The notes below the pieces were generated by a model. That model had not been told where the DNA came from, ran no database searches, and was given only the letters and a program-made list of their open reading frames with translations. From Silicimonas sp. (GTDB taxonomy: Bacteria > Pseudomonadota > Alphaproteobacteria > Rhodobacterales > Rhodobacteraceae): DNA of 64,000 bases. The position numbers and the translations under genes were made by a program. The DNA lies in contig JABDJO010000065.1 of NCBI GenBank assembly GCA_013002465.1, forward strand, positions 1 through 64,000, given 5' to 3'. This document shows, piece after piece, positions 1 through 64,000 of the stretch (position 1 is the first letter of the stretch; the number at the start of each line of letters is the position of its first letter).

Positions 1-126
1 ATCACCGCCCGCACCCCTCGCGACGAGATCACAGGTATTTTCGAAACCATCGACGCCGCTGGCCAACTTGTGCTTCGCACCTCTTCGGGGCAGGTTGCAG
101 TACCGGCCGCCGACGTTTTTTTCTGA
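1..126 (+). CDS. birA: Biotin--[acetyl-CoA-carboxylase] ligase, C-terminal fragment
   Basis: An open frame enters from the left edge and ends at TGA 124-126, giving 41 residues. The segment EITGIFETIDAAGQLVLRT followed by GQVAVPAADVFF resembles the small C-terminal SH3-like domain of biotin protein ligase, which ends the enzyme that attaches biotin to acetyl-CoA carboxylase. The next gene, coaX, starts 10 bases downstream in the same direction, and birA-coaX-rnj is a familiar order in Rhodobacterales. The catalytic domain lies outside the window, so the call rests on the tail and on context. Confidence 0.65.
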   Translation: MTARTPRDEITGIFETIDAAGQLVLRTSSGQVAVPAADVFF

Positions 127-135
127 AAGGTCCCC

Positions 136-912
136 ATGCTGCTTTGCATCGACACCGGCAATACCAACACCGTTTTCGCGATCTGGGACGGTGACAGCAT
201 CCTTGGCACCTGGCGTGCGTCAACGGAACATCAGCGCACCGGGGATCAATATTTCGTTTGGCTTTCGACTTTGATGGAGGCCGAGGGGCTGAAGGACGTG
301 ATGATCGACGAGGTGGTGATCTCGTCGACCGTGCCCCGCGTGGTCTTCAACCTGCGCGTTCTTTGCGACCGCTATTTCGGGTGCCGCCCTCTGGTCGTTG
401 GCAAGCCCGAGTGCCTGCTGCCCGTGCCGCCTAGGGTTGACGAAGGTGTAAGACCCGGACCGGACCGTCTGGCCAATGCCGCCGGTGCGTTCGATCGCCA
501 TGGCGGCAACATCGTGGTCGTGGACTTTGGCACGGCGACCAATTTCGATGTCGTGGCCGAGGACGGTGCCTATGTGGGCGGCGTGATTGCTCCCGGTGTG
601 AACCTTAGCCTTGAGGCCCTGGCAGCCGGGGCCGCAGCGCTTCCACACGTGGACATTTCACAACCTGCCAAGGTGATCGGCACCGACACAGTGGGATGCA
701 TCCAGTCGGGTGTTTTCTGGGGCTATAGCGGGTTGATCGAAGGCCTTGTGGCCCGCATCAAGGCCGAGTACGGCCGTGACATGAAAGTGATTGGTACAGG
801 TGGGCTTGCCCCTCTATTCGCCCAGGGCGACATCAGGTTCGACACCATCGAAGACGACCTGACCGTTCACGGGCTGACTGTGATCCACAGGTTCAACAAG
901 GACAATTCATGA
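136..912 (+). CDS. coaX: Type III pantothenate kinase
   Basis: Phosphorylates pantothenate in the first step of coenzyme A synthesis; a cytosolic, ASKHA-fold enzyme that needs a monovalent cation. The N-terminus MLLCIDTGNTNTVFA carries the phosphate-binding loop with its conserved Asp6, and a second motif DFGTATNFDVV lies near residue 131. The length of 258 residues is normal for the family. The start follows AAAGG by a short gap. The stop overlaps the start of rnj by four bases (ATGA), so the two are probably translationally coupled. Confidence 0.93.
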   Translation: MLLCIDTGNTNTVFAIWDGDSILGTWRASTEHQRTGDQYFVWLSTLMEAEGLKDVMIDEVVISSTVPRVVFNLRVLCDRYFGCRPLVVGKPECLLPVPPRVDEGVRPGPDRLANAAGAFDRHGGNIVVVDFGTATNFDVVAEDGAYVGGVIAPGVNLSLEALAAGAAALPHVDISQPAKVIGTDTVGCIQSGVFWGYSGLIEGLVARIKAEYGRDMKVIGTGGLAPLFAQGDIRFDTIEDDLTVHGLTVIHRFNKDNS

Positions 913-2573
913 GCAAAGAGCGGCTGATATTCCTGCCTTTGGGCGGGGCAGGCGAGATCGGGATGAACACCTATGTCTATGGCTGGGGGGCACCTGGCAA
1001 GGAACGCCTGATCGTGGCCGACCTGGGTGTGACGTTTCCAAACATGGACACGTCGCCCGGGGTGAACCTGATTTTCGCCGACATCGACTGGCTGGTGGAA
1101 CGCGCCGACCGGATCGAAGGAATATTCATCACCCACGCCCACGAAGACCACGTCGGCGCAATCGGTCATCTGTGGTCACGCCTGCGCGCACCGGTCTATG
1201 CCCGTGCGTTCACCGGTCACCACGCACGCCGCAAGATGGAAGAACAGGGGCACGACAGCGAAAACGTGCAGATCGTTGAAAAGTGGCCCGAAACCGTGAC
1301 TGCGGGACCTTTCAAGGTTGGATTCGCGCCGATCAGCCATTCGATCCCCGAAGCCTCGGCTTTGATCATCGAAACGCCGGCTGGCCGGGTGCTGCATACG
1401 GGCGATTTCAAGTTGGATGCGACGCCCCTGGTGGGCGAACCCTTTGTGGAAGAATTCTGGAAGGACCTGGGCGATCAGGGCATCCACGCTTTGGTCTGTG
1501 ATTCCACCAATGTATTCTCGCCGCTGCCGGGTCGGTCCGAGGCGACCGTTGGCCCCGAGATTACCAAGCTGGTGCAGGACGCGCCCGGCATGTTCGTTGC
1601 CACCACTTTTGCTTCGAACGTCGCGCGGGTCAAAACCCTGGCCGAGGCAGGCCAGGCCGCGGGTCGTTCGATCTGCCTTCTGGGTCGGGCGATGCGGCGG
1701 ATGATCGAAGCCTCGGCGCTGACCGGTGTTCTGACCGATTTCCCCACGACCATCAGCCCCGAAGAGGCCGAAGACATCCCGCGCCAGAATCTGATGCTGC
1801 TGGTGACGGGATCGCAAGGCGAACGCCGGGCGGCATCGGCAGGCCTGTCGCGCGGGAAATACCTGGGGCTGGAACTGGCCGAGGGGGACACGTTTCTCTT
1901 TTCCTCGAAAACCATCCCCGGCAACGAACGCGGCGTGATCTCGATCATGAATGCCATGGCCGAAAAGGGCGTCGACGTTTTCGACGACAGCGCCAGTATC
2001 TATCACGTCTCGGGCCACGCCAACCGGCCCGATCTGGAACGCATGCACGAATTGATCCGTCCCAGGATGGTGATCCCGATGCATGGCGAATACAGGCACC
2101 TGAGGGAACACGCGCGCCTTGCACAATCCTCGAACTTTGCCAGCGTGATTGCCCCGAACGGGTCGATGGTGGACCTGACGGGCGACGCGCCGGACGTGGT
2201 TGAATACATCGAAGCCGGGCGGACCTATCTGGACGGCAAAGTACATATCGGTGCCATGGACGGGGTTGTGCGTGACCGTATCCGCATGGCGCTGAATGGC
2301 CACGTGCTGGTCACCCTGATCCTGGAAGACAACGAACCCTTGGGCGACCCATGGGTCGAACTGTCGGGCCTGCCCGAAACGGGGGTTTCAAAGGCGCCCC
2401 TGACCGACGTTCTGGAAGAGGACCTGAGCCAGTTGATCGGGCGTTCGAAGCGCAAGACGCTGGCCGACGACGATGACCTGGAAGACGACATCCGCCGCGC
2501 GGTGCGCAAATCGGCGGATGACGAGATTGGCCGGAAACCTGAAGTGACGGTCGTGATCAGCCGGTTGAGTTAG
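909..2573 (+). CDS. rnj: Ribonuclease J family metallo-beta-lactamase RNase
   Basis: A 554-residue RNase J of the beta-CASP metallo-beta-lactamase superfamily, which degrades and processes RNA by endo- and 5'-3' exonucleolytic cleavage. The zinc-binding HAHEDH motif is at about residues 75-80, with HTGDFKLD and the beta-CASP segment SGHANRPDLERMHELIRP downstream, then MHGEYRHL. The C-terminal domain ends in EVTVVISRLS. It overlaps coaX by four bases. Length and motif order match alphaproteobacterial RNase J, and nothing looks damaged. Confidence 0.92.
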   Translation: MSKERLIFLPLGGAGEIGMNTYVYGWGAPGKERLIVADLGVTFPNMDTSPGVNLIFADIDWLVERADRIEGIFITHAHEDHVGAIGHLWSRLRAPVYARAFTGHHARRKMEEQGHDSENVQIVEKWPETVTAGPFKVGFAPISHSIPEASALIIETPAGRVLHTGDFKLDATPLVGEPFVEEFWKDLGDQGIHALVCDSTNVFSPLPGRSEATVGPEITKLVQDAPGMFVATTFASNVARVKTLAEAGQAAGRSICLLGRAMRRMIEASALTGVLTDFPTTISPEEAEDIPRQNLMLLVTGSQGERRAASAGLSRGKYLGLELAEGDTFLFSSKTIPGNERGVISIMNAMAEKGVDVFDDSASIYHVSGHANRPDLERMHELIRPRMVIPMHGEYRHLREHARLAQSSNFASVIAPNGSMVDLTGDAPDVVEYIEAGRTYLDGKVHIGAMDGVVRDRIRMALNGHVLVTLILEDNEPLGDPWVELSGLPETGVSKAPLTDVLEEDLSQLIGRSKRKTLADDDDLEDDIRRAVRKSADDEIGRKPEVTVVISRLS

Positions 2574-2687
2574 GCGGGAACGGCTTGAAGTGGGTGTGGC
2601 GTGAATTCAGGACAGAACAGTCGCAAAAGCGGCGTCCATGGTTTTCCGCCCATGAATTTTGCGGGTTACATCAAAAGGATAACCTGT

Positions 2688-3395
2688 TCAGACAGAACGG
2701 GTAATTCCGCCATCCACACGGATGCTTTGGCCAGTTATGTATGCTCCTCCGTCCGACGCCAGGAACGCCACGACGCTGGCGATTTCACCCAGTGAACTGC
2801 CTTAGCGGCCCAACGGGATCATCGAGCGGAACTCTTCCTTTTCGGGCAGGCTGTCGATAAAGCCCGGCAGCACGTTGTTCATACGAATGTTATCGGCGGC
2901 GTACTTGTCGGCAAAGAGCTTGCTGAACGCAGCGAGCCCGGCACGCATTACGCCGGATGTCGGAAAAACCGGGTTCGGTTCGAATGCAGCAAAGGTCGAA
3001 ATATTGATGATGGCCCCGCCGCCTTGCTTTTGCATTATCGGAGTGACCAACCGGGAAGGCCGCACTGCATTGAGGAAATAGACCTCCATGCCCTCATGCC
3101 AGTCGTCGTCTGTCATTTCCAGCACGGGCGCACGGGGACCATGACCCGCTGAATTTACGAGAACGTCGATGCGGCCCCAGTGATTCATTGCGGCATCAAC
3201 CAGCTTTTGCAAATCTTCCTCGGACTTGTTGGTGCCTGTTATTCCGACGCCGCCCAATTCCTTGGCCAAGCTCTCGCCTTTTCCAGAGGACGAAAGGATA
3301 CCGACCCGGAATCCGTCTGCCGCCAATGCGCGGGCGCTGTCGGCACCCATACCGGACCCACCGGCTGTGATCAGTGCTACTTTGGACTCGGACAC
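2688..3395 (-). pseudogene. SDR-family oxidoreductase interrupted by an in-frame TAA
   Basis: A short-chain dehydrogenase whose frame runs from a GTG at 3395 (preceded by GGGAGAGACGAC, a good ribosome site) through ITAGGSGMG (cofactor loop) and NSAGHGPRAP to IPLGR, where TAA at 2802-2804 stops it. The same frame continues without any shift through [20 protein letters not shown] and [11 protein letters not shown] to TGA at 2688-2690, the normal SDR C-terminus. TAA replaces the position usually held by Tyr in the IPLGRYG motif. The active-site segment is also unusual (FPTSGVMRAGL instead of YxxxK). It is probably a nonsense pseudogene; a sequencing error is possible. Confidence 0.8.
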
Positions 3396-3525
3396 GTCGT
3401 CTCTCCCTTCAAGTTCCATTGGTGTAGTCGACAATGTTCATGATGGCGACCCGGCTGTTGCCTGGGGTCAATGTCCGAAAACCAAAATGCCTACGTCAAG
3501 CCCAGAATGGCCAAACGCCGACGAC

Positions 3526-4941
3526 TCACCCGGTCTTGCGTTCGGCAAAGCTCATGGCGATGAAGCTGGGCATGTGGTCGCCCATGCCGACCACTTTCTT
3601 GCCGCCACGGTCACTTCCGCGTCCGCGTCCGCCGCGTTCGCGCTTTTGTTCCTGCGGCTGTTCCACCGGGGGCTGCTCTGCGGGTTCCGCTTCAACTTCC
3701 GCCACCGGTTCTTCCTTGCGGGGTCTGCGGCCACGGCTGCGCTTTGGTGCTTCCTTGGTCTCGTCACCCTCGGCCACAACTGGTGCGGCGGTTTGGTTGG
3801 GGCTGTCGGCGCGCGGTATGTCCTTGCCAAGCAGCCGTTCGATGGCCGCCAGGTTCTTATCGTCGACAGGGGCGGAGATCATGATCGTCTTGCCTTCACG
3901 TCCTGCGCGCCCGGTGCGGCCGATACGGTGGATATAGTCCTCGGAATGGCTTGGCACATCATAGTTGAACACATGGCTTACCGCCGGAATATCCAGACCA
4001 CGGGCCGCCACGTCCGACGCCACGAGGAACGTCAGTTCACCGCTGCGGAACGCATCCAGAGTGCGCGTGCGCTGTGACTGGTCCAGATCACCATGGATCG
4101 GAGCGGCATTCAGCCCGTGCTTTTTCAACGACTTGGCCACGATGTCGACATCCGTCTTGCGGTTGCAAAAGACGATGGCATTGGTGCAGCTTTCGCCTTC
4201 ACGCGCGATGATGGCCCGCAAGGTTTCGCGCTTTTCCTTCGCTGCCCGGTCGCGGCGTGAAGGTTTGATCAGCACCACTTCCTGGGCAATCGTTTCCGAC
4301 GCGGTCGCCTGGCGGGCGACCTCGACACGTGCGGGGTTCGACAGGAAGGTGTTCGTGATCCGCTCGATCTCGGGCGCCATGGTGGCGCTGAAGAACAATG
4401 TCTGGCGGGTGAACGGGGTTAGCGAAAAGATGCGCTCGATATCGGGAATGAACCCCATGTCCAGCATCCGGTCGGCTTCGTCCACGACCATGATCTCGAT
4501 GCCCGTGAGCAACAGCTTGCCACGCTCGAAATGATCCAGAAGACGGCCCGGTGTGGCGATCAGAACGTCCACACCGCGGTCGATCAGAAGATCCTGTTCC
4601 TTGAAGGAAACGCCCCCGATCAGCAGCGCCTTGGTCAATTTCACGTTCTGCGAATAGGTGTCAAAGTTCTCGGCCACCTGGGCGGCCAGTTCCCGCGTCG
4701 GGCACAAAACCAGTGACCGGGGCATCCGTGCCCGCGCCCGTCCCCGGGCCAGCAGGTGGATCATCGGCAGGGTGAAACCTGCGGTCTTGCCAGTGCCGGT
4801 TTGTGCAATTCCCAGAACGTCGCGCCCTTCTAGGGCGGCGGGAATCGCGCCTTCCTGGATCGGTGTCGGGGTTTCGTAGCCAGCCGCCTCAACGGCCTTC
4901 AATACCTTTGGCGAAAGTGCCAGATCGGAAAACTTCGTCAT
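3526..4941 (-). CDS. rhlE: DEAD-box ATP-dependent RNA helicase, RhlE type
   Basis: A 471-residue DEAD-box helicase that remodels RNA, probably in ribosome assembly or RNA decay. From the chosen start MTKFSDLALS: Q-motif region TPTPIQ near residue 25, Walker A AQTGTGKT at 46-53, PTRELAAQ near 81, DEAD at 154-157, then FFSATM and the C-terminal HRIGRTGRAGREG. The last 90 residues are a charged, Arg/Gly/Glu-rich tail typical of RhlE-like proteins. An upstream in-frame start at 5031 would add 30 residues unlike the family. An inverted repeat abuts the chosen ATG (4942-4966). Confidence 0.92.
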   Translation of the reverse strand: MTKFSDLALSPKVLKAVEAAGYETPTPIQEGAIPAALEGRDVLGIAQTGTGKTAGFTLPMIHLLARGRARARMPRSLVLCPTRELAAQVAENFDTYSQNVKLTKALLIGGVSFKEQDLLIDRGVDVLIATPGRLLDHFERGKLLLTGIEIMVVDEADRMLDMGFIPDIERIFSLTPFTRQTLFFSATMAPEIERITNTFLSNPARVEVARQATASETIAQEVVLIKPSRRDRAAKEKRETLRAIIAREGESCTNAIVFCNRKTDVDIVAKSLKKHGLNAAPIHGDLDQSQRTRTLDAFRSGELTFLVASDVAARGLDIPAVSHVFNYDVPSHSEDYIHRIGRTGRAGREGKTIMISAPVDDKNLAAIERLLGKDIPRADSPNQTAAPVVAEGDETKEAPKRSRGRRPRKEEPVAEVEAEPAEQPPVEQPQEQKRERGGRGRGSDRGGKKVVGMGDHMPSFIAMSFAERKTG

Positions 4942-4966
4942 ATTGGTCCATATGTTACGGACCAAT
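4942..4966 (-). promoter_or_regulatory. Inverted repeat directly upstream of the rhlE start codon
   Basis: Perfect 8-bp arms ATTGGTCC (4942-4949) and GGACCAAT (4959-4966) are separated by nine bases and touch the rhlE ATG. In the mRNA this would be a hairpin over the place where the ribosome should bind, and no other clear Shine-Dalgarno sequence is visible. It could be a translational control hairpin or a DNA operator. Further upstream, 5187-5201 holds a second dyad, TTGACC-CTA-GGTCAA; the rest of 4967-5240 has no gene I can support. Confidence 0.5.
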
Positions 4967-5240
4967 CCTCGGCCCGTCGGCAAAGCGGCACTGGTCCGGA
5001 TGACCACAAGCTTATCCACAAGCTGCCGCAACTGGATGATGATCTAGTGCATCGCGCGATTGGCGTCAACGTCAGGTGGCAAACAGTTAACAATGAAGTG
5101 AAAAATGCCAGAACTGTTTCCGATTCGCACGAAGTGGCTGGTCAGAAATGACATTTCTCAACACGTTGCAACGCAGGGTTATGCACTTGACCCTAGGTCA
5201 ACTATAGATACACCACTGCATCGGCGTGAACGTGCCGAGT

Positions 5241-7034
5241 TCATCCCTGTCCCAGCGCGGTTCTGATCTGCAAAAGGGCAGCCTCGATTTTCAGTTCCAA
5301 AAGCCGTCGACCCAATTCCGCGGTGGCCAAACCCGGGGCGCCGTCATACCCCGCATCCGCGCCGGGAGGAGGGGCAACCGGCGTGGCCCTGATCCCGTTC
5401 GGTGCGACGTACAAAAGCTCGGACGTATCGCGCAACCCGGCGTGCTGTCCGATCTGGGCCACCGAATAACCGTCCTGCAAAAGCGCCGCTTTTTGTCCGT
5501 TCGCGTCGTAATAGTCGCCCACATGCAAAACCAGAACCCCGCTGTCCGCCCATTCCTTTGTCAAACGTCTTGCGACACGGGCCTGAGCCCACTGATTGCC
5601 AAGGCTGTCGCCGATGAAGAGAATCCGCGTGAACCCGTGGGTCGCAAGGCTGCGCGCGGTGTGTTCCAAAAGGTCCTCAAACACCGGTTCCGGCAAACTC
5701 AGGGTGCCCGGCCAGCGCATGTGTCCCGAGGGATGATGACCGGTGTTGCCTTCAGGCACATAGGCAATCACGGGTGCCACCAGTGTGTCGCCAAGTCGGG
5801 CTGCAATCTCGCCCGAGGCCTGGCGGACAATGTAATTGTGCTTGCCCAAAATCATGTGCGGGCCGTTCTGTTCAGTTCCGCCTGTCGGAACGATCACCGT
5901 GGTGACGCCTGCCTCCAGCGCGGCGGCGACCTCGGTCCAGGTCATGTCTTCCAAATGCGGGCTTTGGGGGGCGGTGTTCGCCGAATGCCCCGGCTGCATC
6001 AGAACCACGCCTGCGGTGCTGAACGCAATCAGTGCCAGAAGGGCCGTGCGCCGTGGCGCCCTGGGGCGCATCACGCCCCAGGCCATGCGGAAGGGTTTCA
6101 GGTAGATCTCGGTCACCGAACCAAAGGGATTGGGTTCATCGCGCGATATTCCGTATTCAAGCTTTTCATAGCCCTTCGGCACATAAAGCGTGCCAAACAC
6201 CCAATCCCAAAACGCAAAGATCAGCCCCATGTTCCGATCCCAGTGTTTCCTGTCGATCGAATGGTGGATCTGGTGTTGGGCGGGCGAAATCAGGATGTAG
6301 GAAAGCCAGCGCGGATAGGACAGCCAGATCTGGGAATGACGCAGATTATAGCCGATCAGATAGAACGCGAAGATGCCCGCGTTGACGTTCATCACAGTCA
6401 GTTCCGATGGCTTGGTCTGGGTCATATAGGTGAACCCGGCCGTCGCCAGACCCATCAAACCGATGGTCGCAAGACCGGTGAACAACAAATCAACCGGGTG
6501 CATCCGATAAACCGTCGCAGGCGTCAGAACCTCGGCAGAGTGATGAACCTGGTGAAACTGCCAAAGAACCTCGACTTTGTGCTGCAGATAGTGCGTCGTC
6601 CAGACAGCAAGGTCGATGGCCAGAAGGACCGCCAGCGTATAGGCCGCCGCCGTCAGTGGCGTTGGCAAGAACACCGGCGCGTCGCGCACGCCAAATATCG
6701 CCTCCAGCCCGCCGCCAAAGGCACCGAACAGGATGTGCCCAAAGATCAGAAGCTGCGCGATGATGCCGTAATAGATCAGCCCGTTCAGCGCGAAAAACAT
6801 GTAATCCTGCTTGGCCGAACGGTGCAGCCAGACCTTGGGGTCAAAGACGTAACCCAGAAACCCCTTGGATATCCCCTCCGGGCGTGCAGTTTCTTCGCGA
6901 TAGGAAAAATAGACGTAAGATCCGCCCGCGATCACCAGAGCGGCCAGCAGATACAGGTAAAACGCCTTCTGCGATGGCAAAAGCGGCGCCATCCACGCCG
7001 TCATGGTTCCGTTTAAAACCGCGTCGGTAAACAT
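5241..7034 (-). CDS. Fusion: sterol desaturase/fatty acid hydroxylase plus creatininase-like domain
   Basis: A 597-residue two-domain protein. Residues 1-320 form a membrane-bound di-iron hydroxylase with several hydrophobic helices and the histidine clusters HYLQH (148-152), HQVHH (161-165) and HQIHH (254-258), as in the fatty acid hydroxylase superfamily. A further membrane helix spans about 331-347. Residues 364-597 resemble creatininase: PTGGTEQNGPHMILGKHN at 383-400, HMRWPGTLSL at 438-447 and FIGDSLGNQ at 473-481. The usual EQHGPH...D and NGHGGN signatures are changed to EQNGPH...HN and IGDSLGN, so canonical metal ligands appear replaced. The substrate is unknown. There is one continuous frame with no sign of a frameshift. 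Confidence 0.8.
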   Translation of the reverse strand: MFTDAVLNGTMTAWMAPLLPSQKAFYLYLLAALVIAGGSYVYFSYREETARPEGISKGFLGYVFDPKVWLHRSAKQDYMFFALNGLIYYGIIAQLLIFGHILFGAFGGGLEAIFGVRDAPVFLPTPLTAAAYTLAVLLAIDLAVWTTHYLQHKVEVLWQFHQVHHSAEVLTPATVYRMHPVDLLFTGLATIGLMGLATAGFTYMTQTKPSELTVMNVNAGIFAFYLIGYNLRHSQIWLSYPRWLSYILISPAQHQIHHSIDRKHWDRNMGLIFAFWDWVFGTLYVPKGYEKLEYGISRDEPNPFGSVTEIYLKPFRMAWGVMRPRAPRRTALLALIAFSTAGVVLMQPGHSANTAPQSPHLEDMTWTEVAAALEAGVTTVIVPTGGTEQNGPHMILGKHNYIVRQASGEIAARLGDTLVAPVIAYVPEGNTGHHPSGHMRWPGTLSLPEPVFEDLLEHTARSLATHGFTRILFIGDSLGNQWAQARVARRLTKEWADSGVLVLHVGDYYDANGQKAALLQDGYSVAQIGQHAGLRDTSELLYVAPNGIRATPVAPPPGADAGYDGAPGLATAELGRRLLELKIEAALLQIRTALGQG

Positions 7035-7124
7035 GTCTCAGCCTCGTTGCCCGCCCTTGGCAGCGATGGTGTGCCCCCATCGTTGAAACGAGGTAAATCA
7101 AGCCAGTATGGCGATTTTAGGGCG

Positions 7125-7940
7125 CTATCTGACGCGTTCCGCGATCCAGCGTGTGACAATTTCAGTGTATCGAGAGGGCTTGCCCAGGTCCCTGTTCAGG
7201 GGGCCGTGGCGCAACGGAACCGGCAAGACCGTGACCGGTACCGCCAACCTGGCGGCACCTTGGGCAAAATCGCGCGCCATCGGGCAAACTTCGCGTCTGC
7301 GCGATGAACAAACGGCCAGCATCGGTGCCCCACCCCGACCCAACCGAGCGGCAGGGGATTGCTGGCGCCAATAGGCCGGATCATCGCCGAAGGCCTTTCG
7401 ATGCATGCGGCTTGGATTGCCCGCCATCAGCGTTTCCAAATCAAGCGCTGCGGTGTCCAGTATCACCGCCCCGCGTACGGGCTTCATGTCGTGGCGAATT
7501 TGAAACGAGCGGTCACCTGCAACGAGTGCTGCAATATGAGCACCAGCCGAATGCCCCATCAGAATAACCCGCGATCCATCACCGCCCCAGCGGGCCGCGC
7601 TTTTCTGGATCAGGGCCACAGCGCGCGCGAAATCGACGGCTTGCTGGCCAGGTGGGGTAGGCAGAAGCCGGGTGTTGACCGAAACGAAAACGTATCCCCT
7701 GGGCACCCAATGCCGTGACTTCTGGCGCCAGACCGCCCGGTTTGTTTTGTCGCCAAAGTCCCAGGCACCGCCATGGAGCATGACGATAACGGGTGCATTC
7801 CGTGTCGCGTCGTCCCAATAGACATCGAAGGTCTGCAACTGATCCCGACCATAAGCAATGTCGGGCGACTTCTGTGGTGCAGCGGCCAAAGACGTCGCCC
7901 AAAGGGCGGCAAGGATCAAACCCAGAATAACTCGTGCCAT
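7125..7940 (-). CDS. Secreted alpha/beta hydrolase (esterase/lipase-like)
   Basis: A 271-residue alpha/beta-fold hydrolase with an N-terminal signal peptide (MARVILGLILAALWATSLAAA). The oxyanion-hole motif HGGAW is at 56-60 and the nucleophile elbow GHSAGAH has Ser131, as in the BD-FAE / hormone-sensitive-lipase group. A likely catalytic His is in PLRHGPLNRD near the C-terminus. The predicted location is the periplasm. The substrate cannot be read from sequence. It is oriented with its minus-strand neighbours, but no operon link is evident. Confidence 0.8.
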   Translation of the reverse strand: MARVILGLILAALWATSLAAAPQKSPDIAYGRDQLQTFDVYWDDATRNAPVIVMLHGGAWDFGDKTNRAVWRQKSRHWVPRGYVFVSVNTRLLPTPPGQQAVDFARAVALIQKSAARWGGDGSRVILMGHSAGAHIAALVAGDRSFQIRHDMKPVRGAVILDTAALDLETLMAGNPSRMHRKAFGDDPAYWRQQSPAARLGRGGAPMLAVCSSRRREVCPMARDFAQGAARLAVPVTVLPVPLRHGPLNRDLGKPSRYTEIVTRWIAERVR

Positions 7941-8011
7941 CGCCGCAACCCTCCCTGATGCCCCTCAAAGTATAACGCAAGGGGTTGGGATTTCCGTCGC
8001 AGGAATCGTGA

Positions 8012-9622
8012 TTATTCCACCTGCATCTCTTTTGTCGCCGACAAAGTCAGGTCCGGATAGTCCCGCTCGACCCTGTCGATGTCCCACTGAAGGCGTGTCA
8101 GGTAAACCACGTCGCCGTCGTTGTCGTGCGCGATATGGCCCTTGTTGGCGTTGATGAAGGTATCCACCTTGTCTTTCGGCCCGGAAACCCATCTGGCCGA
8201 GGTAAACTGCGACGGTTCGAACCGGACGGGCAGGCCGTATTCCATCTCGATCCGGCTGGCCAGAACCTGGAACTGCAACTGACCCACGACGCCGACAATG
8301 AAGCCCGAGCCGATGGCGGGTTTGAAGACCTTGGCGGCGCCTTCCTCGGCAAATTGCATCAGGGCCTTGTCCAGATGCTTGGCCTTCAGCGGATCGAGGG
8401 CCCGCACCGATTGCAGCAGTTCCGGCGCGAACGACGGAATACCTGTGACCCGGATCGCCTCGCCCTCGGTCAGTGTATCGCCGATGCGCAACTGACCGTG
8501 GTTCGGAATACCGATGATGTCGCCCGCCCAGGCTTCTTCCGCCAACTCGCGGTCCGACGCCAGAAACAGGACAGGGTTCGAGATTGCCATGGGTTTTTTC
8601 GAACGCACGTGATGCAGTTTCATGCCCCGGTTGAAATGCCCCGATGCCAGACGCACGAAGGCCACGCGGTCGCGGTGCTTGGGGTCCATGTTGGCCTGCA
8701 CCTTGAAGACGAAACCTGCCACCTTGTCCTCGTCGGGCGAAACTTGCCGGGGTTCAGCCGATTGCGGCTGGGGTAGGGGGCCGAAGTCGCCGATCCCGTC
8801 CATCAGTTCTTTGACGCCGAACGAGTTTATCGCCGAGCCGAACCAGATCGGCGTCAGCGTCCCGTCCAGAAACGCCTGCCGGTCAAAGGGCGGCAGAAGC
8901 TCCCTCGCCATCTCGACCTCTTCGCGGAGCTGTTCCAGCAACGCCTCGGGCACATGCTCGGCCAGTTTCGGGTCATCCAAGCCGTCGATCTTGATGCTTT
9001 CGGCGACCTTGTTGCGATCCGACCGCTCCATCAGTTCCAACCGGTCGTTCAGCATGTCGTAGGACCCAAGAAAATCCCGCCCCATCCCGATCGGCCAGGA
9101 CGCCGGAGTGACGTCTATCGCCAGGTTTTCCTGGATTTCGTCGATGATCTCGAAGGTTTCGCGGCTTTCCCGGTCCATCTTGTTGCAGAACGTCAGGATC
9201 GGCAGATCGCGCAACCGGCAGACCTCGAACAGCTTTTGGGTCTGGCTTTCCACCCCCTTGGCGCCATCAATCACCATCACGGCGGCATCGACGGCCGTCA
9301 AAGTGCGATAGGTATCCTCGGAAAAATCCGAGTGTCCCGGCGTATCCACCAAATTGAACCGGAACTCGCGAAAATCAAACGACATGGCCGAGGCCGAAAC
9401 GCTGATCCCGCGGTCCTTTTCCATCTGCATGAAATCCGACCGGGTGCGCCGCGCCTCGCCCTTGGCGCGCACCTGGCCTGCCATCTGGATCGCGCCGCCA
9501 TAAAGCAGGAACTTTTCCGTCAGCGTGGTTTTGCCCGCGTCCGGGTGCGAAATGATCGCGAACGTCCGGCGCCGAGCAATCTCGGGCGGAAGCGGTGCGG
9601 CGTTTGAACTTCGATCTAACAT
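8012..9622 (-). CDS. prfC: Peptide chain release factor 3
   Basis: A translational GTPase that recycles RF1/RF2 from the ribosome after peptide release. The start MLDRSSNAAPLPPEIARRR is chosen because the family begins just before the P-loop; it gives 536 residues, close to the usual 530. GTPase motifs are SHPDAGKTTLTE (G1), DTPGHSDF (G3) and NKMD (G4), followed by RF3 domains including VGVVGQLQFQVLASRIEMEYG. A longer frame to 9769 adds an unrelated leader and is rejected. There is no damage and the gene stands alone. Confidence 0.93.
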   Translation of the reverse strand: MLDRSSNAAPLPPEIARRRTFAIISHPDAGKTTLTEKFLLYGGAIQMAGQVRAKGEARRTRSDFMQMEKDRGISVSASAMSFDFREFRFNLVDTPGHSDFSEDTYRTLTAVDAAVMVIDGAKGVESQTQKLFEVCRLRDLPILTFCNKMDRESRETFEIIDEIQENLAIDVTPASWPIGMGRDFLGSYDMLNDRLELMERSDRNKVAESIKIDGLDDPKLAEHVPEALLEQLREEVEMARELLPPFDRQAFLDGTLTPIWFGSAINSFGVKELMDGIGDFGPLPQPQSAEPRQVSPDEDKVAGFVFKVQANMDPKHRDRVAFVRLASGHFNRGMKLHHVRSKKPMAISNPVLFLASDRELAEEAWAGDIIGIPNHGQLRIGDTLTEGEAIRVTGIPSFAPELLQSVRALDPLKAKHLDKALMQFAEEGAAKVFKPAIGSGFIVGVVGQLQFQVLASRIEMEYGLPVRFEPSQFTSARWVSGPKDKVDTFINANKGHIAHDNDGDVVYLTRLQWDIDRVERDYPDLTLSATKEMQVE

Positions 9623-9768
9623 GCAGGCGCATATAGCCACCCCGGCGCGTGCAGGCAATCCGACAGGGAATGTGAATTGACGGATGGTCGCGGGTTTGGC
9701 AGGATTGGAACATAACAAGAACTTTTTTACCTTCGGGCAGCCCCGAAACCCCCACAGGGAGATTGACA

Positions 9769-10140
9769 ATGAACACCCAGGAAATTGCCCAGAAGCTTTG
9801 CGCGCACTGCCAGAACCATACCGAGGCCCAGGGGCTTCAGGAGCTTTATGCCGACGATGCCGTTTCCATCGAACCGATGGCGCCCGAAGGCATGAACCCG
9901 GTCAGCGAAGGCCGCGACGCAATCCAGGCCAAGCACGACTGGTGGGGCGAGAATTTCGAGGTTCACGATTTTGAACTGGAAGGTCCCTTCATCAACGGCG
10001 ACAAATTCAGCGTGATATTTGAAATGGACGCCACCGACAAGAATTCGGGCCAGCGCTGGAAAGCCAAGGAAGTGGCCCTTTACGAGGTCGAAAACGGCAA
10101 GATCGCGCGTGAAAGCTTTTTCATGATGCCGATGGGCTAG
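9769..10140 (+). CDS. SnoaL-like / NTF2-fold small protein
   Basis: A 123-residue cytosolic protein resembling the SnoaL-like polyketide-cyclase/NTF2 superfamily: an N-terminal helix (EIAQKLCAHCQNHTEAQGL), a LYADDAVSIEPM segment and a curved-sheet C-terminal half with ENGKIARESFF. The ATG at 9769 follows GGGAG with good spacing; a TTG two codons upstream is less likely. These folds serve as small enzymes or binding domains, and no catalytic residues can be assigned with confidence. It is divergent from prfC. Confidence 0.75.
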   Translation: MNTQEIAQKLCAHCQNHTEAQGLQELYADDAVSIEPMAPEGMNPVSEGRDAIQAKHDWWGENFEVHDFELEGPFINGDKFSVIFEMDATDKNSGQRWKAKEVALYEVENGKIARESFFMMPMG

Positions 10141-10160
10141 GGTGCGGCCAGCGGGTTAAA

Positions 10161-10205
10161 GCGGACTTTCGCTGCAGACGTCCGAAGTCGGTTTTGAAAG
10201 TCCGC
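10161..10205. repeat. Inverted repeat between SnoaL-like and kinase genes
   Basis: Perfect 10-bp arms GCGGACTTTC (10161-10170) and GAAAGTCCGC (10196-10205) are separated by 25 bases. There is no U-tract, so this is more likely a dispersed palindromic element or operator than a terminator. Confidence 0.55.
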
Positions 10206-10307
10206 GTTCGCTCGCATTCTGCAGGCTCGTGCAGGGATATTTCGAGGTGCAAGTCAGGCACAGTGCCGTTACCATAATTGCTCAGGGTAATGTGGTCCGG
10301 TTCACTG

Positions 10308-11912
10308 ATGGCGCTGCGGAAAAAGTTGATTCAATTGTTCCGGTTGGTCGGTGACCGGTTTCCGGGTGCAAGAACACCTAAGCCAGCATTCGACGAATTG
10401 GCGATTGTTCACCAGGTCATGAAAGAAGCCAATCAAGTGCTTTGGGTCGATAACTCTGATAAGACGCAATCGATCCTGCTGTTCGGCGAGTATGCAAACA
10501 TATATGGCCGCCCCCGGGTGAAAATGAAGGAAAATGCGCGGGACTGGATGAACGCAATCCATCCCGAGGACAGACCCGAAGTCGAGGCTGCGCTGCCCTT
10601 GCAACTGACAGGCGACTTTGATCTTCAGTATCGTGTGGTCCACGAAGATGGAGCGGTCAGATGGGTGCGAGATATGGCATTGCCGATCCGTCACGTCGAT
10701 GGATCGCCGGCTTACCTTGCAGGCATCGTTTCAGATGTCACCGACCGTGTCGAGCTTGAAAGACAGACGCGCCACGACCAAAAGGTGAAGGCGGTTGGGG
10801 CTTTGGCTGGTGGAATTTGTCATGATTTCAACAATGTGCTGGCTGTAATTCACGGAAACATGGAACTGTCGCTTGATGCGGACCTGCCTGACGAGGTGTC
10901 CGAAAACCTTCGCGCGGTGATTGCCGCTTGCGAGCGCGGCGCAACTCTCACGCATCGATTGCTTTCCTACGTACGCAATCAACCGCTTTCGACGGAATCG
11001 ATCAGCGCCAAATCGTTCATCGAAAGCATCGGCGTTCTTTTGAAGCAAACTCTAACCGAGACCGTCGAACTGGAAATCATTTCCGGTGCGGGGCTTTGGA
11101 ATTGTGTCGCTGACAGGGGCGAACTGGAAACGGTATTGCTGAACCTGGCGATCAACGGTCGGCACGCCATGATGAAGGATGGAAAGCTCACCATCGAGGT
11201 CAATAACACCAGAATTGACGAGGTGTATGCAAATTCACACGACGAGGTGCTGCCCGGGCAGTACGTCTGTTTTTCGGTGACTGACAACGGAGTTGGAATG
11301 ACGCCTGACGTCGTGGCACAGGCATTCGATCCATTCTTCACGACCAAGGAAGCCGGCAAGGGTTCCGGCCTGGGGTTGTCCATGGCCTATGGTTTCGCCA
11401 AGCAGTTGCGCGGGCACCTAAAGATCTACTCCGAGCCGGGTGTGGGAACGACGGTCAAACTCTACCTGCCCCGCGCCAAAGACAGCGAGCCCAAGCAATT
11501 CGAAGGCCTCTCCAAGCTTGATCCAAGTGTTCTCAAAGACAAATCCGTGCTTTTGGTGGACAACGACGACGATGTGCGCAGAACTGTGGAACTGCAATTG
11601 CGGGCATTTGGTTGCAGAATAAAGTCGACGGGCAATCCCGAAGACGCGTGGTCCTGCATCTCTCTGGGCGAAACCTTCGACCTTGCTGTTCTGGATGTCG
11701 TACTTGGTGGCAACTTGAGCGGACCTGAATTGGCGAAACGCATTGAAGACGCCTTGCCGGAGGCGAAGATCTTGTTCATTTCAGGCTTTACCGAGAACGG
11801 GATCATTCACGACGGCGTTCTTGATGTCGGTGTCACGCTTGTCCAGAAGCCTTTCACCAAAGAAGAACTGCTGGCAGGGTGTTTGCGCGTACTCGCCAAT
11901 TCAAAGAAATGA
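10308..11912 (+). CDS. PAS-domain hybrid histidine kinase with C-terminal receiver
   Basis: A hybrid sensor kinase of about 534 residues. A PAS-like sensor occupies the N-terminal 150 residues ([14 protein letters not shown], then [19 protein letters not shown]). The HisKA box is [13 protein letters not shown] with the phospho-acceptor His near 172. The ATPase domain has [16 protein letters not shown] and [13 protein letters not shown]. The C-terminal receiver (VLLVDNDDD near 415, [13 protein letters not shown]) has the acidic pocket and phospho-Asp. No transmembrane segment is evident, so it is cytosolic. The start is uncertain (ATG 10290 or TTG 10278 are alternatives). No cognate regulator is adjacent. 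Confidence 0.85.
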
Positions 11913-12093
11913 CATCGCTGATTTCTGTCGAAGGTGTGATTGACGCCTTCCGGATTTGTTGATTTCCGAACACGTGCATTTGGGCATTTTGCTTTGAGTC
12001 CAAAGACAAGACCGACAGTTTGCGCTCAATCCCGACATTGGAAGTGCTAGTTCGTGCTGGTATGGCGGGCGGTCCCAAGCCAGTCTTTGGAAA

Positions 12094-12360
12094 TCAAATC
12101 CCGCGCACCATCTCCTCAAGCTTTTTCAGTTCCGCTTCAGGCCCGTGGCGGCCGAAATTTGTTCCCGCCCGCCGGTCCCAATAGGCGGCGTTGCTGGTGT
12201 CGCCCTCCAATCGGTGCAACATGGCGTGAATCGCATCGAACACAGGTTCGCCTTCATGAGCCTGCGCAATCTCGTGGGCCATGGTCCAGTCGGCGTCATG
12301 GAAAAAACCGCTTTCCCGGATCAATTCCAGCGCGCGAAGCGCCTCGGTTTTGTCTGGCAT
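12094..12360 (-). CDS. Small conserved hypothetical protein
   Basis: An 88-residue, mostly helical, acidic protein beginning MPDKTEALRALELIRESG and ending in AELKKLEEMVRGI. The ATG is preceded by GGGAG with good spacing. Codon use resembles the neighbours and no antisense frame competes. I do not recognise a named domain. It is divergent from the SDR gene that starts at 12408, so the two may share a promoter region; proteins of this kind often sit next to small-molecule dehydrogenases, but no function is claimed. Confidence 0.65.
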   Translation of the reverse strand: MPDKTEALRALELIRESGFFHDADWTMAHEIAQAHEGEPVFDAIHAMLHRLEGDTSNAAYWDRRAGTNFGRHGPEAELKKLEEMVRGI

Positions 12361-12407
12361 AGGATGTCTCCCGGATGTTAGTCGAAAGTAAGGATAGGGA
12401 GTACGAT

Positions 12408-13187
12408 ATGGATCTGGGCATCAAGGGCAAGCGGGCACTGGTTTGTGCATCATCGAAGGGACTTGGGCGGGGGTGTGCCGAGGCACTGGCGCAAGCCGGC
12501 GTCGATCTGGTGATCAACGCACGCGGAGAAGAGGCATTGGCGGCAACAGGCGAAGCAATCCGCGCCGCCCATGGCGTAAATGTCACCACCGTCGCAGGCG
12601 ACATCTCTGCGGACGAGGATCGCGCCAAGGTGTTGGCGGCGGCTGGCGACATCGACATCCTGGTCAACAACGCCGGAGGTCCACCGCCCGGTTTGTGGTC
12701 GGACTGGGAACGTGAGGATTTCATCAAGGCACTGGACGCCAACATGCTGGCACCGATTGCAATGATCAAAGCCCTGGTTCCGGGGATGATGGAAAGGGGC
12801 TGGGGCAGGGTGGTCAACATCACGTCGCAATCGGTGCGCGCGCCAATCCCGGTTCTTGGGCTGTCAAACGCCGCGCGCACCGGGCTGACCGGATACGTGG
12901 CGGGCACGGCGCGGCAGGTGGCGCCTTCGGGCGTTGTCATGAATAACCTGTTACCTGGCATTCATGCCACTGACCGGGCCGACAGCCTTGATGGCGGTAT
13001 GGCAAAGTCTGAGGGCATCTCGATTGAAGAGGCGCGCGCGCGGCGCAGCGCCACGATCCCGGCGCGCCGCTATGGCACGCCCGCGGAATTTGGGGCTGCG
13101 TGCGCGTTTCTCTGCTCCGAACACGCGGGGTTCATTGTTGGCCAGAACCTTCTGCTGGATGGCGGTGCGACCAATTTGACCATGTAG
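12408..13187 (+). CDS. SDR-family protein with atypical active site
   Basis: A 259-residue short-chain dehydrogenase/reductase-like protein, starting at MDLGIKGKRALV after GGGAG; the frame extends upstream to 12375 without support. The Rossmann motif is ASSKGLGRG and NNAGG is present. The region that normally carries YxxxK reads VLGLSNAARTGLTGYVAG, so the catalytic Tyr and Lys are absent. A subgroup of BKR-like SDRs with this substitution is known to me, its function undefined. The C-terminus (FIVGQNLLLDGGATNLTM) is intact, so it is not simply decayed. Confidence 0.85.
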   Translation: MDLGIKGKRALVCASSKGLGRGCAEALAQAGVDLVINARGEEALAATGEAIRAAHGVNVTTVAGDISADEDRAKVLAAAGDIDILVNNAGGPPPGLWSDWEREDFIKALDANMLAPIAMIKALVPGMMERGWGRVVNITSQSVRAPIPVLGLSNAARTGLTGYVAGTARQVAPSGVVMNNLLPGIHATDRADSLDGGMAKSEGISIEEARARRSATIPARRYGTPAEFGAACAFLCSEHAGFIVGQNLLLDGGATNLTM

Positions 13188-13281
13188 TCGATAAACCGCG
13201 CCAAACCCTTGCTCTGCAAGGGCCGGGTTGCTATCTCGCTGTAATCCCGAGCAATCTTATCGGGAATTAGGACGAGGCGAC

Positions 13282-14364
13282 GTGACGGGGTCAGAAGAAG
13301 GATTGACGGTCGAGGGGCTGACGCGGCAATTCGCCGGCCGCGAAGTCGTCTCGGATGTCTCGCTTCGGGTGTTGCCGGGGCAGGTGACCTGTCTTTTGGG
13401 GCCTTCGGGCTGCGGCAAGTCGACCACGCTTCGCATGATCGCAGGGGTGGATCGCCCAGACCGGGGATCGGTTCGCGTGGATGGCCGGGTTCTGAGCGAC
13501 GCCCAGACCCATGTCGCCCCGGAATTGCGCCATGTGGGACTGATGTTTCAGGACTTTGCCCTGTTTCCGCATCTGAGTGTTGCCGAAAACGTGGCGTTCG
13601 GCCTGACGGGTAGCAAAAGCGAAAAACACCGCCGGGTCGAGGATATGCTGGAGCGGGTCCATCTTGAGGGGTTCGGCGCGGCCTATCCGCACGAATTGTC
13701 CGGCGGCGAACAACAGCGCGTCGCACTTGCCCGGGCGATTGCGCCAAAACCTCGCATCATGCTGATGGACGAACCGTTTTCGGGTCTGGACAATCGTCTG
13801 CGCGACGGCATCCGCGACGAAACTCTGGACATTTTGAAAGAAGAAAACACCGCCGTTGTGCTGGTCACCCATGAACCTGAAGAAGCCATGCGGATGGCCG
13901 ATGAAATCGCCTTGATGCGAGGCGGAAAGGTGATTCAGACCGGCGCGCCTTACAACGTCTATAATTCGCCGGTTGATCGTCAGGCGGCGGCATTTTTCAG
14001 CGATGTCAACGTGATACGGGGCACTGTTGAAGGCGCCCTGACCGACACCGCTTTTGGCGTCTTCCTGGTGCCTGGTGTCGAGGACGGCACCGAGGTTGAA
14101 ATCGTGATCCGCCCCCAGCACCTCAGGATCGACTTTGACCGCGATGGCAAGGGGCCGCATCCCACTCCCGAAGATGGCGTTCCGGCACGCGGCACGGTGG
14201 TGCGGGCGCGCTATATGGGTCACGAAAGCCTCATTGAGTTCAGGATGGACCACGACAGATCGACCCTGAGGGCCAGCGTGCCCTCGGTCTTTCTGCCACA
14301 ACCCGGCACAGCGCTTTGGCTGATGTTCCGGCGCGGCCGGTGCTTCGTGTTTCCCTTGGGCTAG
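13282..14364 (+). CDS. ABC transporter ATP-binding protein (FbpC/PotA-like)
   Basis: A 360-residue import-type ABC ATPase. Walker A GPSGCGKST lies near residue 40, LSGGEQQR near 139 and Walker B RIMLMDEPFSGLD near 157, with the H-loop in VTHEPEEAM. A C-terminal TOBE-like domain begins about residue 250 (VEIVIRPQHLRID). GTG at 13282 after AGGACGAGG is chosen over an upstream frame to 13228. The closest family is ferric-iron/polyamine/thiamine importers. No permease or binding protein is adjacent, so it either serves a remote system or is an orphan. It converges with the WYL gene, overlapping by four bases. Confidence 0.87.
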   Translation: MTGSEEGLTVEGLTRQFAGREVVSDVSLRVLPGQVTCLLGPSGCGKSTTLRMIAGVDRPDRGSVRVDGRVLSDAQTHVAPELRHVGLMFQDFALFPHLSVAENVAFGLTGSKSEKHRRVEDMLERVHLEGFGAAYPHELSGGEQQRVALARAIAPKPRIMLMDEPFSGLDNRLRDGIRDETLDILKEENTAVVLVTHEPEEAMRMADEIALMRGGKVIQTGAPYNVYNSPVDRQAAAFFSDVNVIRGTVEGALTDTAFGVFLVPGVEDGTEVEIVIRPQHLRIDFDRDGKGPHPTPEDGVPARGTVVRARYMGHESLIEFRMDHDRSTLRASVPSVFLPQPGTALWLMFRRGRCFVFPLG

Positions 14365-15038
14365 GTGTCAAGACTGGCAAGATAATCTGCCAGCGTCTTT
14401 CCGGGGTCTTCGGTGAAAGCGTCGAAGCTGACATCCAGGGTGGTGATGCGGTCAACGCGGAAGACGCGAAAATCGCGCTGCGTTTCGCACCAGGCCGTCA
14501 GAGTCCAGACCCGGCCCCAGTATTCGATCTGAAGCGGGCGCACCCTCAACTGACTTTGGCGACCTTCGTGATCTGAGTAGGTGATGTCGACTTTGCGCCG
14601 GGATCGGATCGCGGCCCTCAAGGGGGCCATGTGGACAAATCCGCGCGCGGGGTCTTCGAAGGGATATATCGCAAACCCCCAATCGGCCGCCGGGGCGGCG
14701 CGATCTTCGGGAAGGGCGGCGTCGATTTTTCCCGACAAACTGGCGGCTGCGGCCTGCAAGGCGGGATCGGAGGCCTTTCCAACAACCGACAACCCAAGAT
14801 GCAAGGCCTCAAGTTCGTCCAGCGTCAGGTTGATCGGGGGCAGGGTGATTGGCGCCGTCATCACATAGCCAAGCCCGCGTTCGCCCTCGATCGGCAGGCG
14901 GCTGGCAATCAGCGCGTCCATGTCGCGATAAATGGTACGAAGCGATACCCCCAGTTTGTCCGCCAGATCCCGGCCACGGTGAAGCCGCCCGTCGCGCAGG
15001 ATCTGGATCAGGTCAACAAGGCGGTCCTTGCGTTTCAT
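14361..15038 (-). CDS. HTH/WYL-domain transcriptional regulator (YafY-like)
   Basis: A 225-residue DNA-binding regulator. Residues 1-60 form a DeoR-like winged helix (LRDGRLHRGRDLADKLGVSL followed by RTIYRDMDALIA), followed by a WYL effector domain (RPLQIEYWGRVWTLTAWCE, then FRVFRVDRIT). The start MKRKDRLVDLIQ at 15038 is preferred because the longer frame begins inside a perfect palindrome (15064-15083) that looks like its operator. It faces away from tatA, so it could also influence the tat operon. Confidence 0.85.
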   Translation of the reverse strand: MKRKDRLVDLIQILRDGRLHRGRDLADKLGVSLRTIYRDMDALIASRLPIEGERGLGYVMTAPITLPPINLTLDELEALHLGLSVVGKASDPALQAAAASLSGKIDAALPEDRAAPAADWGFAIYPFEDPARGFVHMAPLRAAIRSRRKVDITYSDHEGRQSQLRVRPLQIEYWGRVWTLTAWCETQRDFRVFRVDRITTLDVSFDAFTEDPGKTLADYLASLDT

Positions 15039-15063
15039 GGGGCTCGAATCAGTTCTGGCTTCA

Positions 15064-15083
15064 ACTGACATTATCTTGTCAGT
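15064..15083. promoter_or_regulatory. 20-bp palindromic operator candidate upstream of WYL gene
   Basis: ACTGACA (15064-15070) and TGTCAGT (15077-15083) form a perfect inverted repeat around TTATCT. It sits 26 bases upstream of the WYL start codon and about 105 bases upstream of tatA on the other strand. Such a dyad next to a YafY/WYL regulator suggests autoregulation; this is inference from position and symmetry only. Confidence 0.6.
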
Positions 15084-15187
15084 AGTACACGATCACCCTG
15101 AATTTCGCGGGCTTTCGGTCTTTGCGTCTTTCCCTTGACCGACGGCTCGCCTACATAAGCCCCGATAGATTTCAGGGAGAGAGACCC

Positions 15188-15406
15188 ATGCTGAACAATA
15201 TTGGCCTTCCCGGCCTGCTTTTGATCGCTGTTGTCGTGCTGGTCCTGTTTGGACGCGGCAAGATTTCTTCGCTGATGGGCGAAGTTGGCAAGGGCATCAC
15301 CGCTTTCAAGAAAGGCGTCGACGAGGGCAAGAAGGAAATCGAGGACGAAGCCGCCGAGGCCGCGCTTGATGTCACGCCCGAAGAGGAAGAAAAGGACAAG
15401 GCCTGA
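15188..15406 (+). CDS. tatA: Twin-arginine translocase subunit TatA
   Basis: A 72-residue TatA, the pore-forming subunit of the twin-arginine protein export system. It has a short N-terminal hydrophobic helix ([18 protein letters not shown]), the [17 protein letters not shown] hinge and amphipathic helix, and an acidic tail. The start MLNNIGLPG at 15188 follows GGGAGAGAGACCC; a longer frame from 15122 is rejected. It is followed by tatB after 16 bases and tatC by overlap, giving a complete tatABC operon. Confidence 0.94.
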
Positions 15407-15422
15407 TCCGGCCCGGTAACCC

Positions 15423-15893
15423 ATGTTCGATCTGAGTTGGGGCGAACTGCTGATCATCGGCGTCGTTGCGCTGATCATCCTTGGCCCGAAAGACCTTATG
15501 GGAATGTTTCGCACTCTTGGCCGGATGACGGGCAAGGTGCGTAAAATGGCGCGCGAATTTCAGCGTGCCATGGAGGATGCCGCGGACGAAAGCGGCATGA
15601 AGGAAACCGCCAAGGATCTGAAGTCGATGACATCGCCTTCGAAGATGGGGTTGGACAAGTTGAACGAGGCGGCGGACAAGTTCGACAAGTGGGATCCGAC
15701 GAAACCGTCGAAAAAGGCCAAGGACATCGGGGAAGAAACCGCGAAACTGTCCGAGGAACGCGCCGAAGCCGCGCGGAAAATCCGCGAAGCGACGGCCAAG
15801 AAGGCAACCGAGCGGCTTGAGGCCGAAAAAGCCGCCGCCGCCGAAGCGGCAGAGGCCGCCGAGCCTGCGCCCAAGCCCGAGGACACTGCATGA
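15423..15893 (+). CDS. tatB: Sec-independent translocase protein TatB
   Basis: A 156-residue TatB, which forms the twin-arginine signal receptor with TatC. The N-terminus MFDLSWGELLIIGVVALIIL with GPKDL is diagnostic: one membrane helix then a kinked amphipathic helix (LGRMTGKVRKMAREFQRAM). The long charged, Ala/Lys/Glu-rich C-terminal coil is predicted to be helical and disordered at its end. It overlaps tatC by four bases, so translation is probably coupled. Confidence 0.93.
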   Translation: MFDLSWGELLIIGVVALIILGPKDLMGMFRTLGRMTGKVRKMAREFQRAMEDAADESGMKETAKDLKSMTSPSKMGLDKLNEAADKFDKWDPTKPSKKAKDIGEETAKLSEERAEAARKIREATAKKATERLEAEKAAAAEAAEAAEPAPKPEDTA

Positions 15894-16843
15894 GCACCTC
15901 GGAAGACGAAATCGAGGACAGCTCGGCCCCCCTGATCGAACATCTTGCCGAACTGCGCACCCGGCTGATCCGCTCGGTGCTGGCTTTGGTCGTCGGCATC
16001 GTTCTGGCCTTCGTCGTGGCCGAGCCGATCCTGCAGTTCCTCTTGGCCCCGATCGAGGAAACGCTGCGCAATCTCGGTGATCCCGCACCGACGCTGCAAT
16101 ACACCAGCCCGCAAGAGTACCTGTTCACGCTGTTTCGCATCTCGATGGTGTTCGGCTTTGCCCTGGCCTTTCCCGTGATCGCACACCAACTGTGGCGGTT
16201 CGTGGCACCTGGACTTTACCGCACTGAAAAGTCGGCGTTTTTGCCATTTATCCTGGCTTCACCGATCATGTTCATGCTGGGGGCGGCGTTTGCCCATTTC
16301 ATCGTCACGCCTTTGGCGATGAACTTTTTCCTGGGCTTCGCGGATGTGTCGTCGATCTTTGCCAATCTCCTGAGCGGGTCGGTCGAGAATTTGCCACCCG
16401 ATGCCGCCATCGTGCCGGAAACGACCGAAGGTGTGCGGATCACCTTTTTCGGCAAAGTGAACGAGTCGCTCGACATCACGTTGAAATTCATCATGGCCTT
16501 CGGGTTGTGTTTTCAGCTTCCGGTTCTTTTGACGCTGATGGGCAAGGCGGGGCTGGTATCGGCCCGTGGGCTGGGCAACATGCGCAAATACGCGATGGTC
16601 GGCATTCTGGTTCTGGCCGCCCTGGTCACGCCGCCTGACGTGGTGACGCAACTGATCCTGTTTGTCGTGGTCTATGGGCTTTACGAAGTGTCGATCCAGC
16701 TTGTGCGGATGGTCGAAAAGAAGCGCGTGCAACGGCTTCGGGAAGAAGGTGTCCTGGGCGAAGACGAAGACCTGTATTCCGAGTTCGACGACGATGAGGA
16801 CGAGGACGAAGGCGAAGGCGAAGACCCGGACAAGGCGACATGA
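15890..16843 (+). CDS. tatC: Sec-independent translocase protein TatC
   Basis: A 317-residue polytopic membrane protein with six predicted helices, the core of the Tat receptor. The conserved N-terminal LIEHLAELRTRLI and the loops QEYLFTLFRISMVFGFALAF and ALVTPPDVVTQ are visible. The C-terminal 50 residues are very acidic (EFDDDEDEDEGEGEDPDK), longer than in E. coli TatC but common in alphaproteobacteria. It overlaps the following ATPase gene by four bases. Confidence 0.95.
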   Translation: MSTSEDEIEDSSAPLIEHLAELRTRLIRSVLALVVGIVLAFVVAEPILQFLLAPIEETLRNLGDPAPTLQYTSPQEYLFTLFRISMVFGFALAFPVIAHQLWRFVAPGLYRTEKSAFLPFILASPIMFMLGAAFAHFIVTPLAMNFFLGFADVSSIFANLLSGSVENLPPDAAIVPETTEGVRITFFGKVNESLDITLKFIMAFGLCFQLPVLLTLMGKAGLVSARGLGNMRKYAMVGILVLAALVTPPDVVTQLILFVVVYGLYEVSIQLVRMVEKKRVQRLREEGVLGEDEDLYSEFDDDEDEDEGEGEDPDKAT

Positions 16844-17676
16844 GCGATCCGATGGACCGTATTGCGGCTGCCCTTGAACGGATGGCGCCAGCCCCCTTAA
16901 AGGCGCCCGATTTCAAGGTGGCGGATGCCTTTGTCTGGCACGTCTCTCCGGACCGGCTGGAACCCGTGGACCAGGTGAACCGGGTCGAGATCGACCTGTT
17001 GATCGCGATCGACCGGGCGCGCGACATCCTTTTGGACAATACACGCCAGTTTGCCCGGGGGCTTTCGGCCAACAACGCGCTTCTTTGGGGATCGCGCGGC
17101 ATGGGAAAATCCAGTCTCGTAAAGGCCGCGCATGCAGCGATTCTGGCCGAGGGGCTGCCTTTGAAGATCGTTGAAATCCAGCGCGAGGATCTGCCCTCGG
17201 TCGGACGTCTTCTGACGCATCTGAGGGGGGCCAAGGAACGGTTCCTTCTGTTCTGCGACGACCTTTCGTTCAGCCATGACGACCAGCACTATAAGTCCCT
17301 GAAAGCGGTTCTGGACGGCGGCATCGAGGGGCGACCCGAGAACGTCATCTTCTATGCCACATCGAACCGCCGTCACCTGATGCCGCGCGACATGATCGAG
17401 AACGAACGATCCACGGCGATCAGCCCCTCGGAAGCAGTCGAGGAAAAAGTGTCGCTGTCGGATCGGTTCGGGCTTTGGCTGGGTTTTCATCCCTGTAGTC
17501 AGGACGAGTATCTTGCGATGATCCGCGGCTATTGCGATGCCCATGGGGTCAGGATCGACGACGACAGGCTGCGGGCCGAGGCGATCGAGTGGCAGGCCAC
17601 ACGCGGGGCACGGTCAGGACGGGTGGCCTGGCAATATTTCACCGATTTGGCCGGTCGAGAGGGTGTGACGCTATGA
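16840..17676 (+). CDS. ATP-binding protein, DUF815 family
   Basis: A 278-residue P-loop ATPase of the DUF815 family. The Walker A motif WGSRGMGKSS lies near residue 85 and the Walker B-like segment LLFCDDLSF near 142, followed by YATSNRRHLMPRDM (sensor region). The length is normal. Its role is not established; it starts inside the tatC stop codon and its own stop overlaps the cytochrome c' start (ATGA), so the genes form one translational chain from tatB. A link to export or cofactor insertion is only inference. Confidence 0.85.
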   Translation: MSDPMDRIAAALERMAPAPLKAPDFKVADAFVWHVSPDRLEPVDQVNRVEIDLLIAIDRARDILLDNTRQFARGLSANNALLWGSRGMGKSSLVKAAHAAILAEGLPLKIVEIQREDLPSVGRLLTHLRGAKERFLLFCDDLSFSHDDQHYKSLKAVLDGGIEGRPENVIFYATSNRRHLMPRDMIENERSTAISPSEAVEEKVSLSDRFGLWLGFHPCSQDEYLAMIRGYCDAHGVRIDDDRLRAEAIEWQATRGARSGRVAWQYFTDLAGREGVTL

Positions 17677-18112
17677 GAATGATTGCCGCGGCGGTCCTGG
17701 CGTTTGCCGTTTCAGGTGCCGCACTGGCCCACGAGGGCGTAAAAAAAAACCGGCCGTGAAAGCGCGCATGCATGTCATGGGGCAGATCGGGGCCGCGACC
17801 GAGGTTTTGGGCAAGATGGCCAAGGGCGAAACGCCGTTTGACGCCAATGTGGCACAGGCCTCGGCGGCCGAGATCGCAAGGTTGTCAGGCGAGATCGACG
17901 CGCTGTTCACGGCCGAGGAGACCGATCCGAAATCCGAAGCTTTGCCGAAGATATGGGTCAGTTTCAGCGATTTTTCGGCGAAATCCAAATCGTTGCAGGA
18001 GGCAGCCACCGAGGCGGCGAACGGAGTGTCGTCGCCCGATGATCTTCCATCCGCTCTGCAAGGGATCGGAGCGGCTTGTCAGTCGTGTCACAAGGTTTAT
18101 CGCAAACCCTGA
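17673..18112 (+). pseudogene. Cytochrome c' family gene split by a frameshift at a nine-A tract
   Basis: The first frame from ATG 17673 encodes a signal peptide, MRMIAAAVLAFAVSGAALAHEG then VKKNRP, and stops at 17759. The rest of the protein continues in another frame from 17756: VKARMHVMGQIGAATEVLG through CQSCHKVYRKP, the C-terminal haem c site of class II cytochromes. The break falls exactly at A9 (17741-17749). One extra A, or two fewer, would restore a protein of about 146 residues with the usual HEGVK-x-PAVKARM join. Possible causes are a sequencing error, a real mutation, or slippage that lets some product be made. It should act in the periplasm as an electron carrier. Confidence 0.82.
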
Positions 18113-18571
18113 CTATTTTCGGAAGCTGTCAAGGCTGACGACTTCGCCGTCGCCGTCCGGCTTGTCGGCGTCGTCGTCAAGATCCTCGACCGGGGTGGGT
18201 GCGGGCGAATCTTCGTCTTCCTGGGTCTCGAACCGCAGGCCGAACTCGACCGATGGATCGACAAAGGTGCGGATCGAATCGTAAGGGACATAAAGCGGTT
18301 CCGGCTGATCGCCGAAGTTCAGCGTGACCGAGAACCCGTCGTCGGTGACATCCAGGTTGTCGAACCAGTGCTGCATGACGATGGTCATTTCTTCGGGATA
18401 ACGATCCGACAGCCAGTCCGCGATCTCGACATCCGGGTGCAAGGTGTCGAAGGTGATGAAGAAATGGTGCTGTCCAGGCAGACCATTTTCGGCAATGTCA
18501 CTCAGAACCTCCTGAATGAGCCCCCGCATCGCGCGGTGCATGAGCGTGCCATAGTCGATCGTGCGGGTCAT
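18113..18571 (-). CDS. sspB: SspB-type ClpXP adaptor
   Basis: A 152-residue protein of the alphaproteobacterial SspB family, a dimeric adaptor that delivers ssrA-tagged and other substrates to ClpXP. The conserved core reads HHFFITFDTLHPDVEIADWL, then YPEEMTIVMQHWFDNL, with an acidic linker and a C-terminal ClpX-binding tail EVVSLDSFRK. The start MTRTIDYGTLMHRAM is chosen; the frame to 18703 adds 44 residues unlike the family. The tmRNA gene that makes its tagged substrates is about 0.9 kb away. It converges with the cytochrome gene. Confidence 0.88.
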   Translation of the reverse strand: MTRTIDYGTLMHRAMRGLIQEVLSDIAENGLPGQHHFFITFDTLHPDVEIADWLSDRYPEEMTIVMQHWFDNLDVTDDGFSVTLNFGDQPEPLYVPYDSIRTFVDPSVEFGLRFETQEDEDSPAPTPVEDLDDDADKPDGDGEVVSLDSFRK

Positions 18572-18699
18572 CCCATCTCCCATGTGGACAGGGTCAGAAT
18601 ACGAGATTCGGGGTCGATGAAAAGGCGACTTTTGTGGATAATCAGTTAACGGGCTGAGATGAGCATGTTTTGCGGGCAGGCGGGCAGTCCGATACAAGA

Positions 18700-19371
18700 T
18701 CACTCCAGTCGTGACACGCTGGGAGCCAGTTCACGCAACAGCTTGCGTTTCATGGCGCGGGCGTAATCCGCATAGCTGTCGGTGATTTCGACGAATGCGA
18801 AGGGGCCGCGAATGACTTGCGTGCGAAAATAGGCCACGGGATCGGGACGCGCCCCGGCCACGACCAGCCCGTTCACCGTGATACCCCGGGATCCGACGGC
18901 CATCGAAATCGGCAAGACCTCGGGCCCCGCGTTTGAAATGCCGTCGCCGGATATGTCGATGACCTTGCGCCGACAGGTGACGCCGGGTTGCTGAAACATG
19001 TACTCGGCATGAAGAAGCGCTTCGGAAACCGAAGTGTCGGCCATCCAGAACCCCCGGTCGATGGTGATCAGGTTTTCAACGAAACCGACCACGCTTTCCC
19101 GGTCGCTCAGAAAGCTCCACCCGATGGTCTGGCGTTGCTGGCCGCTGCCGCCCCATTGGGTAACGGTGACCATCAAACCCCCTGGCATCCAGCCGATCAG
19201 GTCAATTACCTCGTCGTCCAGAAAGGCATCGCCAATGCCGTTGCGCATCAGTCGATATTCGAACTTGTCCACCGACCGCGAAACATCCAGCGCGATGACC
19301 AGGGCCATTTCGCACGCCAGAAGGCGCACCGGCAAAAAGCAGAGCAATATGGCAAGGCAGATCGGTTTCAC
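18700..19371 (-). CDS. Secreted DUF1194 protein with VWA-like domain
   Basis: A 223-residue exported protein: signal peptide MKPICLAILLCFLPVRLLA, then CEMALVIALDVSRSVD, which carries the DxSxS metal-site motif of von Willebrand A domains. Later segments (VIDISGDGISNAGPE and GITVNGLVV) fit the fold. This matches DUF1194, whose function is unknown. The Cys after the signal cleavage region could be a mature N-terminus. It lies upstream of sspB on the same strand, with a gap covering sspB's leader. Confidence 0.8.
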   Translation of the reverse strand: MKPICLAILLCFLPVRLLACEMALVIALDVSRSVDKFEYRLMRNGIGDAFLDDEVIDLIGWMPGGLMVTVTQWGGSGQQRQTIGWSFLSDRESVVGFVENLITIDRGFWMADTSVSEALLHAEYMFQQPGVTCRRKVIDISGDGISNAGPEVLPISMAVGSRGITVNGLVVAGARPDPVAYFRTQVIRGPFAFVEITDSYADYARAMKRKLLRELAPSVSRLE

Positions 19372-19449
19372 GACCGAAAGCTTAGGATATTGGCGGAGTT
19401 TGGCAAATCACAGATAAGAGGGAGTAGGATGCAAGCTTTTGTTGCCAGG

Positions 19450-19790
19450 TGCCTGTTTGTCTGGTGGAAGGTGCCGGATTCTGTTGCCAGGCTCCGGCGG
19501 GCCCCGCCTTACGCGGCTAGGCGCAAGGGCTTAAAGTTCGATCTTGCGCACTGCTTAAGCAGCGAGCGCGACCGGAGCACGGTTGTTATTGGCAACTGTA
19601 CTTTACGGACCGATAACGGTGGTACCTCACCGAGACAAAGCAAACCCCTTTAGACGTCCGTCGATCCTATTTCGGCCCCCTGATCCCCCAATAAGGGATA
19701 TTTGGTGGAGCCGCCGGGTACCGCCCCCGGGTCCGATCCGCTTATTACGAGCGCGTTTATGTCCATAGTTCCCTTTGGAGGAACTCTGTG
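19450..19790 (-). ncRNA. ssrA: Circularly permuted tmRNA (two-piece), tag ANNNRAPVALAA
   Basis: Rescues stalled ribosomes. On the minus strand the acceptor piece comes first: a T-arm with CCGGG/CCCGG around a seven-base loop, then CGGCTCCACCA ending at 19703. After an intervening segment, the coding piece begins GGGGCCGAAATAGGATCGAC near 19679, matching the 5' end of standard tmRNA; GGGGCCG pairs with CGGCTCC to close the acceptor stem. The tag reading frame at 19593-19555 encodes ANNNRAPVALAA then TAA. Outer ends are approximate. The rest of 19372-19913 holds only hairpins near acuI. Confidence 0.92.
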
Positions 19791-19847
19791 AATATAAGGG
19801 CGCCAAGTGGATTTGGGAAGGGTTTCGGCGACTTTGTCGCCGATCCG

Positions 19848-19870
19848 GCGGGGGGACGCTGTCCCCCCGC
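19848..19870. repeat. GC-rich perfect hairpin between ssrA and acuI
   Basis: Arms GCGGGGGGAC (19848-19857) and GTCCCCCCGC (19861-19870) with a three-base loop are followed by AACCCCCCTGGAGTATTTTT. The pattern of a G-run hairpin, a C-run and GGAGTATTTTT resembles a short intergenic repeat common in Roseobacter-group genomes; a degenerate copy may lie at 45611-45651. A smaller hairpin, CGGCGAC-TTT-GTCGCCG, is at 19826-19842. It lies only 44 bases before acuI, so it could also act as a transcription barrier. Confidence 0.55.
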
Positions 19871-19913
19871 AACCCCCCTGGAGTATTTTTGACAGGAAGA
19901 AGGAGCGAGGCAG

Positions 19914-20900
19914 ATGCGGGCATTGGTTGTCGAAAAGGACGAAGACGGCAAAGCCACCGCTGCGGTGCAAGAGATCGACGAAGATCGACTGCCCGACGGC
20001 GACGTTACGGTTGCGGTCGAGTATTCGACAGTGAACTACAAGGATGGTCTGTGCATCGGCCCGGGCGGCGGCCTTGTGCGAAATTATCCCCATATCCCGG
20101 GCATTGATTTTGCCGGCACCGTCGAAGCTTCGGATGATGCGCGTTATGCGCCGGGCGACAAGGTCGTGCTGACCGGCTGGCGCGTGGGCGAGGCTCATTG
20201 GGGTGGATATGCCGAAAAAGCCTGTGTGAAGGCCGATTGGCTGGTCCCATTGCCCGAGGGTCTGGATACCCGCGCCGCCATGGCCGTGGGGACGGCCGGG
20301 TTCACGGCGATGCTGGCTGTGATGGCGCTTGAGGATCACGGGCTGGCCCCCGAAAAAGGCGAGGTTCTGGTGACAGGTGCGGCTGGCGGCGTTGGCTCGG
20401 TTGCCACCGCGATACTGGCCAATCTTGGATATGAAGTGGCCGGGGTAACCGGGCGGCCGGATACGGCTGAATATCTGAAAGGTCTTGGAGCGAGCCGGAT
20501 CGTGCCGCGCGAGGACCTGGCCGAGACGGTGAAGCGCCCCCTGGAAAGCGAATCCTGGGCAGGCTGTGTCGATGCGGTGGGTGGCGCGATGCTGGCGCGG
20601 GTGTTGGGTCAGATGAAGTATGGCGGTTCGGTCGCGGCGGTTGGACTGGCAGGCGGCGCCGGGCTTCCCGCGACGGTCGTGCCGTTCCTGTTGCGCGGTG
20701 TGAACCTTCTGGGCATCGACAGTGTGATGCAGCCCTATGACAACCGGCTGCGCGCCTGGCAGCGGGTGGCCAGTGATTTGCCCCCTGGTAAGCTTGAGGC
20801 GATGATACAGCCCGCGACACTGGACGATCTGCCGAGACTTGGGGCGGACATCCTGAAAGGTCAGGTCAAGGGCCGCGTCGTGGTCGATGTCAACGCGTGA
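19914..20900 (+). CDS. acuI: Acrylyl-CoA reductase (NADPH), AcuI/YhdH family
   Basis: A 328-residue zinc-free medium-chain dehydrogenase. It reduces toxic acryloyl-CoA to propionyl-CoA, notably during dimethylsulfoniopropionate breakdown in marine Rhodobacterales. Family marks are the N-terminal MRALVVEKDE, STVNYKDGLCI, IPGIDFAGTVE, GWRVGEAHWGGYAEKACVKA and the nucleotide-binding VTGAAGGVGSVA. The start follows AGGAGCGAGGCAG. It stands in front of the fab cluster, with 94 bases between. AcuI proper and general YhdH quinone-type reductases are hard to separate by eye. Confidence 0.85.
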   Translation: MRALVVEKDEDGKATAAVQEIDEDRLPDGDVTVAVEYSTVNYKDGLCIGPGGGLVRNYPHIPGIDFAGTVEASDDARYAPGDKVVLTGWRVGEAHWGGYAEKACVKADWLVPLPEGLDTRAAMAVGTAGFTAMLAVMALEDHGLAPEKGEVLVTGAAGGVGSVATAILANLGYEVAGVTGRPDTAEYLKGLGASRIVPREDLAETVKRPLESESWAGCVDAVGGAMLARVLGQMKYGGSVAAVGLAGGAGLPATVVPFLLRGVNLLGIDSVMQPYDNRLRAWQRVASDLPPGKLEAMIQPATLDDLPRLGADILKGQVKGRVVVDVNA

Positions 20901-20994
20901 CTGAGCATCGCTTGAGCGATTGGGGCTTTGAATTTTCCGATACAAGGGTTCGCTGAAACCCGCTAGACAAAGTAAAAAGGCAAGGAGAGGCAGC

Positions 20995-21930
20995 ATGAGC
21001 CTGGCATTCGTATTTCCCGGGCAGGGCGCGCAGACCATTGGTATGGGGCGTGATCTGGCCGAGGCTTATCCAGCAGCGAAGGCGGTTTTTGACGAGGTGA
21101 ACGAGGCTCTGGGCGAGGATTTGTCAGGGCTGATCTGGGAGGGGGACGCCGAGACGCTGACCCTGACCGAGAACGCGCAACCGGCGTTGATGGCGACCTC
21201 GATGGCAGCGGTGCGCGCTCTTGCGGCCGAAGGGGTCGAGTTGACGGCAGCGGCTTATGTGGCGGGGCATTCGCTGGGCGAGTATTCGGCACTTTGCGCT
21301 GCGGGGTCCCTGGGGTTGGCCGATACGGCACGCCTGTTGCGCATAAGGGGGCGGGCCATGCAGACGGCCGTTCCGGTGGGCGAAGGCGCGATGGCGGCGA
21401 TCCTGGGGCTGGATTTTCCGACGGTTGCCAAGCTTGCTCAGGATGCCACCGAGGGCGAAGTGTGCCAGGTCGCCAACGAAAACGACCCGATGCAGAACGT
21501 GGTGTCGGGCAACAAGGCCGCGGTCGAACGCGCCGTGGAGTTGGCCAAGGAGCGAGGCGCCAGACGGGCGCTGATGCTGCCGGTGTCGGCACCGTTTCAT
21601 TGTGCCTTGATGACCCCTGCCGCAGCCGAAATGGCGCAGGCCCTGGACGGTGTGGAAATAAAGGCGCCAGAGGTTCCCGTTGTGGCCAATGTTCTGGCCG
21701 CGGGCGTCACGAATCCGACGGTGATCCGTTCGTTGCTGGTCGATCAGGTTTCGGGACGGGTGCGCTGGCGAACGTCGGTCGAGTGGATGGTCGAACGGGG
21801 TGTAACGCGATTCTGGGAGCTTGGGGCCGGAAAAGCCCTCTCGGGCATGATCCGGCGGATTGCGAAAGAAGCCGAGACTCGGGCTGTGGGAACGGCGGGC
21901 GAAGCTGCAGAAGCGGCAGGTAGTCTGTAG
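20995..21930 (+). CDS. fabD: Malonyl-CoA:ACP transacylase
   Basis: Loads malonyl groups onto acyl carrier protein for fatty acid synthesis. The 311-residue protein opens MSLAFVFPGQGAQTIGMGRD; the active-site elbow GHSLGEYSAL has the catalytic Ser near 93, and the catalytic His lies in SAPFHCALM. The start follows AAGGAGAGGCAGC. It begins the fabD-fabG-acpP-fabF-mltG run, a widespread arrangement. There is no damage. Confidence 0.95.
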   Translation: MSLAFVFPGQGAQTIGMGRDLAEAYPAAKAVFDEVNEALGEDLSGLIWEGDAETLTLTENAQPALMATSMAAVRALAAEGVELTAAAYVAGHSLGEYSALCAAGSLGLADTARLLRIRGRAMQTAVPVGEGAMAAILGLDFPTVAKLAQDATEGEVCQVANENDPMQNVVSGNKAAVERAVELAKERGARRALMLPVSAPFHCALMTPAAAEMAQALDGVEIKAPEVPVVANVLAAGVTNPTVIRSLLVDQVSGRVRWRTSVEWMVERGVTRFWELGAGKALSGMIRRIAKEAETRAVGTAGEAAEAAGSL

Positions 21931-22009
21931 CCGAAATTGGGCAAAGCCTCCCGGTGGCCTTGTGGCAAGTTCCACCAGAGACAGGTAGAAATCAGAAGAA
22001 GGACAGGCG

Positions 22010-22747
22010 ATGTTTGATCTGACAGACAAAACGGCTTTGATAACAGGCGCTTCGGGCGGCATCGGGGCGGCGATTGCGCGTGCTTTGCATGATGCCGGGG
22101 CCGTTGTCGGCCTGTCGGGTACGCGGGTCGACCCTTTGGAGGCCCTGGCGGGGGACCTTGGCGCGCGGGCCCATGTTCTGCCCTGCAATCTTTCCGACAA
22201 TGCCGCTGTGGCCGGCTTGGTGAAAGAGGCCAGTGAGGCCATGGGGTCGGTCGATATTCTGGTCAACAATGCCGGGATAACGCGGGACAACCTTTTCATG
22301 CGCATGTCGGAAGACGAGTGGGATCAGGTTCTGCAGGTAAACCTTAGAAGTGCAATGGTTTTATCCAAAGGCGTGATCCGGGGGATGATGAAGGCCCGTT
22401 GGGGGCGGATCGTGAATATCTCGTCGATCGTGGGGGCAACGGGCAATCCCGGCCAGGCAAACTATGCGGCTTCGAAGGCCGGGTTGGTGGGAATGTCCAA
22501 AAGCCTTGCCTATGAGGTCGCGAGCCGGGGAATAACTGTGAATTGCGTGGCGCCCGGATTTATCACGACGGCCATGACCGACAAGCTGAGCGACGATCAA
22601 AAAGCGGGTATTCTGGCCCAGGTGCCTGCGGGGCGGATGGGAGAGGCCGATGAGATCGGTGCCGCCGTACGGTATCTGGCAAGCCCGGAAGCGGGCTATG
22701 TGACCGGAACCACGTTGCATATCAATGGCGGAATGGCCATGCTGTGA
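22010..22747 (+). CDS. fabG: 3-oxoacyl-ACP reductase
   Basis: NADPH-dependent reductase of fatty acid elongation, 245 residues. The cofactor loop GASGGIG is at 13-19, NNAG near 86, and the catalytic NISS...NYAASKAG block has Tyr151 and Lys155. The C-terminus YVTGTTLHINGGMAML is canonical. The start follows AGAAGAAGGACAGGCG. A strong terminator-like hairpin follows the gene at 22812, so acpP may also have its own promoter. Confidence 0.95.
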   Translation: MFDLTDKTALITGASGGIGAAIARALHDAGAVVGLSGTRVDPLEALAGDLGARAHVLPCNLSDNAAVAGLVKEASEAMGSVDILVNNAGITRDNLFMRMSEDEWDQVLQVNLRSAMVLSKGVIRGMMKARWGRIVNISSIVGATGNPGQANYAASKAGLVGMSKSLAYEVASRGITVNCVAPGFITTAMTDKLSDDQKAGILAQVPAGRMGEADEIGAAVRYLASPEAGYVTGTTLHINGGMAML

Positions 22748-22811
22748 TCGGGCAGGCGGTGCATCATATCATTTGCTTTTCGAAATCAGACGGTATATGC
22801 GGCGCCCATCC

Positions 22812-22844
22812 CAGCCGGGGTCCTGAAATGGCCCGGCTGTTTTT
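22812..22844 (+). terminator. Intrinsic terminator between fabG and acpP
   Basis: CAGCCGGG (22812-22819) and CCCGGCTG (22832-22839) form a perfect 8-bp stem followed by TTTTT. The position implies that fabDG transcripts are at least partly ended here, which helps set acpP at a different level from its neighbours. Confidence 0.75.
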
Positions 22845-22911
22845 CGTCCCGCGAAAGGGGCGGATCAAGAAGAGCCGGGACTTTGACCCGAGGAAAACGT
22901 GAGGACTTACT

Positions 22912-23145
22912 ATGAGCGACATCGAAGAGCGCACGCGCAAAATCGTCGTCGAGCATCTGGGCGTTGAAGAGAACAAAGTGGCTGAAAACGCCTCGTTCAT
23001 CGACGATCTTGGTGCCGACAGCCTGGATACAGTTGAGCTTGTGATGGCTTTCGAGGAAGAATTCGGGATTGAGATTCCGGACGACGCTGCCGAAACGATC
23101 CAGACCTTCGGCGATGCCGTGAAGTTCATTAAGGATGCCGCTTAA
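22912..23145 (+). CDS. acpP: Acyl carrier protein
   Basis: A 77-residue acidic carrier of growing fatty acyl chains. The phosphopantetheine site is Ser37 in [11 protein letters not shown]. The sequence [20 protein letters not shown] with [11 protein letters not shown] is a textbook AcpP. It is flanked by terminator-like hairpins on both sides, consistent with separate, abundant expression. Confidence 0.97.
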
Positions 23146-23173
23146 CACGCGGATACGGTGAGATTTTTTGATT

Positions 23174-23204
23174 CGGCTCCGACTGTGTTCGGGGCCGTTT
23201 TTCT
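23174..23204 (+). terminator. Intrinsic terminator after acpP
   Basis: CGGCTCCGA (23174-23182) pairs with TCGGGGCCG (23189-23197) with one wobble, followed by a T-rich tail to 23204. It ends the acpP transcript before fabF. Confidence 0.7.
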
Positions 23205-23372
23205 ATGTCTGGGGTATGATCGCGGCAGGGTCCGTTGAACCGACGTTCTGCGCGACGCCACTCGGGACGCCAATTGCGAAATCGTTGAGGCGGGAATGCG
23301 CCTTCGCCAGATTGCAGAGGGTGCGGGCGGCGTGTATGTCTTCAAAAAGTGCAAAGACAAAGGGGTTTGGGC

Positions 23373-24635
23373 ATGCGTCGGGTCGTGGTTACTGGACTGG
23401 GAATCGTTTCGCCTTTGGCATCAGGAATCGAACAGACCTGGAGTCGGCTTCTTGACGGCCAATCGGGTGCCGGGACGATCACGCGCTTTGATGCCAGCCA
23501 CCTGGCGACAACCTATGCTTGTGAAGTGCCACGGGGCGATGGGTCGGACGGTACGTTCAACCCTGATGATTGGCTGGCGCCGAAAGAGCAGCGCAAGGTG
23601 GATGAATTCATCACCTATGGCATCGCGGCGGCGGAACAGGCCGTTCAGGACGCAGGCTGGACACCAAGCGATACCGAAAGTCTTGAACGCACTGGCGTCA
23701 TGATCGGTTCGGGCATCGGCGGGTTGCAGTCAATTGCCGAAACCGCCGTTTTGCTGAAGGAGCGTGGGCCACGACGGGTGTCACCGTTCTTTATTCCGGG
23801 TGCTCTGATCAACCTTGTCTCGGGTCAGGTGTCCATCAGATATGGCTTCAAGGGGCCGAACCACGCGGTTGTGACGGCGTGCTCGACAGGGGCACATGCC
23901 ATTGGCGATGCGTCGCGGTTGATCATGCTTGGCGATGCCGATGTCATGATTGCCGGTGGCGCGGAAAGCCCGATCTGCGAGATCGGGATCGCCGGGTTCA
24001 ATGCCTGCAAGGCTTTGTCGACCAAGCGGGCCGATGAGCCCCAGAAGGCCAGCCGCCCTTATGATGCGGATCGGGACGGGTTCGTGATGGGCGAAGGCGC
24101 TGGCGTGGTGGTGTTGGAAGAATACGAGCACGCCAAGGCGCGGGGCGCCAAGATCTATGCCGAGATTCTGGGGTATGGCCTGTCGGGCGATGCCTATCAC
24201 ATCACCGCCCCCTCGGAAGACGGCGAAGGTGGTGAACGGGCCATGCGAAACGCCTTGAATTCGGCAGGACTTCAGGGGGCGGATGTGGATTACATCAATG
24301 CCCATGGTACGTCGACCATGGCGGATACGATTGAATTGGGCGCAGTCGAGCGTGTGATGGGCGATGCGGCCAAGGGGGCAACGATGAGTTCGACCAAATC
24401 CTCGGTCGGGCATTTGCTGGGGGCCGCAGGCGCGGTCGAAGCGATTTTTTGCATCCTTGCCTTGCGCGATCAGGCGGCGCCGCCGACGATCAACCTGGAC
24501 AATCCGGCGATTGAGCCCAAGCTGGATTTGGCTCCGAATGCCAAACGCGAGCGTGAGATTACCGTGGCCTTGTCGAACAGCTTTGGCTTTGGCGGCACCA
24601 ACGCGTCCTTGGTCATGGGACGGATTGATCGCTGA
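23373..24635 (+). CDS. fabF: 3-oxoacyl-ACP synthase II
   Basis: Condensing enzyme of fatty acid elongation, 420 residues. The start MRRVVVTGLGIVSPL at 23373 follows AAAGGGGTTTGGGC; the frame reaching 23349 adds non-family residues. The catalytic triad is visible: Cys near 170 in TACSTGAHAIG, His near 309 in NAHGTST, His near 344 in KSSVGHLLGAAG. The stop overlaps the mltG start by one base. Confidence 0.95.
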   Translation: MRRVVVTGLGIVSPLASGIEQTWSRLLDGQSGAGTITRFDASHLATTYACEVPRGDGSDGTFNPDDWLAPKEQRKVDEFITYGIAAAEQAVQDAGWTPSDTESLERTGVMIGSGIGGLQSIAETAVLLKERGPRRVSPFFIPGALINLVSGQVSIRYGFKGPNHAVVTACSTGAHAIGDASRLIMLGDADVMIAGGAESPICEIGIAGFNACKALSTKRADEPQKASRPYDADRDGFVMGEGAGVVVLEEYEHAKARGAKIYAEILGYGLSGDAYHITAPSEDGEGGERAMRNALNSAGLQGADVDYINAHGTSTMADTIELGAVERVMGDAAKGATMSSTKSSVGHLLGAAGAVEAIFCILALRDQAAPPTINLDNPAIEPKLDLAPNAKREREITVALSNSFGFGGTNASLVMGRIDR

Positions 24636-25795
24636 TGTGGCGCAATCTGGCATCGAACCTGTTAACGGTTCTGATCGTTGCGCTGGTCGCGGTGGCCGGG
24701 GTGATTGGCTGGGGGCAGACGCAGTATGTGGCGCAAGGTCCTTTGGAAGAGCCGATCTGCCTGCAGGTTCCGCGCGGCGGGTCGATGGCGCGTGTAGCCA
24801 CGGATCTTGAGGCTCAGGGTGCCGTTTCGAGTGCGACGATCTATCGGCTTGGGGCGCAGTATTCGGGCCTTTCGCCGCAATTGAAGGCCGGGTCGTTTTT
24901 GATACCGGCCGGAGCCTCGATGCAGGAGATCGTGCGAGAAATCACTGGCGACGGATTGTCGACCTGTGGCACCGAGGTGGTTTTTCTGGTGTCGGTCAAC
25001 AGCCAGTCGGTGCGGTTGCGCGAGCTGAATGCAACGACCCAGGAATTCGAGGTGGTGGCCGAGTTTGATCCCAAGGTCGAAGAGGAACGCCCGGCACCCT
25101 ATCTTGAAGCCCTGGACGATGTGGCGACGAGGTTCCGTCTGGTGGTCGCGGAAGGCGCCACCAGTTGGCAGATTGTCGAAGCCTTGCGGTCCAGTGATTT
25201 GTTCGAAGGTGACGTGGATGCGGTTCCGGACGAGGGATCGCTTGCGCCAGATGGGTACGAATTTCGTCCCGGGGCGGATCGGCTGGACATTCTGACCCAG
25301 ATGGCGCGGGCGCAGACCGATCGCCTTCGGGCCGCCTGGGAGAACCGATCCGAGGATACTCCGGTGGAAACGCCGGAGGAAGCACTGGTGCTGGCGTCGA
25401 TCATCGAAAAGGAAACGGCTTTGGGCGAAGAACGCCCGCTGGTGGCGAGCGTTTTTGCCAACCGGTTGAAGCGTGGCATCAAGTTGCAGACGGACCCGAC
25501 GGTGATTTACGGGGTGACCGAGGGCAAGGGTGTCCTGGGGCGAGGATTGCGGCAGAGCGAGTTGAGGGCCGAGACGCCATGGAACACCTATGTGATCGAG
25601 GGCTTGCCGCCGACGCCAATTGCGAATCCGGGGCGGGCCTCGATCGAGGCGGCGTTGAACCCGGCTGAGTCGGATTACATCTTTTTCGTCGCAAAATCGC
25701 TTGATCCCAGGGACGGGCACAACTTTGCTGCGACATTGGACGAGCACAATCAGAACGTCGCGGCGTACCGGGCATTGGAGCGCGCCAATCAGTAA
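24635..25795 (+). CDS. mltG: Endolytic murein transglycosylase
   Basis: A 386-residue YceG-like enzyme that cleaves nascent peptidoglycan and helps set glycan length. It has one N-terminal membrane helix (LLTVLIVALVAVAGVIGWG), LysM-like segments, and the catalytic region ASIIEKETALGEERPLVASV followed by FANRL and LQTDPTVIYG. It is translationally linked to fabF, a common pairing. It should be an inner-membrane protein with its catalytic domain in the periplasm. Confidence 0.92.
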   Translation: MWRNLASNLLTVLIVALVAVAGVIGWGQTQYVAQGPLEEPICLQVPRGGSMARVATDLEAQGAVSSATIYRLGAQYSGLSPQLKAGSFLIPAGASMQEIVREITGDGLSTCGTEVVFLVSVNSQSVRLRELNATTQEFEVVAEFDPKVEEERPAPYLEALDDVATRFRLVVAEGATSWQIVEALRSSDLFEGDVDAVPDEGSLAPDGYEFRPGADRLDILTQMARAQTDRLRAAWENRSEDTPVETPEEALVLASIIEKETALGEERPLVASVFANRLKRGIKLQTDPTVIYGVTEGKGVLGRGLRQSELRAETPWNTYVIEGLPPTPIANPGRASIEAALNPAESDYIFFVAKSLDPRDGHNFAATLDEHNQNVAAYRALERANQ

Positions 25796-25884
25796 GCCGT
25801 TATGGGCACTGGATAATCCTCCGGCGTTTACCGATCGTTAACTCCACCGTACGCTATTTGTCAATTTAATCAACCACTTAGCCA

Positions 25885-25913
25885 TTGACACAGCGAGCGA
25901 TCCGACGTATACT
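25885..25913 (+). promoter_or_regulatory. Near-consensus sigma-70 promoter ahead of GTA remnant
   Basis: TTGACA at 25885-25890 and TATACT at 25908-25913 with a 17-base spacer. This is the best-looking housekeeping promoter I noticed in the window. Transcription should start near 25920 and reach a terminator hairpin at 25940-25977 almost at once. Confidence 0.75.
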
Positions 25914-25932
25914 TTTAGGCAAGATAGGAGAC

Positions 25933-25989
25933 GTGACGAAGCGGCATTGGGGTGCTCCCCGCTGCCGCTTTTTCTTTCCTGATACCTAA
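25933..25989 (+). CDS. Possible 18-codon leader peptide overlapping a terminator
   Basis: GTG at 25933 follows TAGGAGAC and opens a frame of 18 codons, MTKRHWGAPRCRFFFPDT, ending at TAA 25987-25989. It spans the terminator stem at 25940-25969. A short translated ORF over a terminator is the layout of an attenuator, so ribosome position could decide read-through into the downstream gp1-like gene. There is no strong run of one amino acid beyond FFF. It may equally be chance within a small terminated RNA. Confidence 0.3.
   Translation: MTKRHWGAPRCRFFFPDT
25940..25977 (+). terminator. Intrinsic terminator just downstream of the strong promoter
   Basis: AGCGGCA (25940-25946) pairs with TGCCGCT (25963-25969), with an inner GGGG/CCCC stem and a TGCT loop, followed by a T-rich tail. 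Its position about 20 bases after the expected start site would give a transcript of roughly 55 nucleotides unless read through. Confidence 0.75.
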
Positions 25990-26005
25990 GCCGGGGGGCG
26001 TCGAG

Positions 26006-26341
26006 ATGACAGACGATCCTTCTATTATTGCCGGGACATTCCAATCGCGCCGGATGCTCGATCAGAGTGAAAAGGCAATGGAAGATATCCTGGCGGCCTT
26101 TGAACTGATGGCCGAGCGGATGTTGGCGGGTGACAACGAGATGTCGTTGTCCGAGTTGACAAAAGCCCGGATTTCGCTCGCGCAGGTACGCTCTCAATTG
26201 GTTGATGAGGTGAACAAGCATGAAAACCGCATTCTACAATCAAAGGGACTCGTCGCTGACGCCCCCCTTGATTTCGACAAGATCCGAGGTGAGATCGGGC
26301 GCCGCCTTGATTGCATCCGCGAGGCGGAAGCAGCAGATTGA
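26006..26341 (+). CDS. GTA gene 1-like protein (small terminase-like)
   Basis: A 111-residue helical protein, MTDDPSIIAGTFQSRRMLDQ through LDFDKIRGEIGRRLDCIREA. Its place immediately upstream of, and overlapping, a GTA terminase-derived frame and its coiled character match gp1 of the Rhodobacter-type gene transfer agent, described as a small terminase subunit. The start at 26006 is preferred to the open frame from 25952. It looks intact although its partner terminase is truncated and fused. Confidence 0.65.
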   Translation: MTDDPSIIAGTFQSRRMLDQSEKAMEDILAAFELMAERMLAGDNEMSLSELTKARISLAQVRSQLVDEVNKHENRILQSKGLVADAPLDFDKIRGEIGRRLDCIREAEAAD

Positions 26342-28712
26342 GTTTATCTCGGGGCTGTCGGACGATGCATTGCGTGGCTTGCCTTATCTGTTCGATTTCT
26401 GGGCCTTACCGCATCAGGTGCCGCCCGAGGGGGACTGGAAGACCTGGATCGTGATGGGTGGACGCGGTGCCGGCAAGACGCGGGCCGGGGCGGAATGGGT
26501 GCGCGGCCAAGTCGAAGGTGCCTTGCCCTATGACGAGGGGCGTGCGCGCCGGGTTGCCTTGGTTGGCGAGACATTTGATCAGGCGCGTGACGTGATGGTC
26601 TTTGGCGACAGCGGCATCCTTGCCTGTTCGCCACCCGACCGTTGTCCGAAATGGGAGGCAGGTCGTCGACGGCTGGTGTGGCCGAACGGCGCCGTGGCGC
26701 AGGTGTTTTCCGCGCACGATTACGAGGGTCTGAGGGGGCCGCAGTTCGATGCTGCCTGGGTGGACGAAATCGGCTGCGCGGCCATCGACAAGGGTACGAA
26801 CCAGCCGAACAAGTTCCTTGATCCCAAGTCGTCGGAATCCTCGTTGCCCAAGTATTCTTCTGGCGCGCGCGATGATTTGATACAGATGCAGTATATGCGC
26901 GCGCTGTCCGAGTATTGGAAGGCACCGGAAAACAACCCGGTGTCGTCGGTCTATGCGTCGCCGATGATTACCACCGACCGGATGTTTGTCTGGGCCTGGG
27001 ATGCGCGGCCTTATCCGATTTTTCCCGCCGACGCCGAAAGCTGGAGCGATGGCGAGAATTATGCGCGCGGGCATTGGCTGAACGGGCGTGTGACCGCGCG
27101 GTCGCTTGCTGGCGTGATTGCTGAACTCTGCGCCGATGCTGGCGTCACGGATGTTGACGCAAGCGGCGTTTATGGGCTGGTTCGGGGTTACGCGCTTGAA
27201 GGTGGCGAAGAAGCACGCGCGGCGATGCAGCCGTTGCTTTTGGCCTTTGGTGTTGACGCGATCGAACGGGACGGTGTGCTGTCGTTTCGCAACCGCGACG
27301 GTGTGGCAAATCGTGAGATCATCGAAACCGATCTTGCCTGGGGTGAAGCGCCGTCCTTGTTGAACAGGACGCGCGCGCCCGATGCCGAAGTGTCGGGGCG
27401 AGTGCGGTTGACCTTTGTCGATGCCGATGGCGACTATGAGGTGCGGGGGTCCGAAGGGATATTCCCGGATGAGGCGACCGTTGGAGTTGCCCGCAGCGAA
27501 TTGCCGTTGGCCCTGACAAGTGGCGAAGCGCGCGCGGTTGTGGAACGCTGGTTGGCCGAGGCGCGCGTGGCACGGGACGGTGTGTCGTTCGCGCTGCCGC
27601 CGTCGGCTGAACTGGCTGCCGGAGATGTGGTCGAAATTGCAGGCGACAGCTATCGCATCGACCGTGTCGAAGAGGCGGGGCTGAAACAGGTCGAAGGCGT
27701 TCGGATCGAACGCGGGCTTTACCGCAGCTTTCCCTCGGACGACGGATTTGCAGCGCCTAAACCCGTCGTTGCCGCCTTGCCGGTCTGGGCCGAAGTCATG
27801 GACTTGCCGCTTTTGCGTGGCGACGAAAACCCGGAGGCGCCGTGGGTGGTGGCGAGTTCCGAGCCATGGCCGGGTGCGGTGGCGGTCTATTCCTCTCTTG
27901 GCGGCGATGACTGGAAGTTCGAAGCCGAGCTGAGCCGCCGGGCGGTCATGGGCGAAACTTTGACGGACCTTCCCGCTGCAGTGCCCGGTCTTTGGGATCG
28001 CGGTGCCGGTCTGGAAGTACGTCTGGTTCATGGTGCCCTTGCCTCGATCGACGACACCGCGCTTTTCGCTGGCGGCAATGTGGCCGTGATCGGAGCGCCC
28101 GGAGGTGATGTCCATGAGGTGTTTCAGTTCAGGGACGCCGAATTGATCTCGCCCGATACCTGGCGGTTGTCACATCGGTTGCGCGGGCAGCGAGGCAGTG
28201 ATGGGGTGATGCCATCTCTTTGGCCCGCTGGTTCGACCCTAGTGGTTTTGGATGCAGCGCCGCAGCAACTGGATCTGCCGCCTGAGTTGCGAGATCTGCC
28301 GCGAACCTATCGGATTTGTCCGGCTTCGAAACCTGTGGACCATAATGCATTTGTCGAACTCACCCATACCGCCAAGGCCATCGGGTTGAAGCCCTATTCG
28401 CCGGTGCATCTGCGTGCGGCAAGCGATGGAAGCGGTGGCCATAATCTTGGCTGGGTGCGGCGTGGCAGAATCGACGGTGACAACTGGAACCTGCCCGACG
28501 TGCCAATCGGTGAGGCCTTTGAGGCCTACCGCGTGCAGGTCTATTCGGGCGGCACGCTCCGACGCGAGGAAACCGTGACGTCGCCTGTGTGGACCTATGA
28601 TGCCGCCGCCCAGTCGAGCGATGGCGTGACATTGCCGTTCGACGTTGAAATTGCCCAGATTTCCGACCTTTACGGGCCGGGAGATATTGCGAGGATCGTG
28701 ATCAATGCCTGA
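26220..28712 (+). CDS. Chimera of GTA large terminase N-terminus and gp15 tail protein C-terminus
   Basis: An 830-residue frame made of two unrelated GTA proteins. Residues 1-183 are terminase-like: LPYLFDFWALPHQVPPEGDW, Walker A MGGRGAGKTRAGAEW, VALVGETFDQARDVM, and Walker B DAAWVDE. From about residue 184 (26769) the sequence switches to gp15 'megatron' sequence: EIGCAAIDKGTNQPNKFLDP (end of its TIM-barrel-like domain), RDDLIQMQYMRALSEYW, VWAWDARPYP, then the phage-tail module to the end. Terminase nuclease domain, genes 3-14 and the first half of gp15 are missing. The join is in frame. The start is uncertain and overlaps gp1 by 122 bases. Confidence 0.85.
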   Translation: MKTAFYNQRDSSLTPPLISTRSEVRSGAALIASARRKQQIEFISGLSDDALRGLPYLFDFWALPHQVPPEGDWKTWIVMGGRGAGKTRAGAEWVRGQVEGALPYDEGRARRVALVGETFDQARDVMVFGDSGILACSPPDRCPKWEAGRRRLVWPNGAVAQVFSAHDYEGLRGPQFDAAWVDEIGCAAIDKGTNQPNKFLDPKSSESSLPKYSSGARDDLIQMQYMRALSEYWKAPENNPVSSVYASPMITTDRMFVWAWDARPYPIFPADAESWSDGENYARGHWLNGRVTARSLAGVIAELCADAGVTDVDASGVYGLVRGYALEGGEEARAAMQPLLLAFGVDAIERDGVLSFRNRDGVANREIIETDLAWGEAPSLLNRTRAPDAEVSGRVRLTFVDADGDYEVRGSEGIFPDEATVGVARSELPLALTSGEARAVVERWLAEARVARDGVSFALPPSAELAAGDVVEIAGDSYRIDRVEEAGLKQVEGVRIERGLYRSFPSDDGFAAPKPVVAALPVWAEVMDLPLLRGDENPEAPWVVASSEPWPGAVAVYSSLGGDDWKFEAELSRRAVMGETLTDLPAAVPGLWDRGAGLEVRLVHGALASIDDTALFAGGNVAVIGAPGGDVHEVFQFRDAELISPDTWRLSHRLRGQRGSDGVMPSLWPAGSTLVVLDAAPQQLDLPPELRDLPRTYRICPASKPVDHNAFVELTHTAKAIGLKPYSPVHLRAASDGSGGHNLGWVRRGRIDGDNWNLPDVPIGEAFEAYRVQVYSGGTLRREETVTSPVWTYDAAAQSSDGVTLPFDVEIAQISDLYGPGDIARIVINA

Positions 28713-29415
28713 TACAAACCGTCTGGGGTTGCCGCTTTTGGCACCCGCTCAAGCTCAGAAACATGTGACCGTGAACGAAAGTTTGGCGCGTTTGGATGCA
28801 CTTGTGCATCTGTCGCTTGCCTCGGTCGGCACGACCGTCCCGCCGGGCTCACCTGTTGAGGGCGAAGCACATGGTGTCGGTTCGGGCGCGACCGGGGCTT
28901 GGGCTGGTCAGGATGGCGCGCTTGCGGTGTATCTGAACGGAGGATGGGCCTTTCTGACACCGGGGACCGGTTGGCAGGGTTGGTCCGAAACGGGCGGCAC
29001 GCGTGTCGCATTCGACGGGCAGGATTGGATTGAGGGGGCCGGTGCGGTATCAGCCAATGGTGCGGGGTTCGTGCATCGAACGGTAGAGCTTGACCATGCG
29101 GTAACTTCGGGCGCGACGTCTGCTGTTGCCAGTGCATTGCCTGCCGGAGCGATGGTTTATGGCGTAACGGGGCGTGTGATTTCAGCCATCGGCGGTGTGT
29201 CAACACTGGAGGTTGGTGTATCGGGGTCAAGCAATCGCTATGGCAGCGGTATAGGGACCGGTTCGGGATCATGGATGCGCGGCCTGACTGGATCGCCTTT
29301 GGCGTATTACAGCGCGACCGATCTGGTTTTGACGGCGGAAGGCGGGACGTTCGATGGCACCGGCACGATCCGGCTGGCGATTCACTTTGCCGAGTTGACC
29401 TTGCCGCGCGCCTAG
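28705..29415 (+). CDS. DUF2793 GTA-associated protein
   Basis: A 236-residue protein opening MPDTNRLGLPLLAPAQAQKH, the signature of DUF2793, found next to gp15 at the end of Rhodobacterales GTA clusters. It is Gly/Ser/Thr-rich with a beta-rich C-terminal half (VTGRVISAIGGVSTLEVGVSG), as in phage tail or fibre parts. It overlaps the chimera by eight bases. It appears intact, and so may be expressed without a particle to join. Confidence 0.75.
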   Translation: MPDTNRLGLPLLAPAQAQKHVTVNESLARLDALVHLSLASVGTTVPPGSPVEGEAHGVGSGATGAWAGQDGALAVYLNGGWAFLTPGTGWQGWSETGGTRVAFDGQDWIEGAGAVSANGAGFVHRTVELDHAVTSGATSAVASALPAGAMVYGVTGRVISAIGGVSTLEVGVSGSSNRYGSGIGTGSGSWMRGLTGSPLAYYSATDLVLTAEGGTFDGTGTIRLAIHFAELTLPRA

Positions 29416-29753
29416 CCTTTGGCGCAGGACACACAGGCCGGTACGGCGGCGTCAAGATCAAGGCGCGCCCTGTCGATCTGTTCTCCGCAATCCTGGCAAT
29501 AGCCGAACTCGCCTTCGTCGATCCGCGCGAGGGCGGCGTCGATGCGCGTCGTTCGGGCGGCCCTGCGGCGCGTGGTGGCTTGGGCCATGGCCTGGCGTTG
29601 CAGGGCGTCCATCCGGCTTAGCCGACCGACCGATTGCTGGTCCAGCACGACGGTGCCCCTGTCATCCGCGCCAGCGAGGTCTTCGTCAGCAAGGCGCGCC
29701 TTTTCCGCAATCAATTCAGCTTTATAGGCCTCAATGTCGCTATCGGTCAGCAG
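29412..29753 (-). CDS. TraR/DksA-family zinc-finger protein
   Basis: About 113 residues with a coiled-coil middle (AELIAEKARLADEDLAG, then RRRAARTTRIDAALARIDEG) and a C-terminal C4 zinc finger CQDCGEQI...CVSC. This is a short DksA/TraR-type protein, likely to act in the RNA polymerase secondary channel. The start is unclear: no ATG lies in a sensible place, and CTG 29753 after GAGGG is the best fit, while the open frame to 29948 runs into cysE. It converges with the DUF2793 gene. Confidence 0.7.
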   Translation of the reverse strand: MLTDSDIEAYKAELIAEKARLADEDLAGADDRGTVVLDQQSVGRLSRMDALQRQAMAQATTRRRAARTTRIDAALARIDEGEFGYCQDCGEQIDRARLDLDAAVPACVSCAKG

Positions 29754-29833
29754 GATTTCGCCCTCGGGTCTTTTCGCTTTGTCCCGATTGCCTATCTGTT
29801 TTAGAATCCCGTTGAAAGGCAGAGGATCAAGAT

Positions 29834-30658
29834 ATGGCCAAAAACAATCCCAGCCCGAGAGCGCTGGATCCGGTTTGGGATCGGATACAGGAAGATGCCC
29901 ATGCCGCGGTCGCGGCCGAGCCGTTGATCGGCGGGATGGTGCACGCAACGGTGTTGCACCACAAATCCCTGGAGAGCGCCCTGGCGTACAGGTTTGCGTT
30001 CAAGCTTTCCTCGTCCGAGATGACGGGCCAGTTGCTGCGGGAAATCTCGGAAGAGGCGTTGGCCCAGGATCCCTGGTTGGGCGAAGCCGCTCGTGCTGAT
30101 CTGGTGGCCATCTACGAGCGTGATCCTGCCTGTCACCGATTGATGCAGCCATTGCTTTTCTTCAAGGGATTTCAAGCGGTTCAAGCCTATCGGGTCGGGC
30201 ATTGGTTGTGGTCCAATGGGCGCAAGGATCTGGCCTATTACATTCAGGCGCGGGTCAGCGAGATTTTCGGCATCGACATTCATCCCAATGCCGTGATCGG
30301 CAAGGGTCTGATGATTGACCACGCTCATTCGATTGTGATTGGCGAAACGGCTGTTGTCGGAAACAACGTCTCGATGCTGCATTCGGTGACCTTGGGCGGT
30401 ACCGGGAAAGAAGACGACGACCGGCATCCCAAGATCGGGGATGGAGTGTTGATTGGCGCCGGCGCCAAAGTGTTGGGTAACATCCGCGTGGGAAGCTGCA
30501 GTCGGGTGGCTGCAGGATCGGTCGTTTTGCAGGAAGTGCCGCCGTGCAAGACCGTCGCCGGGGTGCCTGCGCAGATTGTCGGAGAGGCCGGATGCGACCA
30601 GCCGGCCCTGACAATGGACCAAATCCTGAACGGCGTTGGCGGTGGGCCGCTAACATAA
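29834..30658 (+). CDS. cysE: Serine O-acetyltransferase
   Basis: Makes O-acetylserine from serine and acetyl-CoA, the first step of cysteine synthesis. The 274-residue protein has an N-terminal helical domain (WDRIQEDAHAAVAAEPLIGG) and a left-handed beta-helix with hexapeptide repeats (IDIHPNAVIGKGLMIDHAHS, then VLGNIRVGSCSRVAAGSVVL). The catalytic His/Asp region and the GGTGKEDDDRHPKIGDGVLI loop are present. cysK follows after 114 bases, so the two probably work as a unit. Confidence 0.94.
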   Translation: MAKNNPSPRALDPVWDRIQEDAHAAVAAEPLIGGMVHATVLHHKSLESALAYRFAFKLSSSEMTGQLLREISEEALAQDPWLGEAARADLVAIYERDPACHRLMQPLLFFKGFQAVQAYRVGHWLWSNGRKDLAYYIQARVSEIFGIDIHPNAVIGKGLMIDHAHSIVIGETAVVGNNVSMLHSVTLGGTGKEDDDRHPKIGDGVLIGAGAKVLGNIRVGSCSRVAAGSVVLQEVPPCKTVAGVPAQIVGEAGCDQPALTMDQILNGVGGGPLT

Positions 30659-30772
30659 GAACGTTGGACCTGTTTTTGCATTGGTGACGGAATACCGTCC
30701 CTGATTGGGAAGGGTGCTATCCGTTTTAAATTCGTTTGCTAGTCTGGCCTCATCAATTTGAAGGGGTCAGTC

Positions 30773-31837
30773 ATGGGAATTCGCCAAACTAGTGGTCGCG
30801 GTCGTTTTGATAGCATTCTAGACACCGTGGGCGACACGCCGACGGTTCGGATCAATCGGATCGCTCCGAAGAATGTCACGGTCTATGTGAAGTTCGAGGC
30901 TTTCAACCCGGCGGGATCGGTTAAGGATCGCCTGGCATTGAACATTATAGAGGCCGCCGAACGCGATGGCCGGTTGCAGCCCGGTCAGACCGTGGTGGAG
31001 GCCACAAGCGGCAACACCGGCATTGGTCTGGCGATGGTCTGTGCCGCCAAGGGTTATCCGTTGGTGGTCACCATGGCGGACAGTTTTTCCATCGAGCGGC
31101 GGCGCCTGATGCGGTTTCTGGGGGCCAAGGTCGTGCTGACCCCGCGCGCAGCCAAGGGGTTTGGCATGTACCAGAAAGCCGTCGAACTGGCCGATGCAAA
31201 CGGTTGGTTTCTGGCCAGTCAATTCGAGACTCCGGACAATGCGGATATCCACGAAAGCACCACCGCGCGCGAGATCATCGGGGATTTCGAGGGCGAACCA
31301 CTGGATTATTTCGTTACCGGTTATGGCACCGGCGGAACCGTGTCGGGCGTTGGCAGGGTTCTGAGAAAAGAACGGCCCGAGACCAAGATCATACTGACCG
31401 AACCGGCCAATGCCGCCATCGTGTCGTCGGGCTATGTGAATACCCGCAACGACGACCATCAGCCGACCGAAGGGCACCCGAATTTTGAACCGCATCCCAT
31501 CCAGGGGTGGACACCGGATTTCATTCCCTGGGTCCTGCAAGAGGCGATGGACAACGGGTATTATGATCAGATGTTGCCGGTTCCCGGTCCCGAAGGGATT
31601 GCCTGGTCAAAGCGCCTGGCGGCCGAAGAGGGGATTTTCACAGGCATCTCGGGTGGGTCGACTTTTGCCGTCGCCATGACAGTGGCCGAGGAGGCACCCG
31701 AGGGATCGGTCATGCTGGTGATGCTGCCGGATACCGGCGAGCGCTATCTATCGACGCCGCTTTTTGAAGGGATTGCTGAAGACATGACGGAGGAAGAAGG
31801 CGCGCTGTCGGCTTCAACCCCAAGTCACCAGCTTTAG
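30773..31837 (+). CDS. cysK: Cysteine synthase A
   Basis: PLP enzyme that converts O-acetylserine and sulfide to cysteine; 354 residues, longer than the 310-320 of enterobacterial CysK but in line with related alphaproteobacterial forms. PLP Lys51 is in NPAGSVKDRL, the substrate loop is EATSGNTGIGLAM and the phosphate site GYGTGGTVSGVG. The start MGIRQTSGRG at 30773 follows AAGGGG. It converges with a cupin gene, overlapping by four bases. Confidence 0.93.
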   Translation: MGIRQTSGRGRFDSILDTVGDTPTVRINRIAPKNVTVYVKFEAFNPAGSVKDRLALNIIEAAERDGRLQPGQTVVEATSGNTGIGLAMVCAAKGYPLVVTMADSFSIERRRLMRFLGAKVVLTPRAAKGFGMYQKAVELADANGWFLASQFETPDNADIHESTTAREIIGDFEGEPLDYFVTGYGTGGTVSGVGRVLRKERPETKIILTEPANAAIVSSGYVNTRNDDHQPTEGHPNFEPHPIQGWTPDFIPWVLQEAMDNGYYDQMLPVPGPEGIAWSKRLAAEEGIFTGISGGSTFAVAMTVAEEAPEGSVMLVMLPDTGERYLSTPLFEGIAEDMTEEEGALSASTPSHQL

Positions 31838-32319
31838 GTCTTGGCGCCGAAAGGGCGGTCGATCACAGCAAGATCCACAAGGTTCCAGGTCAGATTTCTG
31901 TTTCGAAACAGACGTTTGCCGAGACGTGGATAGTCCGAAACATCGTGGTTTCGCCGCTGGCTGACCGCGATGCATTTCAGGGGGCCTTGCCCTGTGTTTT
32001 TCAGCGAATGGGCCAGACCGCCTTTGCGGTACCCGACGAAATCGCCAGCCTTAACAACGTGGCTGACGCTGCCGACGCGCGCCGTTGCTTCACCTTCCAG
32101 CACGTACAGGCATTCTTCTTCATGGTAGTGCAGGTGGTGTTCGGTGCTTTCGTCGCCGGGCGCGACCTCGACAATATTGAAGACAAGCTCTTCCAGATCG
32201 GTCGCATCGCTTAGAGATTTTTCGCGTCTTCGCGCGTTGCCATTCAGGAAATGGGTTTTTTCCGACCCGGGCATCGCCTCGATCGTATCGGAAGCCAGAA
32301 CATATTTGTCGTTCGCCAT
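31834..32319 (-). CDS. Cupin-domain protein, tandem paralogue 2
   Basis: A 161-residue single-domain cupin. The metal-binding motif reads HHLHYHEEECLYVLEGEAT, with the second half GDFVGYRKGGLAHSLKN. It closely resembles the cupin encoded immediately upstream (32406-32891), including the shared C-terminal RLFRNRNLTWNLVDL pattern, so the two arose by duplication. The start MANDKYVLASDTIEAMPGSE is chosen over a frame eight codons longer. The ligand is unknown. It sits 86 bases after the first cupin at the end of the PDH operon. Confidence 0.8.
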   Translation of the reverse strand: MANDKYVLASDTIEAMPGSEKTHFLNGNARRREKSLSDATDLEELVFNIVEVAPGDESTEHHLHYHEEECLYVLEGEATARVGSVSHVVKAGDFVGYRKGGLAHSLKNTGQGPLKCIAVSQRRNHDVSDYPRLGKRLFRNRNLTWNLVDLAVIDRPFGAKT

Positions 32320-32405
32320 CAGCACACTCCCGCTCCGGGGCAAAATCCCGGGTCGCTGACCTGCACTAGGGCAGGAAATCGTGTGAATAGGATTAAGATC
32401 GCAGG

Positions 32406-32891
32406 CTATTTCTTTGCGCCTGCCGTCGGACTTTCCAATGCATCAAAGTCAGCCAGATCCCAGGCCATGCCGGCGTTCCGATAGATGCGTTGCTTCTTCC
32501 TGGGATAATCCGCCACGTCGTGTGCCAGCCGCTGACCGATCACCAAGCATCGAAACGTCTCGTCTCCGGTGTTGCGGATTGTGTGGGCAAGGCCGTCTTT
32601 GCGATAACCGATGAAATCACCGGGGCCAATCTGCACGTCTTCATCGCCTATTTCGGCAGTGGCAGTTCCCGACAGCACATAGACCGCTTCGTCCTCATAG
32701 TAGTGGACGTGATATTCGGTAGTCTCATGACCCGGCTCAACTTCGATCAGGTGGATGCCAAGGCCGGTTAAACCCGTGAGATCGCCAAGGGATTTATTGA
32801 TCCGCTTGGCGTTCGCGTTCTGAAAGTGGGTCTTGGCAAGCCCCTCCAGGGACTCGATTTCGGCGGCAGTGACCAGGTAACCCTTGGTCAT
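32406..32891 (-). CDS. Cupin-domain protein, tandem paralogue 1
   Basis: A 161-residue cupin: [20 protein letters not shown] and [17 protein letters not shown] are the two conserved motifs, with His and Glu metal ligands in place. Its start codon overlaps the stop of pdhC by four bases, so it is co-translated with the pyruvate dehydrogenase E2 gene. Similar cupins act as isomerases, dioxygenases or binding proteins; no substrate can be read. The coupling suggests a service role for PDH or for a keto-acid metabolite, which is inference. Confidence 0.82.
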
Positions 32892-34183
32892 GCGAGCATC
32901 GCAATGGGGCTTTCAAGGTTGGTCTTGATCGCGTCCAGGAAGGCCGCGCCCAATGCCCCGTCGATAACGCGGTGATCGACCGAGAGCGTCACCGACATGA
33001 CGGTTGCAACCGCCAGTTCCCCATCTGCATTTACAACCGGTTTCTTCACACCGGCACCCACGGCGAGGATCGAACCATGGGGCGGGTTGATGACAGCGTC
33101 GAAATTGTCGATGCCGAACATCCCAAGGTTCGAGATCGCGAAACTGCCGCCCTGGTATTCGTGGGGGGCAAGCTTGCGATCACGGGCGCGGGTGGCAAGA
33201 TCCTTCATCTCGGCCGAGAGGGCCGACAGCGATTTCATGTGCGCGTCTTTCAGCACGGGTGTGAACAAGCCGCCCTCGATGGCGACGGCCACGGCCACAT
33301 CCGATGGCGTCAGCTTCAGGATCCGATCACCGGCCCAGACCGCGTTGGCATCGGGCACGGACTGCAGGGCAAGAGCGCAAGCCTTGATGATGAAGTCGTT
33401 GACCGAAAGCTTCACCTCCCTTGATTCCAGTTCCTTGTTAAGCTGGCTGCGGAACTTCAAAAGCGCATCTAGCTGAATGTCACGGCGGAGATAGAAATGC
33501 GGGATGGTCTGCTTGGCTTCCCCGAGACGCGCCGCGATGGTCTTGCGCATGCCGTCCAGCGCCACTTCTTCGAATTCGCGGTCCTGGTACATGGCCATGA
33601 CCTGATCTGCGCCTGGACTTGCGGGCGCGGTAGTTGAGGCGGCGGGTGCTGGGGCAGGGGCAGTGCCCGGTTGAGCGTTTTCAACGTCAGCTTTGACGAT
33701 CCGTCCCTTTGGGCCGGTTCCCTTGATCTGGTTCAGATCGAGATCTTTGTCGGCGGCGATCCGGCGGGCGAGGGGCGATGCAAAGATGCGGGTGCCATCG
33801 CCCGTTGCGGCGGCAGGGGGCGCAGCTTTCTTCGGGGCTTCGGCAGAAGCGGCATTGGTGGCCATGGATTCTTCGACCGCCTTCGGGGCTTCCGCCTGAG
33901 CGACTGGAGTGGACGAACTGCCAATGTCGTCTGCACTTTCACCGTCCTCCAGAAGAACCGCAATCGCCGTGTTGACCTTCACGGCTTCGGTGCCCTCGTC
34001 AACCAGGATTTTGCCAATCGTACCTTCGTCGACGGCTTCGAATTCCATCGTCGCCTTGTCGGTTTCGATTTCGGCCAAAAGGTCGCCCGAAGACACGGTA
34101 TCGCCTTCCTTGACCAGCCATTTCGCCAGTGTGCCTTCCTCCATCGTGGGAGACAGTGCGGGCATCAGAATCTCGGTTGGCAT
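32888..34183 (-). CDS. pdhC: Pyruvate dehydrogenase E2, dihydrolipoyl acetyltransferase
   Basis: Core of the pyruvate dehydrogenase complex, 431 residues. A lipoyl domain at 1-80 carries the lipoyl Lys43 ([10 protein letters not shown]), followed by an Ala/Pro linker, a peripheral-subunit-binding domain ([20 protein letters not shown]) and the catalytic domain with [19 protein letters not shown]. All domains are intact. It is read in the order pdhA-VOC-pdhB-DUF5076-pdhC-cupin with gaps of a few bases. Confidence 0.94.
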
Positions 34184-34184
34184 A

Positions 34185-34442
34185 TCAGTGTTCCTTCAAA
34201 AGCGTAATCTGGTCAAAGGGTGCCTTCGGGCGGCCGGTGCCGCGGGCCAGTTGAACGATGACCTTTTCGATCTTTTCCGCATGTCCGGCGATCCAGACAT
34301 AGGCGTCCTGGTGCGAGGGCCGCCCCACGGTTCTAAGGTCCGCCGCCAGTCGCTCGGGCAAAAGCGCCGTCACCACCTGGCCGTCCACCACGTGGCTGAC
34401 CCGATAGCATTCGGTGGCGGGATCGCGGCCATGAACCTCCAT
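34185..34442 (-). CDS. DUF5076 protein within the PDH operon
   Basis: An 85-residue protein beginning [20 protein letters not shown], which I associate with DUF5076. It lies between pdhB and pdhC with gaps of 11 and 1 bases, so it must be co-expressed with the complex. It contains [20 protein letters not shown] and no membrane segment or signal. Its role is unknown; conservation of position with PDH genes suggests an accessory or regulatory part. Confidence 0.75.
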
Positions 34443-34453
34443 ATCAAGTTCCC

Positions 34454-35833
34454 CTAGCGATACGTCACAGCCTTGACCGCATCCATGACTTCCTTGGTCG
34501 AGGTCAGCGCCAGCTTTTCGAGGTTCGCCGCATAGGGCATGGGAACGTCCTTGCCGGTGCAGGCGATCACGGGCGCGTCGAGATAGTCGAAGGCTTCGCG
34601 CATGATCTCGGCACCGATGTGATCGGACATGGACGCGACGGGCCAGGCTTCTTCGACGGTGACGCAGCGGTTGGTCTTTTGCACGCTGGCAATGACCGTG
34701 GCCATGTCCAGAGGGCGCAGAGTCCGCAGGTCGACGACCTCGGCCTCGATCCCTTCTTTGGCCAATTCATCAGCCGCTTCGAGCGCGTAGTTCATGCCGA
34801 TGCCCCAACTGACGATGGTGACGTCCGAACCTTCTCGCCAGATGCGGGCCTTGCCGAAGGGGATGATGAAATCGTCAAGTTTCGGAACGTCAAACGCGCG
34901 GCCATAAAGGATCTCGTTTTCCAGGAAGACCACCGGGTTCGGATCGCGAATGGCGTTTTTCAAAAGGCCCTTGGCGTCGGCGGCCGAGAAGGGCTGGACG
35001 ACTTTCAGGCCGGGCACGGATGCATACCAGGCGGCATAATCCTGGCTGTGCTGTGCGCCGACGCGGGCGGCAGCGCCGTTGGGTCCACGGAAGACGATCG
35101 GCGAGCCCATCTGACCGCCGGACATGTAAAGCGTCTTGGCGGCGGAATTGATAATGTGGTCAATGGCCTGCATGGCGAAGTTGAACGTCATGAATTCGAC
35201 AATCGGTTTCAGACCGCCCCAGCTTGCGCCAACGCCGATCCCGGCAAAACCGTGTTCGGTGATCGGGGTATCGACGACGCGGCGGGCGCCGAATTCATCA
35301 AGCAACCCTTGGGTGATCTTGTAGGCGCCCTGGTATTCGGCCACCTCTTCGCCCATGACAAACACGGTTTCGTCGGCGCGCATTTCTTCGGCCATGGCAT
35401 CCCGCAATGCTTCGCGGACGGTGGTCGAGACCGTCTCGGTCCCTTCCGGGTAGTCCGGGCTGCGGTCAGGCTCAGATCGGGCGGGACTGTCAGCCGGAGC
35501 CGCAGCAACCTTGCCTTCGAAACCCTCCAATGCGGCGGGAACCGCGACGCTGGCGGGCTGTTCCTGGGCGGCGGCGAGCGACATGTCTTCGCCTTCCTCG
35601 CCAATGACGGCGATCGGCGTATTGACCTTCACGCCCTCGGCGCCCTCTTCGACAAGTATCTTGCCGACGACGCCCTCATCGACAGCTTCAAATTCCATCG
35701 TGGCCTTGTCGGTTTCAATCTCGGCGATGATGTCGCCCGACGACACGGTGTCGCCCTCCTTGACGAGCCATTTGGCCAGCGTGCCTTCTTCCATGGTCGG
35801 CGAAAGGGCAGGCATGAGAATTTCGGTAGCCAT
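34454..35833 (-). CDS. pdhB: Pyruvate dehydrogenase E1 beta subunit with N-terminal lipoyl domain
   Basis: A 459-residue E1 beta. Residues 1-80 are a lipoyl domain nearly identical to that of pdhC, with Lys43 in [10 protein letters not shown], joined by an Ala/Pro/Ser linker to the transketolase-like E1 beta domain ([32 protein letters not shown] and [16 protein letters not shown]). A lipoyl domain on E1 beta is usual in alphaproteobacteria. The start is two bases after the VOC stop. Confidence 0.94.
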
Positions 35834-35834
35834 A

Positions 35835-36221
35835 TCAGGCGTCTCCTTCCGGCTTGATCATTCCGACCACGTTTCCCTGGCCGTCTTCGACGTATGCGCA
35901 TCTGCCGATACCGGGGTAATCGGCCGGCGGCAAAGCCTCGGCCCCCCCATTGGCCAACGCCCAGGCATAGCGATCGTCGCAGTCTTGTACTTCAAAGGTC
36001 ATTGTTCCGCCGCGGATTGGCGCACCCGGTTGCGGATCGCCAACCATACGGCGCATCAATCCACCGGTGACGTCCTTCGTCTGGCCGATGGAGTCGCCTT
36101 CGATCAGATGATAATCCATCTCTTCGCCGCCCTGCATCGCGCTGAATGTCCAGCCGAACAGACCGCCATAGAACGACTTGGCTGCAGCAACGTCACTGGC
36201 GTGGATCTCGAAGTGTGGCAT
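35835..36221 (-). CDS. VOC (glyoxalase-fold) protein inside the PDH operon
   Basis: A 128-residue vicinal-oxygen-chelate protein: [20 protein letters not shown], then FGWTFSAM and [20 protein letters not shown]. The first metal-ligand position (His in HFEIHA) is kept. It is wedged between pdhA (nine bases upstream) and pdhB (one base downstream) in the same direction, an unusual guest in this operon. It may detoxify or bind a small carbonyl compound made around PDH; this is inference. Confidence 0.82.
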
Positions 36222-36230
36222 CCTGACCCC

Positions 36231-37226
36231 CTATGACGCTTCCAGGATGATGTCGGTCCAAAGTTCGGAGACATCCGGTTCGGGGCTTTCCTTCGAAAAC
36301 TCGGCGGCGGCATTGACGATATCTTTGATATCCTTGTCGATGGTCTTCAACTCGTCCTCGGTGGCCTTGGCGGTCAGCAAACGTTTGCGCACCTGTTCGA
36401 TGGCGTCGCGTTCCTCGCGCATCTTTTGCACTTCGTCGCGGGTCCGGTATTTGGCTGGATCCGACATTGAATGGCCACGATAGCGATACGTCATGACTTC
36501 GAGAATGTAAGGTCCTTTGCCCGACCGGCAGTGCGTGACCGCGCGAAGGCCCGCTTCGCGCACGGCCAGAACATCCATACCGTCAACTTCTTCGCCCGAA
36601 ATGCCATATGCAGCACCGCGTTCCCAAAGCGAGGGTGATTTGGTGGCGCGTTTGACGGACGTCCCCATGGCATAGCCGTTGTTTTCGATCACGAAGATCA
36701 CCGGCAGTTCCCAGATCATCGCCATGTTGTAGGTCTCGTAAACCTGGCCCTGGTTGGCGGCACCGTCGCCGAAGTAAGTGAAGGTGACGTTGTCGTTGCC
36801 CTTGTACTTGTCCGAGAACGCAAGGCCAGCACCTAGTGGCACGTTCGCACCGACAATCCCGTGGCCACCGTAGAAATGCGCCTCTTTCGAGAACATGTGC
36901 ATCGAGCCGCCCTTGCCCTTGGAATACCCGCCAATGCGCCCCGTGAGTTCGGCCATCACCCCGTTCGGGTCCATACCGCAGGCCAGCATATGGCCGTGGT
37001 CGCGGTAGGTGGTGACGCGCTTGTCGCCGTCCTTGGTCGTGGATTCCAACCCGACGACGACCGCTTCCTGCCCGATATAAAGGTGACAAAACCCGCCAAT
37101 CAGGCCCATACCGTAAAGCTGACCGGCTTTTTCCTCGAACCGGCGGATCAAAAGCATGTCCTTGTAGTATTGAAGAAGTTCGTCCTTTGACGCGGTGGTC
37201 TTCTTGGTAGTCCGTTTGGCGGCCAT
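36231..37226 (-). CDS. pdhA: Pyruvate dehydrogenase E1 alpha subunit
   Basis: A 331-residue thiamine-diphosphate enzyme subunit that decarboxylates pyruvate. It has the TPP motif FGDGAANQGQVYETYNMA, the phosphorylation-loop-like RYRGHSMSDPAKYRTRDEV and YGGHGIVGANVPLGAGLAFS. The Lys-rich N-terminus MAAKRTTKKTTASKDELLQY is typical of alphaproteobacterial forms. It is first in the operon; a perfect 22-bp dyad lies 31 bases upstream of its start. Confidence 0.95.
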   Translation of the reverse strand: MAAKRTTKKTTASKDELLQYYKDMLLIRRFEEKAGQLYGMGLIGGFCHLYIGQEAVVVGLESTTKDGDKRVTTYRDHGHMLACGMDPNGVMAELTGRIGGYSKGKGGSMHMFSKEAHFYGGHGIVGANVPLGAGLAFSDKYKGNDNVTFTYFGDGAANQGQVYETYNMAMIWELPVIFVIENNGYAMGTSVKRATKSPSLWERGAAYGISGEEVDGMDVLAVREAGLRAVTHCRSGKGPYILEVMTYRYRGHSMSDPAKYRTRDEVQKMREERDAIEQVRKRLLTAKATEDELKTIDKDIKDIVNAAAEFSKESPEPDVSELWTDIILEAS

Positions 37227-37257
37227 CAGCGCTTCCTCCGTCGGGTTCGGGCAGTCA

Positions 37258-37279
37258 GATAGTTTAGCATTAAACTATC
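37258..37279 (-). promoter_or_regulatory. 22-bp perfect dyad upstream of pdhA
   Basis: Nine-base arms GATAGTTTA and TAAACTATC flank GCAT. It lies between the pdhA start and the likely promoter region and is the only strong symmetry in the gap. The AGTTTA/TAAACT form recalls MarR- or GntR-type operators. No regulator gene is adjacent. Confidence 0.6.
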
Positions 37280-37377
37280 GTTACACCATGGCACGCGGAA
37301 TTGCACGCAGTAAGACACCGAATTTCGGTAGTCCTGCTATGCTTTTCGCGCAAGGCTGAGGTTGGATTGGCTGCTTT

Positions 37378-37677
37378 TCAGTTCAGGACGATTTCGTCCG
37401 AGCGGATCAGGCCCAAAACGTCGCGTGCCTGCGAATCCAAAAGGTCGAGATCCAGATAGGTGTCAGACAGGCGGCGGGTCTTGTTTTCAAGCGCGGCGAC
37501 TTCTTCGGCCAAGCGATCGCGTTCGTCTTTCAGCGTGATGACCTCGGCTTCGATCTGGACGCGGCGAAACAGGCCGAAATCGCCCTGCACACTGGCAAAC
37601 ATGAAATAGACGCCAAGCGAGAACATCACAGCGAAATAGGCGACAACGCCAAGCCCTGGTCGATTGAGTGTACGCAT
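37378..37677 (-). CDS. Septum formation initiator family protein (FtsB/DivIC-like)
   Basis: A 99-residue bitopic protein: a membrane helix (GLGVVAYFAVMFSLGVYFMF) then a coiled coil (EAEVITLKDERDRLAEEVAA, then LENKTRRLSDTYLD). FtsB-type proteins link FtsL and FtsQ in the divisome. ATG at 37677 follows AGGGG with good spacing; a GTG one codon upstream is possible. It lies upstream of pdhA on the same strand, a frequent neighbour pair in alphaproteobacteria. Confidence 0.85.
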   Translation of the reverse strand: MRTLNRPGLGVVAYFAVMFSLGVYFMFASVQGDFGLFRRVQIEAEVITLKDERDRLAEEVAALENKTRRLSDTYLDLDLLDSQARDVLGLIRSDEIVLN

Positions 37678-37902
37678 CACTGCCCCTTTGCCGCCCTCTG
37701 TCGGGGCGCTTTCCCGGTATTTAGACCTATGCGCGCATCAAGCGCAAAGAAAAATGACCGAAGTGGCGAAGCTTTGCCGACATGTCGCCTTCTTAACTGT
37801 GCGTCCCTGTCCGTCAGAAGACGGAAATGCGCACGACAAGAAAAGAGGTCTGTGCGATGTATTGAGAGGACGACGTGGCGGCAAAGCCGGAGGGGAGTGC
37901 AG

Positions 37903-39048
37903 ATGTTCGAAAGCAGAATGAACCGGTTGTGCAAGCAACTTGACAAGGCTGGCATCGACGTTGCGTTGATTACCGATGACGACAACGTCTATTACCTGAC
38001 CGGTTACTACGATTACCTTCATATGGAGTTCGGTCGCCCGACCATTCTGGTGGTTCGGTCGCATGGATCTTCTTTGCTGATCACCCCCACCATTGACCTC
38101 AATTCGGCCGAGGCCACGGCACGTGTGGATCGCATCGCGGCCTGGAATGACGGCATGGGGCGCGAATGGCGACAGGAGCTTCCGAAGGCTCTTGAAGGTG
38201 GCGTTCGTGTCGCAATCGAACCCGATCACATGCCGCCCGTCGTACGCGCCTATGTTGATGAACAGACCGAAGCGTCGCCGTGCGCCGATGTGACTCCCAT
38301 TCTGGCGGATATGCGCAAGGTCAAGTCGGACGAGGAATTGCAGCTTGCCCGGCATGCGGGGCAGGTGGCCGGGGCAATGATGGCGGCAGGGCGCGCGGCG
38401 ATCGGGGATGGTGTGCCGGAGTACGAAGTGGCGATTGCCACCGCGCAGGCGGGCACGCGCAAAGCGGCCGAGCTTTTGAACGCCCATTACGACGAAGCCG
38501 ACATGTCACCGAACACGCATTTCCTGCAGATCATGGCGTCCGGGAAAGAGATCATCAAAACCCATCATCGCGCCTCGACAAGGATCATGCGCAAGGGCGA
38601 GCCGGTATTCCTTTGTTTTTGCGGCATGACAAATTTCCACAAGTTCAAACTGGGGTTTGATCGAACGTTCTGGATTGGCAAGATTGCGGATCAGTCCCAG
38701 GCGGCTGTCTATGACGTCGCGGTCGCCAGCCAAAAGGCGGCGCTGAATGCTCTTCGCCCCGGTGTCACTGCCGAAAGTGTCCACGCGGCTTATGCAAGTG
38801 TCATCGAGGATGCCGGATATGATTACCCCTTCCGCTGCGGGCGCGCGACAGGGTTCAGTTTTCTGGAAACCCCGCAACTTGTCACCGGCGACACGACGAT
38901 CCTGGAGCCGGGCATGGTGTTTGCCGTCGACGGATCGGTCACAACCGACACATTCCGGGCCCAGATCGGCGACAGCTTCATTGTCACGGAAGACGGATAC
39001 GAGCCGATCACCGATCACCCGAAATCCATAGCCGACGTCATATTGTAA
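37903..39048 (+). CDS. M24-fold (Xaa-Pro peptidase-like) protein lacking metal ligands
   Basis: A 381-residue 'pita-bread' M24-family protein, starting at MFESRMNRLCKQLDKAGIDV after AGGGGAG. The N-terminal domain has VYYLTGYYDYLHMEFGRP. In the catalytic half the five usual metal ligands look changed: the two Asp positions are in FLCFCGMTNFHKFKLGFDRT (Phe and Gly), the His region is CGRATGFSF, and the Glu positions read VFAVDGS and AQIGDSF. Metal-free M24 relatives exist, for example ectoine hydrolases. It converges with the catabolic block, so a hydrolase of a cyclic or amide-bonded amino compound is plausible. Confidence 0.78.
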   Translation: MFESRMNRLCKQLDKAGIDVALITDDDNVYYLTGYYDYLHMEFGRPTILVVRSHGSSLLITPTIDLNSAEATARVDRIAAWNDGMGREWRQELPKALEGGVRVAIEPDHMPPVVRAYVDEQTEASPCADVTPILADMRKVKSDEELQLARHAGQVAGAMMAAGRAAIGDGVPEYEVAIATAQAGTRKAAELLNAHYDEADMSPNTHFLQIMASGKEIIKTHHRASTRIMRKGEPVFLCFCGMTNFHKFKLGFDRTFWIGKIADQSQAAVYDVAVASQKAALNALRPGVTAESVHAAYASVIEDAGYDYPFRCGRATGFSFLETPQLVTGDTTILEPGMVFAVDGSVTTDTFRAQIGDSFIVTEDGYEPITDHPKSIADVIL

Positions 39049-39114
39049 CCCGGCCCGCTACCATCGTTTTTCGAGGACAGGATTGGATCGCAAAGGACGA
39101 GTTCGTCAGTTGCG

Positions 39115-40308
39115 CTAGGCGGCATCGCGCCCCGACATGATTTTCTGAAAGATTGCCGGGTCCGTCACGCCTTCCGAGCCGATCAACAGAACCCGAGATG
39201 CGGTATCAAGAGCAAGCTTGGACGAAAGGGCGTCGTCACCGCGCGCAGCAATCAGGGCAGCGAGCCCGGCGATGGCGCTTTCGCCAGCTTCGATTGCTGG
39301 ATCTCCGGGAAGCGGGCGGGCCAAAAGACGCACGGCGGGGCCAACCAGAGTTTCCGGAACGGTCAGGAAATCATCGGCTTCTTCGGCCAGGATTTCCCAG
39401 GCCAGCGCGGACGGTTCGCCGCAGGACAGCCCTGCCATCAGGGTTTCTTCGGCAATGTCTACATGTGTTGCCTGTCCGGATTGTGCGCTTGCGAAAAGGC
39501 AGGCCGCAAGTTCGGGTTCAACGATGATCACCCGCGGGGCCGCGTCATCCCAGACCTGCCGAAAGCTGGCGACGACACCGGCGGCCAGACCGCCGACACC
39601 GCCTTGCAGGAACACGTGCGTCGGGGGCTGATCAAGTGTGTCGCAGATCTCTTGCGTCATCACGCCATATCCCGCCATCACGTCACGGGGCGGCAATGTA
39701 TAGCCGGGCCACGACGTGTCCGAAACGACGAACCAGCCGTTTTCTTCCGCCTCTTTCTTAGCCAGTTCGACGGATGCGTCATAATCACCCGAAATGCGGA
39801 TCACCGTCGCACCAAGATCGGCCATGGCGCGTTCCCGGCCTTCGCTGACTTCGGAATGGATGTAGATGCGGCAGGGTGCGCCGACGCGCTGGCATCCCCA
39901 GGCCAGGGACCGACCGTGGTTTCCATCGGTGGCCGAAACGAGTGTGATCTTAGCGATCTGACTGGCATAAGTGCCGCCGCGAATGTCGGCCAATGCCACA
40001 TCATGGCCAAACCGGTCCGTCAGTTCGCGCTGCAATACCTTTAGTGCTGCATATGACCCGCCAAGTGCCTTGAAGCTGCCAAGCCCGAACCTGGGCCCTT
40101 CGTCCTTGTAAAGAACCTCTGCAACGTTGATGGCCTTGGCCAGTGAGCCAAGCGATACAAGGGGCGTTGGTTCGTATCCGGGCCAGGAGGTTATCTCTTC
40201 GCGGGCCGTGGCAAAATCGGTCGGGCTCAGGACCCGGCGCGCGGCATCGCCGGATTTGCGGGTCGCGCTCAGATGCCCAAGTGCCGCGGCGGGAAGGAGA
40301 TGTGTCAT
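39115..40308 (-). CDS. dpaL: Diaminopropionate ammonia-lyase
   Basis: A 397-residue PLP enzyme that splits 2,3-diaminopropionate to pyruvate and ammonia. PLP Lys80 is in RFGLGSFKALGG; family signatures SWPGYTLPPRDVMAGYGVM and FLQGGVGGLAAGVVASF are clear, separating it from plain threonine dehydratases. Its start overlaps the stop of the M20 amidohydrolase gene by four bases, so the two are co-translated. Together they suggest removal of an acyl group from an amino compound followed by deamination. Confidence 0.88.
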   Translation of the reverse strand: MTHLLPAAALGHLSATRKSGDAARRVLSPTDFATAREEITSWPGYEPTPLVSLGSLAKAINVAEVLYKDEGPRFGLGSFKALGGSYAALKVLQRELTDRFGHDVALADIRGGTYASQIAKITLVSATDGNHGRSLAWGCQRVGAPCRIYIHSEVSEGRERAMADLGATVIRISGDYDASVELAKKEAEENGWFVVSDTSWPGYTLPPRDVMAGYGVMTQEICDTLDQPPTHVFLQGGVGGLAAGVVASFRQVWDDAAPRVIIVEPELAACLFASAQSGQATHVDIAEETLMAGLSCGEPSALAWEILAEEADDFLTVPETLVGPAVRLLARPLPGDPAIEAGESAIAGLAALIAARGDDALSSKLALDTASRVLLIGSEGVTDPAIFQKIMSGRDAA

Positions 40309-41456
40309 TGGTTGGGTTCCCTTCGTGGAAGCCGGTCACGGACAAGTTCTGCCCAAAATCTCGCGCCAAGCGGCAACAATTCGTCATTGAAATCGTAATC
40401 TGATGCATGAAGCGGCTGGCCTTGGGGGCCATCCTCGCCATTTCCCAAAAGAATGAAGCAGCCCGGAACAGCGGCGCAGAAATGGGCGAAATCCTCGGAA
40501 AAGCTCATCGCGGGACGGTCGCCGATTGCTTGCAGTCCGGCGGTCTCGGCGACGCGGATCGCGGCTTTGGTCGGAATCTCGGAATTGATCGTTTCGACGA
40601 ACTCGGTCTGAAAACTCATCGAGGCAGTGATACCATGGGTGGCCGCGACACCTTCGACGATCTGGCGCATGAAGGCTTCGACGTGCAGACGATCTTCGGG
40701 CAGGCGTGCCCGCACATCGCCTTTCAGCGTGGCCTTTCCGGGCAGAACGTTGCGCTGTCCATCGCTCAGAAACTCTGTGACGGAAACGACGGCACCCGCA
40801 CCGGGGGCGAGTTTGCGTGAAACGATGGTTTGCAGCGCCAGCACCATCTCGGCACCCACAGTTATCGTGTCCACGCCCACCTGAGGCATCGAAGCGTGTC
40901 CGCCACGCCCTGATATCTCGATCTGAAACAGGCTTTCCGATGCGCAGATCTGCCCGACCCGGGTCGAGACTTGTCCAACAGGGGCACCAGGCAGGTTGTG
41001 GATGGCATAAACCTCGTCGATCGGGAATTCTTTCAACACGCCTTCGTCGATCATGGCCTTCGCACCAAGGCCGTGTTCTTCATTCGGCTGGAACAGGAAG
41101 ACGACAGTGCCGTCAAAGTCTTGTGTTTGGGCCAAAATCTCGGCCGCCCCCAAAAGCATCGTGGTGTGCCCGTCGTGCCCGCAGGCATGCATGACGCCGG
41201 GGGTTTGGGACACATGATCGTGGGTACCGGTTTCCGTGATCGGCAAGGCGTCCATATCGGCGCGCAGTCCGATTGCCCGATTGCCCGCGCCTGCGCGCAA
41301 GACACCGACCACGCCGACGCCTTCGTGCACTTCAAGCCCAAGATCGCGCATTATTTCGGCGACTTTCTTCTTGGTCCGATGCTCTTGAAACCCAAGTTCG
41401 GGAGCCCTGTGAAACCCCCGGCGCAGGTCTGTCAGCTTTTTGTGGAACGCATCCAT
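40305..41456 (-). CDS. M20-family amidohydrolase
   Basis: A 383-residue M20D metalloamidase of the hippurate/N-acyl-amino-acid hydrolase type. Metal and catalytic motifs: GLRADMDALPITE, HACGHDGHTTMLLGAA, FQPNEEHGLGAKAM and GRGGHASMPQ; FSEDFAHF carries a C-terminal ligand. All look intact. It is the first gene of a two-gene unit with dpaL, divergent from the racemase-like gene at 41688, and faces a 17-bp palindrome. Confidence 0.88.
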   Translation of the reverse strand: MDAFHKKLTDLRRGFHRAPELGFQEHRTKKKVAEIMRDLGLEVHEGVGVVGVLRAGAGNRAIGLRADMDALPITETGTHDHVSQTPGVMHACGHDGHTTMLLGAAEILAQTQDFDGTVVFLFQPNEEHGLGAKAMIDEGVLKEFPIDEVYAIHNLPGAPVGQVSTRVGQICASESLFQIEISGRGGHASMPQVGVDTITVGAEMVLALQTIVSRKLAPGAGAVVSVTEFLSDGQRNVLPGKATLKGDVRARLPEDRLHVEAFMRQIVEGVAATHGITASMSFQTEFVETINSEIPTKAAIRVAETAGLQAIGDRPAMSFSEDFAHFCAAVPGCFILLGNGEDGPQGQPLHASDYDFNDELLPLGARFWAELVRDRLPRREPNQ

Positions 41457-41584
41457 GGTCTATCCCCGGTCCGATCACCGGCAATCTAAACGGTTTTTCT
41501 GATGGGATGCGTCGAAAAATCGTGCCTTGGCGATGAAATGTGGCAAGGATTTCGGGCATCGGGACGTTTGTCGGAATATCCGGG

Positions 41585-41601
41585 AAATGTCGTCGACATT
41601 T
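41585..41601. promoter_or_regulatory. 17-bp palindrome between divergent catabolic genes
   Basis: AAATGTCG-T-CGACATTT is a perfect inverted repeat in the 231-base gap between the M20-dpaL unit and the racemase-like gene. It is well placed to control both directions. A second hairpin with arms CCCCAAGG and CCTTGGGG lies at 41628-41657, in the leader of the plus-strand gene. Confidence 0.6.
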
Positions 41602-41687
41602 CAGAGTCTGTACATAGTGCCTTTAAGCCCCAAGGATACCGAAACCGCCCCTTGGGGTTGGATCAGAAACGATAGCTGGAGCGGATC

Positions 41688-42464
41688 ATGGACGGAAACC
41701 AAGGTCAGACCCGCATTAAGCGACTGAAATTCAACACGGATTCAGGGGCGGGTTGGCGCGCGCGGATCGGTCTTTTGGTTCTGGAGTCGGACCAGACCAT
41801 GGAGTGGGAGTTTCGCGCACTGACGGATTTGCCTGGCGTCGCCGTTTATCACTCCCGCCTTGCCAATGACGTGAAGGTGACGGCCGAGACCCTCGCTCGG
41901 ATGGCCGAAGAACTGCCGGTCGCGGCGGGATTGTTGCCGGATTACCTGGGACTGAACGCCATCGGCTATGGGTGTACCTCGGGATCGACCGTAATTGGCG
42001 AGGACGAGGTGTCCGCCCTTATCGCAAACGTGCATCCCGGTGTGCCGTCGACGAACCCTCTGACAGCGGCCAAGGCGGCGCTTCATGCCTTGAAGGTCCG
42101 GCGCTTGGCACTTTTGACGCCCTATACGCCCGAAGTGACCGAGGCCATGCAGGCGAAATTCTCGGAAGCGGGGTTTGCGGTCAACGTTGTGGGATCGTTT
42201 TACGAAGAAAGCGATCTGGTTGTGGGCAGGATTGATCCCGAGGCCATTCTGGAGGCGGCGATTTCGCTTGGCGGGTCGGAGGATGTCGATGGCGTGTTCA
42301 TGTCCTGCACCAATCTAAGGGCGGCCGGGATCATCGAGAGGGCCGAAAAGGCGCTTGGCAAGCCCGTGACCTCAAGCAACCACGCCTTGGCCTGGCACCT
42401 TTTGCGGCTTGGGGGCATCCAGGATCAATTCGGCAGCGCCGGGCGGCTTTTTGCAACGGCTTGA
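41688..42464 (+). CDS. Asp/Glu racemase / maleate isomerase family protein (EutA-like)
   Basis: A 258-residue member of the aspartate/glutamate racemase superfamily. Two conserved cysteines sit in IGYGCTSGST (Cys96) and MSCTNLRAAG (Cys207), as in maleate isomerases, arylmalonate decarboxylases and the EutA protein of ectoine catabolism. The start MDGNQGQTRIKRL follows GGAGCGG. It is divergent from M20-dpaL, and its substrate is likely shared with that pathway. A GC-rich hairpin follows at 42477. Confidence 0.8.
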   Translation: MDGNQGQTRIKRLKFNTDSGAGWRARIGLLVLESDQTMEWEFRALTDLPGVAVYHSRLANDVKVTAETLARMAEELPVAAGLLPDYLGLNAIGYGCTSGSTVIGEDEVSALIANVHPGVPSTNPLTAAKAALHALKVRRLALLTPYTPEVTEAMQAKFSEAGFAVNVVGSFYEESDLVVGRIDPEAILEAAISLGGSEDVDGVFMSCTNLRAAGIIERAEKALGKPVTSSNHALAWHLLRLGGIQDQFGSAGRLFATA

Positions 42465-42476
42465 CGGTCTGGGTGC

Positions 42477-42497
42477 GGCGCGCGCGGGACGCGCGCC
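42477..42497 (+). terminator. GC-rich hairpin after the racemase-like gene
   Basis: GGCGCGCG (42477-42484) and CGCGCGCC (42490-42497) form an 8-bp stem with a five-base loop, 12 bases after the stop codon. It is followed by CCTTAAAGG and not by a T-run, so termination strength is uncertain. Confidence 0.45.
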
Positions 42498-42507
42498 CCT
42501 TAAAGGT

Positions 42508-42546
42508 TCAGGTAATCGACGCCTGGTAGACCGAGTCGATGGCGTC
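42508..42546 (-). repeat. 39-bp duplicate of the aldolase gene 3' end
   Basis: Thirty-seven of 39 bases match 43355-43393, the last 12 codons and stop of the aldolase gene. On the minus strand it encodes IDSVYQASIT and a stop, versus IDSIYQASIT in the gene. It lies 16 bases beyond the end of the SIMPL gene, so that gene is flanked by direct repeats. Confidence 0.85.
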
Positions 42547-42562
42547 GCCTGACGGCTTGGCC

Positions 42563-43291
42563 CTACTTTTCGATGCGAAAGACCAGCTTCGTGATCTGGA
42601 CAGTCTCGATATCCGCGGGAATGACTGAAATGGCGTTCTCAGCAATCTCGACGCTTGGTTCCTCCATAATCACCTCTTCTTCCATCGCTTCTTCGAATTG
42701 AACCGAGCCATCCAATCCTCCGGGGGTTTCCGTCCCGTCGGTGATCAACACCGGTGGTCCCAGCGTCACACCAGCGGCTTCGGCCAAAAGCCGTGCCGTT
42801 GCCACACCGTCCAGAACCGCTTTTCGCCTTGCCTCGTCACGGAGAGCTCGGTCGTTTTCAAGTGCGAACTCCGGCCCAGTGATCTCGATGCCGGTGCCTG
42901 AAGAAATCGTGGTGATAAAGTTTCCAAGAACGGAAAGCTCCCTGATGTCCATGGTGAGCCGGGTGCTTGCCTTGTAGCCGTCGAATTTCCTTGTATCCCC
43001 GTCATAGTTCCAGTCCTCGGTCAGCGAGAACCGTGTCGTTTCGATATCGTCATCCGCGACCCCGTGCGTGCGGGCGGTGGTCAGCACTTTCTCTACATTG
43101 CTGGCGAGGTTCTTCATTGCAACATCAGTCCGTCGCGCAGTGTGCGACACTTCGATACGGATCACCGCTTTGTCCGGAGGCGCGCTTGCATAGCCGATGC
43201 CGGTAACGACGATTTGGCCGGGTGTATCCTGGGCAATGGCATGGAGCGGAAATAGAAGCGCCACCGAGAATACGAAAGCCGATATGCGCAT
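42563..43291 (-). CDS. SIMPL-domain (DUF541) exported protein
   Basis: A 242-residue secreted protein with signal peptide MRISAFVFSVALLFPLHAIA and a SIMPL/DUF541 domain: VTGIGYASAPPDKAVIRIEV, DIETTRFSLTEDWNYDG and GVATARLLAEAAGVTLGPPV. The family is periplasmic or outer-membrane associated and linked loosely to oxidative or envelope stress. The gene is flanked by two copies of the aldolase 3' end, so it may have been inserted downstream of fda. Confidence 0.85.
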   Translation of the reverse strand: MRISAFVFSVALLFPLHAIAQDTPGQIVVTGIGYASAPPDKAVIRIEVSHTARRTDVAMKNLASNVEKVLTTARTHGVADDDIETTRFSLTEDWNYDGDTRKFDGYKASTRLTMDIRELSVLGNFITTISSGTGIEITGPEFALENDRALRDEARRKAVLDGVATARLLAEAAGVTLGPPVLITDGTETPGGLDGSVQFEEAMEEEVIMEEPSVEIAENAISVIPADIETVQITKLVFRIEK

Positions 43292-43354
43292 GGTAATTCC
43301 TTGTTCTTAAATAAATAGGGCGGCATCCGCGCCGCCCCGAAAGCATAATCCCTA

Positions 43355-43393
43355 TCAGGTAATCGACGCCTGGTAGATCGAGTCGATGGTGTC
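43355..43393 (-). repeat. Aldolase 3' end, partner copy of the 39-bp repeat
   Basis: The native copy, containing the last codons and stop of fda. Its twin is at 42508-42546; two base differences, one silent pair apart from Ile/Val and Thr/Ala changes, suggest age or paralogue origin. Confidence 0.85.
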
Positions 43394-44239
43394 CGCGATC
43401 ATGGCGTTGAATTCGTCGTCGGACTGCGCATCGTTCAGCCCTTCGGTCAATGCGCGGCTGAAGCTGGCGATCATGCCGTTGTTTTCCGCCAGCATCCGGT
43501 TGGCATCTTCGCGCAAATAGCCGCCTGAAAGCGCCACAACACGCATGCAGTTTTCGTGGGCAATGGCGTCGGCATAGAAGTTGGCTTCCGACGGCAGGGT
43601 GAGTTTCAGCATCACCTCCTGATCCATCGCATCGAGGTTCTTCATCAACTCGTCGCGCAGAATTGCTTCGGCTTCTGCCTTGTCGGCGATGGCGATGTTC
43701 ACCTCGGGTTCGATGATCGGGACCAGCCCGTGACCCAGGATCTGGCGTCCGATTTCGAACTGTTGCGCCACATTTGCTGCGATGCCCGCGGGATTGGCCG
43801 ACTGGATGACCGACCGCATCTTGGTGCCGAAAACGCCAAGGGATTTGGCGCGGGCGAGAAGGCCGTCAAGATCGCCCATCGGTTTCATCAGTTGGACGCC
43901 GTTGGCTTCGTCCTCAAGCCCCTTGTCGCATTTCAGGAAGGGCACGACACCGCGATTTTCCCAGAGATAGGCCGCCGAAGGCTTGTGTTCAAAGTCGCGG
44001 TCCATGGTCATTTCAAACAGGATCGCGCCGATGACCTTTTCGCCGGTGAAAGCAGGCGCACGCACGATCCGCGCACGCATGGCGTGGATCATGTCGAACA
44101 TCTCGGCTTCGGAAGAAAACCGGTCCTCGTTGATTCCATAAAGGCGTAGTGCTTTGGGTGTCGATCCGCCCGACTGATCCAGAGCTGCGACAAAGCCTTT
44201 GCCCGAGCGCATCTGCTCAGCTTGTTGTGTGTTGGACAT
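43355..44239 (-). CDS. fda: Class I fructose-bisphosphate aldolase
   Basis: Cleaves fructose-1,6-bisphosphate in glycolysis and makes it in gluconeogenesis. The 294-residue protein resembles the class I type known from Staphylococcus: GKGFVAALDQSGGSTPKALR, FGTKMRSVIQSANP, PIIEPEVNI, MLKLTLPSEANFYAD and VVALSGGYLREDANRML. The start MSNTQQAEQMRSGKGF follows CGAGGGTT with good spacing. pgk lies about 90 bases upstream on the same strand. Confidence 0.9.
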   Translation of the reverse strand: MSNTQQAEQMRSGKGFVAALDQSGGSTPKALRLYGINEDRFSSEAEMFDMIHAMRARIVRAPAFTGEKVIGAILFEMTMDRDFEHKPSAAYLWENRGVVPFLKCDKGLEDEANGVQLMKPMGDLDGLLARAKSLGVFGTKMRSVIQSANPAGIAANVAQQFEIGRQILGHGLVPIIEPEVNIAIADKAEAEAILRDELMKNLDAMDQEVMLKLTLPSEANFYADAIAHENCMRVVALSGGYLREDANRMLAENNGMIASFSRALTEGLNDAQSDDEFNAMIADTIDSIYQASIT

Positions 44240-44329
44240 CATAACCCTCGTATCATTGACCTTTGCGCCCCTCTTAGGCCCGGGGGCGGGGGAGTTCAAC
44301 GAAGGTAACGCTAACAGGGCCAGATTGCC

Positions 44330-45523
44330 TCAGCCCTGCTCCAGCGCAGCCACACCGGGCAAGGTTTTGCCTTCCATCCATTCAAGGAAAGCGCCACCCG
44401 CGGTCGAGACATAGGTGAAATCGTCCGCGACACCGGCTTGGTTCAGGGCCGCCACGGTATCGCCACCGCCCGCGACGGAGACAAGGCCGTCGGCTTTGGT
44501 CAATTCCGCCGCCTTGCGGGCCGTTGCCATGGTTGCGGCGTCGAATGGCGCAATTTCGAAAGCGCCGAGGGGGCCATTCCAGATCAGAGTTTTCGCGCCT
44601 TCAAAGGCCTCGTTGATCTCGGCAACGGTTTCGGGGCCAGCATCCAGGATCATGCGATCCGGTGGGCAGGCGTCGGCAGCCACGGTGATACTGTCGGCGT
44701 TCTCGGCAAACTCGGTGGCACAGACCGCGTCCACGGGCAGAAGGATGTCGCAGGCGGCTTCTTCGGCCTTTTTCATGATTTCGGTGGCGGTATCGGCCAT
44801 ATCGTGTTCGGCGAGCGACTTGCCGACGTCGATGCCTTTGGCAGCCAGGAATGTGTTGGCCATGCCGCCGCCAATGACCAGAACATCGACCTTGCGGACG
44901 AGATTGCCCAGAAGGTCAAGCTTGGTCGAAACCTTGGCCCCGCCAACCACCGCCACAACGGGGCGGTCCGGCTGGGTCAAGGCGGCTTCGAGGGCTTTCA
45001 GCTCTGCCTCCATCAACCGGCCAGCGGCGGCGGGCAACAGGTGTGCCAGGCCCTCGGTCGAAGCATGGGCCCGGTGGGCGGCAGAGAAGGCGTCGTTGAC
45101 ATAAGCTTCACCAAGCGCCGCAAGCGAGGCGGCGAACATGCCATCGTTTTGGGTTTCGCCGGGGTGGAACCGTGTGTTCTCCAAAAGAAGGACCTGACCC
45201 TCTTGCAGCGCTGCGACCGCAAGCTTGGCCGGGGCGCCGATGCAGTCTTCAGCAAAGACCACCGGCGCGCCAAGGACGTCTTCCACCGTGCCACGGATTT
45301 GGCCCAAGGACATCTCGGGGTTGGGTTTGCCTTTCGGGCGACCGAAATGCGCCAGCAATATCGGTTTGCCGCCCTTGGCAAGGATGTCCTGCACGGTTGG
45401 AGCGATCCGCTCGATGCGCGTGGTGTCGGTGACGGCGCCATTGTCGACCGGCACATTCAGATCGACCCGCACAAGCACGTTCTTTCCAGCCAGTTCGATG
45501 TCGTCGAGGGTTTTCCAGGCCAT
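44330..45523 (-). CDS. pgk: Phosphoglycerate kinase
   Basis: Transfers phosphate from 1,3-bisphosphoglycerate to ADP. 397 residues from [20 protein letters not shown] (the frame to 45595 adds 24 unrelated residues). It has the substrate-binding [22 protein letters not shown], the hinge region [17 protein letters not shown] and the nucleotide motif [13 protein letters not shown]. Intact. With fda and eno it makes this a lower-glycolysis neighbourhood. Confidence 0.95.
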
Positions 45524-45727
45524 GGGTCGGGTCTCCGTTTCCTCTGCTGTCCTGACTATCCGTATGAAGCGCGAGGTCAAGGTTGTCGCCGCCAACGGGA
45601 ACGATCCGACGGAGGGGCGCTGCCGCTTTGGGCCTCTCCGAAGTATTTGTGGGTCGATGGAGGTGCGAAGGGTTTTCCTTGCCCGCGCTTCCGACTAGGG
45701 TCCCGGCGAACAGAATTGGAGGGCCCG

Positions 45728-46234
45728 ATGGCCGATTATGACGATCCCGAAAACACCATCCTGATCGAATTGAAAGGCGGCACTGTGGCGATTGCCCTGA
45801 TGCCCGACGTCGCACCCCAGCATTGCGACCGAATGAAGGAACTTGCGCGGTCAGGGCAATACGACGGTGTTGTTTTTCACCGGGTGATCGACGGATTCAT
45901 GGCCCAGACCGGCGACGTCGAGCATGGGCGTTCGGGCGAAGAGTTCAATCTGCGCCGTGCGGGTACTGGCGGGTCGTCCTTGCCTGACCTGCCGGCCGAG
46001 TTTTCCAAGTTGCCTCACGACCGGGGCACAATTGGTGCAGCGCGCAGCCAGAACCCGAATTCGGCCAATAGCCAGTTCTTCATCAACCTTTCCGACAATC
46101 ATTTCCTGAATGGCCAGTACACGGTCTATGGCCGGGTGATCGACGGTATGGATCATGTGGATGCCATCGTGCGCGGCGAACCACCCATGGAACCTGACCA
46201 GATGATCTCGATGAAGGTGGCCGCCGATGCGTAA
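45728..46234 (+). CDS. Cyclophilin-type peptidyl-prolyl isomerase, cytosolic
   Basis: A 168-residue cyclophilin without signal peptide. Core motifs are FHRVIDGFMAQTGD, SQNPNSANSQFFINLSDNHF and GQYTVYGRVIDGMD. It accelerates proline isomerisation in protein folding. The start MADYDDPENTILIELKGG follows TTGGAGGGCCCG; a very long frame upstream is an antisense shadow of pgk. It overlaps the next, exported cyclophilin by eight bases. Confidence 0.92.
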   Translation: MADYDDPENTILIELKGGTVAIALMPDVAPQHCDRMKELARSGQYDGVVFHRVIDGFMAQTGDVEHGRSGEEFNLRRAGTGGSSLPDLPAEFSKLPHDRGTIGAARSQNPNSANSQFFINLSDNHFLNGQYTVYGRVIDGMDHVDAIVRGEPPMEPDQMISMKVAADA

Positions 46235-46790
46235 GTTTCTTCTTGCCGCCGCCTTCGCCGCCAGCCCCGCATTCGCCCAGGATGACGGGCCGGGGCCAAA
46301 CCTTGTGATCGACATCGCCGGAGAGGCCAATGGGCGAGTCGTGATCGACCTGTTCGAGGATGTTGCCCCAAAGCACGTCGAACAGATCACTGCATTGGCC
46401 GAAGAGGGGGCTTATGACGGCGTTGTCTTTCACCGTGTGATCGAAGGTTTCATGGCCCAGACCGGCGATGTCGAGTTCGGCAAGATGGGCGGTGACATGC
46501 GGATGGCGGGCCGTGGCGGATCATCACGCCCCGATTTGCCCGCCGAGTTCAGCGACATTCCCTATGACCGCGGCGTTGTCGGGATGGCGCGCAGCCAGAA
46601 CCCGAACTCGGGCAACAGTCAGTTCTTTATCATGTTTGCCGAGGGTCATTTCCTGAACAGTCAATACACTGTCGTTGGCCGGGTCATCGAGGGCATGGAT
46701 GTGGTCGATGCAATCAAGCGCGGCGAAGGCCAGAACGGGGCCGTGATCGGTCAGCCCGACACGATGCAGGACGTCTCGGTCGAGCGCTAG
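46227..46790 (+). CDS. Cyclophilin-type peptidyl-prolyl isomerase, exported
   Basis: A 187-residue paralogue of the preceding gene with a signal peptide, MRKFLLAAAFAASPAFAQDD, so it should act in the periplasm. It has FHRVIEGFMAQTGD, SQNPNSGNSQFFIMFAEGHF and SQYTVVGRVIEGMDVVD. The pair thus supplies one isomerase on each side of the inner membrane from overlapping genes. A DMT permease gene begins four bases after its stop. Confidence 0.92.
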   Translation: MRKFLLAAAFAASPAFAQDDGPGPNLVIDIAGEANGRVVIDLFEDVAPKHVEQITALAEEGAYDGVVFHRVIEGFMAQTGDVEFGKMGGDMRMAGRGGSSRPDLPAEFSDIPYDRGVVGMARSQNPNSGNSQFFIMFAEGHFLNSQYTVVGRVIEGMDVVDAIKRGEGQNGAVIGQPDTMQDVSVER

Positions 46791-46793
46791 GGC

Positions 46794-47663
46794 TTGGACA
46801 ATTCCCGCGCCATCTTGCTGATGGTCGCCGCGATGGCCTTTTTCGCGGCGGTCGATGCATTCGTAAAGCTGGCCAGCCAAAGCCTGGGCGTCGGGCAGAT
46901 CATCGCGGTGTCGTCCGCAGGTACGTTACTGATTTTCTGGGGATTCATGTGGCGGAAGGGCGAAAGCCTTTGGACGTCGCTTGCGTGGGATCGGGCGGTC
47001 CTGCTGCGCACCTGTGGCGAGGCCCTTGGATCCATTGCGATCGTGGCAGCCCTCGGCATGGCGCCCCTTTCCTCGGTGGTGGCTGTAATGCAGGCACAGC
47101 CCCTTGTTGTGACACTCGCCGCAGCGGTTTTTCTGTCCGAGGCCGTGGGATGGCGCCGTGGCGTCGCCATCGGTTTGGGTTTTCTGGGGGTCATGATCGT
47201 TATCCGGCCAGGGGTGGGCGAATTCAACCCCGGGCTTTTGTGGGCACCTTTGGCGCTTGTTGGCCTGACATTGCGCGATCTGGCCAGCCGTGTGTTGCCC
47301 GCGTCGGTGACGACCCCTTTCGCGGTTGCCTGGTCGATGATCCCGATGACTGTGATCGGCACGTTGATCATGTTCTTTCAGGGCGGCTGGCAACCGATGA
47401 GCGGGGCAAGCTGGGTTTGGGTTTTGGGGATATCGGCGACTGTATCGGTTGCGCTCTGGGCGCTGACCTCGGCCATGCGTTTGGGCGAAGTGTCGGCTGT
47501 GGCGCCGTTTCGGTATTCACGCATGGTCTTTGCCATGATCATCGCCTTTGTCGTCTTTCGCGAAAGACCGGACCTGCTGACCTGGGTCGGGGTTGCATTG
47601 ATCGTCGGTTCGGGGGTCTATTCGTTCTTACGTGAACGTCACTTGGCGGCACGAACACCTTAG
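46794..47663 (+). CDS. DMT-superfamily (EamA) permease
   Basis: A 289-residue protein with about ten membrane helices in two EamA repeats (AILLMVAAMAFFAAVDAFVK, and in the second half SAVAPFRYSRMVFAMIIAFV). Substrates of this family are mostly small metabolites or amino acids and cannot be inferred. The likely start is TTG 46794, just after the cyclophilin stop; an ATG nine codons in is an alternative. Co-transcription with the cyclophilins is likely from spacing. Confidence 0.82.
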   Translation: MDNSRAILLMVAAMAFFAAVDAFVKLASQSLGVGQIIAVSSAGTLLIFWGFMWRKGESLWTSLAWDRAVLLRTCGEALGSIAIVAALGMAPLSSVVAVMQAQPLVVTLAAAVFLSEAVGWRRGVAIGLGFLGVMIVIRPGVGEFNPGLLWAPLALVGLTLRDLASRVLPASVTTPFAVAWSMIPMTVIGTLIMFFQGGWQPMSGASWVWVLGISATVSVALWALTSAMRLGEVSAVAPFRYSRMVFAMIIAFVVFRERPDLLTWVGVALIVGSGVYSFLRERHLAARTP

Positions 47664-49366
<1,703 letters not shown>

Positions 49367-49413
49367 GGCGCGATATGGTTGGGCGCCCGTTCGCACGACA
49401 CCAAAACCATGAT

Positions 49414-49536
49414 CTAAAGCCAGATCCGGGGGGATCTGAGGGCGTCCTGCACCCGGCGGCGGAAGGCATCGTCACGCCGCGTTTTCCGGGTTTCGCTTTC
49501 CAGTCGTTTGTTGCGCTTGTCCGATTTCGGGAACAT
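49414..49536 (-). CDS. Possible 40-residue basic protein
   Basis: ATG 49536 follows AAAGGAG with an eight-base gap, an excellent ribosome site, and opens 40 codons: MFPKSDKRNKRLESETRKTR then RDDAFRRRVQDALRSPRIWL. It is highly basic and helical. It converges with eno and is divergent from the hydrolase-LuxR gene, with the twin palindromes upstream. Compact length and a strong start argue for a real gene; I do not recognise the family. Confidence 0.5.
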   Translation of the reverse strand: MFPKSDKRNKRLESETRKTRRDDAFRRRVQDALRSPRIWL

Positions 49537-49622
49537 TGGGCCATCTCCTTTGGGTTTGCCGGTTGCGTTGACCAGCTTGGTGTTGATGACCAGACTGGCG
49601 CGAAACCCGGCGTGGAGGTATC

Positions 49623-49681
49623 GGACAGATGTCCCGTTCTGCACCCCTGGCTCGATTAATGCATGGGACAGATGTCCCGTT
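49623..49681. promoter_or_regulatory. Twin palindromic operators upstream of hydrolase-LuxR gene
   Basis: The 16-mer GGACAGATGTCCCGTT occurs twice (49623-49638 and 49666-49681), each centred on GGACA-GA-TGTCC; the second extends to GGGACA/TGTCCC. Centres are 43 bases apart, about four DNA turns, so bound dimers would lie on one face. The second copy ends 13 bases before the start codon at 49694. Confidence 0.7.
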
Positions 49682-49693
49682 TAGTGAGGATAC

Positions 49694-50731
49694 ATGCGCC
49701 CGGTTCGTTTTGTTGCGACCCACGATGATCTGTCGCTGGCCTGGACACGCTCAGGAACCGGTCCGCCGCTGGTCAAGGCCTCGGCGTGGCTGACACATCT
49801 TGAGTATGACGCGGAAAGCCCTGTCTGGTCGCACTGGCTGTCGTTTTTCGAAGCCCATTTCGATTATCTCAGGTACGACGAGCGGGGGTGTGGATTGTCG
49901 GACCGCGCCACCGGGCAGTTGGACATCGAAAGCTGGACCGATGATCTGACACGGGTGATCGACGCGGCCACAATGCCCGAGCCATTCGTGCTATTGGCGA
50001 TGAGCCAGGGCACCGGTGCGGCCGTTCGCTATGCGGTTCGCTATCCCGAAAGGGTTTCTCACCTTGTTCTGATTGGCGGTTATGCCCGAGGGGCCTTTCG
50101 CCGGGGGGACGAAAAAGGTGCAAATCTCTATCGTGCGGTCGTCGATATCTTCGGCACGGGATTCGACCACAAGAACCCTGCTTTCCGCGAAGTGTTCACA
50201 AAACGGTTTCTGCCCCATGGGGATCCAGAGAAGATCCAATGGTTCAATGATCTGTGCCGCCGCACTGTCGATGCCGAAACCGGTGCCCGCCTTCTTGATG
50301 CTCGTGGAAAGATGGACGTCAGCGCGTCCCTTTCAGACGTGACTTGCCCCACGCTGGTGATCCATGCCCGCGATGACGGTGTCGCGCCCCTGTCCGAAGG
50401 GCGGTTTTTGGCGCAACACATTCCCGGTGCGGTGTTTCATGTGTTGGACAGCCCAAACCACATCCTGCAGCCCGACGAACCGGCCTGGGCCGCGGCGAAG
50501 GAAGCCATTCTGAAGTTCGTCGGTGCCGAAACAGAGGCCGGGCACCCCGATCTTACGCCGCGCGAACAGGCCATTCTGGAAGAAATATGCGCGGCCAAAA
50601 GCAACAAGGACATTGCCCGAACGCTTGGTGTCAGCGAAAAGACCGTCCGCAACCATGCCACACGCATCTTTGCCAAGCTTGGTGTCGCGACCCGGCAGGA
50701 AGCCATTTTGAAGATGCAGGACCGTCGGTGA
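49694..50731 (+). CDS. Alpha/beta hydrolase fused to a LuxR-type HTH domain
   Basis: A 345-residue two-domain protein. Residues 1-275 are an alpha/beta hydrolase with DERGCGLSD near 62, the nucleophile elbow AMSQGTG (Ser104), the Asp region VIHARDDGVAP and the His in DSPNHILQ, so the triad looks complete. Residues about 285-345 are a LuxR HTH (LTPREQAILEEICAAKSNKD, then IARTLGVSEKTVRNHATRIF). The hydrolase may sense or destroy a signal that controls DNA binding. The start follows GTGAGGATAC. Twin palindromes upstream suggest autoregulation. Confidence 0.87.
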   Translation: MRPVRFVATHDDLSLAWTRSGTGPPLVKASAWLTHLEYDAESPVWSHWLSFFEAHFDYLRYDERGCGLSDRATGQLDIESWTDDLTRVIDAATMPEPFVLLAMSQGTGAAVRYAVRYPERVSHLVLIGGYARGAFRRGDEKGANLYRAVVDIFGTGFDHKNPAFREVFTKRFLPHGDPEKIQWFNDLCRRTVDAETGARLLDARGKMDVSASLSDVTCPTLVIHARDDGVAPLSEGRFLAQHIPGAVFHVLDSPNHILQPDEPAWAAAKEAILKFVGAETEAGHPDLTPREQAILEEICAAKSNKDIARTLGVSEKTVRNHATRIFAKLGVATRQEAILKMQDRR

Positions 50732-50813
50732 GTTTTTGGATGTTGCAAAGGGGTGGGGGCCTCGCGACCCAAGGCCCGCTTGCAATCCGCAACCCGGGCG
50801 GCAAACATCTGGC

Positions 50814-51494
50814 ATGAGACACGCCTTCATATTCGACGTTTTTGGAACCTGTGTTGACTGGCGCACCAGCGTTGCCCGCGAGGTTGCCCGTCATGTGCCG
50901 GGCGTCGATGCCCTGGCCTTTGCGACCGCCTGGCGGGGCGAGTACGACCCGGCCATGGAGCGTATCCGAACCGGCGGGCGAGGGTATGTGGATCTGGACG
51001 TGTTGCACCTGGAAAATCTGGAGCGCACGGCTACCAAATTCGGGGTTACCCTATCTGATCCGAAGGCGCTGAACCGGGCGTGGGAAAGGCTCGACCCGTG
51101 GGAGGACGTCGTTCCGGGGCTTGAGGCCCTCAGAAAAGACGCCCTGATTGCACCATGTTCCAATGGCTCGATCGCCATGATGGCGCGTCTGGCGCGATAT
51201 GCGAGGTTCCCATGGGATTGCATCCTGGGGGCCGGGGTCGCGCGCGACTACAAGCCGAAACCAGAGGTCTATCTTGCTTCGGTTGCGGCCCTTCGGTTGG
51301 AACCCAAGGACGTATGCATGGTTGCCGCGCACAACAGCGATCTGGCCGCCGCCCGGGCCCTGGGCTTGAAAACCGCTTTCGTTCCGCGACCACGCGAACA
51401 TGGCGAGGGGCAGACCACCGATCTTGCCCCGAGCGAGGCATGGGACTGGGTGGCCAAGGACTTCGATGATCTTGCCGTGCAGGTGGCCCGGTGA
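50814..51494 (+). CDS. Haloacid dehalogenase type II (HAD superfamily)
   Basis: A 226-residue HAD hydrolase resembling L-2-haloacid dehalogenases. Nucleophile Asp8 is in FIFDVFGTCVDWR; SNGSIAMM (motif II), KPKPEVY (motif III Lys) and MVAAHNSDL (motif IV) are in order. The start MRHAFIFDVF is chosen over a longer open frame. It overlaps the next cupin gene by four bases. The true substrate may be a phosphate ester or a halo-acid. Confidence 0.85.
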   Translation: MRHAFIFDVFGTCVDWRTSVAREVARHVPGVDALAFATAWRGEYDPAMERIRTGGRGYVDLDVLHLENLERTATKFGVTLSDPKALNRAWERLDPWEDVVPGLEALRKDALIAPCSNGSIAMMARLARYARFPWDCILGAGVARDYKPKPEVYLASVAALRLEPKDVCMVAAHNSDLAAARALGLKTAFVPRPREHGEGQTTDLAPSEAWDWVAKDFDDLAVQVAR

Positions 51495-51907
51495 CAGCGG
51501 ACGAGATTATCAAGCGGCTTGATCTTGCAGAGCACCCCGAGGGTGGCTGGTTTCGTCAGACCTGGCAGGCCGATGATGGCCCGCGCGCCAGCGGAACCTG
51601 CATCTATTTCCTGTTGCGGGCAGGAGAACGCAGTCACTGGCACCGGGTGGATGCGACCGAGATCTGGCACTTCTATGCAGGTGCCCCGCTGACCCTCAGC
51701 CTGTCAGAAAACGACGAAGGTCCGGCCGTTATGCATCGGCTGGGTCCTGGTCTTGAAAACGGTGAGGTGCCACAGATCATTGTTCCCCGGCACCACTGGC
51801 AATCGGCAAGGGCAGAGGATGGATGGGCCTTGGTTGGTTGCACGGTTAGCCCCGGGTTCCAATTCGAGGGATTCGAGTTGGCATCACCGGAATTCGATAT
51901 TCCCTAA
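51491..51907 (+). CDS. Cupin-fold protein, DUF985 type
   Basis: A 138-residue protein opening MTADEIIKRLDLAEHPEGGW, with FRQTWQADDGP, YFLLRAGERSHWHRVDATEI and VPRHHWQSARAEDGWALVGC. This matches the DUF985 cupins, whose substrates are unknown. The start GTG 51491 overlaps the dehalogenase stop, so the two are co-translated. Confidence 0.82.
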   Translation: MTADEIIKRLDLAEHPEGGWFRQTWQADDGPRASGTCIYFLLRAGERSHWHRVDATEIWHFYAGAPLTLSLSENDEGPAVMHRLGPGLENGEVPQIIVPRHHWQSARAEDGWALVGCTVSPGFQFEGFELASPEFDIP

Positions 51908-52009
51908 GCCCAGGTATCGCGAGGGGCAGAGTGGCGACCTCCAATGTCGGCAAACCCAGTGAAACCGAACTTGCGAAGTGCGAAAACACAGTCTATGACG
52001 CGTTCCGGC

Positions 52010-52084
52010 GGGTGATTAGCTCAGTGGTAGAGCGCTTCGTTCACATCGAAGATGTCAGCGGTTCAAATCCGTTATCACCCACCA
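52010..52084 (+). tRNA. tRNA-Val (CAC)
   Basis: 75 bases including an encoded CCA. GGGTGAT pairs with ATCACCC in the acceptor stem; the anticodon stem CTTCG/CGAAG holds loop TTCACAT, anticodon CAC; the T-arm has GGTTCAAATCC. A second valine tRNA (TAC) lies 1.4 kb downstream. Confidence 0.95.
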
Positions 52085-52147
52085 TTTCCTGACTTTTCGT
52101 CTGACTGCTCACTCGATTATCCGACCTTCGGCTGGGTTATTGAGCGA

Positions 52148-52312
52148 TCACACCTGCCAGAGATGAACTGTGGTGTCGGGGCAGCCGCATTCAAGGCCGA
52201 TGTCGCGCCGGAGAGCACAGGGCATGTGGCGCAGGCGCTTGTCTTGGCAGATCAGTCGCAAGTCGTTCTTTGAGTTCTTTGCGTGGCCACGGTGGAAAAG
52301 ATTTCTGAGCAT
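52148..52312 (-). CDS. Unlisted 54-residue ORF under a SoxR-type promoter
   Basis: ATG 52312 follows AAGGTG with an eight-base gap and opens 54 codons ending at TGA 52148-52150: MLRNLFHRGHAKNSKNDLRL, ICQDKRLRHMPCALRRDIGL, ECGCPDTTVHLWQV. It is basic, has four Cys including a CGC pair, and third positions are GC-rich like real genes here. A promoter with a SoxR box (52349-52379) points straight at it. A hairpin (GCTCA...TGAGC) lies between its end and tRNA-Val. I do not recognise the family; RRDIGL faintly recalls DUF1127. Confidence 0.6.
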   Translation of the reverse strand: MLRNLFHRGHAKNSKNDLRLICQDKRLRHMPCALRRDIGLECGCPDTTVHLWQV

Positions 52313-52348
52313 CGTTGATACACCTTGCTGCGAGTTGTGATTCTTGTC

Positions 52349-52379
52349 AGATTACGACCTCAAGTGAACTTGAGGGGAA
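52349..52379 (-). promoter_or_regulatory. SoxR-type promoter, leftward, with 19-bp spacer
   Basis: CCTCAAGTGAACTTGAGG (52358-52375) differs by one base from the classical SoxR box. Read leftward, TTCCCC (52379-52374) and TAATCT (52354-52349) are separated by 19 bases with the box between them and three bases from box to -10, the layout of the E. coli soxS promoter. Rightward no matching -10 is seen. The box is 24 bases before the soxR start. Confidence 0.8.
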
Positions 52380-52399
52380 GCGAAAAGTGGAGATTGCAC

Positions 52400-52870
52400 A
52401 TGGTGCGTCCGAATGATCTGAGTGTCGGCGAGATGGCTGCGCGTTCCGGGGTGCCGGTATCGACGATCCACTATTACGAAGCCGAGGGATTGATCGAAGG
52501 TTGGCGCACGCCGGCCAATCACCGCCGGTACGATCGCCGCGAACTGCGGCGGGTGGCCATTGTTAGGGTGGCGCTTTCGGTCGGCGTGTCGCTTGCGGAA
52601 GCAAAGGAGGTGCTTGACCGGGTGCCGCGTACCAAAGCCGTGACCCAGAAAGACTGGGCTGCGGCAGCCGAACCCTGGGCTGCGCTTCTTGATGAACGGA
52701 TCGAAATGCTGCAGCGTTTGCGCGATCAGATGGGGTTTTGCATCGGTTGCGGTTGTCTGTCGCTGGAATCCTGTCCGCTTTACAATCAGAACGACACGCT
52801 GGCAAAGAACGGCCCCGGGCCGCGCCGTTGGTTGGGTGCCGCATCCGAACGGGTCGAGGTGACGACATGA
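52400..52870 (+). CDS. soxR: Redox-sensitive transcriptional activator SoxR
   Basis: A 156-residue MerR-family activator that senses superoxide and redox-cycling compounds through a [2Fe-2S] cluster. The N-terminal HTH is LSVGEMAARSGVPVSTIHYY, and the cluster ligands are Cys114, 117, 119 and 125 in CIGCGCLSLESC. The start MVRPNDLSVGEM is chosen over a longer frame from 52325. It overlaps the phosphatase gene by four bases and is divergent from a small ORF whose promoter contains a SoxR box. Confidence 0.95.
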   Translation: MVRPNDLSVGEMAARSGVPVSTIHYYEAEGLIEGWRTPANHRRYDRRELRRVAIVRVALSVGVSLAEAKEVLDRVPRTKAVTQKDWAAAAEPWAALLDERIEMLQRLRDQMGFCIGCGCLSLESCPLYNQNDTLAKNGPGPRRWLGAASERVEVTT

Positions 52871-53445
52871 GCCATCCCGATCTTTGGATACTGCGTCACG
52901 GCCAGACCCAGTGGAATTTGGCGGGGCGCATGCAGGGGTGGAAGGATTCGCCATTGACCGCCCTTGGACAATCGCAGGCACGCCAGCAGAACGCCTTGTT
53001 GCAGCAGGCGGATTTGCCTCGGGACGTGGGGTTTCATGTCTCTCCGCTTGGACGGTGCCGGGCGACCGCCGAACTCGCGCTGGCGGGGCTGTGTGATGCG
53101 CCCTTGGTGGACGATCGGCTGAAAGAAGTGTCGGTTGGCATGTTCGAAGGGCTGACCCTGCGCGATGTCGAGACCGATTGGCCGGGCATTACAGATACGG
53201 TGGACGGGATCAGCTTTCACTACCGTGCCCCCGGTGGTGAAAGGCTGGATGGCTTTCGCGCCCGCATTGATGCCTGGCTTCAGGACCTGAGCGGTCCGAC
53301 GGTGGTCGTGACCCACGGCATGGTCTCGCGCGAGATGCGGGGAATACTTCTTGGCTTGGATGCAGCAGGTGCAGCGGACCTGCCGGGCGGGCAGGGGAAC
53401 ATCTATAAGGTTTCGGGTGGTGAAATGACGGCAATTGAGGCTTGA
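52867..53445 (+). CDS. Histidine phosphatase family protein (phosphoglycerate mutase-like)
   Basis: A 192-residue enzyme with the catalytic LRHGQTQWN (His11), the SPLGRCRATAELAL segment, Glu in KEVSVGMFEGLT and the second His in VVTHGMVSREMRG. It dephosphorylates an unknown small molecule or protein. ATG 52867 overlaps the soxR stop, so the two are co-translated. Confidence 0.87.
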   Translation: MSHPDLWILRHGQTQWNLAGRMQGWKDSPLTALGQSQARQQNALLQQADLPRDVGFHVSPLGRCRATAELALAGLCDAPLVDDRLKEVSVGMFEGLTLRDVETDWPGITDTVDGISFHYRAPGGERLDGFRARIDAWLQDLSGPTVVVTHGMVSREMRGILLGLDAAGAADLPGGQGNIYKVSGGEMTAIEA

Positions 53446-53480
53446 ACTTGCGCCACGCTCGCCGTATTGGCGCAGACGGC

Positions 53481-53556
53481 GGGCGATTAGCTCAGTTGGT
53501 AGAGCGCCTCGTTTACACCGAGGATGTCGGGAGTTCGAGTCTCTCATCGCCCACCA
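53481..53556 (+). tRNA. tRNA-Val (TAC)
   Basis: 76 bases with encoded CCA. GGGCGAT pairs with ATCGCCC; the anticodon stem CCTCG/CGAGG holds loop TTTACAC, anticodon TAC; the T-arm has GAGTTCGAGTCTC. With the CAC isoacceptor it covers valine codons ending in A and G. Confidence 0.95.
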
Positions 53557-53557
53557 A

Positions 53558-53586
53558 CGTTCATTTTGCCAAAGGCAAAATGAACG
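53558..53586 (+). terminator. Perfect hairpin directly after tRNA-Val (TAC)
   Basis: CGTTCATTTTGCC and GGCAAAATGAACG are 13-bp arms around AAA. It starts one base after the tRNA. There is no U-tract, so it may be a processing or stabilising stem or part of the repeat described here at 53568. Confidence 0.55.
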
Positions 53587-53671
53587 CGCGACAGGCGATG
53601 CAAGCATCGCCGAGAGCGACCCGTTCCAAAAGACGCCAAAGGCAAAATGAACGCGCGACAGGCGATGCAAG
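53568..53671 (+). repeat. Two 37-bp direct repeats downstream of tRNA-Val
   Basis: The same 37 bases (beginning GCCAAAGGCAAAATGAACG and ending GGCGATGCAAG) occur at 53568-53604 and 53635-53671, 67 bases apart. Between them lies CATCGCCGAGAGCGACCCGTTCC. There is no ORF evidence. It looks like a duplicated intergenic element beside the tRNA. Confidence 0.8.
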
Positions 53672-53699
53672 GCACCGCCACTCACAGGCCCTTGCGCTT

Positions 53700-55913
53700 C
53701 TAGCGAAAGACTCCGGGTTTCAATATCGACAGCGGATTCGCCTTGTCGTCGGTCCAGATCGTGCCGCCGTCCGCGCTTTGTTCAATCCACAATCCACTTG
53801 CCAGAAGCGGCTGCACATGGGCCGGATCGCGCGCCAACATGACCACGTCGCTGTTGCGATATCCGGGGTCATCCGACGCGCGGTGTTGCTGAAATTGTCG
53901 CCAGATTGACACGCCCAGAGCCTCGGCCGAGCGGGCGAGCGGCAGGCCGATGTCGTAGTACCTGTTCGATATGTGGAAAACCAGAACACCGCCGTCGTTC
54001 AGCCGGTTCAGGTATAGCTCCATCGCTTCGCGCGTGGTCAGATGGACCGGCACGGCATCCGAGGAATAGGCGTCGATCACAAGGATATCGAACCGGATAT
54101 TCGGTTGATCTTCCAGAACGACACGGGCATCGCCAAGATGAGTTGGGGCGTCAGGAGCGCAGGACGACAGAAAGGTGAATTGATCCGGGTCACGGGCGAC
54201 CTGATCGACCATCGCGTCGATCTCGTAAAAGTGCCAGTATTGGCCATCACGCGCATAACAGGCGAGGGATCCGACCCCAAGGCCGACGATGCCCACCCAA
54301 TTGGCACGGTCCCCAAGTTCCGACGACATGATCTGCCCCATGGGCCCGGCGGGGTGGTAATAGGACGTCGGCTGTGGGCGCCGTTTGTCGTAATCGGCAA
54401 GGCTTTGGGCACCATGCACCGTGGTTCCGTTGGTGTAGATGCGCGCTCCATCGCGGTCCAGCACCTGATGCAGGCCAAAGAAACTCCGGTCAGTGAACCG
54501 CCGGTCGTCTGCGCCCGCAAGCCAGACCGGAAGAACGGCAACAAGACAGGCCGCCACGGCGAAGGACGGAAACGGGGTGCGGGCGAAGACCAGCAACAGA
54601 CCGATGCCGCCAGCCATCAGAACCGGCAGCATGACGGGCGCGAGTAAAAGGGCCTTGGCAACGCCCGCCAGGGTCAGACCCAGGGCCAGGCCAAGGGCCA
54701 AGCCACGAACCAACGTGCGCGGTGTCAGGCGCAACACGTGCTGGAAGGCAATGATCAGCGCAATCAGAAGTGTGGTGATGCCCTCGTAGTGGTCTGAAAA
54801 GACGACGGGCGCGACGATTGAGTTGAAAAGCCCGCCCAATGCGCCGCCGATCGACATGGTGACGTAAAAGACCGTCAGATCGCCGGCGCCGGGCCGAGCC
54901 TCGTAAAGGGTTCGGTGCGCCCAAACGGCCACGAGGAAAAAGCAGGTGATCAGCACCAGCGTGTTCATCGGCCCCAGATGCGCGCCCGCAACACCGACAA
55001 AAAGGCATAGCCCGAGTACGATTGCCAGTTGCGCCGCCTGGGTCAGCCACATGCCCTTTAGGGGCGTGCGACCGGAAAAGGTCACAACAAAGCTAAGCAG
55101 ATATAACGCCAGCGGGATCACCCAGATCAGGGGCACGGCACCGATGTCGGTGCTGATCTTCGACGTTACGGCCAGCATCAGCGACGAGGGCACGAAGGCC
55201 AGCACAAGCCAGATCAACATGCGGCTTGGGGGGATGGTCGAGGTTTCGGATAGCGTGATCGTGGCCGGTGCCACCTGCCGTCGCCCGAAGATCAGGCCAC
55301 CGCAGGTCGCAAGCCCGAGGCCAAGCGCGACAAACCCAAACGAGAACGCCGTGGCGATCTGTCCCGCCCCAAAGAACGGTTCGGCCAGCAAGGGAAAGGC
55401 CAGAAGCGCAATCAATGATCCAAGGTTGGAAGCACCATAGAGAAAATAGGGATCGTCAGCGGACGGGCCGTCTGATCGGGCATACCAGGACTGAATCAAT
55501 GGAGCGTTGGACGACAACAACGCAAATGGCGCACCGACCCCAAGGGCAAAAAGCCCCAGTGTCTGAAAAGCGACCGATCCGCTGGCATCCAGCCGCCACG
55601 CTTCGGGCAGCGCCGGGGGCAGGAAAAACAGGGCCAGGGCCCAAAGCACCATATGGGTCGCGATCTGGGCCGGAACAGGCAGATAACGCGTCGACAGATG
55701 TGCATAGACATAGCCCGCAATCAGTACGCTTTGGAAAAACAGCATGGCCGTCGTCCAGACAGCCGGAGCGCCGCCAATCACGGGAAGCACGATCTTTGCA
55801 AAAAGCGGCTGGACAAAGAACAACAGCGACGCGCTGAGAAAGATCGTCGCCGTGAAAAGGACCGGCGCAAGGGAAGCCTGCGAACTGGTGGTGTCGCGCG
55901 GAATGAAAGTCAT
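53700..55913 (-). CDS. Fused membrane (MFS-like) / spermidine synthase-like protein
   Basis: A 737-residue protein. From MTFIPRDTTSSQASLAPVLF the first ~480 residues contain about a dozen hydrophobic helices. The C-terminal ~250 residues form a methyltransferase-fold, spermidine-synthase-like domain (WVGIVGLGVGSLACYARDGQ, FYEIDAMVDQVARDPDQF, FDILVIDAYSSDAVPVHLTT). This is the widespread 'fused MFS/spermidine synthase' family; polyamine synthesis has not been shown for it. Upstream frame to 56063 is not included. Confidence 0.85.
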   Translation of the reverse strand: MTFIPRDTTSSQASLAPVLFTATIFLSASLLFFVQPLFAKIVLPVIGGAPAVWTTAMLFFQSVLIAGYVYAHLSTRYLPVPAQIATHMVLWALALFFLPPALPEAWRLDASGSVAFQTLGLFALGVGAPFALLSSNAPLIQSWYARSDGPSADDPYFLYGASNLGSLIALLAFPLLAEPFFGAGQIATAFSFGFVALGLGLATCGGLIFGRRQVAPATITLSETSTIPPSRMLIWLVLAFVPSSLMLAVTSKISTDIGAVPLIWVIPLALYLLSFVVTFSGRTPLKGMWLTQAAQLAIVLGLCLFVGVAGAHLGPMNTLVLITCFFLVAVWAHRTLYEARPGAGDLTVFYVTMSIGGALGGLFNSIVAPVVFSDHYEGITTLLIALIIAFQHVLRLTPRTLVRGLALGLALGLTLAGVAKALLLAPVMLPVLMAGGIGLLLVFARTPFPSFAVAACLVAVLPVWLAGADDRRFTDRSFFGLHQVLDRDGARIYTNGTTVHGAQSLADYDKRRPQPTSYYHPAGPMGQIMSSELGDRANWVGIVGLGVGSLACYARDGQYWHFYEIDAMVDQVARDPDQFTFLSSCAPDAPTHLGDARVVLEDQPNIRFDILVIDAYSSDAVPVHLTTREAMELYLNRLNDGGVLVFHISNRYYDIGLPLARSAEALGVSIWRQFQQHRASDDPGYRNSDVVMLARDPAHVQPLLASGLWIEQSADGGTIWTDDKANPLSILKPGVFR

Positions 55914-56056
55914 GGATATCCCGTGTTTTTCCTGTCTTCGAGAAGCACGGAAATATGTTTCCAGTGTGGCAACAGCAGGGGAAAATTCAGAGGCTCTGTC
56001 GCCAATTGGGCCGTTTGCGCTCGACAGATCGCGGCTTTGGGTGTCCTGTCGCCTGC

Positions 56057-56569
56057 ATGACAACGATCTGCCCTGCCAGCCCCGAGGATTTGCCCGGGAT
56101 CATTGCCGTCCAGCTTGAAAGCTGGCGGCGCACCTATGGTGAAGTCCTGCCGACGGAGTACCTTGGGGGCCCGCTTTCGCGGGATTTGGCGGCAACTTGG
56201 ACGCCTGACCGGTTGTCGACCGCATTGGTCTTGATCGCAAGGCACGAAGGACGTGTCCTCGGCGTGGCCGCGACTTTTCCCGACGCTGAGGGCGGTCCTT
56301 ATTTGGATAACCTGCACGTGGCGCTTGCGGCCGAAGGTACAGGTGTCGGGCAGGCGCTGATGCGCGCTACCGCAAAAGACTTGATCAAGCGTGGCAAGGG
56401 ATCACTGCACTTGACGGTCGTCGAGACAAACCGTCGGGCGGTCAGGTTTTACGAAAGGCTGGGCGGCACATTTGGCGCTCCGATCGAAGACGCGATGTTT
56501 GGCCACAAGGTCCAGGCTCTGCCGGTTCATTGGTCCGATCTGCCTGCCCTTGCGGGCATCGGCAGCTAA
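56057..56569 (+). CDS. GNAT-family N-acetyltransferase
   Basis: A 170-residue GNAT acyltransferase from MTTICPASPEDLPGIIAVQL. The acetyl-CoA site is in LHVALAAEGTGVGQALMRAT, followed by LHLTVVETNRRAVRFYERLG, the usual strand-helix end of the fold. The substrate is unknown. It is divergent from the fused membrane protein and converges with the methyltransferase, with a terminator between. Confidence 0.85.
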   Translation: MTTICPASPEDLPGIIAVQLESWRRTYGEVLPTEYLGGPLSRDLAATWTPDRLSTALVLIARHEGRVLGVAATFPDAEGGPYLDNLHVALAAEGTGVGQALMRATAKDLIKRGKGSLHLTVVETNRRAVRFYERLGGTFGAPIEDAMFGHKVQALPVHWSDLPALAGIGS

Positions 56570-56574
56570 AAGGG

Positions 56575-56600
56575 AACCGAGGGGCGTTGCCCCCTCGGTT
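56575..56600. terminator. Bidirectional terminator-like hairpin
   Basis: AACCGAGGGG (56575-56584) and CCCCTCGGTT (56591-56600) form a perfect 10-bp stem between convergent genes. The first A of a short AAAA run precedes the stem, giving U's on the minus strand. Confidence 0.65.
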
Positions 56601-56620
56601 CTGAATCAGGTCGTTCTGGA

Positions 56621-57229
56621 TCAGATCTTCTCGGCCACCACGAAACGATTTGGCGTGGTCGGCGGATAAAGCCCTGTTTCGACGATGCGAAACCCGGCAT
56701 TCTCGATCAAGCGGTCAACCTGAGCGACCTTGAGGAACCGAACGAACGGTGCCTTGCCGATCAGACGCATGGCCGCGACCATGGGGCGATAGTACCATTT
56801 CTCTCCGATCGCGGGGGTCTTGGAGATGAATAGCCCGCCCTTGGGAAGCATGGCGTGGATGTCTTGCAGGCTTGCTTCTGCATCTGGCACGAGGTGCAGA
56901 AGATTGAACGCCAGAATGGCCTGCACTTTCAGGTCTTCGTGACCGGTCAGGGCGGCATCGGCCACGCGGAAGTCGACCATTTCGGCACCGGGGTTGGCCC
57001 GGGCAATGTCGATCATCCCTTGCGACACGTCGCTTGCGGCATAGGCGCTGACGCCATCGCGAAGCTTCAGCGCCGTCGATCCGGTGCCGCATCCCAGTTC
57101 AAGTACGTGATCGGTGGATTTCAGATAGCTTCTTACCCGGGTCAGGGTTTCTTCATAGGCGCCAGGGTCGGCAATGGGGCTTTTGGCGTATTTCGGCGCG
57201 ATGCGATCCCAGAAAGCGGTGTTGGTCAT
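56621..57229 (-). CDS. Class I SAM-dependent methyltransferase
   Basis: A 202-residue methyltransferase starting at MTNTAFWDRIAPKYAKSPIA after AAGGAGACAACCC. The SAM-binding motif I is VLELGCGTGSTALKL, with motif IV-like AILAFNLLHLVPD and KGGLFISKTPAIG. The substrate is unknown. It is divergent from the LysR gene with an 87-base gap, the usual layout of a LysR regulator and its target. Confidence 0.87.
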   Translation of the reverse strand: MTNTAFWDRIAPKYAKSPIADPGAYEETLTRVRSYLKSTDHVLELGCGTGSTALKLRDGVSAYAASDVSQGMIDIARANPGAEMVDFRVADAALTGHEDLKVQAILAFNLLHLVPDAEASLQDIHAMLPKGGLFISKTPAIGEKWYYRPMVAAMRLIGKAPFVRFLKVAQVDRLIENAGFRIVETGLYPPTTPNRFVVAEKI

Positions 57230-57316
57230 GGGTTGTCTCCTTGTCATGCGCTTCAATCGCACATACGATTATGAACAGGAATTGGGAATTTTCGCAGAAT
57301 TAGCATACGGATTTGC

Positions 57317-58240
57317 ATGAATTGGGCCGCGATAAATTTTGACTGGAATCAGGTTCGGGCCTTTCTGGCAACGATGGAGGAAGGATCGCTGTCCGCTGCC
57401 GCTCGGGCATTGGGGCTGACCCAGCCGACGCTTGGCCGCCAGGTCGCCGCTTTGGAAGAGCACTTGGGCGTAACGTTGTTCGAGCGATCCGGGCGGCACC
57501 TGATGCCGACCCCGGCGGCCTTTGAGATCGCCGAGCACGTCAAAGCCATGGGAGAAGCCGCGGCGCGGTTTTCCCTGGCGGCCTCGGGTCAATCGCAATC
57601 CATCGAAGGTGTCGTCAAGATTTCGGCGACGGAAATGTATTCGGCCATGGTGCTGCCGGGATTGATCCAGACCCTGATAAAATCGCACCCGGGGATTGTG
57701 ATCGAGATCATCGCAACCAATTCGTTAAGCAACTTGCGTCAGCGCGAAGCGGACATCGCGATCCGGAACACCGAGCCGACCGATCCCGACATGATCGCCC
57801 GCCGGATGACCGACGAACGGGGCGGCATGTTCGCCACCGCCGATCTGGTCAGGCGACATGGCCCCTTTGAAACACTGGCCGACCTGAAGGATGCGCCCTT
57901 CATCGGTTTTGGCAGCACCTCGACGATACTCAAAGCACTGACAGATAAGGGTGTTCCCGCGACACAAGCGAATTTCGTCGCCATGAGCGACAACCATCTG
58001 GTGCATTGGGAACTTGCCAAGCGGGGCATCGGTATCGGGCTGAACGGTTGGGACGTTGGATGTCTCTATCCCGGGATGCAACGGATACTTGAAGATGACC
58101 TGATGTTCGAATTTCCGGTCTGGCTGGTGGCACCGCGCGAGTTGAAGACCAACGCCCGGGTTCGTGTCGTCTTTGATGCGCTTGCCGATCACTTGACTGG
58201 GTTCAAAGCCGAACATCAAAGCGTGAAGAAATCTGCTTGA
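57317..58240 (+). CDS. LysR-family transcriptional regulator
   Basis: A 307-residue LysR regulator. The N-terminal winged helix is VRAFLATMEEGSLSAAARAL then GLTQPTLGRQVAALEEHLGV; the rest is a periplasmic-binding-protein-like effector domain. It faces away from the methyltransferase, its probable target. A tRNA-Asp follows 37 bases after its end. Confidence 0.9.
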   Translation: MNWAAINFDWNQVRAFLATMEEGSLSAAARALGLTQPTLGRQVAALEEHLGVTLFERSGRHLMPTPAAFEIAEHVKAMGEAAARFSLAASGQSQSIEGVVKISATEMYSAMVLPGLIQTLIKSHPGIVIEIIATNSLSNLRQREADIAIRNTEPTDPDMIARRMTDERGGMFATADLVRRHGPFETLADLKDAPFIGFGSTSTILKALTDKGVPATQANFVAMSDNHLVHWELAKRGIGIGLNGWDVGCLYPGMQRILEDDLMFEFPVWLVAPRELKTNARVRVVFDALADHLTGFKAEHQSVKKSA

Positions 58241-58277
58241 CGGCCTGCACCCCCTTCCTTATGTGACCTCTCACCGC

Positions 58278-58354
58278 GCGGTTGTAGCTCAGTTGGTTAG
58301 AGTACCGGCCTGTCACGCCGGGGGTCGCGGGTTCGAGCCCCGTCAACCGCGCCA
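58278..58354 (+). tRNA. tRNA-Asp (GTC)
   Basis: 77 bases with encoded CCA. GCGGTTG pairs with CAACCGC; the anticodon stem CCGGC/GCCGG holds loop CTGTCAC, anticodon GTC; the T-arm has GGGTTCGAGCCCC. Confidence 0.96.
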
Positions 58355-58404
58355 CTTCCCCCTTTTTTTGCCATCCGCCGCATCGGGGGATTTCGGCAGT
58401 TTTC

Positions 58405-59535
58405 CTAGTCGAAGACGGTTCTGATGACGTCTTCGGCCACCGCAAATCCATGTGTCATACCCTGTCCATTGGTCATTGTGACGAGGGTGACATTCGGGTC
58501 GGGTCTGACGATCAGGGCATCTTCGCCAGAAAGGTGCGCGTAATGCCCGATCCAACGCTCGGCAATTTCGGGCTCGGGCAGGTCGACCAGTGCCAGGGCC
58601 TCTTCAAGGATCAGGCGGTCGATCTCATCGGAGCTTTCGGCGCTCCAGTTGCCATCATAGGCATGGGAATCGCCGATTGTGACGCTGCCGTCGGCCTCTT
58701 GGGCAAGGATCACGTGGATACCATGGGCCATGTGGTCCGGGCGGTTCTTTTCCTGATGCGCCTTTAGCTGCGGCAGGCTGGGACAGGCGGCAAACGCCTC
58801 ATAGCGGGTCAGGCTGAGCCCACCCAGAAGAAACGGCGGTAACCGCCAGCCTTTCGGCTGTGGCCTGGTGCGCATCATCTGGAGCCGACACCGACCGACC
58901 TGCGCGTGCCGAAAGGCATCGGGAAACAACGTGCCGAACTCATCTCCGCCGCAAACCACGGTATGGCCGGCCTTGAACGTCCCGCCTGAGGTTTCAACGA
59001 TGCCCTCAGCGATCCCCAAAACCTCGGTCTGTGTGAAGAAGGCCACCGAATGCGCGCTTTGAAGCCAACCCGCGATCTGACCCATGGCAAGGCGCTGATC
59101 CACTTTCCAGGCATCAGGGCTCCAAAGGCCGCCAAGGGCGCGCTTTGGGTTCAGGACAGCCGCATGATCGGGCAGGGCGTCCGGCGGCACGAGTTCAAAC
59201 CGCGCATCCTGCGTTGAACTGGCGTTCTGGCATTCGGACATAACGCTTAGTTCTTCGGGCGTTCTGGCCAGAAAGAGACACCCGGCCTGATGCAACGCAA
59301 CATTGGCATTTCGCGCCAGGTCCTGCCAGCAGGCAAGCGACCGTTCCGCCGATCGCAGTTGCCTGCCTGGCGATTGGGCGACAAGCGCAAGCATCCCGAA
59401 GTTGCGCCGCGAGGCCCCGTCAGCGAACGCGTCGCGTTCAAAGACAGCGACCCGCAATCCTGCGTTTGCCGCGTGATAGGCATGGGCCAGCCCCATGATC
59501 CCCGCGCCGACGATCGCCAGATCAAATTGCCTCAT
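58405..59535 (-). CDS. FAD-dependent oxidoreductase (DAO family, TIGR03364-like)
   Basis: A 376-residue flavoenzyme: MRQFDLAIVGAGIMGLAHAY gives the FAD dinucleotide motif and VAVFERDAFADGASRRNFGM the following segment. The C-terminal ERWIGHYAHL and NVTLVTMTNGQGMTHGFAVA fit the D-amino-acid-oxidase superfamily, most like the group once proposed to act on phosphonate-derived amines. The substrate is unproven. Confidence 0.8.
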   Translation of the reverse strand: MRQFDLAIVGAGIMGLAHAYHAANAGLRVAVFERDAFADGASRRNFGMLALVAQSPGRQLRSAERSLACWQDLARNANVALHQAGCLFLARTPEELSVMSECQNASSTQDARFELVPPDALPDHAAVLNPKRALGGLWSPDAWKVDQRLAMGQIAGWLQSAHSVAFFTQTEVLGIAEGIVETSGGTFKAGHTVVCGGDEFGTLFPDAFRHAQVGRCRLQMMRTRPQPKGWRLPPFLLGGLSLTRYEAFAACPSLPQLKAHQEKNRPDHMAHGIHVILAQEADGSVTIGDSHAYDGNWSAESSDEIDRLILEEALALVDLPEPEIAERWIGHYAHLSGEDALIVRPDPNVTLVTMTNGQGMTHGFAVAEDVIRTVFD

Positions 59536-59578
59536 CATGTGCCTTGTGCCATCCTTTGACCTCGCGAAGATGTCGATC

Positions 59579-60955
59579 CTAGCGCGTCAATGCGTCCAGT
59601 ACCCGCGCCCAACTTCGCGCGCCCTTGTGGAACGAACGCACGTCGTACTTCTCGTTCGGGCTGTGGATTTGGTCATCGTCCAGACCAAACCCGATCAGCA
59701 TCGACGGCAACCCCAGGATTTCCTTGAAATACCCTGCGATCGGGATCGACCCGCCGCCCCCGATGAATGCGGCCTCGCGGGGCCATTCGTCCGACAAGGC
59801 AAGGCGCGCGGCCTCGAATTTCGGATCGTCGGTCGACATCACGCTCGCAGGCGAGCAACCGTGGTCTTTGAATGTGACCGAGCAATCGGGGGGCAGCATG
59901 TCACGGACCATGGCGCGGAAACTGTCGCGGATCGCCTGTGGATCCTGCGTGCCCACAAGACGAAAACTGATCTTGGCCGACGCTTTGGCGGGCAGTACGG
60001 TCTTGAAGCCATCGCCTGTATATCCGCCGTCGATGCCGTTTACCTCACACGTCGGGCGCGACCAGAGCATTTCAAGCGCCGTTCGGTCTGCTTCGCCCGC
60101 AGGGCGCGACAGACCGACGTCGCCAAGAAACGCGTCGGGATTAAACCCCAATCTGTCCCATTGGGCACGAACTGCTTCGGGCAATTCGTCAACGCCATCG
60201 TAGAACCCAGGAACAGTGATCCGTCCCGTGTCGTCGTGCAGGGCTGCGATGATCCTGGTCAAGACGCGGATCGGGTTGATGGCCGGTCCGCCGAACAGCC
60301 CAGAATGCAGATCCTTGTTGGGACCGGTGATGGTGATCTCTTCCCCCAAAAGCCCGCGCAACATGGTTGTGATCGCCGGGGTGTCGCGGTCGAACAGGCC
60401 AGTGTCACAGATAAGGGCCATATCGGGCTGGCTGAGTTCATCCGTGTGCTCTTTCAGGAAGGGTACCAGCGACGGAGACCCTGATTCCTCTTCGCCCTCG
60501 AAAATGAAGGTGATCCGGCAAGGCCACGACCCATGAACCGCCTTCCAGGCGCGGCAGGCTTCGATAAAGGTCATTAACTGGCCCTTGTCGTCGCAAGCGC
60601 CACGGGCGCGGATGACCTTGCCCAGGGCGGTTTCCTCGATCGCGGGATCAAAAGGATCACGATCCCAAAGGTCAAGCGGATCAACGGGTTGAACGTCATA
60701 ATGGCCATAGAACATCAGATGCGGCGCACCGTCGCCCACATGGCCAATGACCATTGGATGTCCCGGCGTCGGACGTACTTCGGCCTCGACCCCGAGACTT
60801 GTCAGATCGGCAACCAACCAGTCGGCTGCTCTCTGACAGTCGGCCTTGAAGGCCGGATCCGTCGAGATCGACGGGATGCGAAGGAAGTCGGACAAGCGCT
60901 CAAGCGAAGGGTCAAGGTCGCTGTCGATTTTGTTTAAGACGGCGTCAAGTGTCAT
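59579..60955 (-). CDS. M20-family dipeptidase
   Basis: A 458-residue metallopeptidase from MTLDAVLNKIDSDLDPSLER. It has LMFYGHYDVQPVDPLDLWDR (zinc His), RGACDDKGQLMTFIEACRAW (bridging Asp), FIFEGEEESGSPSL (catalytic Glu) and DLHSGLFGGPAINP. This is the cytosolic dipeptidase/carnosinase-like group. A frame to 61012 adds 19 residues not expected. Intact. Confidence 0.88.
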   Translation of the reverse strand: MTLDAVLNKIDSDLDPSLERLSDFLRIPSISTDPAFKADCQRAADWLVADLTSLGVEAEVRPTPGHPMVIGHVGDGAPHLMFYGHYDVQPVDPLDLWDRDPFDPAIEETALGKVIRARGACDDKGQLMTFIEACRAWKAVHGSWPCRITFIFEGEEESGSPSLVPFLKEHTDELSQPDMALICDTGLFDRDTPAITTMLRGLLGEEITITGPNKDLHSGLFGGPAINPIRVLTRIIAALHDDTGRITVPGFYDGVDELPEAVRAQWDRLGFNPDAFLGDVGLSRPAGEADRTALEMLWSRPTCEVNGIDGGYTGDGFKTVLPAKASAKISFRLVGTQDPQAIRDSFRAMVRDMLPPDCSVTFKDHGCSPASVMSTDDPKFEAARLALSDEWPREAAFIGGGGSIPIAGYFKEILGLPSMLIGFGLDDDQIHSPNEKYDVRSFHKGARSWARVLDALTR

Positions 60956-61062
60956 GGGGGCTCCTGTTCGTTTGTCGCAGACGTTACCCGACCTGTCGCC
61001 AGGGTCCAGCACTGGCCCTTATGCTCGGGGAAGGGTATTGAGGAAAAAACGGAGGACCGAGC

Positions 61063-61647
61063 ATGAGGTTGGTCAAAACATTTCTGGCAGCCTTGATCCT
61101 GGCAAGCCCTGCATCGGCACAGGTACTGAGCGAATCCGAAGCCAGGAAATCCCTGTTCCCGACCCGCGGCCATGTTGTGCAGGTATCGGGGAAGCTGTCC
61201 AAGTTCGATCAGAATATCGTCCGCCAGATTGTGCCCCTTATGGCCAAACAGCTGCGTCAACCGGTGCGATATTACGCTACGATTGCCTATTCGCCCGACG
61301 ATGGCGTCGTCCACGATTCGCTTCAGGCGGCCATGAATTTTCACACCCCACAGGCCGCCGACCGGGCCGCCCTGGCCGCCTGCAACAAATTGAAATCACG
61401 CTCCGCAAATGGTTGCCGTGTGGCGGCACGTGTTGTGCCAAAGCGCTATAAGCCCCGTCCGCTGACGCTTTCGATTGATGCAACGGCTGGGTTCAACTCG
61501 ATCTATCGCAAGGCCAAGTCACCGAAATCATTCGCAATATCGAGAAAGACCGGGAACTGGGCGGTAGGGAAAAGCGACGGCGCGGCGATCAACAGCTGCG
61601 AAAAGATCGGTCGGCCCGGTGATTGCGAAATTGTGATCCGCGATTGA
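61063..61647 (+). CDS. Exported hypothetical protein upstream of hemA
   Basis: A 194-residue protein with signal peptide MRLVKTFLAALILASPASAQ. The mature part has AYSPDDGVVHDSLQAAMNFH, two pairs of Cys (AACNKLKSRSANGCRV and INSCEKIGRPGDCEIVI) that may form disulfides, and no known catalytic motif. Similar proteins are sometimes mislabelled as 5-aminolevulinate synthase because of this position. It ends 89 bases before hemA. Confidence 0.7.
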   Translation: MRLVKTFLAALILASPASAQVLSESEARKSLFPTRGHVVQVSGKLSKFDQNIVRQIVPLMAKQLRQPVRYYATIAYSPDDGVVHDSLQAAMNFHTPQAADRAALAACNKLKSRSANGCRVAARVVPKRYKPRPLTLSIDATAGFNSIYRKAKSPKSFAISRKTGNWAVGKSDGAAINSCEKIGRPGDCEIVIRD

Positions 61648-61661
61648 TTGATCCGCGTCAA
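61648..61661 (+). promoter_or_regulatory. FnrL/FNR-type site upstream of hemA
   Basis: TTGAT-CCGC-GTCAA matches the FNR-family consensus TTGAT-N4-ATCAA with one change. It lies about 76 bases before the hemA start. hemA of Rhodobacter sphaeroides is known to be under FnrL control, so oxygen-responsive regulation is likely here. Confidence 0.65.
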
Positions 61662-61736
61662 ATTGTTCTCTGTAAATTTGGTGTTTACTGACATAGTCAA
61701 TGCCAATCGCAAGAAAGCGCGACTAGGGAGTTCTTC

Positions 61737-62960
61737 GTGGACTATTCTGCAAAACTAGATGCCGCCATCCAAAGCCTTCATGACGAAGGCCGTTATCGTA
61801 CGTTTATCGACATCGTTCGCAGCCGTGGACAGTTTCCGCATGCCACATGGAAGCGCCCGGATGGGACCGAGCGCCCGGTGACCGTATGGTGCGGCAATGA
61901 TTATCTGGGCATGGGCCAGCATCCCGAGGTTCTGGCGGCCATGCACGCGGCTTTGGATGATACAGGTGCCGGATCGGGCGGAACGCGCAATATCAGCGGA
62001 ACGACCCTTTATCACAAGGCGCTTGAGGCCGAGATGGCCGATCTGCACGGCAAGGAATCGGCGCTTTTGTTCACCAGTGCCTATATAGCGAACGACGCCA
62101 CGTTATCCACGCTTCCCAAGCTTTTTCCCGGACTGATCATTTATTCCGACGCGCTCAACCACGCTTCGATGATCGAGGGCATTCGCCGCAATGGCGGGGC
62201 CAAACGGGTGTTCCGGCACAATGACGTGGCGCATCTGCGTGAACTTCTGGCCGCAGACGATCCAGCGGCGCCCAAGCTGATTGCTTTTGAATCGATCTAT
62301 TCGATGGATGGGGATTTTGGCCCGATTGAAGAGATCTGCGATTTGGCCGATGAATTTGGTGCCTTGACGTATCTGGACGAGGTTCACGCGGTTGGCATGT
62401 ATGGCCCGCGCGGCGGTGGTGTGGCCGAGCGTGACGGTTTGATGGATCGCATCGACATCATCAACGGAACCCTTGCCAAGGCGTTTGGCGTGATGGGTGG
62501 ATATATTGCAGCAAGTGCAAAAATGTGTGACGCCATAAGGTCTTATGCTCCGGGCTTCATCTTCACCACATCGCTTGCGCCGACCATTGCCGCGGGGGCT
62601 GCCGCTTCGGTTCGGGTGCTGAAAACCGATCCCTCGATCCGCGATCAGCATCAGACCCAGGCAAAGATCCTGAAAACCCGCCTCAAGGGCCTTGGATTGC
62701 CTCTGATCGACCACGGAAGCCACATTGTACCGGTTATTGTTGGCGATCCGGTCCATACAAAAGCCTTGTCCGACATGCTGTTGGAAGATCACGGTATTTA
62801 TGTGCAACCGATCAATTATCCCACCGTGCCCCGTGGCACCGAACGGTTGCGGTTCACGCCGTCTCCCGTCCATGGACCGGGCGAAATTGACAAGCTAATA
62901 AAGGCGATGGACGCACTTTGGTCCCATTGTGCTCTCAATCGCGCCGATCTTTCTGCCTAG
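61737..62960 (+). CDS. hemA: 5-aminolevulinate synthase
   Basis: PLP enzyme that condenses glycine and succinyl-CoA, the first step of tetrapyrrole synthesis by the alphaproteobacterial (Shemin) route. 407 residues with [57 protein letters not shown] and PLP Lys near 248 in [16 protein letters not shown] 61737 after AGGGAG is the start. An FNR-type site lies upstream. Confidence 0.96.
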
Positions 62961-62989
62961 CAACTCACCCGTGACCAGCGATTAGGTGT

Positions 62990-63006
62990 GTGTTAACTAT
63001 TAACAC
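62990..63006. promoter_or_regulatory. 17-bp palindrome between hemA and the RodZ-like gene
   Basis: GTGTTAA-CTA-TTAACAC is a perfect inverted repeat 67 bases before the next start. A second hairpin, CAGGGC...GCCCTG, is at 63015-63036. Either could be an operator or a leader structure. Confidence 0.45.
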
Positions 63007-63073
63007 ATTAAACTCAGGGCCGATTCTGCCGCCCTGACCTGGGGAACGATATGAGTAATTTGGGGCAGGACAT

Positions 63074-64000
63074 ATGACCGGGCGTCCAAAGACGCCAGAT
63101 ACGGCCAACGAGACGGAGAACCTGAAAGGGTTCGACGATTTCGAGTTGCGGCTTGGCGACATCATGCGTGGAGAGCGTGCGACGCTTGGCAAGTCGCTTC
63201 TGGATGTCCAGCGCGAACTAAAAATCAAAGCGACGTATATCTCGGCAATCGAGAATACGGACCCCTCGGCCTTTGACACACCGGGCTTTGTGGCCGGCTA
63301 TGTGCGGTCTTATGCGCGCTATCTGGGTCTTGACCCCGAGTGGGCCTTTCAGACGTTCTGTGATGAAGGCAATTTCACCGTAACCCACGGCATGTCCCCC
63401 GATGCCAGTCGCAAAAGCGACAAAGCGCCGGGTGTCAAGAAATCTCCGACCGCCAAAGACAAGCCTGCGCATCTGCGCGATCCCTTCACCGATCCTTCGG
63501 TCAGCTATCTGCCCAAGGGCGAAGCGTTGATGTCGGGGATCGAACCCCGGGCTATCGGGTCGATCGCGGTGCTTCTGGTTCTGCTTTTGGGGATCGGTTA
63601 CGGCGGTTGGGCGGTTCTGCAGGAAGTGCAGAAGGTTCAATTGACCCCGGTCGATCAGACGCCCGAGGTTCTTGCGGTTCTCGATCCCCTAAGCGATGCG
63701 GTCAAGCTGGGTGAAAACGACGTGCCCGACACGACCCAGTTCACGGCGCCTGCAACAGACCACTTTGACCGGCTGTCTCGCCCAGAGGCATTGGACGTTC
63801 CGGTTCTGGTGGCGCGGGACGGACCGATTTCGTCAATCGACCCCGACACCATTGGCGCCTTGGCCCCAAGCCCCGATAATCGCTTCGCGTCCTCGCGGGC
63901 CCCCAGGCCGGACAATATGCCATTTGCAGTTCCCGGCGGCTCGGCGATTGAACCGGAAGTGACGCGCCTGGATACGTCGGATCTGTTGCCACCTGTGCAG
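63074..64000 (+). CDS. RodZ-like helix-turn-helix membrane protein, 5' part
   Basis: A frame of 309 codons open to the right edge, beginning MTGRPKTPDTANETENLKGF after GGGGCAGGA. Residues 25-95 form the HTH_25 domain (LGDIMRGERATLGKSLLDVQ, then RELKIKATYISAIEN). A membrane helix follows at about 160-178 (AIGSIAVLLVLLLGIGYGGW), then a Pro/Asp-rich periplasmic stretch. This is the RodZ plan, linking MreB to the cell envelope; a regulator role is also possible. The C-terminal domain lies outside the window. Confidence 0.82.
   Translation, partial: MTGRPKTPDTANETENLKGFDDFELRLGDIMRGERATLGKSLLDVQRELKIKATYISAIENTDPSAFDTPGFVAGYVRSYARYLGLDPEWAFQTFCDEGNFTVTHGMSPDASRKSDKAPGVKKSPTAKDKPAHLRDPFTDPSVSYLPKGEALMSGIEPRAIGSIAVLLVLLLGIGYGGWAVLQEVQKVQLTPVDQTPEVLAVLDPLSDAVKLGENDVPDTTQFTAPATDHFDRLSRPEALDVPVLVARDGPISSIDPDTIGALAPSPDNRFASSRAPRPDNMPFAVPGGSAIEPEVTRLDTSDLLPPVQ

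Follow-up and report, generated by a model that had tools for sequence, protein, structure and literature searches.

GTAs are frequently viewed as a public good, and in theory non-producers should keep arising. One study reports pseudogenised and lost GTA clusters, interprets them as possible cheaters, and presents GTA loss and 'cheater' lineages as predictions of theory (PMC10883770). In RcGTA, gp1 is the small terminase (PMC6854486). The open papers of the GTA literature that we searched make no mention of a terminase-megatron fusion, which may still be reported elsewhere.

Here, we analyse such a fusion in Silicimonas sp. (Rhodobacteraceae; contig JABDJO010000065.1). Throughout, the window is the whole stretch of DNA that was analysed, 64,000 nucleotides in length. 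A preliminary description of the window had proposed that a deletion joined the N-terminus of the large terminase in frame to the gp15 tail protein (the megatron). Our best overall explanation, to which we give a probability of roughly one half, is that the chimera is a recurrent, unusually exact GTA-null allele, with a filter on the protein product as the leading guess for its exactness.

The chimeric gene and its locus

The chimera is a single uninterrupted frame of 830 codons (Table 1), and its Pfam and NCBIfam domain matches bear out the in-frame fusion of the two proteins. The terminase part matches Terminase_6N (Pfam; residues 78-184) and retains both Walker A (MGGRGAGKT, residues 79-87) and Walker B. 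With residues 1-183 left of about 470, the large terminase is incomplete and its nuclease domain is missing; no second terminase match was found in the genome. The remainder matches GTA_TIM (Pfam; residues 174-269, the last third of the profile only, profile positions 204-299), Phage-tail_3 (Pfam; residues 330-484) and Rcc01698_C (Pfam; residues 575-675). The NCBIfam model GTA_megatron (NF048004) aligns residues 175-827 with profile positions 640-1298 of 1299; its score of 722 bits lies below the cut-off of 800, and the protein falls short of a full-length megatron (about 1300 aa). A Foldseek search with the chimera model matched the C-half to an R4C phage baseplate and to a native GTA particle protein. 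The gp15-like part is followed by a DUF2793 protein, as had been described.

Table 1. Features of the GTA locus in the window
Feature	Position	Strand	Remark
fabF and mltG, upstream flank of the GTA locus	23349..25795	+	synteny with fused and intact relatives; names inferred
ORF at the gp1 position, overlapping the chimera start	25952..26341	+	role by position
Chimeric ORF, 830 aa: N-half of the GTA large terminase and C-half of gp15/megatron, in frame	26220..28712	+	
Terminase part, residues 1-183, stopping right past Walker B (AAWVDE)	26220..26768	+	Pfam Terminase_6N
Junction codon GAA (E183), where terminase-like sequence gives way to megatron-like	26766..26768	+	identical position in 27/27 fused loci
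Megatron (gp15) C-half, residues 184-830	26769..28709	+	end of GTA_TIM, Phage-tail_3 hub, Rcc01698_C
DUF2793 tail-fibre-like protein, start overlapping the chimera stop	28705..29415	+	
cysE, downstream flank of the GTA locus	29834..30658	+	gene name inferred

The ORF at the gp1 position is 55-57% identical to the ORF at the equivalent place in two loci with intact clusters, L150 and L151, and matches no family in Pfam, NCBIfam or PHROGs. Farther upstream of fabF and mltG lie fabD and fabG. Within the extent of the fetched stretches, the ancestral order of the GTA locus is fabD-fabG-fabF-mltG-gp1-(terminase ... megatron)-DUF2793-cysE, with gp1 and DUF2793 detected in some of the compared loci and not in all. 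The chimera is a GTA-deletion remnant at this ancestral locus: its flanks match those of the intact clusters in L150 and L151.

Some further features of the neighbourhood may be recorded. The gp1-like ORF and the start of the chimera (26220) overlap by about 120 bases, and the two genes overlap likewise in intact L151 (1633-1968 versus 1847). The DUF2793 gene starts within the stop of the chimera (28705-28712), and its translation may be coupled to that of the fused gene. Two neighbouring, similar small genes on the minus strand (31834-32343 and 32406-32891), cupin-like by eye, sit between the GTA flank and genes resembling pyruvate dehydrogenase components.

Loss of the GTA core

L150 and L151 are the closest relatives of the fused locus, by GTA proteins and by flank genes, and the distance between the joined points in their intact clusters is 10,969 bp and 11,061 bp, respectively. 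Genes 3-14, the nuclease half of the terminase and the N-half of the megatron are lost from the fused locus. Across this genome, the HK97 major capsid (PF05065) and portal (PF04860) families have no match, and the capsid and megatron N-half proteins of intact L151 match the sister genomes G413 and G414 but not this one; the assembly is 93% complete, so the absence of these genes is strong, not absolute. The capsid and the megatron N-half are missing genome-wide in all 10 fused genomes tested.

In situ, between mltG and cysE, an RcGTA-type head-tail cluster has lost about 11 kb. The deleted stretch begins just past the glutamate codon of Walker B in the large terminase gene and extends to the corresponding glutamate codon of W-x-x-E in the megatron gene, within the part that encodes the TIM barrel. 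A single open chimeric gene was left and, judging by gene content, GTA particle production from the locus should be lost, as the preliminary description had also concluded. Its further proposal, a single deletion of about 11-12 kb, stands as regards an in-frame loss of about 11 kb and falls as regards a single private event, since the same junction is found in at least 26 other loci.

An exact junction across Rhodobacteraceae

In the window, the protein is terminase-like through D182/E183 and megatron-like from I184, so that the two parents switch exactly at E183, with no indel. The identical chimera occurs in 27 collected Rhodobacteraceae loci, this one included: the terminase runs to W-x-D-E and is followed, again with no indel, by megatron x-G-C (in L127 and L173, which are otherwise damaged, the C-half or the spanning match gave the junction). 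The frame is kept at all 27 junctions, and about 24 of the 27 fused ORFs are free of internal stops and frameshifts. Intact clusters have GPQFD(A/G)AW(V/A)DE-LAKW at the terminase site and SKP(I/V)WFTE-xGCAA at the megatron site; the residue that follows the glutamate in the chimeras varies as it does in the megatron, unlike the almost constant Leu of the terminase. The closest sets of fused and intact loci (L281 versus L290 and L300; L322 versus L333) place the switch between parents at exactly this point, with 2-4 common bases.

With the chimera as query, a GTDB genome scan recovered the fusion, again full-length, in Roseovarius pacificus DSM 29589, Silicimonas algicola DSM 103371, a Silicimonas MAG, an uncultured Sulfitobacter and others. 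A private or recent single deletion is ruled out by these other genomes. A query spanning the junction matched end to end in 16 of 395 family genomes, one per genus, or about 4% of genera; the 16 had no separate second match at 1e-40, and most other genomes gave two separate matches. With one genome sampled per species, the fused form was found in 4 of 62 species in the genus of G071, which by position match includes the uncultured Sulfitobacter genome, and in 3 of 13 in the genus of G394. All these counts rest on the chimera itself as query, which undercounts fusions with very different ends and should have revealed near variants. Among 385 genomes of the class, no spanning match lay outside the family at E <= 1e-62, a threshold that may miss distant ones, and no fused form was found in IMG/VR, where matches start at about residue 153 or later.

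Some relatives also have second megatron-like proteins with 37-39% identity (G003:C1:2468384-2470327, G016:C2:34886-36880 and G023:C7:1075-3066), which perhaps belong to prophages or to a second GTA-like baseplate module.

Probable repeated origin of the fusion

Fused loci are non-monophyletic on trees of the C-half, of the weakly resolved N-half and of the flank genes, which rules out a monophyletic ancient fusion. When two genera were densely sampled, fused species adjoined different intact species. On a tree of 18 rows, the fused and intact labels change five times, and all five changes are forced. Larger trees, each of about 100 rows with 27 fused, need 22 changes for the GTA proteins (18 forced by supported branches) and 25 for the flank genes (17 forced); both were quick searches with SH-aLRT support only, so these counts of independent events rest on moderate support. 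Shuffled labels give a mean of about 24 changes, close to what a randomly spread label would show on these trees.

A deletion of 11 kb is irreversible except by re-import of the cluster, and most label changes would hence be separate losses. We consider it very probable that the in situ deletion arose recurrently in Rhodobacteraceae. The same deletion would then arise de novo many times and sit at the tips of the tree, a placement such as may be expected of short-lived or polymorphic 'non-producer' alleles.

A random spread over the tree is also what a systematic artefact of assembly or processing, making the same join in many genomes, would give. Assembly collapse had been raised in the preliminary description as well. 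Such an artefact is very improbable, because isolates and MAGs from different groups have the junction, as do genomes that are closed or nearly so (G071 in one contig, G858 in two), and because the few bases common to the two sites would not suffice for an assembler to join them. The genome-wide loss of the capsid and megatron N-half from all ten fused genomes and the relaxation and decay described below point the same way.

Alternatively, one ancient deletion allele may have been retained, as a trans-species polymorphism, or transferred horizontally between species by homologous recombination, with its flanks homogenised with local intact alleles. This would account for an identical junction without a molecular hotspot, for the random spread and for frequencies that are similarly low in most samples. 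We nevertheless regard it as quite unlikely. Near the junction, fused alleles are neither closer to each other nor more distant from intact alleles, and no residues or codons common to them were found; the closest fused-intact pairs show no foreign tract around the junction in comparison with intact-intact controls (p = 0.89), with the power of both the import and the shared-allele tests limited by synonymous sites near saturation. In L281, moreover, the sequence immediately right of the junction matches that of its sister L290 at each of the first 20 bases. An early impression of an imported tract failed against the same intact-intact controls.

The search for a cause of exactness

The preliminary description had placed the ends of the deletion in short sequences coding W-x-x-E. 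This likeness holds at the protein level (WVDE in the terminase, WFTE in the megatron) and fails as a mechanism, as the DNA shares just 2-8 bases and a long direct repeat at the deletion ends is absent. A hotspot of homology or microhomology, with slippage between the two W-x-x-E coding sequences, would draw on TGG and GAR, which are shared in register, and, in some intact clusters, on as many as 8 identical bases. However, the two sites form a poor direct repeat when set against thousands of other site pairs in the same intact clusters, and most offsets score better. In addition, all crossovers lie at the E codon and none at the W codon, though a crossover at W would keep the frame just as well and would have at least as many shared bases. 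As the cause on its own, microhomology is strongly disfavoured and retains very little probability.

Ordinary loss of the GTA cluster looks different. Relatives carry other GTA deletions at six loci, all with different ends (gene names by position, in RcGTA order): terminase 373 to megatron 280 (L147), portal 126 to g10 (L148), capsid 211 to tape measure 46 (L154), terminase 261 to megatron 19 (L155), the terminase end to g13 (L156) and portal 227 to megatron 982 (L160). These deleted or decayed clusters can serve as a baseline of ordinary GTA loss.

Their unrelated ends make the exact fusion special, and would favour a dedicated excision in which some nuclease or recombinase would cut at the Walker B site of the terminase and the W-x-x-E site of the megatron and, by removing the GTA core, act as an OFF switch. 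That the event is exact, recurrent, tip-distributed, family-wide and independent of homology agrees with such a process. Against it, 69 intact clusters show no synonymous-site conservation at either site, third positions varying like their surroundings, hence no evident DNA recognition element, and there is no obvious common core past GA(R). We see a targeted excision as an unlikely cause. Its fuller form, a programmed excision in Rhodobacteraceae that would turn producers into non-producers by removing a core of about 11 kb between two fixed codons and leave an open Walker A/B-megatron chimera, is a little more doubtful still.

With a repeat hotspot, a DNA element, allele spread and artefact all disfavoured, what remains is either this targeted process or a filter on the protein product. 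Under a product filter, countless deletions would occur, and the one to persist would be that which preserves the frame, the strand register and the complete Walker A/B site, helped by the W-x-x-E that the two sites share by chance. We hold this as a tentative leading guess for the exactness, somewhat short of even odds.

Possible selection on the fused product

Substitution rates relative to the flanks bear on the product filter. The C-half evolves at a median of 1.65 in fused and 1.90 in intact loci (p = 0.92), and the N-half at 1.70 in fused and 1.09 in intact loci (p = 0.056; p = 0.02 for unbroken ORFs only). From these rates, the N-half appears mildly relaxed after fusion. Some fused genes have decayed. 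Fully invariant Walker A/B positions are changed in 0 of 576 cells in 24 unbroken fused genes and in 12 of 742 elsewhere. Walker-sparing was dropped as proof of selection on the chimera, as there is no excess over the intact-terminase baseline, and an initially strong signal had used a core set picked after the changes were seen. AlphaFold gives no support for a hybrid fold, with pLDDT under 50 at residues 168-225 (from a shallow alignment of 22 sequences). Elsewhere in the terminase part, six fused loci have Thr in place of S137 and a seventh has Ala (L013, L123, L132, L133, L136, L137 and L281), compared with a change at this residue in just 2 of 73 non-fused loci, possibly through relaxation or convergence.

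The product filter is thus favoured by the in-frame junctions, the mostly open ORFs, the rate of the C-half and the intact Walker A/B site, and weakened by the disordered model at the junction, by Walker-sparing at the intact baseline and by the absence of W-codon crossovers. Should the fused alleles simply be of very recent origin, their low dN/dS would be uninformative about selection on the chimera. The invariant position of the junction is stricter than most functional filters would yield, and is hard to reconcile with a loose one.

Comparison with known GTA systems

The fusion provides a defined and countable non-producer allele in about 4% of the genera sampled, with which the cheater question becomes directly testable. 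It also poses a puzzle: the same codon-to-codon deletion recurs though its DNA ends have almost nothing in common, and ordinary deletion mechanisms fail to explain it.

With the RcGTA-type head-tail cluster, the chimera locus shares its place (mltG ... cysE), the gp1 position, the terminase N-half, the megatron C-half and DUF2793; unlike that cluster, it has no genes 3-14, terminase nuclease half or megatron N-half, and particles would not be expected from it. The internally deleted clusters of L147, L148, L154, L155, L156 and L160 have lost parts of the same cluster and differ from the fusion in their ends. With the pseudogenised or lost clusters of 'cheater' lineages (PMC10883770), the chimera shares the loss of production in scattered lineages; the fusion is no random decay, being one exact in-frame junction repeated across many lineages.
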